Positions 1-47,577 of a stretch of 47,577 nucleotides of DNA are shown here, piece after piece (position 1 is the first letter of the stretch; each line of letters starts with the position of its first letter). The stretch covers positions 1 through 47,577 of the forward strand of contig CAMGEM010000003.1 in assembly GCA_946055095.1 (NCBI GenBank), given 5' to 3'. The DNA is from an uncultured Parabacteroides sp. Lineage in GTDB: Bacteria > Bacteroidota > Bacteroidia > Bacteroidales > Tannerellaceae. Both the position numbers and the translations under genes were made by a program. The notes under the pieces are model-generated. The model was not told the origin of the DNA, made no database searches, and saw nothing but the letters and a program-made list of their open reading frames with translations.

Positions 1-2475
1 GGTAGCATGTTGAGCCGCGGTGATCTCTCCTACGTGATCCGTGGCATTGGCTTGGTAAAGGACTTGGAGGACTTGGGACGCATCGTGATCAAGACGGTTG
101 GGGGTGTACCGGTCTATTTGGACGATATAGGTACCCTTAAATATGGTAACTTGGAGCGTAAGGGTGTGCTGGGCTTCACCGATGCGGAACGAGACTATTC
201 CGATGGGGTAGAGGGCATCGTGCAGATGCTGCGTGGCGAGAATCCCTCGCAGGTGTTGGAAGGTGTGCATGCCGCCGTGGAGGAGTTGAACCGGGAGATC
301 CTGCCAGAAGGTACACGCATCCATCCCTTCATGGATCGGACGGAGTTAGTGAATACCACTTTGCATACCGTCTCGCACACGCTGATCGAGGGCATGGTGT
401 TGGTGGTGTTGGTCTTGATCCTCTTCTTGGGCAGTTGGCGAGGGGCTTTGTTGGTGGCGATCACGATCCCCCTCTCGCTGTTGATCGCTTTTATCTTGAT
501 GCACCTGACCGATATTCCCGCCAACCTACTCTCGTTGGGAGCGATCGACTTCGGTATCTTGGTGGATGGTTCTATCGTGATGATGGAGACCATCTTGAAG
601 AAGCGAGAGCGGCATCCGCATGAGCCGTTGCAAGAGGAGTCGATCTTGAAGCGGGCTACGGAGGTGGCTCGTCCGATATTCTTCTCTACCTTAATTATTA
701 TTACGGCCTACCTGCCGTTGTTCGCCTTCGAGCATATCGAGCGCAAGCTCTTCACGCCGATGGCTTATACGGTGGGTTATGCCTTGGTGGGTGCGCTGAG
801 CGTGGCCTTGTTGCTGATCCCAGGCTTGGCCTTCATGGCCTACCGAAAGCCGCAGAAGAGCTTTCATAACCGTTGGTTAGAGAAGCTCTCGGCTCTTTAT
901 CATCTGGAGATCGAGCGGATCATGGAGCGCCCCAAGCAGGTGATCGCCCCCTTGGTGCTGATTTTGATCGGTGCGGGTGTGCTCAGCTACACCGTGGGAA
1001 AAGATTTCCTTCCCCCTTTGGATGAGGGCTCCATCTGGATCCAGGTGCAGTTGCCACCGGGCATCTCGATTGAGAAGTCAAAGGCGATGGGTGCGGAGTT
1101 GCGGAAAACCTTGAGCGAGTTTGAGGAGGTCTCCTATGTGATGACGCAGGTCGGTCGTGATGACGAGGGTGCTGAGGCTTTCTCGCTCTCGCATGTGGAG
1201 TGTGGTGTCGGATTGAAACCATACAGCACTTGGAAGTTTGGCAAGTCGAAAGCGGATCTGATCGAGGAGATGGCGGAGCGGTTAGCCACGATGCCGGGCT
1301 ATACCGTAGGTTTCTCGCAGCCGATCATCGACATGGTGATGGATCAGATCGCGGGTGCGCATAGCGATTTGGCCTTGAAGATCTATTGCGAGGATGTGGT
1401 GGAGGGCCGACATTTGGCGGATCGCTTAGCGAACCTCTTGAAAGAGATCCCAGGCGCGGTGGATGTGGCTGTCGATCAAGAGCCACCTCTGCCACAGTTG
1501 CAGATTATCGCCGATCGTGATCGCATCGCGCAATATGGATTGAACGTCTCGGATGTGGCTGATCTGATCGAGTTGGCGATTGGTGGTGCCTCCATCTCGC
1601 AGATCTTCGTGGGCAGCAAGAGCTATGACGTGATATGCCGTTTTAATGATGAGAGCCGTAACTCGCCAGAGAAGATCGGTAACCTGTTGCTCACAACGGG
1701 ATCCGGGGCGAAGATCCCGCTCTCGCAGGTGGCCGAGGTACGGATGACGACCGGAGCCAGCACGATCTCCCGCGAGATGAATAAACGTCACCTGACGGTG
1801 CGTGTGAACCTGCGTGGCGTGGATCTGACCGCATTCTTGCAACAGGCGAACCAACGCATCGACAAGGAGATTACCTACGATCATCAGGTCACTCGCTTGA
1901 AGTGGGCGGGGCAGTTTGAGAATCAGCATCGTGCTTATAGCCGTTTAGGGGCAGTCGTTCCGTTGGTGTTGGGCGTGATGTTACTGCTTCTCTTTGCCGC
2001 CTGTGGCAAGTTTAGGCAGGCAGCGTTGATGATGAGTGTCGTTCCGTTGGCGCTTTTCGGCGGTATGTTGGCACTGAATCTGCGAGGCATGACGCTCAAT
2101 GTCTCCTCCGCTGTGGGCTTTATCGCCTTGATTGGCGTGGCGATCCAGAACGGTGTGATCATGCTCTCGCACATCAATAACCTGCGTGCGGAGGGGAAGG
2201 CGTTGAAAGAGGCGGTTATCTTAGGCACTCGCCACCGTTTCCGTCCGATCTTGATGACGGCTACCGTGGCCGTTTTGGGCCTGTTGCCGGCCTCTATCAG
2301 TACGGGCATTGGTTCCGATGTGCAACGTCCCTTGGCGACAGTGATTGTCTATGGCTTGCTTTTTGCCACGGTGATCACACTCTTTGTGCTCCCTGCGCTT
2401 TATTATTTGATCGAGCGACGTTATGAGAACAAGGATGTCTATGATTTGGAGAAAGGAGGAATGAGGAATGAATAA
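1..2475 (+). CDS. Heavy-metal efflux RND transporter (CusA/CzcA family), 5'-truncated by window edge
   Basis: The reading frame is open from base 1, so the true start lies outside the window; about 824 residues are present of a family that is usually about 1040, so roughly the first fifth is missing. This inner-membrane pump subunit drives proton-coupled export of metal cations across the envelope as a trimer with a membrane fusion protein and a TolC channel. The transmembrane segment coded near 535-600 carries the GAIDFG-LVDG motif typical of the HME subfamily. Further hydrophobic runs appear near 660-840, 930-990 and 1945-2430, with a large periplasmic region (about 990-1930) between, the normal RND topology. 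The last codons overlap the next gene by 8 bp, so the two are translationally coupled. Which metal is moved (Cu/Ag or Co/Zn/Cd) cannot be settled from the fragment. The adaptor gene is presumably upstream. Confidence 0.93.
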   Translation, partial: GSMLSRGDLSYVIRGIGLVKDLEDLGRIVIKTVGGVPVYLDDIGTLKYGNLERKGVLGFTDAERDYSDGVEGIVQMLRGENPSQVLEGVHAAVEELNREILPEGTRIHPFMDRTELVNTTLHTVSHTLIEGMVLVVLVLILFLGSWRGALLVAITIPLSLLIAFILMHLTDIPANLLSLGAIDFGILVDGSIVMMETILKKRERHPHEPLQEESILKRATEVARPIFFSTLIIITAYLPLFAFEHIERKLFTPMAYTVGYALVGALSVALLLIPGLAFMAYRKPQKSFHNRWLEKLSALYHLEIERIMERPKQVIAPLVLILIGAGVLSYTVGKDFLPPLDEGSIWIQVQLPPGISIEKSKAMGAELRKTLSEFEEVSYVMTQVGRDDEGAEAFSLSHVECGVGLKPYSTWKFGKSKADLIEEMAERLATMPGYTVGFSQPIIDMVMDQIAGAHSDLALKIYCEDVVEGRHLADRLANLLKEIPGAVDVAVDQEPPLPQLQIIADRDRIAQYGLNVSDVADLIELAIGGASISQIFVGSKSYDVICRFNDESRNSPEKIGNLLLTTGSGAKIPLSQVAEVRMTTGASTISREMNKRHLTVRVNLRGVDLTAFLQQANQRIDKEITYDHQVTRLKWAGQFENQHRAYSRLGAVVPLVLGVMLLLLFAACGKFRQAALMMSVVPLALFGGMLALNLRGMTLNVSSAVGFIALIGVAIQNGVIMLSHINNLRAEGKALKEAVILGTRHRFRPILMTATVAVLGLLPASISTGIGSDVQRPLATVIVYGLLFATVITLFVLPALYYLIERRYENKDVYDLEKGGMRNE

Positions 2476-3742
2476 TAAGAAACGTGGGCTCAGCGTCCTG
2501 TTGGGGCTGTTCGGCTCAGTCCATTTGATTTTAGCGCAGACCCCGGTTAGATTGTCCTATACCCAGTATATGACCAGTGTCATCAACGATAACTTGGGTT
2601 ATGCAGCGGAGAAATTGAATGTGCCGGCCGCGCAGGCCGAGGTGACAGCGGCCAAGGTTTTCAACGATCCGAACTTGTCGGTATCCTATTATAATAATGA
2701 GAATAATACCCTCCAGATGGGCGAGGGGGTGGAGGTGGAGTTGAGCAAGACCTTCACCTTTGGCAAACGAGGGGCGAACATTGCGTTGGCTAAAAGTGAG
2801 CAGGCCCTTGCGGAGGCATTGCTTGCCGATTATTTCCGTCAGCTCAGAGCCGATGCCACGGTGACCTATCTGGAGGCGTTACGACAGCAGCGGCTCTATC
2901 AAGTGAAACAGCGCACGTACGAGCACATGCGCCAATTGGCCGAGAGTGATAGCCTCCGTTTCCGTTTGGGCGAGATCCGAGAGGTGGATGCCACCCAGAG
3001 CCTTGTGGAGGCGGGTGTGCTGCGCAACGAGTTAGCCCAGGCCCAATCGGAACTGTACCGGGCTTTTAGTGACCTGCGTTTGATGATGGGTACATTCGGT
3101 ACAGATACCCTTTTCGTGCCAGAGGGAGAGCTGCAACTGCCAGCCCGTAGCTTCGTGTTGGCGGAGCTATTGGATGAGGCGATGCGTGAAAGGACTGATC
3201 TCGTAGTGGCGTCGCGAAACAAAGAGGTGGCTTCAAAGGCGCTGAAGGTGACCCGTCGGGAGCGTAACACCGATGTGGATCTTTCGATTGCCGTCAGTCG
3301 CAACGCAAGGGTACACAACGAAGAGGCACCTGCACCCCCTTTCACAGGCGTGACGGCGGGAATCGCTATCCCCTTGAAATTCTCCAATTTCAATAAGGGG
3401 AGCGTGCGTGCTGCCCGGTTCCGTGAACAGCAAGCCGAGTTGCAATATCAAGAGGCTTGCTTGACGGTGCAGACGGAGGTGATGCAGGCCTATAGGACGT
3501 ATGAGGTATGCAGCCAGCAGGTTGAAGCGTATGATAATGGGCTTTTGCGCCAAGCGGCAGAGGTGATGGAAGGGAAAAACTACAGCTACCAGCGAGGTGA
3601 GGTCTCTCTGTTGGAGGTGCTTGACGCGCAACGTACCTACGATGACGTGCAGGCGCAATATATTGAAACCCTTTTCAACTACAGTGTAGCCTTGGTCGAG
3701 TTGGAGCGGGCCGTTGGATTATGGGACATTACCCTTGAGTAA
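2468..3742 (+). CDS. TolC-family outer-membrane efflux factor (CusC/CzcC-like)
   Basis: A 424-residue protein with an N-terminal signal peptide (MNNKKRG, a hydrophobic stretch, then probable cleavage after ILAQ). The body is long amphipathic helix with two homologous halves, as in outer-membrane efflux proteins. This trimeric channel lets the RND pump upstream discharge substrate across the outer membrane. The start lies inside the end of the RND gene, behind a GGAGG-like site near 2456-2460, supporting tight co-expression. No lipobox cysteine is seen, unlike many CusC proteins, so it is probably not lipid-anchored. The gene ends the efflux operon; the hairpin downstream has its T-run only on the minus strand, so how the plus transcript ends is unclear. 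Confidence 0.92.
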   Translation: MNNKKRGLSVLLGLFGSVHLILAQTPVRLSYTQYMTSVINDNLGYAAEKLNVPAAQAEVTAAKVFNDPNLSVSYYNNENNTLQMGEGVEVELSKTFTFGKRGANIALAKSEQALAEALLADYFRQLRADATVTYLEALRQQRLYQVKQRTYEHMRQLAESDSLRFRLGEIREVDATQSLVEAGVLRNELAQAQSELYRAFSDLRLMMGTFGTDTLFVPEGELQLPARSFVLAELLDEAMRERTDLVVASRNKEVASKALKVTRRERNTDVDLSIAVSRNARVHNEEAPAPPFTGVTAGIAIPLKFSNFNKGSVRAARFREQQAELQYQEACLTVQTEVMQAYRTYEVCSQQVEAYDNGLLRQAAEVMEGKNYSYQRGEVSLLEVLDAQRTYDDVQAQYIETLFNYSVALVELERAVGLWDITLE

Positions 3743-3770
3743 ATCACGTTGGATAAACGGATAAAAACAA

Positions 3771-3807
3771 GCATCCCTTGAGCGGTTAAGTACGTCTCAA
3801 GGGATGC
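3771..3807 (-). terminator. Intrinsic terminator of the small minus-strand gene
   Basis: Perfect 12-bp arms (GCATCCCTTGAG at 3771-3782 and its complement at 3796-3807) with a 13-base loop. Read on the minus strand the stem is followed by TTGTTTTTAT, so it suits the gene at 3822-4034. On the plus strand there is no T-run, although the stem could still hinder readthrough from the efflux operon. Confidence 0.75.
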
Positions 3808-3821
3808 CTGTGTAAAGGGGA

Positions 3822-4034
3822 TTATTTGGATTTTTCCAAGATAATTTTCGCCAGTCGAACTTGCAGTTGTTGGAGGGTCTTTATATCCTCGTTTTCAAAG
3901 TCAATGTCGCTGATTTTCGGCGTGCCTTTGACCACGACGGGAGTACTCTTCACATTCTTCAATTCTTTCACCAATTCATCAACTTGTCTTTTGATTTTCT
4001 CACCTTTTAATGCGTAATCAACTGTTCTTGCCAT
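3822..4034 (-). CDS. Small charged protein of unknown function (70 aa)
   Basis: I do not recognise this protein. It is 70 residues, lysine-rich, without signal peptide or membrane segment. Two probable helices (about residues 9-27 and 50-70) flank a short valine-rich stretch (residues 32-36) that could be a beta strand. It is convergent with the efflux operon and divergent from the V-ATPase operon. Support for it being a real gene is structural: a TATATTTG -7 box about 34 bases upstream of the ATG and a clean hairpin-plus-T-run terminator just after the stop. The overlapping plus-strand frame (3826-4017) has no such signals. No function can be assigned. Confidence 0.6.
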   Translation of the reverse strand: MARTVDYALKGEKIKRQVDELVKELKNVKSTPVVVKGTPKISDIDFENEDIKTLQQLQVRLAKIILEKSK

Positions 4035-4067
4035 AAGATAAAAACTTTAATATTCCTGTTCTGGGCA

Positions 4068-4075
4068 CAAATATA
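4068..4075 (-). promoter_or_regulatory. -7 box for the small minus-strand gene
   Basis: Minus-strand TATATTTG fits the Bacteroidetes primary sigma consensus TAnnTTTG and lies about 34 bases before the ATG at 4034. No clear -33 TTTG is seen. Confidence 0.5.
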
Positions 4076-4292
4076 ATTCTAAATTATAGAATAGTCATCA
4101 TGTACTGTCGAATTTTTTAGGGTCTATTATTGAAAAAGTACGAGGGGAAGTCGGTCTGGATAACGACTAATGATGGGAACAACAAAGATACGAAGTCTTA
4201 TGGAGGAAATGATAAATTGTTCAGAAAAGATGCTCAAAAAAGACGAATTATTTGTTTCCCTTCTTTTTTTATAGAGATTTCACACGGAATTG

Positions 4293-4322
4293 TTTCTCAA
4301 TCCATGGAAAAGAATAACTTTG
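4293..4322 (+). promoter_or_regulatory. Probable promoter of the V-ATPase operon
   Basis: TAACTTTG at 4315-4322 fits TAnnTTTG, with TTTC at 4293-4296 (18-base spacing) as a weak -33 element. It is about 48 bases upstream of the subunit E start. The 335-base gap 4035-4369 otherwise holds only this and the divergent promoter; I see no convincing gene in it. Confidence 0.55.
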
Positions 4323-4369
4323 TGCGCAATTACTGTGAGAAAATACAAAATCAAAATACAACATAGGAA

Positions 4370-4960
4370 ATGGATACTAAGATTCAAGAACTGACCGACA
4401 AAATCTACAGAGAAGGTGTAGAGAAGGGTAACGAGGAAGCGGGGCGTATCATTGCTGAGGCGAACGCCCAGAAGGAATCAATTGTGAAAGCCGCAGAAGA
4501 GCAGGCTGCTCAAATCGTTGCGGAAGCCGAGAAAAAGGTGGCTGAGCTGAAGAAGAATACGGAGGCTGAGCTGAAGCTGTTCGCTTCCCAATCCGTAGAG
4601 GCGTTGAAAAGTGAGGTGACGAACTTGATTACGGGAGACATTGTCAGCGCGAACGTGAAGGCGGCAGTGACAGACCCGGCTTACATGCAGAAGGTAATCC
4701 TGGAGCTGGTGAAGAGTTGGCCTGCACAGGAGTTCTTGACAATCCAAGCCTCGGAGGCCAGTGCGTTGAAGGCTTACTTCGAGGCGAACGCCAAGGCGTT
4801 GTTGAATAAGGGGTATAAGATTGAGCAGGTGAATGGCAAGAAGGCCTCCTTCTCCATCGTCCCTGCGGATGGTTCCTACAAGGTGACTTTCGGCGAGGAG
4901 GAGTTCGTGGAGTTTTTCAAGGAGTTCTTGCGTCCTCAACTGATCGAAATGCTGTTCTGA
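4370..4960 (+). CDS. V-type ATP synthase/ATPase subunit E (peripheral stalk)
   Basis: First gene of the V-ATPase operon, 196 residues, close to the family's usual length. Residues 1-90 are a long alanine/glutamate/lysine-rich amphipathic helix; residues about 95-196 form the globular head that binds the top of the A3B3 catalytic ring. The subunit is part of the peripheral stalk, the stator that keeps the catalytic head from turning with the rotor. In other V/A-ATPases it forms a heterodimer with the small G/H subunit, which is not recognisable in this operon. The next start follows after 1 base. Confidence 0.85.
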   Translation: MDTKIQELTDKIYREGVEKGNEEAGRIIAEANAQKESIVKAAEEQAAQIVAEAEKKVAELKKNTEAELKLFASQSVEALKSEVTNLITGDIVSANVKAAVTDPAYMQKVILELVKSWPAQEFLTIQASEASALKAYFEANAKALLNKGYKIEQVNGKKASFSIVPADGSYKVTFGEEEFVEFFKEFLRPQLIEMLF

Positions 4961-4961
4961 T

Positions 4962-5840
4962 ATGGGTAAGTATTATTATTTGGTATCTGGACTTCCCGAC
5001 ATCTCCCTGGATGATGGCAAGTTGGCATACACCGTCGCCGATTTTCGGGCGGAGATGGAGGCTGCGCTGTCGGCGAAAGACCAGAAACTGATCGACCTCT
5101 TCTTCTTGAAGTATGACAATGCCAATCTGTTGGCTTGCCTGAAGGGGCCAGACACGCCGTTGGATCCTCGTGGACGTATTACCCGTGAGGCGTTCGAGAC
5201 GGTTTACAAGGCTTTGAAAGAGGAGGAGAAACTGCCGAAGAACGAGGCGATTCCTGCCTATCACGTGACGTTTATCCAACGCTACTTGGCGGAGGAGCAG
5301 AGTGAGCAGAAGGGCGAGAAGGCGCAGGTGTCCTGGGAGGATCAGTTGGCAGCCCTCTATTATGAGGCAGCCATGAAAGCCCCCAATCCCTTTGTGGCCG
5401 GATGGTTTGAGCTTAATCTGAATATTAATAATGTATTGACGGCGATAACGTGCCGTAAGTATGGTTTTGATAAATCCCTCTACATCGTGGGTCACAACGA
5501 GATAGCGGAACAGATCCGCACCTCTAACGCACGCGACTTCGGCCTGTCGGACGCTGTGGAGTACCTGCCAGAGTTGCAGCGTATCGCTGAGGAGACCGAC
5601 CTTTACGCCCGTGAGCGAAAGATTGACCTGTTAAAGTGGAAATGGTTGGAGGAGCAGACCTTCTTCAAGACCTTCGACCTTGAGCGTGTCTTTGCCTACC
5701 TGTTGCAGCTGGAGATGATCGAGCGCTGGGTAAATCTGGATAAGGCCCGGGGCGAGCAGACCTTCCGCGAGCTGGTCGGCGCGATGAAGAAAGGTAGTGA
5801 CCATGCGTTGGAAGAATTTAAAAGAAACAATATAAAATAA
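4962..5840 (+). CDS. DUF2764 protein in the V-ATPase operon, candidate subunit C
   Basis: A 292-residue soluble protein starting MGKYYYLVSGLP, typical of the DUF2764 family found in Bacteroidetes and other bacterial V-ATPase operons. It lies between subunits E and A, where bacterial A/V-ATPase operons carry subunit C, the socket that joins the central stalk to the K ring. The sequence is predicted almost wholly helical, and the C-terminal part (about residues 240-275) resembles the helical repeats of C/AC39 proteins. No recognisable subunit C exists elsewhere in the operon. The role as C is inference from position, size and fold class; the sequence match is too weak to prove it by eye. It is 1 base after subunit E and 2 bases before subunit A. 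Confidence 0.75.
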   Translation: MGKYYYLVSGLPDISLDDGKLAYTVADFRAEMEAALSAKDQKLIDLFFLKYDNANLLACLKGPDTPLDPRGRITREAFETVYKALKEEEKLPKNEAIPAYHVTFIQRYLAEEQSEQKGEKAQVSWEDQLAALYYEAAMKAPNPFVAGWFELNLNINNVLTAITCRKYGFDKSLYIVGHNEIAEQIRTSNARDFGLSDAVEYLPELQRIAEETDLYARERKIDLLKWKWLEEQTFFKTFDLERVFAYLLQLEMIERWVNLDKARGEQTFRELVGAMKKGSDHALEEFKRNNIK

Positions 5841-5842
5841 TT

Positions 5843-7600
5843 ATGGCTACGAAAGGTATTGTAAAAGGAATCGTATCCAATCTGGTAACCGTGGAGGTTG
5901 ACGGTCCGGTTTCCCAGAATGAGATCTGTTACATTTCCGTTGGAGGCGTTAAGCTGATGGCGGAGGTGATTAAGGTTATAGGTAAGAATGCCTTTGTACA
6001 GGTGTTCGAGAGCACGCGTGGTATGCGTGTCGGCGATGAGGCCGAGTTCCAAGGGCACATGTTGGAGGTGACGTTGGGCCCGGGTATGCTCTCTCGCAAT
6101 TACGATGGTCTGCAGAATGACTTGGACAAGATGCAGGGTGTCTTCTTGAAGCGAGGTGAATATACGTTCCCGTTGGATAGTGAGAAGAAGTGGGCGTTTA
6201 AACCCTTGGCTAAAGTGGGCGATAGGGTAGGCGCTGGTGACTGGTTAGGTGAGGTGGATGAGAATTCCCAACCGCATAAGATCATGGTACCCTTTACGTT
6301 CCAAGGCACCTACACCGTGAAGGAGGTGGCTGCCGAGGGCGCATATACCATTAATGACACGATGGCTGTCTTGACTGATGCGAATGGTGCGGAGGTGAAG
6401 GTGACCATGGTGCAGAAATGGCCGGTGAAGCGGGCGATCACCTGCTACCGTGAGAAACCCCGTCCCTTCAAGTTGCTGGAGACAGGTGTCCGCACGATTG
6501 ATACGGTGAACCCCATCGTTGAGGGTGGTACAGGCTTTATCCCTGGTCCCTTCGGTACAGGAAAGACGGTGTTGCAACATGCGATCTCTAAGCAGGCTGA
6601 AGCCGACATCGTGATCATCGCGGCCTGCGGTGAGCGTGCGAATGAGGTGGTGGAGGTCTTCACGGAGTTCCCTGAGTTGATCGACCCCCATACAGGGCGT
6701 AAGTTGATGGAGCGTACCATCATCATCGCCAATACGTCTAACATGCCGGTGGCAGCCCGTGAGGCTTCCGTATATACCGCAATGACCATTGCCGAGTATT
6801 ACCGAGGCATGGGCTTGAAGGTGTTGTTGATGGCCGATTCTACTTCTCGTTGGGCACAGGCGTTGCGTGAGATGTCAAACCGTTTGGAGGAGTTGCCTGG
6901 ACCGGATGCCTTCCCGATGGACTTGTCTGCGATCGTGGCTAACTTCTATGCCCGTGCCGGATTCGTGCATTTGAAGAATGGGGCAACCGGATCAGTTACC
7001 TTCATCGGAACCGTATCTCCTGCTGGTGGTAACTTGAAGGAGCCTGTGACGGAGAACACGAAGAAGGTGGCTCGTTGTTTCTATGCGTTGGAGCAAGAGC
7101 GTGCCGACCGTAAGCGCTACCCGGCTGTCAACCCGATTGATAGCTATTCCAAGTATTTGGAGTATCCTGAGTTTCAGGAGTACATTTCTAAGCATATCTC
7201 TCCCAATTGGATCGAGAAGGTGAATGAGATCAAGACCCGTATGTTGCGTGGTAAGGAGATCGCCGAGCAGATCAATATCTTGGGTGACGACGGTGTGCCC
7301 GTGGCTTATCACGTCACTTTCTGGAAGTCTGAGTTGATTGACTTCGTCATCCTCCAACAAGATGCCTTCGACGCGATTGATGCCGTCACTCCGTTGGCTC
7401 GTCAGGAGTTTATGTTGGATCGGGTAGTGAATATTTGCCGTGCCGAATTCCAGTTTGACACTTTCTTGGATGTGATGGATTATTTCAAGAAGATGATCAA
7501 TATCTGCAAGCAGATGAACTACTCTGAGTACCAGAGCGAGGCATTCAAGCAGCACAATGCGGAGTTGGATGAGTTGTTAAAGGAGAGAATCGTAAAATAA
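5843..7600 (+). CDS. V-type ATP synthase/ATPase catalytic subunit A
   Basis: A 585-residue catalytic nucleotide-binding subunit, normal length for the family. The N-terminal beta-barrel is at about residues 1-70. The bulge domain specific to A subunits lies at about 110-190. The P-loop GPFGTGKT is at residues 234-241, and the catalytic glutamate lies in the GERANE motif shortly after. The Walker B stretch VLLMADSTSRWAQALRE follows, then the helical C-terminal domain. It hydrolyses or makes ATP in the A3B3 head. The P-loop reads GPFGTGKT rather than the common GAFGCGKT; glycines, lysine and threonine are kept, so activity should be intact. Confidence 0.97.
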   Translation: MATKGIVKGIVSNLVTVEVDGPVSQNEICYISVGGVKLMAEVIKVIGKNAFVQVFESTRGMRVGDEAEFQGHMLEVTLGPGMLSRNYDGLQNDLDKMQGVFLKRGEYTFPLDSEKKWAFKPLAKVGDRVGAGDWLGEVDENSQPHKIMVPFTFQGTYTVKEVAAEGAYTINDTMAVLTDANGAEVKVTMVQKWPVKRAITCYREKPRPFKLLETGVRTIDTVNPIVEGGTGFIPGPFGTGKTVLQHAISKQAEADIVIIAACGERANEVVEVFTEFPELIDPHTGRKLMERTIIIANTSNMPVAAREASVYTAMTIAEYYRGMGLKVLLMADSTSRWAQALREMSNRLEELPGPDAFPMDLSAIVANFYARAGFVHLKNGATGSVTFIGTVSPAGGNLKEPVTENTKKVARCFYALEQERADRKRYPAVNPIDSYSKYLEYPEFQEYISKHISPNWIEKVNEIKTRMLRGKEIAEQINILGDDGVPVAYHVTFWKSELIDFVILQQDAFDAIDAVTPLARQEFMLDRVVNICRAEFQFDTFLDVMDYFKKMINICKQMNYSEYQSEAFKQHNAELDELLKERIVK

Positions 7601-7609
7601 ACGTGACGT

Positions 7610-8929
7610 ATGGCAACAAAAGCATTTCAAAAGATATATACGAAGATTACCCAGATCACGAAAGCGACCTGCTCGTTGAAAGCGACAGGCGTAGGGTATG
7701 ATGAGTTGGCCTCTGTCGATGGCAAGCTGGCTCAGGTGGTTAAGATTGTCGGCGACGAGGTGACGTTGCAGGTTTTCTCCGGAACGGAGGGCATCCGCAC
7801 CAACGCCGAGGTGGTGTTCATGGGCAAGGCTCCCTCTTTGAAGGTGGGCGACCAGCTGGCAGGACGTTTCTTCAATGCCTATGGTGAGCCGATTGATGGC
7901 GGACCTATTCCTGAAGGACGTGAGGTGGAGATCGGTGGTCCCTCTGTGAACCCCGTGCGTCGTAAACAGCCTTCTGAGTTGATCGCGACAGGTATTGCCG
8001 GTATCGACTTGAACAACACGTTGGTGACAGGACAGAAGATTCCCTTCTTCGCGGATCCTGACCAGCCTTTCAATCAGGTAATGGCGATGGTAGCCCTTCG
8101 TGCGCAGTCAGATAAGATTATCTTAGGTGGTATGGGTATGACCAATGACGATTACCTCTTCTTCAAGAATACCTTCAGCAACGCGGGTGCCTTGGATCGT
8201 ATCGTCAGCTTCATCAATACGACAGAGGATCCCTCTGTGGAGCGTATCTTGATTCCGGATATGGCCTTGACAGCCGCAGAGTATTTCGCTGTGGAGAAGA
8301 ACGAGAAGGTGCTCGTCTTGTTGACCGATATGACCAACTACGCCGATGCCTTGGCGATTGTCTCCAACCGTATGGATCAGATTCCATCCAAGGACTCTAT
8401 GCCGGGTTCTCTTTACTCCGATTTGGCGAAGATTTACGAGAAGGCGGTGCAGTTCCCCGCAGGTGGATCTATCACGATTATCGCTGTGACGACCCTTTCG
8501 GGAGGTGATATTACCCATGCGGTGCCTGATAACACGGGTTACATCACGGAGGGTCAGCTCTACTTGCGTCGAGATAGCGATGTGGGTAAGGTTATCGTCG
8601 ATCCGTTCCGAAGCCTCTCTCGTTTGAAACAGTTGGTAACGGGTAAGAAGACCCGCGAGGATCACCCGCAGGTAATGAACGCGGCGGTACGACTCTATGC
8701 CGATGCGGCCAATGCGAAGACCAAGATGGAGAATGGTTTCGACTTGACCGACTACGACAACCGTGCCCTCGCTTTCGCGAAGGATTATTCATCGAAGCTG
8801 TTGGCGATCGATGTTAACCTCGATACCACCGAGATGCTCGACGTGGCATGGGGCTTGTTCGCTAAGTACTTCAATCCTGCCGAGGTGAATATCAAGCAGG
8901 TATTCGTGGATAAGTATTGGAAGAACTAA
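7610..8929 (+). CDS. V-type ATP synthase/ATPase non-catalytic subunit B
   Basis: A 439-residue partner of subunit A. It has the same three-domain layout, but the P-loop position reads KIPFFADPDQPFNQ, without the GxxxxGK pattern, as expected of the non-catalytic regulatory subunit. Typical B motifs are seen: GIDLNNTLVTGQKIPFF near residues 128-144, LVLLTDMTNYADAL in the middle, and GGDITHAVPD before the C-terminal domain. It alternates with A in the hexameric head. Start ATG at 7610 follows the A stop by 9 bases. Confidence 0.97.
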   Translation: MATKAFQKIYTKITQITKATCSLKATGVGYDELASVDGKLAQVVKIVGDEVTLQVFSGTEGIRTNAEVVFMGKAPSLKVGDQLAGRFFNAYGEPIDGGPIPEGREVEIGGPSVNPVRRKQPSELIATGIAGIDLNNTLVTGQKIPFFADPDQPFNQVMAMVALRAQSDKIILGGMGMTNDDYLFFKNTFSNAGALDRIVSFINTTEDPSVERILIPDMALTAAEYFAVEKNEKVLVLLTDMTNYADALAIVSNRMDQIPSKDSMPGSLYSDLAKIYEKAVQFPAGGSITIIAVTTLSGGDITHAVPDNTGYITEGQLYLRRDSDVGKVIVDPFRSLSRLKQLVTGKKTREDHPQVMNAAVRLYADAANAKTKMENGFDLTDYDNRALAFAKDYSSKLLAIDVNLDTTEMLDVAWGLFAKYFNPAEVNIKQVFVDKYWKN

Positions 8930-8948
8930 CGCATAGTAACATTCACAC

Positions 8949-9569
8949 ATGGCTATTAAGTTTCAATATAATAAGACATCGCTTCAGCAATTGGAGAAGC
9001 AGCTGAAGATGCGTGAGCGCTCCCTGCCTACGATCAAGAGCAAGGAGAGTGCCCTGCGTATCGAGGTGAAGCGCACCAAGGATGAGGTGAGTAAATTGGA
9101 ACTTCAGCTGGAGCAAGAGATACAGAGCTACGAGAATATGGTGGCGCTGTGGAACGAGTTCAATCCCGAGTTGATCGGCGTGAAGGATGTCTCCCTCTCG
9201 ACGAAGAAGATCGCGGGTGTGGTCGTTCCGTTGTTGGATGAGATTAAATTCGAGATCGGACATTACAGTCTCTTTAGTGCCCCCGCTTGGTATGCCGATG
9301 GTATAGACCTGCTGAAGAAGCTGGCACGTACAGGCATAGAGGCGGAGTTCGCGGGCATGAAGCTGGAGTTGCTGGAGCACGCCAGGAAGAAGACCACGCA
9401 AAAGGTCAACCTTTTTGAGAAGGTGCAGATCCCTGGCTATAAGGATGCGATCCGTAAAGTGAAACGATTCATGGAAGACGAGGAGAGCCTCTCCAAGTCT
9501 TCGCAGAAGATCATGAGGTCTAATCAAGAAAAGCGCAAAGCGAAAGAAGAGGAGGAGGTTGCCGTATGA
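8949..9569 (+). CDS. V-type ATP synthase/ATPase subunit D (central rotor shaft)
   Basis: A 206-residue protein. Residues about 5-70 and 130-195 are long charged helices expected to pair as the coiled coil that turns inside A3B3, with a short middle region that would face subunits F and C. The opening (FQYNKTSLQQLEKQL) and the charged C-terminal tail fit D subunits. No F subunit, the usual small partner of D, is found in the operon. Its stop overlaps the start of subunit I (ATGA), giving translational coupling. Confidence 0.88.
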   Translation: MAIKFQYNKTSLQQLEKQLKMRERSLPTIKSKESALRIEVKRTKDEVSKLELQLEQEIQSYENMVALWNEFNPELIGVKDVSLSTKKIAGVVVPLLDEIKFEIGHYSLFSAPAWYADGIDLLKKLARTGIEAEFAGMKLELLEHARKKTTQKVNLFEKVQIPGYKDAIRKVKRFMEDEESLSKSSQKIMRSNQEKRKAKEEEEVAV

Positions 9570-11410
9570 TCGCTAAAATGGAGAAACTGACCTTCCTTAT
9601 CTATCATAAGGAATATGAGCGCTTCTTGACGGAGTTGCGAACGCTGGGTGTCGTGCATGTCGAGCTGAAGCAACAAGGAGAGAGCGACGAGAAATTGCAA
9701 GCCCTCTTGCAGCAGTATGCCGCCTATAAGACGGTTCTCAAGGAGATGTCGGCGTTCACGTCCAATGCGGCACCGGGTCATCTGGAGGGAGATGCCACGA
9801 TAGAGGCTACCCTGCGTGATTTCGAGGCTATGCAAGGTAGGCAACAGCAGTTGATGGCGCAGCTTCCGGCGTTGGATCGTGAGATAGCGATGCTGGAGCC
9901 TTGGGGAGAGTTCGATTGGCAAACGATCGACAGCCTGAAGGCTAACGGTTGGGTGATGCAGTTCTTCTGCTGCCCTGAGAAAGCGTTCGACGAGGCATGG
10001 CGGGATAGCTGCCATGCGACGGTGATCAGCGTGAAGGGTGGACAGGCCTATTTCGTGACCGTTAACCGGGAGCCAGTGGAGTTGGAGGCCGAGACGGTTC
10101 GCCTGCCTCATCATCGCCTTTCGGAGCTCAAGAGCCGTCGAGAGGTCTTGAGTGAGGAGATTGCAGCCTCCAAGCGCGACCTGTCTGCCTATTGCGTGAC
10201 ACATGTCCCCATTGTGGAGGCCGCTATGCGTGTCTTGCAGAGTGAGATCGATCTCTTGAAGGTGACATTGGGTGGTGAGCGCATGGCTGATGGTGCTTTG
10301 GTGTTGTTGGAGGGCTGGGTGCCCGAAGAGAATGGTGCGGCTGTCCGTCAGATGTTAGAATCGAGTGGCGTTTACTACGAGATGCGTCCTGCTGAGAAGG
10401 AGGAGAACGCACCGATCAAGCTGAAGAATAATGCGGTGACACGTCTCTTTGAGGTGCTCACGAAGATGTATGGAATGCCTGATTACGCAGAGTTCGACCC
10501 GACTCCGATGTTGGCGCCCTTCTATGCGCTCTTCTTTGGTCTCTGTGTCGGCGATGCGGGTTATGGCCTTTTGCTGGTCTTGTTAGGACTCTATCTTAAA
10601 CGGAAGGTGAGCCGTTCGATGGCCGGTATGATGAATCTGTTGATCACGCTGGGTCTGGCAACGACGATTGTGGGTGCTTTGGTGGGTACCTTCATGGGCG
10701 TAGAGCTGGTTAGTCTTGACCTGCCGGAATGGATCAAGCAAAGCATGATTGTCGGCAAGTTCGGTGATACGGCTTACGATAAGACGATGATTTTCGCCTT
10801 GATCGTGGGTATGTTCCACTTGATTTTTGCGATGACGGTGAAGGCTATTTGTGCGACTGCCCGTTTTGGCTTCAAGAATGCCCTCTCCGAATGGGGCTGG
10901 TGGCTCTTTGTCGGTGGTACGGTAGCTATTGCTACACTCAACTACTTGGATGTCCTCTCTATGGATCTTGCCAAGACAGCTTTCATTGCGATCAGTGGTG
11001 TGTCTGCAATCGGTATCTATTTACTCAACAACCTGAAACGGAATGTCCTCATCAATGTGGGTGCTGGCTTATGGGCTACCTATAATATGGCGACTGGCTT
11101 GATGGGAGACTTGCTTTCCTACCTCCGTCTCTATGCGCTTGGCTTGGCTGGCGGTATGTTGGGAGGTGTTTTCAACACGTTGGGTATGCAGTTGCGTGAC
11201 AGTCTCGACGGGGTGCTCTTCGGCATTCCGGGCTGGATCTGTTTCGCCCTCATCTTCGTCTTCGGTCATGGTTTGAACATTGCCCTCTCTTGTTTGAGCG
11301 GTTATGTCCACTCTATCCGTTTGACATTTGTCGAATATTTCAAGAACTCTGGTTATGATGGCAGAGGTGTTGCCTACAAGCCCTTCTCCACCACTAACGC
11401 AGAGGAATAA
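9566..11410 (+). CDS. V-type ATP synthase/ATPase subunit I (a-type, 116-kDa family)
   Basis: A 614-residue membrane stator. Residues 1-320 are the cytoplasmic domain that binds the peripheral stalks. From about residue 320 onward there are about seven or eight hydrophobic segments. Arg521, in the DLLSYLRLYALGLAGG motif, is the essential arginine of the ion half-channel (matching the LRLWAL motif of eukaryotic a-subunits), which interacts with the acidic residue of the K ring. The start overlaps the D stop by 4 bases. Length is normal for short bacterial I subunits. Confidence 0.93.
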   Translation: MIAKMEKLTFLIYHKEYERFLTELRTLGVVHVELKQQGESDEKLQALLQQYAAYKTVLKEMSAFTSNAAPGHLEGDATIEATLRDFEAMQGRQQQLMAQLPALDREIAMLEPWGEFDWQTIDSLKANGWVMQFFCCPEKAFDEAWRDSCHATVISVKGGQAYFVTVNREPVELEAETVRLPHHRLSELKSRREVLSEEIAASKRDLSAYCVTHVPIVEAAMRVLQSEIDLLKVTLGGERMADGALVLLEGWVPEENGAAVRQMLESSGVYYEMRPAEKEENAPIKLKNNAVTRLFEVLTKMYGMPDYAEFDPTPMLAPFYALFFGLCVGDAGYGLLLVLLGLYLKRKVSRSMAGMMNLLITLGLATTIVGALVGTFMGVELVSLDLPEWIKQSMIVGKFGDTAYDKTMIFALIVGMFHLIFAMTVKAICATARFGFKNALSEWGWWLFVGGTVAIATLNYLDVLSMDLAKTAFIAISGVSAIGIYLLNNLKRNVLINVGAGLWATYNMATGLMGDLLSYLRLYALGLAGGMLGGVFNTLGMQLRDSLDGVLFGIPGWICFALIFVFGHGLNIALSCLSGYVHSIRLTFVEYFKNSGYDGRGVAYKPFSTTNAEE

Positions 11411-11454
11411 ATGAACTCAGATCAATCAAACAAATTAAATCAGAATATTAATAA

Positions 11455-11898
<444 letters not shown>

Positions 11899-11937
11899 GC
11901 TAAGCGCTCATAATCATCATCCTATATTTTGGTAGAA

Positions 11938-11979
11938 GGGTGTGCCGTTGGGATTTGTCCCGGCTGCACACCCCTTTTT
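11938..11979 (+). terminator. Terminator of the V-ATPase operon
   Basis: GGGTGTGC (11938-11945) pairs with GCACACCC (11966-11973), with an inner GGGA/TCCC pairing, followed by CTTTTTC. Confidence 0.8.
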
Positions 11980-12040
11980 CATGGATGATCCACCCATCTA
12001 CTCTTTCTTTGCGACAGAGAGAGGAGGAAGGGGGATAACA

Positions 12041-12070
12041 AAAAAAGGTGGCTGAAAGGCCACCTTTTTT
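12041..12070 (-). terminator. Bidirectional terminator between the V-ATPase operon and fabD
   Basis: Perfect arms AAAAAAGGTGGC (12041-12052) and GCCACCTTTTTT (12059-12070) around a 6-base loop. The stem is flanked by A-run and T-run on either side, so it can stop fabD transcription and any readthrough from the K gene. Confidence 0.85.
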
Positions 12071-12088
12071 GCTCAGTACAAGACTTGT

Positions 12089-12970
12089 TTATTGCAAACC
12101 TTCTATGGTCATGCTTTTGTCGATCTTAGCGACGAGGCCTTGAAGCACTTTACCCGGACCTAACTCGATGAAGTGCGTTGCCCCATCAGCGATCATGTGC
12201 TGTACGCTCTGTGTCCAACGGACAGGAGCTGTCAGCTGTGCGATCAAGTTTGCCTTGATCACCTCAGGATCTGTCTCACCTTTCGTGCTTACGTTTTGAT
12301 AAACAGGGCACTTGGGCGCATTGAAAACCGTGCTTTCGATGGCGGCTGCCAACTCAGCACGTGCGGGCTCCATCAACGGAGAGTGGAAAGCGCCACCCAC
12401 CTTCAACTTCAACGCACGTTTCGCACCCGCTGCCAACAGCTTCTCACAAGCGGCATCAATGCCAGGGATAGTGCCAGAGATAACCAACTGGCCGGGGCAG
12501 TTATAATTGGCGCAAACCACAACCTCATTCTCTATGCTGGCGCAAACCTCTTCCACTTTCTCGTCTGGAAGGGCCAACACTGCGGCCATGGTAGAGGGCG
12601 TTGCCTCGCAAGCCTTCTGCATGGCCTGCGCACGTTTGGAAACCAATACCAAACCATCCTCAAAAGAGAGGGCACCTGCGGCTACAAGGGCGGAGAACTC
12701 ACCGAGGGAGTGACCAGCTGTCATATCGGGCTGGAAAGCGTCACCAAGGGTTTTCGCTAAAATCACAGAATGGAGGAAAACGGCTGGCTGTGTCACTTTT
12801 GTCTGTTTAAGATCCTCATCCGTACCGGCAAACATCAAGTCTGTGATTCGAAATCCTAAGATCTCATTCGCTTTCTCAAATAGTTCTTTGGCAAGGGGAT
12901 TCTCATCGTAGAGGGCCTTTCCCATACCTACGAATTGCGCTCCTTGGCCAGGAAACACATAAGCTTTCAT
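12089..12970 (-). CDS. fabD: Malonyl-CoA:ACP transacylase
   Basis: A 293-residue cytoplasmic enzyme that loads malonyl groups from CoA onto acyl carrier protein for fatty acid elongation. The start MKAYVFPGQGAQFVGMG is the family hallmark. The nucleophile is Ser88 in GHSLGE, and His196 in GGAFHSPLM is the catalytic histidine. Length is close to the usual 300-310. It stands alone on the minus strand, divergent from tatA, with its own -7 box at 13011-13018 and terminator at 12041-12070. Other fatty acid genes (fabH-like, fabG) are about 8 kb away, so fab genes are scattered. Confidence 0.97.
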   Translation of the reverse strand: MKAYVFPGQGAQFVGMGKALYDENPLAKELFEKANEILGFRITDLMFAGTDEDLKQTKVTQPAVFLHSVILAKTLGDAFQPDMTAGHSLGEFSALVAAGALSFEDGLVLVSKRAQAMQKACEATPSTMAAVLALPDEKVEEVCASIENEVVVCANYNCPGQLVISGTIPGIDAACEKLLAAGAKRALKLKVGGAFHSPLMEPARAELAAAIESTVFNAPKCPVYQNVSTKGETDPEVIKANLIAQLTAPVRWTQSVQHMIADGATHFIELGPGKVLQGLVAKIDKSMTIEGLQ

Positions 12971-13010
12971 CTTTCTAATAATTTTCTAATTTCAGATTTT
13001 TAATACCGCG

Positions 13011-13018
13011 CAAAGGTA
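13011..13018 (-). promoter_or_regulatory. -7 box for fabD
   Basis: Minus-strand TACCTTTG, 41 bases upstream of the fabD ATG, matches TAnnTTTG. Confidence 0.55.
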
Positions 13019-13058
13019 ATAAAATTGCGTTTACAGGGCGACTTTTCATAACAAATTG

Positions 13059-13066
13059 TATCTTTG
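13059..13066 (+). promoter_or_regulatory. -7 box for tatA-tatC
   Basis: TATCTTTG matches TAnnTTTG and is 58 bases before the tatA ATG. The 154-base fabD/tatA gap thus carries back-to-back promoters. Confidence 0.55.
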
Positions 13067-13123
13067 TCCCCGTTCAAAGAGGAACTATTAACATTTTAAA
13101 TAAAGTATTAAAGTATAATTGTC

Positions 13124-13324
13124 ATGAATGAATTACTGTTTATTGGAAATTTAGGAACAGGTGAGATTATTATTATTGCGATCATCGTGCTGTTGCTCTT
13201 CGGTGGCAAGAAGATCCCTGAGTTGATGAAGGGAATTGGTAAGGGCGTGAAGAACTTCAAGGACGGTGTGAAAGGATTAGAAGACGACATTAAGATCGAC
13301 GATACGGACACTGATAAGAAGTAA
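13124..13324 (+). CDS. tatA: Sec-independent translocase subunit TatA/E
   Basis: A 66-residue protein with one N-terminal transmembrane helix (about residues 5-25), the [16 protein letters not shown] hinge and amphipathic helix, and a short acidic tail. TatA oligomers form the passage for folded proteins with twin-arginine signals. There is no separate TatB here, so this TatA probably serves both roles, as in minimal Tat systems. tatC follows after 8 bases. Confidence 0.93.
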
Positions 13325-13332
13325 GGCGGAAG

Positions 13333-14145
13333 ATGCAACAAGATGAGATGTCTTTCTGGGACCACCTGGAAGAGCTGCGCTGGACGTTATTCCGATCTAT
13401 TTTAGCCCTTTTCGTCTTTGCGATTGCGGGCTTCTCGGTGATGCCTTGGCTGTTCGACCATGTGATCATGGCGCCTTGCTCTTCCGATTTCATCCTTTAC
13501 AGGGAGTTGTGCAAGATCAGCGAGCATTTGCCTTTCCTGCCCGATTTCTGTAATGATGATTACCATGTGGATATTGTCAACATTAAGTTGGCGTCCCAGT
13601 TTTTCACACACATGACCAGCTCGTTCTGGTTGGCGTTACTGCTGACTTTCCCCTATTTGATGTGGGAGGTATGGAAGTTCATCAGTCCGGCGCTCTATGA
13701 GAACGAGAAGAAGAACGTCCGTTGGGTATTCCTTTTTGGCACGCTGATGTTCTTTGTAGGATGTGCCGTGGGTTATTTCCTGGTTTTCCCGATGACGCTG
13801 CGTTTCTTGGCTACTTACGAGTTGAGTGCCATGATCACGGAGCAGGTATCGCTGGATTCCTACATGGATAACTTCTTGATGTTGATCTTCGTGATGGGAG
13901 TGGTGTTTGAGATGCCTTTGCTCTCGTGGCTACTCTCACAGTTAGGGTTGCTGAACCGTTCTTTCTTCCATAAGTACAGAAGGCATGCGGTGGTAGGCTT
14001 GTTAGTTGCCGCTGCGTTTATTACGCCGAGTGGTGATCCATTCACGCTGAGCGTCGTCTTCTTCCCGCTTTATGGCCTCTATGAGTTGAGTGCCTTCTTC
14101 GTGAAGCGAGCGCCCGTGGAAGAGGAGGAAGAGGCTGAAGCCTGA
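13333..14145 (+). CDS. tatC: Sec-independent translocase subunit TatC
   Basis: A 270-residue polytopic membrane protein that recognises twin-arginine signal peptides. The cytoplasmic N-terminus has the invariant SFWDHLEELR motif (residues 7-16), followed by about six membrane helices with a long first periplasmic loop (about residues 45-95). ITPSGDPFTL near the C-terminus is also typical. The tail is a run of glutamates. Two proteins in this window (39525 and 40969) carry twin-arginine signals that it could export. An alternative start at the MSFW methionine (13348) is possible; the upstream ATG is kept because GGCGGAAG precedes it. Confidence 0.95.
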   Translation: MQQDEMSFWDHLEELRWTLFRSILALFVFAIAGFSVMPWLFDHVIMAPCSSDFILYRELCKISEHLPFLPDFCNDDYHVDIVNIKLASQFFTHMTSSFWLALLLTFPYLMWEVWKFISPALYENEKKNVRWVFLFGTLMFFVGCAVGYFLVFPMTLRFLATYELSAMITEQVSLDSYMDNFLMLIFVMGVVFEMPLLSWLLSQLGLLNRSFFHKYRRHAVVGLLVAAAFITPSGDPFTLSVVFFPLYGLYELSAFFVKRAPVEEEEEAEA

Positions 14146-14161
14146 CTTTATATCCCATTTT

Positions 14162-14238
14162 GAGTTTTGAGTTTTAAGCGTTTGGGAGGTATATGGAGCT
14201 TATTTGCTACACTACCTTGGGCTTAAAACTCAAAACTC
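14162..14238. repeat. 18-bp inverted repeat with 41-base loop
   Basis: GAGTTTTGAGTTTTAAGC (14162-14179) and its exact complement (14221-14238) lie between tatC and the GH92 gene. The left arm contains a short direct repeat, GAGTTTT twice. It may act as a terminator with an unusually large loop or be remains of a small mobile repeat. Confidence 0.7.
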
Positions 14239-14284
14239 TACCTTATTTTATAAGATTCCAAACTAATAATTGATTGTTGACGAC

Positions 14285-16507
14285 ATGAAACACATGCTTT
14301 TAGGGGGTTGTTGCTTGGGACTGTTACTGTCTTGTGCCCCTAACCAGACAACGCAACAGGAAACAGCCGATCTGGCGGGAGTGGTAAATCCGATGATCGG
14401 TACTGACTTCACAGGAAATACATATCCGGGTGCGCAGGTGCCTTTCGGTATGGTGCAGTTGAGTCCCGATAATGGACTGCCAGGCTGGGATCGCATCTCC
14501 GGTTATTTCTATCCGGACTCCACGATAGCTGGATTCAGCCATACCCACCTCTCCGGTACAGGCGCGGGCGATCTCTATGATATACTTTTTATGCCTGTCA
14601 CTCGCCCCTACAAAGAGGCGGAGGGACCCTTAGGCATCTATTCTGGGTTCTCGCACGATGAGGAGAGTGCTTCGGCGGGTTACTATCGGGTGCGTTTAAA
14701 AGATTACGACATCGTGGCGGAGCTGACTGCCACCGAGCGTTGTGGCGTACAGCGTTATACCTTCCCCGAGGCTGATGCTTCTATCTTCTTGAACCTGAAG
14801 AAGGCCATGAACTGGGACTATACGCTCGATTCGCACATCGAGGTGGTGGATTCGGTGACGATCCGAGGCTATCGCTTCTCGCAAGGATGGAGCCCGAAGC
14901 AGCATGTCTTCTTTGAGACACGCTTCTCTAAGCCTTTCGAGGCCATGCAATTAGATACGACAGCGATCGCTACGAAGAGCCGAGGCCGCATCGGTACCGC
15001 TTCTGTCGCTCGTTTTGATTTTAAGACGGCTAAGGATGAACAGATTGTGGTGGTGACAGCCCTCTCCGGTGTCAGTGCTGAGGGAGCCCATAAGAACCTC
15101 GTAGCGGAGGCACCCGACATGAATTTTGAGGGGTATCGCCAACGGGCTACGGAGGTTTGGAACCAAGAGTTAGCCAAGATAGCGGTGAAGGGTGGTACGT
15201 CGGATGACCGGGTGAATTTCTACACGGCACTCTATCACTCCATGATCGCTCCTACGATCTATAGCGATGTGGATGGTGCTTACTTTGGGCCTGACGGGCA
15301 GACCCATGCGGGCGAGGGCTGGACAAACTACTCCACCTTCTCGTTGTGGGATACCTACCGGGCGGCTCATCCGTTGTTTACCTACACGCAACCTCAACGG
15401 GCCAACGATATGATCAAGGGCTTCTTGAAGTTCTATGAGCAACATGGGGCTTTGCCGTTGTGGAATCTCTATGGTTGGGAGACCGACATGATGATCGGTT
15501 ATCATGCCGTACCCGTCATCGTGGATGCTTATTTGAAGGGAATTGGCGATTTCGATGCGGAGAAGGCATTGGAGGCTTGCGTCGCTTCTGCGAATCGCGA
15601 TGATTACCGAGGCATTGGTGACTATAAGCGATTAGGCTATGTGCCGGCTTATAGCGATCAGAAGCGTTGGGAGAGCTGGTCACTCTCGAAGACGATGGAG
15701 TATGCATACGATGACTACTGCATTGCCCGTATGGCCGAGAAGATGGGTAAGGCTGAGATTGCCAAAGAGTTTTATGCGCGTTCGCAGAATTATCGCAACG
15801 TCTATAACCCGGCAACGAGCTTCTTCCAACCGCGGGACGAGCAGGGTCGCTTCAATCCGAAGTTCAATCCTGACGAATATACCGAGGACATTTGCGAAAG
15901 CAATGGCTGGCAATATATGTGGTCGGTGCAGCAAGACATTGATGGCTTGATCCAATTGGTGGGCGGCAAGGCTCGTTTCACGGAGAAGTTAGACAGCATG
16001 TTCACCTATACGCCTGCTTCCGACGAAGAGCTACCGATTTTCAGTACCGGAATGATTGGCCAGTATGCCCACGGCAATGAGCCGGGTCACCATGTGATCT
16101 ATCTCTTCAATAAAGTAGGTCAGCCGTGGAAGACGCAGCAATATGCTTCGAAGGTGATGCGTGAGCTGTATCTGAACACACCGGCGGGCTTGTGTGGCAA
16201 CGAGGATTGCGGACAGATGTCCGCTTGGTTGGTGTTCAGTGCGATGGGCTTCTATCCCGTGGATCCGATCAGTGGCCTGTATGAGATTGGCACGCCCCTC
16301 TTTGAGGAGGTGAAGATGCAGTTGGCGAATGGAAAGAGCTTTACGGTGAAGGCTCCGGGAGCCAGTGCTGAGCGCATCTATGTGCAGTCGGTTAAATTGA
16401 ACGGTGCTCCTTACAACAAGAGCTACATCACGCATGAGCAGATCATGAGCGGTGCAACGTTGGAGTTGGAGATGGGTGCTGAGCCGGGACCGGTTTGGTA
16501 TGAGTAA
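14285..16507 (+). CDS. GH92-family alpha-mannosidase, lipoprotein
   Basis: A 740-residue protein of the GH92 family, calcium-dependent exo-alpha-mannosidases acting mainly on alpha-1,2 and related linkages of N-glycans or yeast mannan. Family motifs include GNTYPGAQVPFGMVQLSPDN near the start, SHTHLSGTGAGDLYD, WNLYGWETDMMIGYHAVPV, the GNEPGHH motif with the probable general acid, and CGNEDCGQMSAW late in the protein. The start is ATG 14285 rather than the in-frame TTG 14270, because it gives a clean lipoprotein signal with LLSC and Cys17 as the lipidated residue. It is likely attached to the outer membrane. No SusC/SusD pair lies nearby, so it is not part of an obvious polysaccharide utilisation locus. 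The next gene starts 28 bases on. Confidence 0.93.
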   Translation: MKHMLLGGCCLGLLLSCAPNQTTQQETADLAGVVNPMIGTDFTGNTYPGAQVPFGMVQLSPDNGLPGWDRISGYFYPDSTIAGFSHTHLSGTGAGDLYDILFMPVTRPYKEAEGPLGIYSGFSHDEESASAGYYRVRLKDYDIVAELTATERCGVQRYTFPEADASIFLNLKKAMNWDYTLDSHIEVVDSVTIRGYRFSQGWSPKQHVFFETRFSKPFEAMQLDTTAIATKSRGRIGTASVARFDFKTAKDEQIVVVTALSGVSAEGAHKNLVAEAPDMNFEGYRQRATEVWNQELAKIAVKGGTSDDRVNFYTALYHSMIAPTIYSDVDGAYFGPDGQTHAGEGWTNYSTFSLWDTYRAAHPLFTYTQPQRANDMIKGFLKFYEQHGALPLWNLYGWETDMMIGYHAVPVIVDAYLKGIGDFDAEKALEACVASANRDDYRGIGDYKRLGYVPAYSDQKRWESWSLSKTMEYAYDDYCIARMAEKMGKAEIAKEFYARSQNYRNVYNPATSFFQPRDEQGRFNPKFNPDEYTEDICESNGWQYMWSVQQDIDGLIQLVGGKARFTEKLDSMFTYTPASDEELPIFSTGMIGQYAHGNEPGHHVIYLFNKVGQPWKTQQYASKVMRELYLNTPAGLCGNEDCGQMSAWLVFSAMGFYPVDPISGLYEIGTPLFEEVKMQLANGKSFTVKAPGASAERIYVQSVKLNGAPYNKSYITHEQIMSGATLELEMGAEPGPVWYE

Positions 16508-16535
16508 TTAGTGTTTTTGATAGAGTAGTAATAAA

Positions 16536-17345
16536 ATGAAATCAATTTTGACAAATAGACCGGCCTTAGCAAAGGCGGTGAATGATGTGGCAGAGGTGGC
16601 AGGCTACCTCTGGCAGAAGGGTTGGGCAGAACGGAATGGCGGCAACATTACCGTGAACATTACAGAGTATGTGGATGAGGAGATCAAGGCTATGCCGGCT
16701 TTGACCGCCCCGACACCCATTGGCTCGCAACTCCCCTACCTGAAAGGATGCTATTTCTTTTGCAAGGGTACCAATCGTCGTATGCGCGACTTGGCTCGTT
16801 GGCCGATGGAGAATGGTTCGGTCATCCGTATCTTGGATGATTGTGCGCATTATGAGATCATTGCTGATGCGCCGGTGAAACCAACCTCGGAGTTGCCCTC
16901 TCACTTGGCCGTGCATAATCGTTTAATCGAGAAAGGATCCCCATACCGTGCCTCGTTGCACACCCATCCGATTGAGTTGATCGCCATGACACATAGCCCT
17001 CGTTTCTTGCAGGCTGACGAAGCGACAAGGGTATTGTGGAGTATGTTGCCGGAGTCACGTGCCTTCTGTCCCCGTGGCTTAGGCATGATTCCTTATAAGT
17101 TGCCGGGTTCTGTGGATTTAGCGGAAGCGACCATTCAAGCGTTGGAGAAGCAGGATGTGGCGATGTGGGAGAAGCATGGTGTCTTTGCGATCGATACGGA
17201 CATCATCTCCGCTTTCGATCAGGTGGATGTGATGAACAAGGCTGCTTTGATCTATATCGCCTCAAAGAACATGGGCTTTGAGCCTGACGGCATGACGCAG
17301 GCACAAATGGATGAGATCAAGGAGGTGTTCCATTTGCCGGGATAA
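16536..17345 (+). CDS. rhaD: Rhamnulose-1-phosphate aldolase
   Basis: A 269-residue class II zinc aldolase that cleaves L-rhamnulose-1-phosphate to dihydroxyacetone phosphate and L-lactaldehyde. Zinc ligands are His142 and His144 (LHTHPIELIA) and His214 (WEKHGVFA), with Glu119 (PTSELPSH) as catalytic acid/base, matching the E. coli enzyme at nearly the same spacing. Length is near the usual 274. The odd feature is context: no rhamnose isomerase, kinase, permease or regulator is in the window; it is packed between a mannosidase and a peptidase. L-fuculose phosphate aldolase is a related alternative, but length and motifs favour RhaD. Confidence 0.93.
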   Translation: MKSILTNRPALAKAVNDVAEVAGYLWQKGWAERNGGNITVNITEYVDEEIKAMPALTAPTPIGSQLPYLKGCYFFCKGTNRRMRDLARWPMENGSVIRILDDCAHYEIIADAPVKPTSELPSHLAVHNRLIEKGSPYRASLHTHPIELIAMTHSPRFLQADEATRVLWSMLPESRAFCPRGLGMIPYKLPGSVDLAEATIQALEKQDVAMWEKHGVFAIDTDIISAFDQVDVMNKAALIYIASKNMGFEPDGMTQAQMDEIKEVFHLPG

Positions 17346-17372
17346 AGCATAAACAGACATAAAACAATCAAC

Positions 17373-19532
17373 ATGAAACGATTCATGCTTACAGTGGCAG
17401 CGGCCTTGCTGGCTCTTCCGACGATGGCGGATGAGGGCATGTGGCTGTTGCCGCTGATGAAACAACAAAAGTATGCCGACATGCAGGCGTTGGGCTTGCG
17501 GTTGGCGGATACGGAGGTATATAACGCTGAGGGACCCTCGTTGAAGGATGCCGTGGTGCGTTTCGGGGGTGGTTGTACGGGTGAGATCATCTCGTCGGAT
17601 GGTTTGGTGCTGACCAATCACCACTGTGGTTATGGCAGTATTCAGAAACACAGCTCGTTGGAGCATGACTACCTGACGGATGGCTTCTGGGCTATGTCGA
17701 AAGCCGAAGAGCTGCCCAATCCTGGCTTGACCGTCACCTTTATTGATCGTATCGACGATGTGACCGATTATGTTTTGGCGGAGTGGGCCAAGCGGGGAGA
17801 GCCAAAGAGCATGGATTTCCTCAATGCTTCCTATCTGAATAAGTTGGCGAAGCAAAAGGTGGGAGAGGCTTACCTGAACAACCATCCCGGTACGGAGGTG
17901 GAGATCAAGGCTTTCTATGGCGGTAACAAGTATTATATGTTCACCAAGAAGGTGTATAGCGACGTGCGTTTGGTGGGAGCGCCTCCTTCGTCGATCGGTA
18001 AGTTTGGCGCTGATACCGACAACTGGATGTGGCCACGCCATACAGGTGACTTCTCGTTGTTCCGTGTATATGCGGATGCCAATGGTGAGCCGGCTCCCTA
18101 TGCTGAGAGTAATGTGCCGTTGCATCCCAAGCGTTGGTTGAAGCTCTCTCTGCAAGGCGTGCAAGAGAACGACTTCGCCATGATCATGGGTTTCCCTGGT
18201 CGGACCAATAAGTATTATACCTCCTGGGAGGTAGCCGAGCGGCGAGACATCGACAACCGGGTGCGTATCGGTATGCGCGAGGTGCGTCAGCAAGCCATGT
18301 TGGAGGAGATGTTGGCCGATCCGGCTGTGCGTATCCAGTATGCCAGCAAATATTCCTCCTCAACCAATGCCTATAAGAACGCCATAGGTAGCAACTGGGC
18401 GATCAATAAGCGTGATTTTGAGCAGGTAAAGGCAGAGGAGCAGAATCGGTTGCTGGATTGGGAACGTGCACGGGGCGGTCATACCTATGCGCAAGCGTTG
18501 TCGGAGATCGAGCAGATGGTGACGGCTCGTAGGTCATTGCGTTTCCGCAGTTGGATGCTCGACGAGGCGTTGCTGCGAGGCATCGAATGCTCGAAAGTAC
18601 CTACGGCCATCGACTCGTTGTGTTTAGCCTTGGAGGGCAAGGATGCGGAGGCGACAAAGCGCCACTTGGCCGTGTTAGAGAAGGCTTACCATGCGTTTGC
18701 CAACAAGGATTATGCCGTGGAGGTGGATCGGAAGGTGGCGAAAGCGATGCTGACTGCCTATCGGGAATGGATGGGCGAGGAGCCACAACCGAGTTATCTC
18801 GCTGAGATCGACAGCCGTTTCAAAGGCGATGTGGCGGCCTTTGTGGATGACCTGTTTGCCACCTCTATCTTCGGCAGTGACCAGCAGTTTACCCGTTTCC
18901 TCCAGAAGCCTACGGTGAAAGCCTTGCGTGAGGATCCGATGATCCGTTTTGCGTTGTCTATTCAGGCGGAGAAGAAGGCATTAGATAAGGCGTTGGCAGG
19001 GTTCGACACCGGCTATGCCTTGGCGCATCGCACCTATGTGAAAGGTCTGTTGGAGATGTATGGTGACCGGGCCAACTTCCCCGACGCAAATTCCACCTTG
19101 CGCCTTGCCTATGGACAGGTGAAAGGGTATAGCCCGAAGGATTGCGACTACTATGGTTATCAGACCACTTTAGAGGGTGTGATGGAGAAGGAGGATCCCA
19201 ACAACTGGGAGTTTGTCGTGCCTGATCGCTTGAAAGAGCTGTATCGAACGAAAGACTTCGGCCCTTATCAGACGGCAGCAGGAAAGATGCCGGTCGCTTT
19301 TTGTGCGACGACGCACACCACGGGCGGCAACTCCGGTAGTCCCGTGATGAATGCGGATGGAGCCTTGATCGGTATCAACTTCGACCGTAACTGGGAGGGT
19401 GTTGGTGGCGACATTCAGTATCTACCTGATTACCAGCGTAGCATTATCGTGGATATTCGCTATGTCCTCTTCGTGATCGACAAGTATGCCAATGCGGGTT
19501 ACTTGCTGAAAGAGATGGATTTAGTGAAGTAG
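17373..19532 (+). CDS. dpp11: S46 dipeptidyl peptidase, DPP11 type (Asp/Glu-specific)
   Basis: A 719-residue periplasmic serine peptidase with a signal peptide (about residues 1-19). It removes dipeptides from oligopeptide N-termini, feeding amino acid fermentation in Bacteroidales. The triad is His84 (TNHHCGYG), Asp226 (RHTGDFSLF) and Ser654 (TGGNSGSPV), each one residue lower than in Porphyromonas gingivalis DPP11. Arg672, 18 residues after the serine in INFDRNWEG, is the residue that gives DPP11 its preference for Asp or Glu at P1; DPP7 has glycine there. The gene follows rhaD by 27 bases. It is followed by the 22-bp repeat array. Confidence 0.94.
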   Translation: MKRFMLTVAAALLALPTMADEGMWLLPLMKQQKYADMQALGLRLADTEVYNAEGPSLKDAVVRFGGGCTGEIISSDGLVLTNHHCGYGSIQKHSSLEHDYLTDGFWAMSKAEELPNPGLTVTFIDRIDDVTDYVLAEWAKRGEPKSMDFLNASYLNKLAKQKVGEAYLNNHPGTEVEIKAFYGGNKYYMFTKKVYSDVRLVGAPPSSIGKFGADTDNWMWPRHTGDFSLFRVYADANGEPAPYAESNVPLHPKRWLKLSLQGVQENDFAMIMGFPGRTNKYYTSWEVAERRDIDNRVRIGMREVRQQAMLEEMLADPAVRIQYASKYSSSTNAYKNAIGSNWAINKRDFEQVKAEEQNRLLDWERARGGHTYAQALSEIEQMVTARRSLRFRSWMLDEALLRGIECSKVPTAIDSLCLALEGKDAEATKRHLAVLEKAYHAFANKDYAVEVDRKVAKAMLTAYREWMGEEPQPSYLAEIDSRFKGDVAAFVDDLFATSIFGSDQQFTRFLQKPTVKALREDPMIRFALSIQAEKKALDKALAGFDTGYALAHRTYVKGLLEMYGDRANFPDANSTLRLAYGQVKGYSPKDCDYYGYQTTLEGVMEKEDPNNWEFVVPDRLKELYRTKDFGPYQTAAGKMPVAFCATTHTTGGNSGSPVMNADGALIGINFDRNWEGVGGDIQYLPDYQRSIIVDIRYVLFVIDKYANAGYLLKEMDLVK

Positions 19533-19548
19533 GCGATGGCCGCAAAAA

Positions 19549-19710
19549 ACGTTGCCCGTAGTTTGGGAAAACGTTGCCCATCGTTTTAAAAAACATTGCC
19601 GATCGTTTTAGAAAACGTTGCCCGTGGTTTTGGAAAATCATGGGCAATATTTTTTTGTCCGTTGCCCATCATTTTGGAAGGCATTGCCTGCCGCTTGACC
19701 AAGTCTGCCT
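19549..19710. repeat. 22-bp phased palindromic tandem array (seven units, one inverted)
   Basis: The core TTGCC(C) begins at 19552, 19574, 19596, 19618, 19662 and 19684, all on an exact 22-base grid. The grid position at 19640 holds the core in the opposite orientation (CATGGGCAA at 19639-19647). Each better unit is a dyad, AAAACG, eight-base core, CGTTTT. A decayed eighth unit may lie near 19705. Units differ by several substitutions. The period is not a multiple of three, and there is no spacer sequence as in CRISPR. Confidence 0.85.
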
Positions 19711-19810
19711 GATTCGCCCCAAATAGTGTTCCTGTTAGTCCCCACTTTTTCCCCAGTTAGCGAAAAATATTTCTCCAGTTGGAGCCGAGATTGGCGTGTG
19801 TGGGCGACAA

Positions 19811-19845
19811 TAAAAAAGGCTGTCTCCCAATCAGAAACAGCCTTT
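19811..19845 (-). terminator. Terminator of the initiator tRNA gene
   Basis: AAAGGCTGT (19815-19823) pairs with ACAGCCTTT (19837-19845). On the minus strand the stem is followed by a T-run, six bases after the tRNA 3' end. Confidence 0.8.
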
Positions 19846-19850
19846 ATCAG

Positions 19851-19922
<72 letters not shown>

Positions 19923-19955
19923 ATGTCATTGCGATCAGTTACCCGATTGCGAGTG

Positions 19956-19986
19956 CAAAGGTAGGCATTATTTTTAGAAAAACAAA
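19956..19986 (-). promoter_or_regulatory. Promoter of initiator tRNA-Met
   Basis: On the minus strand TTTG (19983-19986), 19 bases, TACCTTTG (19956-19963): an exact match to the Bacteroidetes -33/-7 consensus, with the same spacing as the tRNA promoter at 26770. Confidence 0.8.
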
Positions 19987-20044
19987 TTTGGAGCACTTTT
20001 TTTTTGATATGCTTGGTAGAACCAATCTTTTTTGAGTACTTTGC

Positions 20045-20067
20045 GCACATTATTCAATAAAATGTGC
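20045..20067. promoter_or_regulatory. Candidate operator before the TetR gene
   Basis: GCACAT (20045-20050) and ATGTGC (20062-20067) form a dyad with an 11-base centre. It lies just after a degenerate -7 element (TACTTTG, about 20037-20043) and just before the ATG at 20073, where an autoregulatory TetR would bind. Inference only. Confidence 0.4.
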
Positions 20068-20072
20068 AATTC

Positions 20073-20666
20073 ATGCCGACGACAGTTTCAAAGACACGCG
20101 ATATGTTAGTGGATGTGGCCAGACAGTTGTTTGCCCGCATGGGAGTGGACAATACAACGATGAACGACATCGCGCAGGCATCTCGCAAGGGCAGACGAAC
20201 GCTTTATACCTATTTTAAAAGCAAAAACGAGATCTTCTTGGCTGTAGTAGAGTCGGAGTTGGATCAGCTTTACAAGGTTTTGCTGGAGGTGACTTCCCGC
20301 AATATTCCTGCCGATGAGAAGTTGGTGGCTTTTATCTACGCCCGCTTGGATGCGGTAAAGGCGATTGTTTTTCGGAATGGCACGTTGCGTGCTACTTTTT
20401 TCCGCGATATTTGGCGGGTGGAGAAGGTGCGTAAGAGTTTTGACTTGCGTGAGATAGAGATGTTGCAAGGTATATTGGACGAGGGTGTTCGGACAGGAGT
20501 CTTTCAGATGCCCGATACCGACATCACGGCTTTGGTGCTTCACCATGCTTTGAAGGGGTTGGAGGTGCCCTATATTCGTGGGGTGATGGGCGATAATATC
20601 AATCAGCGCATCAAACGAAGAGAGAACGTGATTAACTTGATATTTAATGGAATAAGGGTGAAATAG
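20073..20666 (+). CDS. TetR/AcrR-family transcriptional regulator
   Basis: A 197-residue regulator. The N-terminal helix-turn-helix (about residues 8-52) has the usual pattern ending in RTLYTYFKSKNEIF; the rest is the helical ligand-binding and dimer domain. The start is ATG 20073; an in-frame GTG nine bases earlier is less likely and would sit inside the dyad at 20045-20067. The next gene, 55 bases on, is a FabH-like synthase followed by FabG, so the regulator may respond to an acyl-CoA or fatty acid and control that set, but no ligand can be read from the sequence. Confidence 0.88.
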   Translation: MPTTVSKTRDMLVDVARQLFARMGVDNTTMNDIAQASRKGRRTLYTYFKSKNEIFLAVVESELDQLYKVLLEVTSRNIPADEKLVAFIYARLDAVKAIVFRNGTLRATFFRDIWRVEKVRKSFDLREIEMLQGILDEGVRTGVFQMPDTDITALVLHHALKGLEVPYIRGVMGDNINQRIKRRENVINLIFNGIRVK

Positions 20667-20721
20667 ATAGAGAAATATAAAGATAGAGTTTGAAAAAGGA
20701 TTAATTTAAGTAAAGGCAAAA

Positions 20722-21669
20722 ATGTTTATTAATGCGACTGGCTATTATGTGCCCGCGGATCGGGTAGATAATGAGCATTTCCGGGAGTTGAATGGATTGA
20801 CGAGCGAGTGGATCGAGCAGCGAACAGGTATCTTGACTCGCTCAAAGGCTAAGCCGGAAGAGAACGTGAATACGATGAGTTTAGAGGCAGTGCGGGATGC
20901 GCTTCCTCATTTACCGTATGATATCAAGGAGGTGGATCTGATCGTTTCCGCTTCCTATTCGCCGCATGACACGGTGGCGACGGCAGCGCATACCGTGCAG
21001 CATGTGTATCAGATCGCTGGAGCCAAGGCGCTTTATCTTTCGTCGGCTTGCTCCTCATTTATGAATGCCTTGGAGGTGGTGGAGGGCTATTTCGCTTCCG
21101 GCAAAGCCAAGAAGGCGTTGCTGCTCTCTGCGGATAAGAACTCGGCCTATTATAATGAGACAGATCCGAAGGCGGGACATCTTTGGGGAGATGCGGCAGC
21201 GGCCTTTTTCCTCTCGAAGGAGCCTGTCTGTGAGACCGATGCAGAGATCTTGGAGATTTATACTTGTGGCTTGGGCGATTTGCCCAAGGCGATGGAGGCG
21301 GTGCATTTGTTCCCGAAAGAGGGCGGTATCGCTATGCCGGAGGGTAGAGATGTCTTCATGCAGGCTTGTACCTACATGCCAAAGAATGTGCTTAACCTGT
21401 TGGCTAACCATGGTTATACCTTGGATGATCTCTCTTATTTCATTGGTCATCAAGCCAACATGCGCATCATGGCGAACATCGCGAAACAGCTTAAACTGCC
21501 GGAAGAGAAGTTCTTGCATAACATCGAGGAGTTGGGCAACACCGGCTCGGTTAGCTCCGCTTTGGTCTATGCGCAACATGTGAATCAGTTCAAGCCAGGC
21601 GATTTGGTGGCACTCACTGTCTTTGGTGGTGGCTATTCTACGGGAGCCTGCTTGATCAAACAACGATAG
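20722..21669 (+). CDS. 3-oxoacyl-ACP synthase III family protein (FabH-like)
   Basis: A 315-residue thiolase-fold condensing enzyme. The Cys-His-Asn triad of ketoacyl synthase III is intact: Cys110 (SSACSSF), His243 (IGHQANMRI) and Asn273 (ELGNTGS). FabH starts fatty acid synthesis by condensing an acyl-CoA primer with malonyl-ACP. The closest context is a TetR regulator before it and fabG after it (26 bases), so it may be a regulated or specialised paralogue rather than the main housekeeping FabH; I cannot tell which primer it uses. Confidence 0.88.
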   Translation: MFINATGYYVPADRVDNEHFRELNGLTSEWIEQRTGILTRSKAKPEENVNTMSLEAVRDALPHLPYDIKEVDLIVSASYSPHDTVATAAHTVQHVYQIAGAKALYLSSACSSFMNALEVVEGYFASGKAKKALLLSADKNSAYYNETDPKAGHLWGDAAAAFFLSKEPVCETDAEILEIYTCGLGDLPKAMEAVHLFPKEGGIAMPEGRDVFMQACTYMPKNVLNLLANHGYTLDDLSYFIGHQANMRIMANIAKQLKLPEEKFLHNIEELGNTGSVSSALVYAQHVNQFKPGDLVALTVFGGGYSTGACLIKQR

Positions 21670-21695
21670 TATTTTCATTTAATAAACAAGGTTCT

Positions 21696-22442
21696 ATGAA
21701 GTTATTGGAAGGTAAGGTAGCAATCATTACGGGTGCTGCCCGTGGCATTGGCAAGGCCATTGCCTTGAAGTTCGCCGCTGAGGGTGCGAACATTGCGTTT
21801 ACGGATTTGGTCATCGACGAGAACGGCTTGGCTACACAGGCTGAGATCGAGGCATTGGGCGTGAAGGCGAAAGGCTACGCTTCAAACGCAGCTAATTTCG
21901 AGGATACGCACAATGTAGTGGCTGAGATCGTGAAGGATTTCGGTCGGGTAGATGTGTTGGTGAACAATGCCGGTATCACGAAAGATGGTTTGATGATGCG
22001 CATGAGCGAGGGTCAATGGGACGCTGTGTTGAATGTCAACCTGAAGTCTGCGTTCAACTTTATCCATGCCGTTTCTCCGATCATGATGAAGCAACGTGCG
22101 GGTAGCATCATCAACATGTCTTCTGTGGTGGGCGTGCATGGCAACGCTGGTCAATGCAACTATTCCGCATCAAAGGCGGGTATGATCGGTTTGGCTAAGT
22201 CTATCGCACAGGAGTTGGGCTCTCGTGGTATTCGTGCCAATGCGATCGCTCCGGGCTTCATCATCACGGATATGACCGCTAAGTTGCCTGAGGATGTGAA
22301 GGCTGAGTGGTGCAAGAAGATTCCTTTGCGCCGTGGAGGTACGGTAGAGGATGTGGCTAACATCGCGACGTTCTTGGCTTCTGATATGTCTTCTTATGTC
22401 TCTGGTCAGGTGATCCAGGTTGACGGTGGCATGAATATGTAA
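21696..22442 (+). CDS. fabG: 3-oxoacyl-ACP reductase
   Basis: A 248-residue short-chain dehydrogenase that reduces 3-oxoacyl-ACP with NADPH in the elongation cycle. The dinucleotide site TGAARGIG is at residues 12-19, the NNAG motif at 90-93, and the catalytic Ser143, Tyr156 and Lys160 (NYSASK) have the canonical spacing. The C-terminal SGQVIQVDGGMNM is typical of FabG. It follows the FabH-like gene closely and ends before a hairpin near 22459-22499. Confidence 0.93.
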   Translation: MKLLEGKVAIITGAARGIGKAIALKFAAEGANIAFTDLVIDENGLATQAEIEALGVKAKGYASNAANFEDTHNVVAEIVKDFGRVDVLVNNAGITKDGLMMRMSEGQWDAVLNVNLKSAFNFIHAVSPIMMKQRAGSIINMSSVVGVHGNAGQCNYSASKAGMIGLAKSIAQELGSRGIRANAIAPGFIITDMTAKLPEDVKAEWCKKIPLRRGGTVEDVANIATFLASDMSSYVSGQVIQVDGGMNM

Positions 22443-22458
22443 TTAGGGTAATTTTGAG

Positions 22459-22499
22459 TTTTGGATCTTGTGTAGGCATAAAGCACGCAAGATCCAAAA
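22459..22499 (+). terminator. Hairpin after fabG
   Basis: TTTTGGATCTTG (22459-22470) pairs with CAAGATCCAAAA (22488-22499) around a 17-base loop. There is no strong T-run, and the next gene starts only 18 bases on, so it may attenuate rather than stop transcription. Confidence 0.5.
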
Positions 22500-22517
22500 T
22501 TTATATCGGATTGTATC

Positions 22518-23195
22518 ATGGAGGTAATTTACGAAGATAACCATCTCATCGCGGTTGATAAGACCTGTCGAGAGATCGTCCAAGGAGACAAGACCGGTGA
22601 TACCCCTCTTTCTGAGCAATTGAAGGCTTGGTTGAAAGAGAAGTATCAGAAGCCAGGCAATGTCTTCGTGGGAGTCACGCATCGGCTGGATCGGCCGGTC
22701 AGCGGTGTGGTGCTTTTCGCCAAGACCAGCAAGGCGTTGGCTCGTTTGAACGAGATGTTTCGCTTGGGACAGGTGAAGAAGACCTATTGGGCCATCGTGA
22801 AGAACAAGCCTAAACAGGAAGAGGGGGAGTTAGTGAATTGGCTGGTGCGCAATGAGAAGCAAAACAAAAGCTATGCCTATGACACGGAACGTCCTGGGGC
22901 TAAGCAGGCGATCTTGCATTATCGGTTGATTGCCAGCTCTGATCGTTACTACCTGTTGGAGATAGACTTGAAGACAGGGCGTCACCACCAGATCCGTTGC
23001 CAGTTGGCGCACATGGGTTGTCCCATTAAGGGCGACTTGAAATATGGCTTTGAACGTTCTAACCGGGATGGTGGGATCAGTCTGCACGCACGCAGCGCGG
23101 CGTTCATTCACCCCGTATCTAAACAATCATTGGTTATAGAGGCTCCTGTGCCCGATGATCCCTTGTGGCGTGCGTTGGCAGAGGCTGTAGAATAG
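22518..23195 (+). CDS. RluA-family RNA pseudouridine synthase
   Basis: A 225-residue enzyme that isomerises uridine to pseudouridine in RNA. The catalytic aspartate is Asp58 in HRLDRPVSGV, the signature of the RluA/RluC/RluD group. Also visible are LETGRHHQIR-type residues (DLKTGRHHQIRCQLAHMG) in the second half. It lacks an S4 RNA-binding domain and is short, as in stand-alone RluA-type or TruC-like members. The RNA target cannot be predicted. Confidence 0.9.
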   Translation: MEVIYEDNHLIAVDKTCREIVQGDKTGDTPLSEQLKAWLKEKYQKPGNVFVGVTHRLDRPVSGVVLFAKTSKALARLNEMFRLGQVKKTYWAIVKNKPKQEEGELVNWLVRNEKQNKSYAYDTERPGAKQAILHYRLIASSDRYYLLEIDLKTGRHHQIRCQLAHMGCPIKGDLKYGFERSNRDGGISLHARSAAFIHPVSKQSLVIEAPVPDDPLWRALAEAVE

Positions 23196-23240
23196 CTGCT
23201 GGATTAAGTTCAAGGGATGGTGTATTGCCGAATTTTTTCG

Positions 23241-23248
23241 TAAGTTTG
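23241..23248 (+). promoter_or_regulatory. -7 box for the M20/deaminase/phosphorylase operon
   Basis: TAAGTTTG, 38 bases before the ATG at 23286, matches TAnnTTTG. No good -33 element is seen. Confidence 0.5.
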
Positions 23249-23285
23249 CGCTATCATTATCATTGAACATAAAAACGAGTAAGCT

Positions 23286-24641
23286 ATGTCTGTAAAATCG
23301 TATATCGAATCCAATAAGGATCGTTTTGTGGAGGAGCTCTTTTCGCTCATCCGTATTCCTTCTATTAGCGCAAAACAGGAGCATCAATCCGATATGTGGG
23401 CTTGTGCCCAGCGGTGGGCTGAATTATTGTGCGCATCGGGTGCTGACCGGGCGGAGGTGATGCCGACGGAGGGCTTCCCCGTCGTTTATGCGGAGAAAAT
23501 GGTTGACCCCGTTGCGCCTACGGTACTGATTTATGCCCACTATGATGTGCAACCTGCTGAACCTTTGGAGTTATGGAAAAGCCAGCCTTTTGAACCGGAA
23601 ATACGTGAAGGCCGTATCTGGGCCCGAGGTGCCGACGATGACAAGGGGCAGGGCATGATCCAGGTGAAGGGATTTGAGACGGCCATTCATGAGGGATTGC
23701 TCCATTGCAATGTCAAGTTCATCTTCGAGGGTGAGGAGGAGATCGGTTCTCCCAGTTTGGAGGCATTCTGCCAGGCCAACAAGGAGCTGCTGAAGGCCGA
23801 TGTGATTTTGGTGTCTGATACCAGCATGGTGAGCAAAGAGACACCTTCGTTGACGACGGGTCTGCGTGGTTTGGCTTACTGGGAGTTAGAGGTGACGGGC
23901 CCTAACCGAGACCTGCATTCTGGCCATTTTGGTGGTGCGGTGGCCAACCCGATCAATGTGCTCTGCAAGATGATGGCTGACATCACCGATGCGGATGGCC
24001 GCATCACAATTCCGGGTTTCTATGATGACGTGGAGGAGGTCTCTCCGGCTGAGCGGGAGATGATCGCCCGTATTCCTTTCGATGAGGAGAAATACAAGCG
24101 TGCCATTGATGTGGATGCCCTGTTTGGTGAGAAGGGCTATTCGACGTTGGAGCGGAACAGTTGCCGTCCTTCGTTCGATATTTGTGGCATTTGGGGCGGC
24201 TATATCGGTGAGGGCAGCAAGACGGTGCTTCCCTCGAAAGCCTACGCCAAGGTGTCGGCCCGTTTGGTGCCGCATCAGGATCCGGCAAAGATCAACCAGC
24301 TTTTCATGGATTATATCGCTCGTGTCACACCTCCTTACGTGCGGGTGAAGGTGACACCCAGTCATGGCGGTTTGGGCTATGTTTGTCCGATTGATTTGCC
24401 CGCTTACCAAGCAGCGGAAGAGGCGGTAGGTATCGCTTTTGGGCAGAAGCCGTTGGCGGTACGTCGAGGTGGTAGTATTCCGATTATCTCCACTTTTGAG
24501 CAGGTGTTGGGCATCAAGACCGTTTTGATGGGCTTCGGTTTGGAACAGAATGCGATTCACTCGCCCAACGAGAGTCAAGAGTTGGATATTTTCTTCAAGG
24601 GTATCGAGTCTGTGGCTGAGTTCTATCGGATTTATAAATAA
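23286..24641 (+). CDS. M20-family metallodipeptidase
   Basis: A 451-residue cytoplasmic zinc peptidase of the M20 family that includes carnosinase-like dipeptidases. Metal-site motifs are YAHYDVQP (His85, Asp87), GADDDKG (about 115-121) and EGEEEIG (about 148-154), with a later histidine near the C-terminus. The dimerisation domain is inserted in the middle (about residues 195-350). No signal peptide. It leads a run with a deaminase (12 bases on) and a nucleoside phosphorylase. The substrate is unknown; it may take the dipeptides released by periplasmic peptidases such as DPP11. Confidence 0.92.
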   Translation: MSVKSYIESNKDRFVEELFSLIRIPSISAKQEHQSDMWACAQRWAELLCASGADRAEVMPTEGFPVVYAEKMVDPVAPTVLIYAHYDVQPAEPLELWKSQPFEPEIREGRIWARGADDDKGQGMIQVKGFETAIHEGLLHCNVKFIFEGEEEIGSPSLEAFCQANKELLKADVILVSDTSMVSKETPSLTTGLRGLAYWELEVTGPNRDLHSGHFGGAVANPINVLCKMMADITDADGRITIPGFYDDVEEVSPAEREMIARIPFDEEKYKRAIDVDALFGEKGYSTLERNSCRPSFDICGIWGGYIGEGSKTVLPSKAYAKVSARLVPHQDPAKINQLFMDYIARVTPPYVRVKVTPSHGGLGYVCPIDLPAYQAAEEAVGIAFGQKPLAVRRGGSIPIISTFEQVLGIKTVLMGFGLEQNAIHSPNESQELDIFFKGIESVAEFYRIYK

Positions 24642-24653
24642 GCGTAGGTCAGG

Positions 24654-25910
24654 ATGAGCCTATTGATTAAAAACGCATGGTTGGCGGGTGAGGCGACGGA
24701 TATTTATATCGAGGGCAATGAGATCCGTCGAGTGGGGTCTTCTTTGCCTTGCTCTGCCGATCGCCAGATAGACGCTACCCATAAGGCGGTGATTCCGGGT
24801 TTTGTGAATGGGCATACCCATGCGGCTATGACCCTGTTTCGAGGATTTGGCGATGATATGCCTCTCAAGCCTTGGTTAGAGGAGAAGATTTGGCCCAATG
24901 AGGCGAAGCTGACGCACGAGGATGTCTATTGGGGCGTGAAGTTGGCCTGCTTAGAGATGATCAAGAGTGGGACAACCACCTTCTTGGATATGTATATGCA
25001 CTTCGGTGCCGTGGCGGAGGCGACGGAGGAGATGGGCTTGCGAGCTGTCTTGTCGGGTGCCTGTTTCGACCATTTCGATCCGGAACTGTCGGAGCGTTGT
25101 AAGCGGTCGAATGAGCGTCTGCTGCAAACGGTCGGGCGGTATGGCTCCCGGATTCAGTTGGCTTTGGGCCCTCATGCGATTTATACGGTCTCAGGTCCGT
25201 TGTTGCAATGGTGCGATGCGTTTGCGAAGGAGCATGCTTTGTTGATCCATCTGCATTTGGCGGAGACGGAGGGAGAGGTGGCCGATTCCGTGCGCCGTTT
25301 CGGGCTTACCCCGGTTCGTTATTTGCATAAGTTGGGTGTGTTGTCGCCTCGCCTGGTGATTGCGCATGGGGTTTATGTGGATGAGGAGGAGCTGAGACTG
25401 CTGGCTGACCATGGGGTGAAGGTGATCCATAATCCAGCGTCTAACATGAAGTTGGCTTCTGGCTATCGATTCAAATACCAAGAGATGCGCGCTTTGGGTA
25501 TTCCGGTGGGAATTGGAACGGACGGTTGTGCCTCATCCAATAATTTGGACATGATAGAGGCGATGAAGTTGGCTTCGCTATTAGGTAAGGTATGGCGAAA
25601 GGATCCGGAGGCGTTGACATGCGGGGAGATGTTCGCCTCGGCTACGGAGATTGGTGCCTCACTATTAGGCCTGAAAGCGGGGAAGATTGCGGAGGGCTAT
25701 TTGGCGGATCTCTGCTTGATCGACCTGCGTCAGCCCGCCTTTACGCCCAATTTTGACTTTGTCTCCAATTTGGTCTATGCGGCGAATGGCAGTTGTGTGG
25801 ATACCGTCATTTGTGATGGGAAAGTATTGATGGAGCATCGGCATGTGCCAGGTGAGGAGGAGATCATGGAACGTGCCGCTGCGATGGCGTATGATTTGGT
25901 GAAACGATAA
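24654..25910 (+). CDS. mtaD: Amidohydrolase, MTA/SAH deaminase family
   Basis: A 418-residue amidohydrolase of the group that deaminates 5'-methylthioadenosine and S-adenosylhomocysteine to the inosine derivatives. Metal ligands: His54 and His56 in GHTHAAM, the histidine of IHLHLAETEGEV, a histidine in VIAHGVY, and the aspartate in GTDGCASSNN. Substrate-group signatures include the HLAETEGEV stretch. It sits between an M20 peptidase and purine nucleoside phosphorylase, consistent with nucleoside salvage. Related chlorohydrolases or guanine deaminases are less likely given these motifs and neighbours. Confidence 0.87.
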   Translation: MSLLIKNAWLAGEATDIYIEGNEIRRVGSSLPCSADRQIDATHKAVIPGFVNGHTHAAMTLFRGFGDDMPLKPWLEEKIWPNEAKLTHEDVYWGVKLACLEMIKSGTTTFLDMYMHFGAVAEATEEMGLRAVLSGACFDHFDPELSERCKRSNERLLQTVGRYGSRIQLALGPHAIYTVSGPLLQWCDAFAKEHALLIHLHLAETEGEVADSVRRFGLTPVRYLHKLGVLSPRLVIAHGVYVDEEELRLLADHGVKVIHNPASNMKLASGYRFKYQEMRALGIPVGIGTDGCASSNNLDMIEAMKLASLLGKVWRKDPEALTCGEMFASATEIGASLLGLKAGKIAEGYLADLCLIDLRQPAFTPNFDFVSNLVYAANGSCVDTVICDGKVLMEHRHVPGEEEIMERAAAMAYDLVKR

Positions 25911-25925
25911 AAAGGAGGAAAGGAA

Positions 25926-26750
25926 ATGGAGATGATACCTACACAACAGTATCAAGAGGCGGCTGCCTATTTGGCTACCCGAATCAAGGGCCAGCCGCGG
26001 ATCGCTATTATATTAGGTAGTGGTTTGGGGGCTTTGGCGGATCAGATCGAGGATCCGATCGTGGTGCCTTATGCGGAGATTCCGCATTTTGTGCGCTCCA
26101 CAGCAGTGGGGCACAAAGGTAATTTTATCTGTGGGCGATTGGGTGGCAAGGAAGTCTTGGCGATGCAGGGACGGTTCCACTATTATGAGGGCTATACGAT
26201 GCAACAGGTTACTTTCCCGGTGCGGGTGATGAAGCTGTTGGGCGTGCAAAACCTGTTGGTCTCGAATGCGGCGGGAGGTATCAATCCCTCGTTTAAGTTG
26301 GGCGATCTGATGATTATCCGTGACCATATCAATATGTTACCCAATCCCTTGATCGGCCCTAACAATGCCGATTTCGGTACTCGTTTCCCTGATATGACAA
26401 GGGCTTACGACCGGGAATGGATCCGATTGATGGAGGAGGTTGCGGCGCGGTTGTCTATCCCCGTGAAGAAAGGGGTCTATGTGGGATTGACCGGTCCTTC
26501 GTTTGAGACGCCAGCGGAGTATGCTTTTTATGGTAAGGCAGGAGGAGATGCGATAGGCATGAGTACGGTGCCAGAGGTGATCGTGGCACGTCATGCGGGT
26601 ATGCGTGTCTTTGGTATGTCGGTGATCACCAACGAAGGTTACCATTTTGCGGATGATTTCGTGAATGATGGGGCAGATGTGATCAAAGCGGCGAATAAAG
26701 CAGCAGCCATTATGAATCAGCTATTTACGGAAATGATCAAAAAAATGTAG
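25926..26750 (+). CDS. Purine nucleoside phosphorylase (trimeric class)
   Basis: A 274-residue phosphorylase that splits purine nucleosides with phosphate to base and ribose-1-phosphate. Family motifs: ILGSGLGAL near residue 30, [34 protein letters not shown], and VITNEGY with the base-contacting asparagine. The length and motifs mark the trimeric PNP/MTAP family, not hexameric DeoD. A strong AAAAGGAGG site lies before the ATG. With the deaminase upstream it could act on methylthioinosine or inosine. Confidence 0.92.
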
Positions 26751-26769
26751 TAAAAAAGTGGTGCAAAGG

Positions 26770-26800
26770 TTTGGTGGTTTCTCAAAAATCACTACCTTTG
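26770..26800 (+). promoter_or_regulatory. Promoter of the tRNA-Gly/Leu/Leu operon
   Basis: TTTG (26770-26773), 19 bases, TACCTTTG (26793-26800): exact -33/-7 consensus, 32 bases before the first tRNA. Confidence 0.8.
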
Positions 26801-26831
26801 CAACCGCAATCGAGAGAGATTGATCAGCAAT

Positions 26832-26904
26832 GCGGAAGTAGCTCAGTTGGTAGAGCATAACCTTGCCAAGGTTAGGGTCGCGGGTTCGAGTCCCGTCTTC
26901 CGCT
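26832..26904 (+). tRNA. tRNA-Gly (GCC)
   Basis: 73 nt, acceptor GCGGAAG paired with CTTCCGC, discriminator U, anticodon GCC in the loop CTTGCCAAG, TTCGAGT T-loop. CCA not encoded. Confidence 0.95.
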
Positions 26905-26920
26905 CTTCACATGATGGAAT

Positions 26921-27004
26921 GCCCAGGTGGCGGAATTGGTAGACGCGCTCGTTTCAGGTGCGAGTGGTTTTGCGATCGTGCAGGTTCGAGTCCTGTTCTG
27001 GGCA
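26921..27004 (+). tRNA. tRNA-Leu (CAG)
   Basis: 84 nt with a long variable arm. Acceptor GCCCAGG pairs with TCTGGGC; anticodon loop TTCAGGT gives CAG; discriminator A as expected of leucine. Confidence 0.93.
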
Positions 27005-27013
27005 CACAAAGAT

Positions 27014-27098
27014 GCGTAGGTGGTGGAATTGGTAGACACGCTACTTTGAGGGGGTAGTGCCGGTTTACGGCGTGTGAGTTCAAGTCTCATCCTGCGTA
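27014..27098 (+). tRNA. tRNA-Leu (GAG)
   Basis: 85 nt with long variable arm, acceptor GCGTAGG against CCTGCGT, anticodon loop TTGAGGG giving GAG, discriminator A. It begins 9 bases after the previous tRNA, so both are in one transcript. Confidence 0.93.
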
Positions 27099-27122
27099 CA
27101 ATTCATATCAAATAGTTGTTTT

Positions 27123-27162
27123 AATCAGGGGTGCGCATTGATGTGTGTCTCTGATTTTTTTT
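27123..27162 (+). terminator. Terminator after the tRNA operon
   Basis: AATCAG (27123-27128) pairs with CTGATT (27151-27156), followed by a run of T to 27162. Confidence 0.75.
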
Positions 27163-27206
27163 GTCCACAAGGGGACATCTGTGCATGAAGGAATCCAAAA
27201 TTTCTG

Positions 27207-27214
27207 TACTTTTG
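27207..27214 (+). promoter_or_regulatory. -7 box for the SGNH/MBOAT operon
   Basis: TACTTTTG matches TAnnTTTG, 23 bases before the ATG at 27237, giving a very short leader. Confidence 0.5.
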
Positions 27215-27236
27215 TCGCCTTGCATAGCGAAGTGAG

Positions 27237-28691
27237 ATGAGAAAAGATGAGAATCAATTAGGCAGGGTGTGGGTGTTGATGCTTTTCACCTTGCTGTTTT
27301 GTTTAGGTGCCTATTTCTTACCGGAGCGGATCGCTGGTCATGCGTTGAAGCGTTTGGATTTGCTGTCTGATTTCAGCGATACACAGCGCACAACCGCGTT
27401 GATGGACTCCCTTCGTCAACAATTGACGATGGAGATGGATGCTGTAGAGGTTGATTCCGTGGTGATGGAGGGTGAGCAGTTCCCATCTGTTGGGATTGAT
27501 TCCACGGCGTTGGCACAGCGGGATTCCTTATATAGGGCGATGTATGCCATTGAGGGAGCGGATAGTTTAGGAAGTCGCATAGAGGATTATTCCATCGGAC
27601 ATATCGGTTTGAGTCGTTTTTTAGCGGCATTGACGCATGAGGCCACACAACGCCCTGTGCGCATAGCGGTCTTGGGCGATTCCTTTATCGAGGGAGATAT
27701 TATGGTTGGCGATCTCCGTAGCGGTTTGCAGCGGCAATACGGCGGGCGCGGTGTTGGCTTCGTGCCTGTCCATGCTGTAGCGGCTCAATATCGACCTACG
27801 GTGTCGGAAGAAGCGGAGGGTTGGGAGACATGGTCTATTTTGAATGACCACCAAAAGGCTTATACCTTGCCGGGTATGTTGTTTAATGGGGTCGAGGAGG
27901 AGGCCTCGATACATGCGAAGATGAGCGATCGTTATCCGGAATTGCAGGAGGCCTCTACGCTGAAGGTGATCTATGCGCAGAATCAGCAGACTATTATGCA
28001 CTTATCGACAAATACACAGACAGATACGTTGACGTTGCCTCTTCCGGCTACGGATCAAATCACACAGATGGAGTGGCAGGGGGCATTCAATGAAGTGGAT
28101 ATTCGCTTCACGCATGCGAAAGGCTTTCAGGCATTGGGCATTGCGATGGAGGATTCCGTAGGCGTTGTGGTGGATAACTATTCGTTGCGAGGTCATTCCG
28201 GATTAAGCTTGGAACGGTTGGATTCTGCCTCTTGTGCGGCTTTTCGTCAGATTCGCCCCTATGATCTGATCATCTTGCAATATGGATTGAATGTGGCGCA
28301 AGATAGCGTGATGAACTATGATTGGTATGCACACCGCATGTTAAAAGCCATTGCGCAGGTCAAACGTTGTTTCCCAGAGGCAGACCTTCTCCTGCTGAGT
28401 GTGTCGGATCGCAGTCGGCAGGGTGAACAGGGGTTTGAGACGATGCCGGCCGTATTGGCCTTGCTTCATGCGCAACGTAAGGTAGCCAAACGAGCGGGTA
28501 TCCCCTTTTGGAATCTGTTTGGAGCGATGGGTGGAGAGAACAGTATGGTGCGTTATGTGGAGAATAATTGGGCAAGTAAAGATTATACACATTTAGGTTT
28601 CCGGGGAGGCCGGGAGGTGGCTAACGCCTTGTTGGAGGCTTTGGCGGCCGAAAAGGATTTTTATGAAGAGATGGAGAAAAAGATGGAATAG
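27237..28691 (+). CDS. SGNH/GDSL-type esterase/acyltransferase-like protein, membrane-anchored
   Basis: A 484-residue protein with one N-terminal transmembrane segment (about residues 11-30) and a large extracytoplasmic part. Residues about 135-475 carry the SGNH pattern: Ser149 in VLGDSFIEGD (block I), YGLN (block III) and Asp449-His452 in DYTHLG (block V). A beta-rich stretch of about 130 residues is inserted between blocks I and III, as in some PatB/AlgX-type O-acetyltransferases. Together with the second SGNH protein and the MBOAT protein downstream it probably O-acylates or de-acylates a cell-envelope glycan. The acceptor is unknown. The C-terminus overlaps the next gene by 29 bases. Confidence 0.82.
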   Translation: MRKDENQLGRVWVLMLFTLLFCLGAYFLPERIAGHALKRLDLLSDFSDTQRTTALMDSLRQQLTMEMDAVEVDSVVMEGEQFPSVGIDSTALAQRDSLYRAMYAIEGADSLGSRIEDYSIGHIGLSRFLAALTHEATQRPVRIAVLGDSFIEGDIMVGDLRSGLQRQYGGRGVGFVPVHAVAAQYRPTVSEEAEGWETWSILNDHQKAYTLPGMLFNGVEEEASIHAKMSDRYPELQEASTLKVIYAQNQQTIMHLSTNTQTDTLTLPLPATDQITQMEWQGAFNEVDIRFTHAKGFQALGIAMEDSVGVVVDNYSLRGHSGLSLERLDSASCAAFRQIRPYDLIILQYGLNVAQDSVMNYDWYAHRMLKAIAQVKRCFPEADLLLLSVSDRSRQGEQGFETMPAVLALLHAQRKVAKRAGIPFWNLFGAMGGENSMVRYVENNWASKDYTHLGFRGGREVANALLEALAAEKDFYEEMEKKME

Positions 28692-30015
28692 GGGAGCACT
28701 TTTGGGCCTGTGGCAGTTAGTGATGCTTGCTTGGCTTCCGCTGGCGGCGCAGACTTCAGTCTCTGAAACGGTAGTGTCTGATTCGGTGGTACAGGCAGGG
28801 CGAGACACTGTTGCTTTGCCGTCGTTGCACTATTCCATGCGTGTAGGAGCGGACACGTTGATGTGGCCCGATACAGCTGTGGCATGGCACCGTTTTTTCG
28901 GAGAACTGGATGCGTTGCGTGCGGGCAAAGACACGGTGATCAGTATTGTGCAGTTAGGTGATTCGCATATTCAGGCGGGGCATTTCAGTGGGCAGGTGAT
29001 GCGTGAGTTTCACCGTGTCTTCGGCAATGCTGGCCGTGGATGGATCGCTCCCTTTAAATTAGGTAAGAGTAACGAACCAGATGATTATTTCATCAAGTCG
29101 AATGTAAAAGATTGGATATGTGGCAAGTGCATACAGCACGAGCGGAAAACACCCATCGGGATCGGAGGCATTGGCATTCGTTCGTTGGCTTCCTCTATCC
29201 AATGGGATGTGATTATTACGCCAGTCAATGGTGCTGGCTATGCGTTCAATCGAGCGATTCTGTATCGAGGAGATAAGGCGATGCCTTTTGTGCCGACGGG
29301 ACGTTCAAAGGCCGAGGTGCGTTTGGCCAAGGCGGATTCGCTTTGTGCCGCCGGCGTGAAGGCAGATACCCTCTATTGTGCCCACTTGGTCGATACGCTG
29401 TTCTTACAGAGCAGCCGACGTGATCCGGAGAGTGGGGCCTTACTACCCGCTTCCACCTTTAAGAACCTCTATTACGGATTGTCATTGACCAATGACTCAT
29501 CCGGAATCTTGTATCACGGCATCGGTGTCAATGGGGCGATGTTTACCCATTATACCGATACCGCTTATGTGAAGCAGTTAGCGCTTTTGCAACCCTCTCT
29601 CCTGATTATTTCCTTGGGTACCAATGAGAGTTTTGGTCGTCGTTTCCAGTCGGCTGAGTTTGAGGGACAGGTTAAACAGTTCTTGGCGATGGTGAAGCGC
29701 TTTCTGCCAGAGACGGCCGTATTATTGACCACACCTCCAGAGTGCTACAAGCGTATCTGGGTCAATAAAAAGCGGCAGTTTACACGCAATACGCAGACCG
29801 AGTTAGTGGCAGCGACACTTCGCAAGGTGGCGAAGGAAGAGGGTGTCGCTTGTTGGGATCTGTTTCAGACAACGGGCGGTAAACAATCCTGTAAGCGTTG
29901 GCTCAACCAGCATCTGTTGGGGAGAGATCGTATCCATTTTACGCGTGAGGGCTATCATGAGCAAGGTCTGTTGCTTTTCAGAGCACTCATGCAGGCTTAT
30001 AATCAGTTTGAATAA
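28663..30015 (+). CDS. Second SGNH/GDSL-type protein of the MBOAT operon, secreted
   Basis: A 450-residue protein with a signal peptide (about residues 1-32, cleavage after LAAQ). SGNH signatures: Ser101 in QLGDSHIQAG (block I), SLGTNES (block III) and Asp422-His425 in DRIHFT (block V). Although in the same family as its upstream neighbour, it is distinct in sequence and has different spacing of the blocks. The 29-base overlap with the upstream gene and the 6-base gap to the MBOAT gene point to a tightly coupled unit. The likely role is periplasmic transfer or removal of acyl groups. The GDSH variant of block I resembles peptidoglycan/polysaccharide acetyl-esterases. Confidence 0.82.
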   Translation: MKRWRKRWNRGALLGLWQLVMLAWLPLAAQTSVSETVVSDSVVQAGRDTVALPSLHYSMRVGADTLMWPDTAVAWHRFFGELDALRAGKDTVISIVQLGDSHIQAGHFSGQVMREFHRVFGNAGRGWIAPFKLGKSNEPDDYFIKSNVKDWICGKCIQHERKTPIGIGGIGIRSLASSIQWDVIITPVNGAGYAFNRAILYRGDKAMPFVPTGRSKAEVRLAKADSLCAAGVKADTLYCAHLVDTLFLQSSRRDPESGALLPASTFKNLYYGLSLTNDSSGILYHGIGVNGAMFTHYTDTAYVKQLALLQPSLLIISLGTNESFGRRFQSAEFEGQVKQFLAMVKRFLPETAVLLTTPPECYKRIWVNKKRQFTRNTQTELVAATLRKVAKEEGVACWDLFQTTGGKQSCKRWLNQHLLGRDRIHFTREGYHEQGLLLFRALMQAYNQFE

Positions 30016-30021
30016 TACAAT

Positions 30022-31545
30022 ATGGAGATCATAGCAATAGGTACACAGTGGTTAGAGGCACATCACTTCTCCTGGGAGAGGCTGATCGACCTGCTGGCTT
30101 ATCATCCAGAGGCTCCGATGCTGTTTAGTAGCGGATTGTTCTTTTTTCTCTTTTTCGGCTTTCTTTCCATCTATGTGTTACTGCGGAGGTGCACCTTGGC
30201 ACGTCTGGCGTATGTGACACTGTTCTCGCTCTATTTCTATTATAAGAGTAGCGGATTGTGGTTTGTCCTGCTCTTGTTCACCGCCTCGTCGGATTACTAT
30301 ATCGCACGGGCGATGCGGGAGACTACGCAAGTCGCCCGTCGCAAAGCCTGGGTGACACTCAGCCTTTGTGTGAATTTAGGGCTGTTGGCCTATTTCAAAT
30401 ACTTCAACTTCCTGGGGGAGACCATCACTCAACTGCTGGGTGGCGAATGGGAGAAGTTGGATATATTCTTGCCAGTCGGTATCTCTTTCTTTACCTTCCA
30501 GAGCCTGAGTTACGTGATTGATGTGTATAGGGGGCGTATCGAGCCGCTCAATCGTTGGATCGATTACCTCTTCTATGTCTCTTTTTTCCCGCAGTTAGTT
30601 GCCGGTCCGATCGTGCGGGCGCGGGATTTTATTCCGCAAATCTACCGCTCGCCCAGGGTCAGCCAGTCGGAGTTTGGCGAGGGTCTTTTCTTGGTGATAT
30701 GTGGGCTGTTCAAGAAGTGTGTCATTTCGGATTACATCAGCCTGAACTTTGTCGATCGGGTGTTTGATGCCCCTTTGCTCTATACCGGAGTGGAGAATCT
30801 GTTGGGTGTCTATGGCTATACGTTACAGATTTATTGCGATTTCTCGGGTTATTCCGATATGGCGATTGGTATTGCCCTACTTCTGGGATTCCGATTCAAT
30901 ATTAACTTTGATTCGCCCTACCAGTCGGCTACGATCACGGAGTTTTGGCGGCGTTGGCATATCTCACTCTCCTCCTGGTTAAAAGACTATTTGTATATCT
31001 CGTTAGGAGGTAATCGCCGAGGGAAGGTGCGTACCTATATCAATCTGCTGATCACGATGCTCTTAGGCGGTTTATGGCATGGAGCCTCAATGCGTTTTAT
31101 TTTGTGGGGAGCGTTGCATGGTGTCGCTTTAGCCATCCATAAGTGGGTGATGGGGCTTATACCGAGTTGTAAGGCTACTGGAGCGGAAATGCCAGTTTGG
31201 AGACGGATCATCGGCATCTGCTTGACCTTTCATGTGGTTTGCTTCGGCTGGATTCTGTTTCGAGCTACCTCGATGCAGCACGTAGGTGAGATGCTTTCGC
31301 AAATTGTGACACAGTTTCACCCGGAGGTATTCCCACAGTTTGTTTGGGGGTATAAGGGCGTATTCAGCTTGATGTTGATCGGGTATATCATCCATTTCCT
31401 GCCACGAGGCTGGGAGAATCGGTTACGCCAAATGGTATCCGATTCTCCGGTGCTTGTACAGGCCTTTTTCTTAGCTGTCGCGATCTATCTTGTCGTGCAG
31501 TTAAAGAGCGCAGGGGTGCAACCCTTTATCTACTTCCAATTTTAG
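30022..31545 (+). CDS. MBOAT-family O-acyltransferase (AlgI/PatA/DltB-like)
   Basis: A 507-residue polytopic membrane protein. In AlgI/PatA systems this protein moves an acyl group, usually acetyl, across the inner membrane to a periplasmic transferase. The two conserved histidines are His313 in FWRRWHISLSSWL and His353 in LLGGLWHGAS. The DYLYISLGGNRRG stretch between them is characteristic of this branch. About ten or more hydrophobic segments are seen. It ends the three-gene operon with two SGNH partners. Confidence 0.93.
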   Translation: MEIIAIGTQWLEAHHFSWERLIDLLAYHPEAPMLFSSGLFFFLFFGFLSIYVLLRRCTLARLAYVTLFSLYFYYKSSGLWFVLLLFTASSDYYIARAMRETTQVARRKAWVTLSLCVNLGLLAYFKYFNFLGETITQLLGGEWEKLDIFLPVGISFFTFQSLSYVIDVYRGRIEPLNRWIDYLFYVSFFPQLVAGPIVRARDFIPQIYRSPRVSQSEFGEGLFLVICGLFKKCVISDYISLNFVDRVFDAPLLYTGVENLLGVYGYTLQIYCDFSGYSDMAIGIALLLGFRFNINFDSPYQSATITEFWRRWHISLSSWLKDYLYISLGGNRRGKVRTYINLLITMLLGGLWHGASMRFILWGALHGVALAIHKWVMGLIPSCKATGAEMPVWRRIIGICLTFHVVCFGWILFRATSMQHVGEMLSQIVTQFHPEVFPQFVWGYKGVFSLMLIGYIIHFLPRGWENRLRQMVSDSPVLVQAFFLAVAIYLVVQLKSAGVQPFIYFQF

Positions 31546-31581
31546 TACGTCGCAGCCTATCTCATTCCCGTACAATCCCAC

Positions 31582-32670
31582 TCATTGCAATTGGGCGGCT
31601 AAGCTGCGACAGGCGGGGCGATTGATCTTTCCTGTTTCAGTCAGGGGGATCTCTTGGGTATATAAAATAGCCTTTGGACGTTGATATTTGGGTAGGATGT
31701 CCAGTTTGTCGGGCGCCAAGGCTTTACCGGTGTATAAGAGGACAATCCGTTCGCCCAATTTAGGATCGGGTAGGGAGGTGATGGCGAACGGTTGGCTGAG
31801 GATGGACTTGAGGGCTTGCTCCACCTCCTCAATCTGAATCTTGATGCCTCCGGTGTTGATGACGTTATCTTTTCGGCCTAAGATGGTAAAACTCCCATCG
31901 GGATAGAGGCGAGCTATATCGTTGGTGATTAACGGTTGGTCGCACACCAACGGAGCCTCGATACATAGCGTCCCCGCTTCCGATAACGCAACATGTACAC
32001 CTTCGAGTGGGGTGTAGTGAGGGGAGGCTTGCTTGCCGTTCAAACGTCGTAAAGCAATATGAGAGAGTGTTTCCGTCATGCCATAGGTGGAATAGATGGC
32101 ACCGGGAAGGGTGCGAATGGCCTGTTCCAATGCGGTGTCGATAGCACCACCGCCAATCAGCAACTGTTTGATGCCCATTAGCTTGATCTGTTCTTCCTTG
32201 CGCTGGATGCTGTTGTAGATTTGCAGGGGAACCATGGCTGCAAATGTGGGGGTACGTGCGATGCGGGCCAACGGATGGCCGGAGGGTACCGCTAAGCATA
32301 GGTCTAACTGGGCGACCAATGCCCGTACGACAACCATCTTTCCGGCGATGTAACGCAAGGGCATACAAAGCAGTGCGCTGTCACCCGCTCGCAAGCCTAA
32401 AAAGCGGCAGGTCATCTGTGCGCTCTGCATCATCTGTGCTTTTCGTACGCAGAGGGCTTTGGGAATGCCCGTTGATCCGGAGGTGTGGACGGTCAACGTA
32501 GGAGAGGGATCAAACCATTCTTGCAGGAAGCTCTTCAGCTCCTCCACGAAATGCTCCATCTCCGGCGTGCTTTCAGGCACGGAGATACGGCCGATCTCCG
32601 CTGCCGTGTAGGTCACTCCCTCCACCGTGATCCGTTGTTGAGAACGATCAAGTTGATAGGTTGGGTTCAT
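31582..32670 (-). CDS. menE: o-Succinylbenzoate-CoA ligase
   Basis: A 362-residue adenylating enzyme that activates o-succinylbenzoate with ATP and CoA in menaquinone synthesis. The AMP-binding loop LTVHTSGSTGIPKA, the STYGMTET motif, the YPDGSFTILGRKDNVIN hinge region, and a C-terminal lysine region (LTETGKINR) are visible. It is short compared with the usual 450-490, a common feature of Bacteroidetes MenE. The start is ATG 32670, which overlaps the menC stop by 4 bases; an in-frame ATG at 32874 would lie deep inside menC and is rejected. Last gene of the operon, convergent with the MBOAT gene. Confidence 0.93.
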   Translation of the reverse strand: MNPTYQLDRSQQRITVEGVTYTAAEIGRISVPESTPEMEHFVEELKSFLQEWFDPSPTLTVHTSGSTGIPKALCVRKAQMMQSAQMTCRFLGLRAGDSALLCMPLRYIAGKMVVVRALVAQLDLCLAVPSGHPLARIARTPTFAAMVPLQIYNSIQRKEEQIKLMGIKQLLIGGGAIDTALEQAIRTLPGAIYSTYGMTETLSHIALRRLNGKQASPHYTPLEGVHVALSEAGTLCIEAPLVCDQPLITNDIARLYPDGSFTILGRKDNVINTGGIKIQIEEVEQALKSILSQPFAITSLPDPKLGERIVLLYTGKALAPDKLDILPKYQRPKAILYTQEIPLTETGKINRPACRSLAAQLQ

Positions 32671-33752
32671 CGGGTGAAAGTTTCTATGTTCGGGAAGGTG
32701 CCGTTGGGATTGAACCAAAGACTCTCTTGCCGGATCTGAAGGGGCATGTCGATGTTGTCCGTATAAAGCATACCTGTTCCCAACCCTTGGGGCAGTGTTG
32801 GCTTCATCTGCGCGGTCCACTGCGCGATCGCATTGAGGCCGATATTGCTTTCCAGTGCGGAAGTGACCCACCAACGCTCCTCTTTCTGCTCGTTATTGAG
32901 CAGTTGCATCAAACGGATCCATTCTGCACAACCACTGATACCGCCGTGGAGCGAGGGCTTTAAGATGATATAGTGTGGTTTGATGGTTTGTAAGAGGATC
33001 TGCTTCTCTTCTGGGGTGTGGATGCCGATCAATTCCTCATCCAAGGCGATGGGAATCGGACTCTCATGCACTAAATAGGCCATTCGATCCCATTGGCCGG
33101 CGGCAATAGGTTGTTCGATCGAATGGATGTTCCATTCTGAGAGACGTTTGAGTTTCTCCAAAGCCTCGTTGGGTGAGAAAGCTCCATTCGCATCCACACG
33201 CAGTTCGATGTCTTGATAGGAGAACGCTCGGCGGATGCGTTTAAGCAGGGTGAGTTCCTGCTCAAAGTCGATATTTCCGATCTTGATCTTGATACACCGG
33301 AAGCCTGCCGCTAACTTTTCCTCGACCTGTTTGAGCATGAAGGGATAGTTGCCCATCCAGATCAATCCATTGATGGAGATGCCAACTTTGCCATGGCCAA
33401 ACAGGCTGTTTTCATGCCAGGCACTTTGCCGCTGAAGCTGTCTCAATCCGGTCTCGAAAGCGAAGAGGAGGGAGGAGTGGTGCGTGATCTCTTGCAACCG
33501 GATCTGCCGAAAGCTCTCAATGGTCTCCAGTTTTTGCGTGGCTTTCAGCAGCTCATTTTCAAACGTGGAGGTCAGCTCTGGGCTTAAGCCGGGAAGTGGC
33601 GCACATTCACCAATGCCAAACTGTCCGGGCAGTAGGGGCGAACGGAAGAGCAGATACCACACTTTTCGTTGCAAGAGCACACCCCTTGAGGTACCAGCCG
33701 GACGCTTGAAATGAAGCGTCCGGGGGATGATTTTAATGTTTAATACCTGCAT
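32667..33752 (-). CDS. menC: o-Succinylbenzoate synthase
   Basis: A 361-residue enolase-superfamily enzyme that dehydrates SHCHC to o-succinylbenzoate. The catalytic KxK motif (CIKIKIG), metal ligands in ELRVDANGAF, EQP and ALDEELIG, and the opposite lysine in ILKPSLHGG are all present in order. The N-terminal capping domain covers about residues 1-110. It starts 3 bases after the menB stop and ends overlapping menE. Confidence 0.94.
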   Translation of the reverse strand: MQVLNIKIIPRTLHFKRPAGTSRGVLLQRKVWYLLFRSPLLPGQFGIGECAPLPGLSPELTSTFENELLKATQKLETIESFRQIRLQEITHHSSLLFAFETGLRQLQRQSAWHENSLFGHGKVGISINGLIWMGNYPFMLKQVEEKLAAGFRCIKIKIGNIDFEQELTLLKRIRRAFSYQDIELRVDANGAFSPNEALEKLKRLSEWNIHSIEQPIAAGQWDRMAYLVHESPIPIALDEELIGIHTPEEKQILLQTIKPHYIILKPSLHGGISGCAEWIRLMQLLNNEQKEERWWVTSALESNIGLNAIAQWTAQMKPTLPQGLGTGMLYTDNIDMPLQIRQESLWFNPNGTFPNIETFTR

Positions 33753-33755
33753 CGA

Positions 33756-34580
33756 TCAAGGGAATTTAGGGTAATCTTCAAAACGTGGACGACGTTTTTC
33801 CAAAAAGGCTTTGCCGCCCTCTTGCGCCTCATCGGTCATGTAGTAAAGCATGGTAGCGTCACCTGCCAGCTCTTGGATGCCGGCTTGTCCATCCAGTTCG
33901 GCATTCAATCCGGCCTTGATCATGCGAAGCGCCAAGGGACTGAGCAGCATCATCTCTTCCGCCCAGGCCACATATTCATCCTCCAATTGCTCCAAGGGTA
34001 CGACCTTATTGACCATACCCATCTGGAGTGCCTCTTGGGCGTTGTATTTCCGGCAGAGGAACCAGATCTCACGTGCTTTCTTCTGGCCTACGATACGTGC
34101 CAAATAGGAAGAACCGAATCCGGCATCAAAGCTACCCACACGGGGACCTGTCTGCCCGAAGATCGCATTCTCCGAAGCGATGGTCAGGTCACAGACCACA
34201 TGCAGCACATGGCCGCCACCGATGGCGAAACCGTTCACGGCTGCGATGACCGGCTTGGGAAGTGAGCGGATCTGCTTTTGCACGTCGAGCACATTGAGAC
34301 GGGGAACGCCATCCTTACCGACATAGCCGCCACGTCCCTTGACGTGCATATCACCACCTGCACAAAAGGCGGTGTCTCCGGCACCCGTCAAGACAACGAT
34401 ATTGATGTCTGGGCGTTCACGGCAGATGTACAGTGCGTCACTCATCTCGGTGGTGGTAGTAGGAGTGAAGGCGTTGCGATACCGCTCACGATTGATCGTG
34501 ATGCGGGCAATGCCCTTGTAGAAATCGAATAAGATCTCTTCGTATGATTTAATGGGGGTCCATTCTCTATGTGTATTCAT
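33756..34580 (-). CDS. menB: 1,4-Dihydroxy-2-naphthoyl-CoA synthase
   Basis: A 274-residue crotonase-fold enzyme that closes the second ring of the naphthoquinone. The oxyanion-hole glycines ([12 protein letters not shown]), the conserved [23 protein letters not shown] segment in two parts, and [16 protein letters not shown], typical of MenB rather than other crotonases, are seen. Start ATG overlaps the menD stop as ATGA. Confidence 0.97.
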
Positions 34581-36283
34581 TGTGCGAAACTATTTTTAAG
34601 TTGATGATAATAAGCTTTCAATAAGGCCATGTCATGGGCGGCATCCGTGAATACCTCGATCAGCATGGGCTGAGTAGAGGCAGTCTCTGTCTGGGTGAAC
34701 GGAGGCAGTGCGACGGCCAACTCCTCTGCGTTGTGTACCGCTTGGTAGTGGAAGCCTCGTTCTTCTGCCCATCCCTTGGCGGAGGTTTGGTGTTGGCCTG
34801 TCACGAGCTGATGCGCGGTCTCGGAGAGCTGTAATCCCGGTAGGGATTGGAAAATCTCGCCACCGCCGTTGTTCAGTAACAGAATGCGTAAATTCGATCG
34901 TAGGTTACGATTCCACAGGGCATTCATGTCGTAGAAGAAACTGAGATCGCCAATTACCACGAAGTTGAGGCGAGCAGAGGCCAACGCATATCCCATAGCG
35001 GTAGAGAGTGATCCTTCGATGCCGTTTACGCCTCGGTTACAGCAAACCTCCACACTGTCGGGGAGGGTGTAGAGCTGTGCATAGCGTACCGCCGAACTGT
35101 TGGCTAAGTGCAGGGCCGATTCAGCGGGTAGCGCATGGAGCAATGCGCCGACAGCTGCCATCTCGGAGTAGTCAAACTGGGGCTCGGGAATCCGTTTGGA
35201 ACGATACTCCCAGCCTTTCGGGTACTCTACCTGACGATTCTCCAAAAGGTAGGCGATCTTCTCTAAAAACTCGAAGGGATCCATCTCGATGACGGTCGTC
35301 AGGCAACCGAAGGTATCGACCACCTCTCCATCGAGTGAGACATGCCAATGCTCCTTGGGTGGATGATTCCGTAAATAGGTCTTTAATCGTTTGGAGACAA
35401 TATGTCCGCCGTAGGTGATCACCAATTCGGGCTTCAGCTGCTCTTGCTCCGCTTCGGGAAGCGCATACAACAAGGCATCGAAATTCTTGATAGGCAGTCC
35501 TGGCACGATGCGGTTGCCGATGTGCTCCGTCAGCCAAGTGAAATGCTTGTAGAGCAGTTTACAGATCTTCTTCTCGAACAGGTAGATCAAGCTCATCTGT
35601 CCGGCAATGACCATTCGTTTGCTATAACTGTTCAAGCGAGCGATCAACTCGTCATATTGACGGTCATAGACGTTCAACCCCTGATAGCGGGTGATCACAC
35701 GCACCTCAGGTAGCTTCTCGGTAGTGAACTGGAAGAGTGGCTCAGCGATGGGTACGTTGATGTGTACCGGACCTTTCCCGTGGTGATGCGAAGCGAGCAA
35801 AGCCTCGTTGATCAATCGGTTGCAATGCCATTCCTCTTCCGCTGTATGGATCTCCGGCAGTTGTACGGAGCATTTGACCAACGAGCCGAACACGCCTGGT
35901 TGTGGCAGGGTTTGTCCATCCATCTGTCCGATCCATGCGGCGGGGCGGTCAGCGGAGATAACCACTAAAGGAACCTGTTGGTAGAAGGCTTCCGCCACCG
36001 CGGGATGGATATTCAGCAAGGCCGATCCAGAGGTACAACAGATAGCGGCCGGTTTACCTCCATGCAGGGCCAATCCCAAAGCGAAGAAGGCACCACTTCT
36101 TTCGTCGGTGACCGCATGGCATTGAAAAGATCCCTCCGCATGCAACGTTTGTAAGAGGGGTGTGTTGCGGCTACCCGGACAGCAAACGATGTTGCGTACG
36201 CCGTGCGCTTTCAAGAGCGCCACTAATTGGAGAATATTCTTTTTATCACTAAACACCTGTTTCTGAATTTCAAAGTTTAACAT
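34577..36283 (-). CDS. menD: SEPHCHC synthase
   Basis: A 568-residue thiamine diphosphate enzyme that adds the succinyl-semialdehyde unit from 2-oxoglutarate to isochorismate. The N-terminal domain carries [11 protein letters not shown] and [12 protein letters not shown]; the C-terminal ThDP motif begins at [13 protein letters not shown] and ends near NNGGGEIF. The start ATG 36283 lies 7 bases inside the end of menF and opens MLNFEIQKQ. An in-frame upstream ATG (36415) would give an unrelated 44-residue extension inside menF and is rejected. Confidence 0.96.
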
Positions 36284-37359
36284 GTTTGACGAATCAGTCT
36301 GCGCATCGTGTTTAACTTGATCTCTGTCTCTTGCCACTCCTCTGTCAGCTGGGAGGCTCCCAAGAGGCCCCCTCCGGCATACAGCTCGAAATGGGTAGGC
36401 TTGATTTGCATACAACGCAGATTGACGTAAAGATCACTATGCCCTTTGGGGTCGAGCCAGCCAATAAAGCCGGAATAGTAGGTGCGATCATATCCCTCTG
36501 CCGCTTGGATGAAACGCAGTGCCCACGCTTTGGGCAAGCCGCAGACAGCCGGTGTGGGATGTAGTCGCTCCAACAGCTCACCGACCAGCGCGGGATCTGG
36601 CAGGGAGAAATAGAAGTCGCTTTTGAGGTGGCAGACCTCTCCCGCACGGACAGGATAGGGACCCTGCTCTTTTCCCTCGATACCCAGGGTTTGCAGCTGA
36701 TCATGGATATATTGCGCGACCAACCGTTGCTCATGTCGGTTTTTGGGATTCCATTGCTCCTCAACTTTCCCATTGCTTAGGGGCTGAGTCCCGGCTAAGG
36801 CCACGGTATGCCAATCGCACTGTTTGCCGGAAAGCAGGATCTCGGGTGTACTGCCCATCCAAGTACCCGTCTGTGGCGTGTGGCAGAGATAGACAAACGA
36901 ACGGATATAACGGGTCACAGCCGCAAGGAAACTCTTTCCGATAGAGAATCCCTCCTGTCTCGGTATCAATTGCTTGCGCGAGAGAACTAATTTACGATCC
37001 GGGTGGTGGAGCAACGGCTGTGTGAAGTTGGCAAACCGCTGGGCATAATCTACCTCTGGCACAGGGAAGGTGTGCTCCAGGACAGATGCCTCCTTATCGG
37101 CTGCTGCACTTGGCGCAGGAACCGCCCATTCCCCAAGTTCTTCTGGCTCTAACACCACGATGGGATGCGCTTCGCTCAGCTGGAAAGGTGCCATCACGAA
37201 GCCTCGCACCCCCTTTAGCTCGGCGATAGCAGGTAACTCTCGCGGGTGACCTTGCCGCTGGATAGCGTAATGAATCTGTTGTTCACCTGGCCCAATCCAA
37301 GCGGCGAAAGCGTAGCCCGCGGCGATGTAATTGTCGATTGTTTGGTCTATAGGATCCAT
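36277..37359 (-). CDS. menF: Isochorismate synthase
   Basis: A 360-residue chorismate-binding enzyme that converts chorismate to isochorismate, the entry step to menaquinone. The C-terminal chorismate-binding part has [38 protein letters not shown] and GGGLLGAS. The N-terminal region (about 1-120) is reduced, so the protein is shorter than E. coli MenF (about 430). ATG 37359 overlaps the stop of the fusion gene upstream by one base (TAATG), arguing for coupled translation. A longer in-frame start (37440) is not preferred. Confidence 0.94.
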
Positions 37360-38591
37360 TATTTCTTTTTCAAAATGCTGTTCACGACACGCACACTGGA
37401 GACCAGTTTGTCGGTCGAAGTGAACACATCTACATTCCACACGTGCGAGGAGCGTCCCTTATGGATAATGGTACCTACCGCACGCACGGTATCGCCCTCA
37501 TGGGCCGAGGAGACATGGTTGCCGCTTACCTGCATGCCCACCACGATCTCGTCTGGCTTGGCTAAGATCATAGAGCCCATACCGGCTACCGTCTCTGCCA
37601 AAGCCAAGGTAGCACCACCATGCAGAATGCCGAAGGGCTGCCGGGTTCGCTCATCCACCGGCATCGTGGCCTCGACTCGGTCTTCGGAAGCGTAGGTGTA
37701 TTGAATGCCCAGATTGCCCATCAAGGCATGCTTAGAACGGGCATTCAGCTGATCCAAGGGTACATCTGCGGGGCGGATCGAGGCTAAGATCGCCTTCTCG
37801 ATCGCTACCGCCACGCCATCCATCGTGTTTGGCAAGGTGGTGAGATCGGCGCAGGCCTTCACGGAATCTCGTGCGTTGCCCATCGCCACGCCTGTCCCGG
37901 CCAATTGCAGCATCGAGACATCCGCCACACCATCGCCAATGGCTACCACCTCCTCAGTCGATACCTTCAGCATCTCCATCAAGACGGCCAACGTGTTGCC
38001 CTTATTGATGAAATGGGGCGCTACCTCCAGGAAGTAATCCTCCGTCAGGAAAGCCTCCAGCACACCATCTAACCGCCGTTTCCAATGGTTCTCCAAACCA
38101 CGCAGGGCCTCGCCGTCATCGCTGGTCAAGATGCACTTGCAAGGTGAGAAATCGACCGCCTCGATGAACTTGTCCGTCCCGATAATGCGCATCTTGTTCA
38201 ATGCCGCCTCCTCCTGAACATGTGGGTTATGTGGATCGTTCGTCAAAATGAAATCTTGGTGATAGGTGAAAATGGTAAAGCCATTCTCGTTCGCTTTCCG
38301 GTAGAGATAAGGGATCATTTCCGGATTGATCCGCTTCTCAAACAGCAGCTCCCCCGTCTGGGCATTGATGATTTGTCCACCATTGTAGGAGAGAATGAAT
38401 CCCCCATAATGATTCAGCTCCAGGGCTTCCGCCAAGGGTTGTACCCCTTTGGTGGGGCGTCCGGAAGCCAATACGATATGTACGCCCATTTGTTGTGCCT
38501 TCAATAAGGCGGCATGGGTACGCTGTGTAATTTCCTTTTGGTCATTGAGTAATGTACCATCTACGTCTAAGACTAATAATTTGCACTGCAT
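37359..38591 (-). CDS. HAD hydrolase fused to MenI-like (DHNA-CoA) thioesterase
   Basis: A 410-residue two-domain protein. Residues 1 to about 270 are a Cof-type HAD-IIB phosphatase: Asp9-x-Asp11 in VLDVDGTLL, SGRPTKGV, and the IGDGVADVSML metal loop. Residues about 283-410 are a hotdog thioesterase with FGILHGGATLALAET, where His324-Gly-Gly and Glu333 match the active site of PaaI/YdiI-type enzymes. It is the first gene of the menaquinone operon, and the hotdog part fits the thioesterase that releases 1,4-dihydroxy-2-naphthoate. What the HAD domain acts on is not evident. The linker (about 270-283) is short and the frame is continuous, so it is a real fusion, not a frameshift. Confidence 0.9.
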   Translation of the reverse strand: MQCKLLVLDVDGTLLNDQKEITQRTHAALLKAQQMGVHIVLASGRPTKGVQPLAEALELNHYGGFILSYNGGQIINAQTGELLFEKRINPEMIPYLYRKANENGFTIFTYHQDFILTNDPHNPHVQEEAALNKMRIIGTDKFIEAVDFSPCKCILTSDDGEALRGLENHWKRRLDGVLEAFLTEDYFLEVAPHFINKGNTLAVLMEMLKVSTEEVVAIGDGVADVSMLQLAGTGVAMGNARDSVKACADLTTLPNTMDGVAVAIEKAILASIRPADVPLDQLNARSKHALMGNLGIQYTYASEDRVEATMPVDERTRQPFGILHGGATLALAETVAGMGSMILAKPDEIVVGMQVSGNHVSSAHEGDTVRAVGTIIHKGRSSHVWNVDVFTSTDKLVSSVRVVNSILKKK

Positions 38592-38667
38592 AGCGATCCG
38601 ATTTTAAAGTGAGTGATCCACGGACGGCTTCCTGATCGTTGGAGAGTCGTATGATGGATTGAGCGAG

Positions 38668-38675
38668 CAAAAATA
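38668..38675 (-). promoter_or_regulatory. -7 box for the menaquinone operon
   Basis: Minus-strand TATTTTTG, 77 bases before the fusion gene ATG, matches TAnnTTTG. Confidence 0.5.
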
Positions 38676-38739
38676 ACGATTCTCCACGCATTCCCCAAGT
38701 CTTTTCCCTCGTTTGTTCTGGAAAAAACAATTGACGACC

Positions 38740-39414
38740 TTACCTCAATAGATCTGGCCGGAGGCGAGCGGTTCGCTCTTGGGCTTGTTGCAGGCGCCAC
38801 TCTTCAATCTTGCGTTGGTGGCCGGAAAGGAGTACGTCGGGCACTCGCCACCCTTTGTATTCCGCTGGGCGGGTATAGACCGGAGGGGCCAATAGGTTAT
38901 CTTGGAAAGAGTCGGAGAGGGCACTCTGCTCGTCGCCAATGACACCGGGAATGATCCGGACTACGGCATCGGTGATGATCGCCGCGGCCAGTTCGCCACC
39001 GGTCAGCACATAATCGCCCACGGAAATCTCTTTGGTGATCAGGTGCTCGCGGATGCGATAGTCTATGCCCTTATAATGTCCGCAGAGAATGATCAGGTTA
39101 TTGAGGAGCGACATTTGGTTGGCCATGGGTTGGTTGAAGGTCTCACCATCAGGGGAGGTATAGATCACCTCATCGTAGTCTCGCTCGCTTTTAAGGGCTG
39201 TGATCGCCCGATCAATCGGCTCGATTTGCATCACCATGCCAGCTTCGCCGCCAAAGGGATAGTCATCTACCCGACGCCACTTGTTGGTGGTGTAATCACG
39301 GAGGTTGTGTAAATGGATTTCGGCCAATCCTTTATCTTGTGCTCGCCCCACGATAGAGCAATTGATCATGCCTTCGATCATCTCGGGCAAAACGGTCAGA
39401 ATATCTATACGCAT
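38740..39414 (-). CDS. trmD: tRNA (guanine37-N1)-methyltransferase
   Basis: A 224-residue SPOUT methyltransferase that makes m1G37 in tRNAs reading CNN and GGG-type codons, preventing frameshifts. The trefoil-knot motifs [12 protein letters not shown] and [15 protein letters not shown] are present, together with [12 protein letters not shown]. The C-terminus (about residues 165-224) is the usual helical tRNA-binding part. It has its own -7 box (39441-39448). It is not next to rpsP/rimM/rplS, as it is in E. coli. Confidence 0.96.
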
Positions 39415-39440
39415 ACTTCTATTTCTTCACTTAGACGGAG

Positions 39441-39448
39441 CAAAAGTA
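39441..39448 (-). promoter_or_regulatory. -7 box for trmD
   Basis: Minus-strand TACTTTTG, 27 bases before the trmD ATG, matches TAnnTTTG. Confidence 0.5.
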
Positions 39449-39456
39449 CGCGATTA

Positions 39457-39488
39457 TTTCCGAATGTTAGAAAATAGATTTAAATTTG
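39457..39488 (+). promoter_or_regulatory. Promoter of the GH109/oxidoreductase/DUF1080 operon
   Basis: TAAATTTG at 39481-39488 matches TAnnTTTG; TTTC at 39457-39460 (20-base spacing) is a possible -33. It lies 36 bases before the ATG at 39525. Confidence 0.5.
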
Positions 39489-39524
39489 TGGCGGTAAATA
39501 TCATAAACTAATTAAAAAGCATAT

Positions 39525-40925
39525 ATGGAAAACACGCGTCGTTCTTTCCTGAAAAAGGTTTCTGCTGCCGGATTGGGGGCAGCAGGGTTAGCAATGGCTG
39601 GTTCAGCCAATGCGGCAACATCGGTGGCCGAAGTGCCACAGAAGAAGAAAACAGCTGGTAAAGATGATGGCAAACTGCGTTTTGGCTTCATTGGCACTGG
39701 CTCTCGTTGTCAGGAGCACATCAACAATGTGTTGGCGATTCCTGGTAATAAGATCGTAGCGATCTGCGATATTCAGCAGGGGCCGATCGACAGTACGTTG
39801 AAGCATATCGCCAAGTTCAACGTGCCTGCACCGAAGGTTTATAAAGGGGGTGAGCGAGAGTTTGAGCACATGTTGAATAATGAGGAGTTTGATTGTGTGA
39901 TCATTGCCAGCCCGTGGGAGTGGCACGTGCCAATGTCGATAGCGGCCATGAAGGCGGGTGTACCCTATGTGGGTGTGGAGGTCTCGGCTGCCAATTCATT
40001 AGAGGAGTGCTGGGATTTGGTGAACGTGTCGGAGGCGACAGGCAGCCATTTGAACATCATGGAGAATGTATGCTATCGTCGGGACTGCATGGCCGCCCTC
40101 AATATGGTGCGGCAGGGGTTGTTCGGCGAGTTGCTGCATGCTACTTGTGGCTATGAGCATGACCTGCGCGATGTGAAGTTTAACGATGGTACGCACTATA
40201 CCTATCAACCGGGTGGTGAGTTGCGTATGGGACCGACCGCTTACGCTGAGGCGCAGTGGCGTACGAACCATTCCGTGCATCGCAATGGCGACATCTACCC
40301 GACGCATGGCATCGGTCCGGTAGCGAACTGCTTGGACATCAACCGAGGCAATCGCTTTGTCGCACTCTCTTCGATGGCGACACAGAGTCGGGGTTTGCAT
40401 AAGTTCATCGTCGATAATGGTGGTGAGCATCATCCGTTGGCTAACGTGCGTTTTAACTTGGGCGACATCGTGACGACCATGATCAAGTGTGCCAATGGGC
40501 AGACCGTGATCGTGACGCACGATACCAACTCGCCACGTCCCTATTCTTTGGGTTTCCGCATTCAAGGAACGGAAGGTCTTTGGATGAACGATGGCGATCA
40601 TGTTTATGTGCAGGGTAAGTCGAAACCGCACCGTTGGGACGATTCCGAGCCTTGGTTCAAGCAATACGACCATAAACTGTGGGCTACTCATGGTGATGCG
40701 GCTGCGGAGGCTGGACATGGTGGCATGGACTATATCATGATGTATGATTTCATTCAGGCGATCCATGATAAGCGTCCCGCTCCGATGGATTGCTACGATG
40801 CGGCGGCTTGGAGTGCGATCTCAGCCTTGTCGGAGATGTCGATTGCCCGTGGAGGTGCGTTGGTGGATTTCCCCGACTTTACACGTGGTCATTGGATTCA
40901 TCGTCAGCCGGCATTCGCCTTATAA
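39525..40925 (+). CDS. GH109-like Gfo/Idh/MocA protein with Tat signal
   Basis: A 466-residue protein with a twin-arginine signal (Arg5-Arg6, RRSFLKK, hydrophobic stretch ending ANA at about 30). The Rossmann NAD site is GFIGTGSR at about residues 54-61. The rest matches glycoside hydrolase family 109, whose founding members are alpha-N-acetylgalactosaminidases using NAD+ in a transient oxidation mechanism: WRTNHSVHRNGDIYPTHG, LDINRGNR and, near the end, AGHGGMDYIMMY. Tat export fits a protein that must fold around its cofactor before leaving the cytoplasm. First of three genes in a probable operon; 43 bases separate it from the next. Sugar specificity is not proven. Confidence 0.88.
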   Translation: MENTRRSFLKKVSAAGLGAAGLAMAGSANAATSVAEVPQKKKTAGKDDGKLRFGFIGTGSRCQEHINNVLAIPGNKIVAICDIQQGPIDSTLKHIAKFNVPAPKVYKGGEREFEHMLNNEEFDCVIIASPWEWHVPMSIAAMKAGVPYVGVEVSAANSLEECWDLVNVSEATGSHLNIMENVCYRRDCMAALNMVRQGLFGELLHATCGYEHDLRDVKFNDGTHYTYQPGGELRMGPTAYAEAQWRTNHSVHRNGDIYPTHGIGPVANCLDINRGNRFVALSSMATQSRGLHKFIVDNGGEHHPLANVRFNLGDIVTTMIKCANGQTVIVTHDTNSPRPYSLGFRIQGTEGLWMNDGDHVYVQGKSKPHRWDDSEPWFKQYDHKLWATHGDAAAEAGHGGMDYIMMYDFIQAIHDKRPAPMDCYDAAAWSAISALSEMSIARGGALVDFPDFTRGHWIHRQPAFAL

Positions 40926-40968
40926 TGCGTAATTAATCTATTCAATTTCATATTCTAATAAGTGTACT

Positions 40969-42225
40969 ATGAAGACAAACAGAAGAGACTTCCTGAAAAC
41001 CTTGGGTGGTATCGCGGCCTTTACGATCGTGCCGCGCCACGTGTTGGGTAAGGGATTTATCGCCCCGAGTGATCAATTGACCAAGGGTATCATTGGTACA
41101 GGTGGTATGGGTCGTGGCCATGTGAACTATGCCGGCACCCGTCTGGTCGCCGTCTGCGATGTGGATAAGAACCATCTGGAATTAGGCAAGCAATTAGTGA
41201 AGGAGAAGATCGCCGCCTATCACGATTTCCGTGATTTGATCTTGGATCCGAACGTAGATATTGTACATATCGCCACTCCTCCCCATTGGCATGGCATCAT
41301 GTCTGTGGAGGCAGCGAAAGCGGGGAAGGATATTTGGTGTGAGAAGCCGATGACCCGTACGATTGGCGAGGGCAAGCGAGTGATGGAGGCCGTGAAGCAG
41401 TATGGCCGCATGTTCCGTCTGAACACTTGGTTCCGCTTCGCCGATCCTTTCTATGGCTTGGGCACGCCAGTTAAGCCGTTGAAGAAGTTGGTTCAAAGTG
41501 GTTTGTTAGGTTGGCCTTTGAAGGTGACGATCAGCAAGCATACCGGCTTTGACTGGAAGTTCTATTGGGTAGGAAAGGAATACTTGGAGCCGCAACCGGT
41601 TCCTGCGGAGTTGGATTATGATATGTGGCTCGGCCCGGCTCCTTATAAACCCTATAACGCGCACCGTGTGCATCAGACTTTCCGTGGTTATTGGGATTAT
41701 GATGGCGGTGGCTTGGGCGATATGGGTCAGCACTACATCGACCCCGTGCAGTATTTCTTGGGTAAGGATGAGACCAGTCCGGTGAAGGTGGAGGTGGATG
41801 CGCCCCAACAGCATCCGGATGCGGTTGGCACTTGGCGATCCATCACCTATACGTATGAGGATGGTTGCCAGATCGTGCTGTGGGGTGGTGATTATGGCGA
41901 TCCCAATACGCCTTACATCGCTGGTCCGAAGGGAAATGTCTATAAGAACTTTGTATGCGACATTCCCGACTGGGAGAAGAAGTTGGCGGAGTATCCGGAG
42001 CCGGAGCCTCAAGTCACAGACTTTATCCAGTGCGTGAAGACCCGTCAACCGTTTGCGTTGAATGAGCGCAATGGATTCCGTTCGGCGACGATTGTCAATA
42101 TGGGAGCCGTAGCGTTGCGTTTGAACCGGACCTTGCATTTCGATCCGGTGAAATTGGAGTTTATCAATGATGAGGCCGCTAACCGTTTGCTTGACCAGCC
42201 GATGCGTGCGCCTTGGAATATCTAA
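40969..42225 (+). CDS. Gfo/Idh/MocA family oxidoreductase with Tat signal
   Basis: A 418-residue NAD(P)-dependent sugar oxidoreductase. The N-terminus has a twin-arginine signal (Arg5-Arg6, RRDFLKT, short hydrophobic stretch to about residue 28). Then come a nucleotide site GIIGTGGMGRG (about 40-50), the family motif WCEKPMTRT, and GGGLGDMGQHYIDPVQYFLG in the catalytic domain. Its sequence differs clearly from the GH109-like neighbour, so it is a distinct activity, plausibly oxidising a glycoside or reducing a keto-sugar. It lies 21 bases before the DUF1080 gene. Confidence 0.9.
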   Translation: MKTNRRDFLKTLGGIAAFTIVPRHVLGKGFIAPSDQLTKGIIGTGGMGRGHVNYAGTRLVAVCDVDKNHLELGKQLVKEKIAAYHDFRDLILDPNVDIVHIATPPHWHGIMSVEAAKAGKDIWCEKPMTRTIGEGKRVMEAVKQYGRMFRLNTWFRFADPFYGLGTPVKPLKKLVQSGLLGWPLKVTISKHTGFDWKFYWVGKEYLEPQPVPAELDYDMWLGPAPYKPYNAHRVHQTFRGYWDYDGGGLGDMGQHYIDPVQYFLGKDETSPVKVEVDAPQQHPDAVGTWRSITYTYEDGCQIVLWGGDYGDPNTPYIAGPKGNVYKNFVCDIPDWEKKLAEYPEPEPQVTDFIQCVKTRQPFALNERNGFRSATIVNMGAVALRLNRTLHFDPVKLEFINDEAANRLLDQPMRAPWNI

Positions 42226-42246
42226 TCTTACACGCAATTTATCAAT

Positions 42247-45200
42247 ATGAAGAAGGTATATATTTCCATAGCGAGCTTGTTGCTCTTGGGTAATGTGATG
42301 TTGGCGCAGAGTCCGGCTAATCGTACCGCCCAGACGGTGGTGGCGGATGTGTTGGCGCAGATGCCGGCACAGCAACAGGCAGAATACAATAAGTTGATCA
42401 ATGATTTGGCGACAACTGGTGAGGCGGGTGTCGAGCAGTTGATCCGTAAGATCAACGCACCGGGTAAAGGCAGCAATGCCAATGTGGATTATGCGTTGAG
42501 CGGCTTAAGCCATTTCGTGATGGCAAAAGGCAACGAGCAGGCACGTCAGACCGTGGCAAAAGCGTATGTGAACGCATTGAATCAAGTGACAGAGCGTGAG
42601 ACAAAGGCCTTTATCATTCGCCAGTTGCAGATCATGGGAGCCAATGAGTCGGTGGATGCGTTGGCTGGTTACTTGAGCGAGGAGAGCTTGAGCGGTCCTG
42701 CCGCACGGGCACTTTCCGCTATTGGCTCTGAGCAGGCTAAGCAGGCGTTGCTCTCCTCCTTGAAGCGCCGGATGGGGACACCAAAGACCCAGAAAGACGC
42801 GATCCGTGCTATTGCCGACGTGCACATGGCCGAGGCTGAGCCCTTGTTGCAGGCCCTGTTAGGCAATGAGGATCCGGATATGCAGAAAGAGGTGTTGTAT
42901 GCGTTGAGTCAATGCGGTTCAGTCGCTTCACTGAAGGATTTGGCCAATGCGGCAGCGGCGGTGAATTACACCATGGAGCGTACGGGTGCGAATGAGGCTT
43001 ATATCGCTTTGATCAAACGTATTGCGGCGAATGGTGCTGCGAAAGAGGCTGAGAAAGCGGCGAATGACTTGCTCAAGAAGGCTACGAAAGCTGGGGCTAC
43101 CCAGACGCGTGAGGCTGCCTTGGAGGTGCTTTTCGCGCTACAGCCGGCTAACACCAACAAATTGTTGCAGACAGCGTTGAAAGATGCCAATAAGGATTAT
43201 CGCAATGCGGCCCTGAACTTCGCTTCTGCTTATGCGGATCAAGCGCTCTATGTGGAGTTGATGAAGACCGTGATGAAGGCGAAACCGGAGGTGAAGGTGG
43301 ATGTGCTCAACTGGATTGGCCGGGAGAGTAAGCGTCCGAACCAGCATGACGTGATCAAGAATTTGGAGGTACGTTTCGACTTACCGGCGAAGCAGGTGAT
43401 CTTGAATCAGCTGACCGATACCAATTTCGATGTTTGTCAGGCCGCTGTCTGGGCATTGGTGAAGATAGGTGACAAGAGCGTGATCCCTGCGTTAGCGGAT
43501 CTTTTGAAGAGCGATGATAAGCAGGTGGTCTTGTTGGGACAGGATGCTTTGTTCGCTTTTGCGGGTGATATAGACCAGGCCGTAGCGAAGGTGATCCCCG
43601 CAGCAGGTGAGGCTGGAAAGATTGCCGGATTGGAGCTGTTGGCCAATCGCAAGGCTGACGCAAACTTGAATACGGTCTTGGATCAGATCAAGAGCGGTAC
43701 GCCTGCGGTGAAGACGGCTGCTTATACCGCTTTGAAGGATGTGGTGGCCGAGAAGGACTTCACGTTGCTGTGTGGCATGTTGGAGACGGCTGATGCGGAT
43801 GCGATTGCTCCTATACAGGATGCCCTCATTGCGGCCATCGCCAAGCAGACTCCTAAGACGATGGTGCAGAACGTAAACCGTCGGATGGTGCAAGCGGGCG
43901 ATAGCAAGAAACATCTGTATTATAAGGTACTCTCCGCTACCGGTGAGGCTGATGCGTTGAAGATGATCGTGTCAGGATTCATGGAGGGTAAAGGCGCGGC
44001 GAAGGAGGCCGCTTTGGAGGCTTTGTTGGTTTGGAAGGGTGATGAGGCCGCTGATCCGTTGTATGTGATCGCGAAGAACACTACCGATGAGCAGGTACGC
44101 AACAAGGCGTTGACTCGCTATGTGCAGCTCGCTTCCAACCCGAAGATGACGGGTGAGAACCGATTGATCCGTCTGCGTCAGGCGATGGAGATCGCAAAGG
44201 ATAACAAGCAAAAGGTGCAGATCTTGCAACAGGTGCAACAGACGGGCACTTTCATTGGCTTGATGTATGCTTCGCAATTCCTCGATGATAGCAATGCGGA
44301 GGTACGCTCTGCGGCTACCTATGCCGTTTGGAACATCGCCCGTAGTCATCCCGAGTACTCAGGCAAGAACGTGAAGGCGATCTTGACTCGTGTGCTGGGT
44401 ATGTTCGATGGTGAGGATGCCCGTTATGACATTGACGCCTTGAAGCAGCACTTAGAGAAGTTAGGCGACGAGGAGGGTTTCGTATCGCTTTTCAACGGCA
44501 AGGATCTGACAGGCTGGAAGGGTATGGTTGGCAAGGATGGCGATGGCAATCCTTACAAACGTTATAAGATGACACCGGCCCAGTTGGAGAAGGAGCAGAA
44601 GGCGGCTGATGAGCGGATGCGCAAAGACTGGTTCGTGAAAAACGGCCTGATTGTCTTTGAGGGCAGTGGCTATGACAACCTCTGTACGGAGAAACAATAT
44701 GGTGATTTCGAGATGTATGTGGATTGGATGCTTGATCCGAACGGTAAGGAGCCGGATGCCGGTATTTACCTTCGTGCGACACCGCAGGTACAGATCTGGG
44801 ACACTTCTCGTGTCAATGTGGGTGCGCAGGTCGGTTCAGGCGGACTCTACAACAACGCAAAGAACGAGCGCATCCCGTTGAAGGTGGCTGATAATAAGTT
44901 GGGAGAGTGGAACAGTTTCTATATCAAGATGGTGGGCGATCGTGTGACTGTCAAGCTCAACGGAGAGTTGGTGGTTGATAATGTCATCATGGAGAACTAT
45001 TGGGATCGTAGCCAACCGATTCTCCCGATCGAGCAGATCGAGTTGCAGGCACATGGCAGCCGTTGCTTCTTCCGTGATATTTACGTGAAGGAATTGCCGA
45101 AACAGGAGCCGTTCCAGCTTTCTGAGCAGGAGAAGAAGGAGGGCTTCAAGGTGCTGTTTGACGGTACGAACATGCACGAATGGACAGGCAACACGGTGGA

Positions 45201-45726
45201 TTACATCTTGCAGGATGGGTGCATCGCTTGCGTGCCGACCAAGAGCTTCGGTGGCAACCTCTACACAAAGGATGAGTATGCTAACTTTATCTATCGGTTT
45301 GACTTCCAGTTGACACCGGGTGCCAACAACGGTATTGGCATTCGTACACCGATGGAGGGTGATGCGGCCTATGTGGGTATGGAGATCCAGGTGTTGGATT
45401 GTGAGCATCCCATCTATAAGGACATCACACCTTTGCAGCACCACGGTTCGGTCTATGGCATTATCCCGGCAAAAACGGATCACCACAGTGCTTTCAAGCC
45501 TGCGGGAGAGTGGAACACCGAGGAGATCATCGCCGATGGCGACAACATCAAGGTAACAGTCAATGGACAGGTCATCTTGGAGGGCAATATCCGTGAGGCG
45601 ACGAAGAACGGTACGGCGGATCATAAGGAGCATCCGGGTCTTTTCAATAAGAAGGGACACATTGGCTTCTTAGGGCATGGTTCGCCTGTGAAGTTCCGTA
45701 ATATCCGTATCAAGGAGTTGAAATAA
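42247..45726 (+). CDS. Secreted HEAT-repeat protein with two DUF1080 (3-keto-disaccharide hydrolase) domains
   Basis: A 1159-residue protein with a signal peptide (about residues 1-20, ending LAQ). Residues about 25-735 are helical HEAT-like repeats (alternating A/L-rich helices, e.g. AAVWALVKIGDKSVIPALADLL), a scaffold for binding partners. Two DUF1080 beta-sandwich domains follow, about 741-953 and 963-1159, each beginning with a GF-x-LF-G/D-G motif (EGFVSLFNGKDLTGW; EGFKVLFDGTNMHEW). DUF1080 proteins cleave 3-keto-glycosides or act as lyases on them in oxidative glycoside breakdown. The two domains are divergent, and the first has a charged insertion, so they may differ in substrate or only one may be catalytic. 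Followed by a strong terminator. Confidence 0.88.
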   Translation: MKKVYISIASLLLLGNVMLAQSPANRTAQTVVADVLAQMPAQQQAEYNKLINDLATTGEAGVEQLIRKINAPGKGSNANVDYALSGLSHFVMAKGNEQARQTVAKAYVNALNQVTERETKAFIIRQLQIMGANESVDALAGYLSEESLSGPAARALSAIGSEQAKQALLSSLKRRMGTPKTQKDAIRAIADVHMAEAEPLLQALLGNEDPDMQKEVLYALSQCGSVASLKDLANAAAAVNYTMERTGANEAYIALIKRIAANGAAKEAEKAANDLLKKATKAGATQTREAALEVLFALQPANTNKLLQTALKDANKDYRNAALNFASAYADQALYVELMKTVMKAKPEVKVDVLNWIGRESKRPNQHDVIKNLEVRFDLPAKQVILNQLTDTNFDVCQAAVWALVKIGDKSVIPALADLLKSDDKQVVLLGQDALFAFAGDIDQAVAKVIPAAGEAGKIAGLELLANRKADANLNTVLDQIKSGTPAVKTAAYTALKDVVAEKDFTLLCGMLETADADAIAPIQDALIAAIAKQTPKTMVQNVNRRMVQAGDSKKHLYYKVLSATGEADALKMIVSGFMEGKGAAKEAALEALLVWKGDEAADPLYVIAKNTTDEQVRNKALTRYVQLASNPKMTGENRLIRLRQAMEIAKDNKQKVQILQQVQQTGTFIGLMYASQFLDDSNAEVRSAATYAVWNIARSHPEYSGKNVKAILTRVLGMFDGEDARYDIDALKQHLEKLGDEEGFVSLFNGKDLTGWKGMVGKDGDGNPYKRYKMTPAQLEKEQKAADERMRKDWFVKNGLIVFEGSGYDNLCTEKQYGDFEMYVDWMLDPNGKEPDAGIYLRATPQVQIWDTSRVNVGAQVGSGGLYNNAKNERIPLKVADNKLGEWNSFYIKMVGDRVTVKLNGELVVDNVIMENYWDRSQPILPIEQIELQAHGSRCFFRDIYVKELPKQEPFQLSEQEKKEGFKVLFDGTNMHEWTGNTVDYILQDGCIACVPTKSFGGNLYTKDEYANFIYRFDFQLTPGANNGIGIRTPMEGDAAYVGMEIQVLDCEHPIYKDITPLQHHGSVYGIIPAKTDHHSAFKPAGEWNTEEIIADGDNIKVTVNGQVILEGNIREATKNGTADHKEHPGLFNKKGHIGFLGHGSPVKFRNIRIKELK

Positions 45727-45750
45727 AACGGAGCATACGTATGAACAGAG

Positions 45751-45783
45751 AAAGACGTCACGGATTTGTGGCGTCTTTTTTTT
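45751..45783 (+). terminator. Terminator after the DUF1080 gene
   Basis: AAAGACGTCAC (45751-45761) against GTGGCGTCTTT (45768-45778) with one internal mismatch and a T-run to 45783. Confidence 0.85.
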
Positions 45784-45816
45784 GATCGTAATAGACTGCG
45801 AATACATCGTTTTCGT

Positions 45817-45824
45817 TACATTTG
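45817..45824 (+). promoter_or_regulatory. -7 box for the small lipoprotein gene
   Basis: TACATTTG, 22 bases before the ATG at 45847, matches TAnnTTTG. Confidence 0.5.
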
Positions 45825-45846
45825 CCGCAACAAACAACCCAGAAAG

Positions 45847-46356
45847 ATGAAACAAAGCATTATAACCTTGATGTTAGTGTCTGCCGGAATCGTGGCAGGA
45901 TGCAGTAGCAGCCGGGAGAGTGCCCAGCGAGCGGCTATACAAGCACCAATGACGCAAAATTCCCAACAAATCGTAGCGGCTACACCGAAGGTAATTATCT
46001 ATAAGATGCGCAAAGATTACAGTCGCCATGTGCCGGTTACGTTGAGTGCCGATCGGAAAAGGCTTGTGGCTTATCCTGCGATCAGCGATATTCAAATAGG
46101 CGGACAGTTTACTTATCCAACCGCTTTGCTCAAAGGGTGGTGGTTGGATAACCGGGGTATTTCCCGCTATGTGGCTTTCCTGACTTATACTTACGAAGAA
46201 TATGCCGCTTTGCCCGCTACACCAGCCCCCTCTGAGTTGATGGAGCACATCTTGGATAGTGATCCCTTGACAGACATGCGTTTCATGGGCAATCGCTATC
46301 AATACAAGGATCTGGTCGATGAGCTGAACGCCAAGATCAAAAACGGACTGGATTAA
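45847..46356 (+). CDS. Small lipoprotein of unknown function
   Basis: A 169-residue protein with a lipoprotein signal (IVAGC, Cys19 lipidated) followed by a Ser-rich linker. The rest is beta/alpha mixed with no motif I recognise; the stretch KVIIYKMRKDYSRHVPVTLS and a later TYTYEEYAALP are the most distinctive, and the pattern recalls Bacteroidetes lipoproteins of unknown role. The start is ATG 45847; an in-frame upstream TTG at 45766 would lie in the terminator region and spoil the signal. It has its own -7 box and stands alone between two larger units. Confidence 0.82.
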   Translation: MKQSIITLMLVSAGIVAGCSSSRESAQRAAIQAPMTQNSQQIVAATPKVIIYKMRKDYSRHVPVTLSADRKRLVAYPAISDIQIGGQFTYPTALLKGWWLDNRGISRYVAFLTYTYEEYAALPATPAPSELMEHILDSDPLTDMRFMGNRYQYKDLVDELNAKIKNGLD

Positions 46357-46430
46357 ACGGAATGGTTTCGGGGAAACAGCTCAACCTGACTTAACCCTAT
46401 TGCCTGCTTTTCAAAGATAATTCGGTTATT

Positions 46431-46463
46431 TTTAGGTGGTTTAAAATCTTCTTTATACTTTTG
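46431..46463 (+). promoter_or_regulatory. Promoter of the UpxY-headed locus
   Basis: TACTTTTG (46456-46463) matches TAnnTTTG, with TTTA at 46431-46434 (21-base spacing). It would give a leader of about 195 bases. I saw no pair of inverted repeats flanking it, so no evidence of an invertible promoter. Confidence 0.5.
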
Positions 46464-46477
46464 CCGATGATTATATC

Positions 46478-46496
46478 CATCTCTTACCAAGAGATG
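46478..46496 (+). promoter_or_regulatory. Hairpin at the start of the UpxY leader
   Basis: CATCTCTT, ACC, AAGAGATG: a perfect 8-bp stem with a 3-base loop, about 8 bases after the expected transcription start. UpxY proteins act at the leader of their own locus, so this is a candidate recognition or pausing element. No T-run follows, so it is not a terminator. The rest of 46500-46664 shows no gene. Confidence 0.55.
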
Positions 46497-46664
46497 AATG
46501 AATCAGAGGTGAAAACAGGATTGTTGAATGTAGTCAACTTCCATATTCAATCTTTGTAACTGCTTGTATCTCAGAAAGAAAGAGAAAAAAAGCAGGACTA
46601 AGAGGTATGTCTTCATCTACAAACGCTCACCCCTAAACACTCAACACTCAACTCACACAGGATT

Positions 46665-47207
46665 ATGGAAGATTGCTGGTATGTGTTGCGCGATTTGGCA
46701 CGTCCTAACGCCAAGAAACCCGCTTACAAGCAACTGCAAGCGATGACTGAACTGAATGGCTGCGTGTTCGTGCCGCTCAAGCAGCAGGTTTTCAGGGCTT
46801 TCGGTAGGTGTGTGGTGCGCTTCGTCCCCTATATGCGCGACCTCATCTTCGTGCATAAGTCTAAGGAAGAGCTCGACCCTATCGTTCGTCGGATGCCACT
46901 GTTGCAGTACCGCTATGTGCGTGGTGGCAAGCGGGATGAGGCAATGAGTGTGCGCCACAAGGACTTTGAAGTCTTTCGGCGTGCCGTCGAGCAGACCGAC
47001 AATGTGGAGTATTTCAGTTATGAGGAGGTCTCTCCCCGGCTTTATGGCAAACAGATCCGCATCATCGGTGGTTGTCTCAACGGCTTTGAAGGCCGTCTGA
47101 TGAGCAAACGCGGCAGTAAATACAAACGCTTGCTCATCGACCTTCAGGAGTGCAATCTCTCCGCAGCCATTCAAGTGGAATCTGAGTTTATTCAGTTGTT
47201 GAAGTGA
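46665..47207 (+). CDS. UpxY-family transcription antiterminator (NusG-like)
   Basis: A 180-residue NusG-like protein. The NGN domain is about residues 4-105 (opening CWYVLRDLARPN, with RFVPYMRDLIFVHKS), and a KOW-like C-terminal region lies at about 125-178 (IRIIGGCLNGFEGRLMSKRG). UpxY proteins prevent premature termination in the long capsular polysaccharide operons of Bacteroides and relatives, each acting on its own locus. Here it is followed by a 22-bp array and fcl, supporting a surface polysaccharide locus. In Bacteroides a UpxZ gene normally follows upxY; none is present in the 195-base gap. Confidence 0.9.
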   Translation: MEDCWYVLRDLARPNAKKPAYKQLQAMTELNGCVFVPLKQQVFRAFGRCVVRFVPYMRDLIFVHKSKEELDPIVRRMPLLQYRYVRGGKRDEAMSVRHKDFEVFRRAVEQTDNVEYFSYEEVSPRLYGKQIRIIGGCLNGFEGRLMSKRGSKYKRLLIDLQECNLSAAIQVESEFIQLLK

Positions 47208-47267
47208 ACATAAAAGAACAACTTTTGCGTTAACAGTTAACGCTTGCTGATGCTTGACCCCGAAAAA

Positions 47268-47350
47268 ATGAAAGCGCTTTCAAGTGCTCACGCAAGCGCT
47301 TTCGATGGCCTATGATAGCGCTTTCATCGGGCTATGAAGGCGGCTTCGTT
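47268..47350. repeat. Second 22-bp phased palindromic array (four units)
   Basis: AGCGCTTT begins at 47273, 47295 and 47317, and a decayed copy (GGCGGCTT) at 47339, exactly 22 bases apart. The core is the palindrome GAAAGCGCTTTC, extended in the best copies towards ATGAAAGCGCTTTCAT. The second half of units 2 and 3 (TGGCCTATGA, CGGGCTATGA) is also shared. It fills much of the 195-base gap between upxY and fcl. Sequence is unrelated to the array at 19549. Confidence 0.85.
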
Positions 47351-47402
47351 GAAAAACCTATTTATAGCCCATCCACAGTAGCAAATAGAATTACATAAGT
47401 AT

Positions 47403-47577
47403 ATGCTAAACAGAAATTCGAGAATATACGTCGCAGGCCATCGAGGGCTTGTAGGCTCCGCCATCTGGAACAACCTGATGCGGAGAGGTTACACCAATCT
47501 GGTCGGTCGAACCCATAAGGAGCTCGACCTTACCGACCCGTATGCCGTGAAGCGGTTCTTCGACGAGGAGAGACCCG
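47403..47577 (+). CDS. fcl: GDP-L-fucose synthase, 3'-truncated by window edge
   Basis: The first 58 codons of a short-chain epimerase/reductase. MLNRNSRIYVAGHRGLVGSA carries the AGHRG-x-VGSAI nucleotide-binding signature of GDP-L-fucose synthase, and the following RTHKELDLTD is typical of the same family. The enzyme converts GDP-4-keto-6-deoxy-mannose to GDP-L-fucose, a donor for surface glycans. The gene runs off the right edge. It follows upxY by 195 bases containing the repeat array; gmd may lie beyond the window. Confidence 0.88.
   Translation, partial: MLNRNSRIYVAGHRGLVGSAIWNNLMRRGYTNLVGRTHKELDLTDPYAVKRFFDEERP

Follow-up and report, generated by a model that had tools for sequence, protein, structure and literature searches.

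The window, by which we mean the whole stretch of 47,577 nucleotides analysed here, comes from a Parabacteroides-like genome and carries a tight V/A-type ATPase operon, the second gene of which encodes a protein with a DUF2764 domain. The open reading frame has an ATG start, encodes 292 amino acids and is a real gene, as the earlier note on this DNA had assumed. The same note had read the gene order as E-DUF2764-A-B-D-I-K. This order proved correct, with A, B, D, I and K assigned by Pfam or NCBIfam models (Table 1). The product of the first gene matches the NCBIfam model of V-type subunit E with an E-value of 1.5e-24, yet stays under the cut-off of that model. The DUF2764 gene (X) lies 1 base 3' of E and 2 bases 5' of A, and the intergenic gaps along E-X-A-B-D-I-K measure 1, 2, 9, 19, -4 and 65 bases. 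Given this gene order and these very small gaps, the seven genes were considered to form one operon. All related loci that are long enough to cover it show the E-DUF2764-A-B-D-I-K order. The closest relatives belong to Parabacteroides, the locus L003 of P. distasonis An897 being 96% identical. Promoters of Bacteroidota carry a -7 element with the consensus TAnnTTTG. The element TAACTTTG upstream of E, which matches this consensus, is judged from the sequence to be the likely start of the operon, and either TAACTTTG or TATCTTTG is kept near the same position in most of the sampled Parabacteroides relatives.

Table 1. Features of the ATPase operon in the window, and shortened DUF2764 genes at related loci. 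Positions refer to the window unless a locus is named.
Feature	Position	Strand	Basis
TAACTTTG element, likely operon start	4315..4322	+	upstream of E (~50 bases), sequence
Peripheral stalk subunit E, atpE-like, diverged, 196 aa	4370..4960	+	NCBIfam PRK01558
DUF2764 protein, very probably a diverged V/A-ATPase subunit C (AC39/d family), 292 aa	4962..5840	+	PF10962, PF01992, Foldseek
N-terminal motif YYYLV(A/S)GLP, residues 4-12	4971..4997	+	column counts in alignment A2, alignment A6
Stretch matching the C/AC39 profile, residues 38-251 (profile 77-314 of 339)	5073..5714	+	profile match
D52-x-x-N55 motif	5115..5126	+	D in 35/37 and N in 35/37 sequences
Second repeat WFELNLNINNVLTAITCRKYG, residues 148-168	5403..5465	+	profile register, weak hhalign in the same register
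Third repeat F238-x-x-E241...L259	5673..5738	+	counterpart of Thermus GVGLVLAYVKEREWEAVRL; profile ends at residue 251
Catalytic subunit A	5843..7600	+	NCBIfam NF003220, 5.2e-232
Subunit B	7610..8929	+	NCBIfam NF002555, 1.6e-213
Rotor shaft subunit D	8949..9569	+	NCBIfam NF002565, 1.9e-72
Membrane stator subunit I	9566..11410	+	Pfam V_ATPase_I, 6.8e-26
Ring subunit K, double hairpin	11476..11898	+	Pfam ATP-synt_C, two stretches, 1.6e-24
206-aa DUF2764	L056:8916-9536		V-ATPase operon
203-aa DUF2764	L057:6077-6688		V-ATPase operon
195-aa DUF2764	L058:9161-9748		V-ATPase operon
168-aa DUF2764	L055:9595-10101		V-ATPase operon, G413

The sequence of K contains a single candidate ring carboxylate, E127, with Q58 in the other hairpin. 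The K subunit of B. fragilis is reported to have conserved Na+-binding residues (PMC10790697). Two further features of the neighbourhood were recorded. A 70-residue open reading frame (window 3822-4034, minus strand) with no Pfam match is flanked by the ATPase operon on one side and by an outer membrane efflux gene on the other. At the loci L004 and L006, identity to the window is 67-97% for subunits E, C (DUF2764), A, B and D, 35-36% for I and 50-52% for K; Parabacteroides congeners at a comparable distance show 64-71% identity for I and 91-96% for K. The breakpoint falls between D and I, the DUF2764 gene remaining with the soluble half, and from these sequences the membrane pair I-K looks to have been exchanged as a cassette within Parabacteroides.

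In hmmscan, the DUF2764 protein matches PF10962 from end to end (E 1e-110, 370 bits against a cut-off of 24.1); no NCBIfam model was found for it. Its second match is PF01992, the ATP synthase C/AC39 family, with an E-value of 4.9e-9 and a score of 36.4 bits, the curated cut-off being 29. The operon had been described in the earlier note as having no recognisable C subunit. The operon order behind this statement stands, while its wording does not, since the DUF2764 protein itself exceeds the current Pfam cut-off for C/AC39. A set of 37 diverse DUF2764 proteins, drawn from whole genomes and from related contigs, was aligned (alignment A2, with 41% mean identity per column), and each of them was compared with Pfam. 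All 37 matched DUF2764, and 20 matched AC39 at E<=1 (best 3e-11), the other 17 giving no AC39 match individually. The next commonest family was an EF-hand model (2/37), and no unrelated family was found in more than two members. The DUF2764 proteins of genomes G403, G408 and G416 also lie over the PF01992 cut-off, most other members being under it. Three reversed DUF2764 sequences, used as a control, gave no AC39 match.

In genome searches, the longer or full-length AC39 matches on DUF2764 genes shared one common register, covering profile positions ~70-314, and the first ~70 positions of the C/AC39 profile were unmatched in DUF2764. As probes for the opposite direction, we used Thermus C (identical end to end to 1r5z_A), Rubrobacter C and yeast d (identical end to end to 3j9t_Q). 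None of them gave a reciprocal match to the DUF2764 profile, so the link between C and DUF2764 is visible from one side only. No C subunit was found among the PDB sequences by single-sequence phmmer or by hmmsearch with the A2 profile. The comparison of the DUF2764 alignment with two small C/d alignments, of 3 and 2 sequences, yielded hhalign probabilities of 0.9% and 8.1%, the set comprising Thermus, Rubrobacter and two eukaryotic sequences, of which the eukaryotic ones were misaligned by MAFFT. The second comparison, with the 2-sequence C alignment, preserved the expected register. As a C subunit, DUF2764 would have changed too far for ordinary similarity searches to detect the kinship, and its N-terminal domain would be shortened.

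The single AC39 match in the genome of the window (84% complete) is the DUF2764 gene. Among 33 near-complete genomes (95-100%) carrying DUF2764, no other significant C gene was detected, the best match elsewhere having an E-value of 0.026. The absence of a separate C gene thus holds for the window's own genome and these 33 relatives, in which all significant C/AC39 matches fall on DUF2764 in one register. A phylum survey also returned AC39 matches outside DUF2764 genomes (E 1e-3 to 1e-2); these lie below the cut-off and were set aside as noise. Co-occurrence with the ATPase was assessed in 149 Bacteroidales genomes, with the V/A-specific A-subunit domain PF16886 as the marker of subunit A. This domain was present in 55 genomes, and profile search detected DUF2764 in 53, all of them among the 55. 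In one of the two exceptions (G307), the contig stops just upstream of A. The other (G413) carries a DUF2764 protein of 168 residues next to D, which exceeds the DUF2764 cut-off in a scan of the full protein (E 4.1e-6). DUF2764 therefore accompanies every V-ATPase with an intact operon in the sampled Bacteroidales (54 genomes), and the contig of the 55th ends beside A.

We then modelled the window protein together with 11 relatives, using AlphaFold2, whose training set included C subunits (pLDDT 81, pTM 0.80). A second AlphaFold model was obtained for L011, which is ~38% identical to the window protein (pLDDT 80, pTM 0.81). The model of the window protein is almost all helix over 292 residues, in line with the earlier description of a helical protein near the right size, and no membrane segment was detected in it (top 19-residue Kyte-Doolittle mean of 0.97, against 2.14 for K). 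Both models were compared with the whole PDB (350,542 chains) using Foldseek. For the window model, Thermus C (1v9m) ranked first with a probability of 1.00, followed by mammalian d (0.93) and yeast d (0.69). The remaining listed matches had probabilities of at most 0.16, the match at 0.16 being another yeast d chain. For the L011 model, Thermus C was again first (8ywt and 1v9m, both 1.00), followed by yeast, rat and human d. In both cases, matches with a probability above 0.5 were exclusively C or eukaryotic d subunits. The C/AC39 fold, on which the earlier note had staked its proposal beforehand, was thus recovered with Thermus C at the top for two models.

The confident matches aligned over nearly the full length, with global TM-scores of 0.39-0.52 and Foldseek E-values of at least 0.0065. 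By ranking, the predicted fold of DUF2764 is the same as that of C, with lobes that superpose non-rigidly. The E-values above 1e-3 and the global TM-scores suggest that the lobes may be arranged differently from those of C in these models. An imperfect superposition is unsurprising, since Thermus C opens its domain 1 upon binding of D (PMC5758568). The end-to-end alignment of the models with C/d proteins also points to a three-lobed architecture of DUF2764.

Conserved motifs were then placed in relation to those of Thermus C. Conservation within the family is strongest at the N-terminal YYYLV(A/S)GLP, which is partly kept as LVYLITSLP even in the 168-residue form, and we propose by analogy that this stretch may be the helix contacting the ring. 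According to motif and profile register, D52-x-x-N55 is the probable counterpart of D92-L-H94-N95 in Thermus C, whose cavity receives the tip of the shaft, subunit D, near H94 (PMC5758568). The second repeat WFELNLNINNVLTAITCRKYG is the counterpart of Thermus YLALEVDAENLRTAFK, with N157 invariant. In the third repeat, F238 is invariant, and E241 and R255 are found in 35/37 and 36/37 sequences, respectively. The N-terminal helix of Thermus C is held to the ring by R11 and R13 against ring E47 (PMC5758568). No obvious counterpart of these two arginines was found in the 37 sequences, where the N-terminus (YYYLVAGLP) contains no conserved Arg; what is lacking is a detail of Thermus, not a requirement of the family. 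Position 13 of DUF2764 is acidic or Asn (D/E/N) in 35/37 sequences, and every Bacteroidales ring compared has a pair of lysines in its K loop (xxKK), the diverged ring of G413 excepted; the basic ring loop reads GA[LM]KK. In Thermus, C is the basic partner and the ring loop the acidic one. These residues would be consistent with a ring contact of a chemistry other than that of Thermus, inverted in charge.

Members of the DUF2764 family differ in size, going down to 168-206 residues in some lineages. In genomes G304, G396 and G421, a DUF2764 protein of 195-206 residues occupies the same place in the operon (Table 1). In the alignment, these forms lack about window residues 53-125, including the D-x-x-N socket helix, and keep the second and third repeats. 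The missing lobe is the one that contacts the shaft in Thermus. In the corresponding enzymes, either D and C must be connected in another way or the socket lies elsewhere than in Thermus. The genome with the shortest form, G413, was also seen to encode a strongly diverged V-ATPase (L055:5837-13000), with the order A-B-E-X-D-I-K and a subunit A that is 41% identical.

Two other subunits were sought by profile search. Nothing exceeded the cut-off for F (PF01990) in the genome of the window or in 33 relatives, or for G (PF16999) in 17 genomes, and neither family was among those matched by the 37 DUF2764 members. The best, non-significant G-like match in the genome of the window (4412-4624) lies inside the E gene, as do the weak G matches of many relatives. 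This signal may come only from a shared coiled coil, or it may hint at self-pairing of E within the peripheral stalk. The rotor seems to operate without F. In the list of gaps in the Bacteroidota V-ATPase, C can apparently be struck off, with F and G remaining. With somewhat less than even confidence, we suggest that Bacteroidales have a seven-gene rotary ATPase with a D-C-K rotor devoid of F and a stator in which E has no distinct G beside it. C would be cut to 195-206 residues in some lineages of this enzyme, with loss of the socket lobe, and in one to 168, torque passing through a reduced or different joint.

Profile, predicted fold and operon position place DUF2764 computationally in the C/AC39 family, and the case for its homology with C is strong. 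The proposal that it is a highly diverged C/AC39 homologue is supported by the profile, by the predicted fold and by its status as the single candidate. We consider it very probable that DUF2764 corresponds to V/A-ATPase subunit C (eukaryotic d, AC39), the rotor socket that joins D to the K ring. A reading in which C was replaced by DUF2764 as an unrelated helical protein, the likeness being that of any helical bundle, fits the single-sequence PDB search, which gave no match, and the weak profile-profile scores obtained with small alignments. It is at odds with profile E-values reaching 3e-11 in a consistent register over many members with no competing family, with the negative reversed controls, and with the top ranks of two models being held only by C/d among all PDB chains. 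This reading is largely refuted and very unlikely to be correct. We regard it as equally improbable that DUF2764 replaces F or G in an enzyme devoid of any C. F and G are likewise not found, and position alone cannot say which part was replaced; however, the Pfam families of the 37 members include C/AC39 and no F or G model, and the size and fold suit C rather than an F or G of ~100 residues.

The remaining alternative concerns function rather than descent. DUF2764 could derive from C/AC39 and now act as an assembly chaperone or regulator outside the rotor, with D touching the ring directly. The loss of the lobe with the presumed D socket from the shortened forms would agree with this, as would the Thermus Arg-Glu ring contact not being visible in DUF2764 and the absence of F, which may point to a rebuilt central stalk. 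Nevertheless, DUF2764 is found in every sampled V-ATPase operon whose relevant part is intact, nearly always directly between the stalk gene E and A, and its conserved residues include those common to the C repeats (D52, N55, N157). A role as chaperone or regulator is therefore unlikely, if less so than the two other alternatives. By analogy, DUF2764 would most likely serve as the rotor socket, linking shaft D with the K ring.

In the mechanism that we propose for DUF2764 as the socket, the protein would form a funnel seated on the K ring at the cytoplasmic side, with the ring gripped by the N-terminal helix. The socket, including the D52-x-x-N55 helix, would receive the tip of shaft subunit D, giving a rotor composed of D, C and K without an F subunit. 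ATP hydrolysis in A3B3 would drive joint rotation of D, C and the ring, and this rotation would carry ions (probably Na+) past subunit I, or the enzyme would run in the reverse direction.

Among known systems, Thermus thermophilus subunit C (1r5z/1v9m/8ywt; PF01992) resembles DUF2764 in predicted fold, being the best PDB match of both models, in its two D/E-x-x-N type helices and C-terminal repeat, arranged in the same order, and in being a member of a V/A-ATPase gene set. Unlike Thermus C, to which it is ~13-16% identical in structural alignment, DUF2764 has an N-terminal part that is ~40 residues shorter and does not conserve the Arg ring contacts; F and G, moreover, are present in the Thermus enzyme. 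Eukaryotic subunit d (Vma6, ATP6V0D1; PF01992) forms the second group of structural matches, with TM-scores mostly of 0.4-0.5. This subunit is longer (345-351 residues), and the eukaryotic regulators C and H have no counterpart in the operon of the window. A survey of hypothetical proteins of Treponema pallidum named TPASS_0534 as V-type subunit C; we found no statement on DUF2764. This hypothetical protein, from a phylum whose member Borrelia has a V-ATPase cluster described as devoid of C, was assigned the same function as proposed here for DUF2764, and the assignment is a precedent for spirochaetes. As far as the account of Lolkema 2003 given in PMC2936114 goes, the V-ATPase clusters of Borrelia, Chlamydia and Kuenenia lack homologues of C, F and G. 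By this description they show the same apparent gap, while the Kuenenia cluster differs, in the same account, by an extra open reading frame of unknown function between B and D.

In B. fragilis, the V-type operon with the DUF2764 gene is required for fitness in deoxycholate, and a study of 2023 placed it among the strongest such factors (PMC10790697). In that study, DUF2764 was left as a protein of unknown function, and it was noted that there are too few connecting subunits. We found no paper in the open-access literature that assigns a function to DUF2764. Its assignment as subunit C would replace the label "unknown function" by a part that has been described as missing from closely similar pumps. 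It would close one of the three gaps (C, F and G) in an enzyme of abundant gut bacteria and provide a credible central stalk for the Bacteroidota V-ATPase. The question then becomes sharper: how the enzyme turns without F and is braced without G. The natural short C proteins would offer a ready set for probing what a socket minimally requires.
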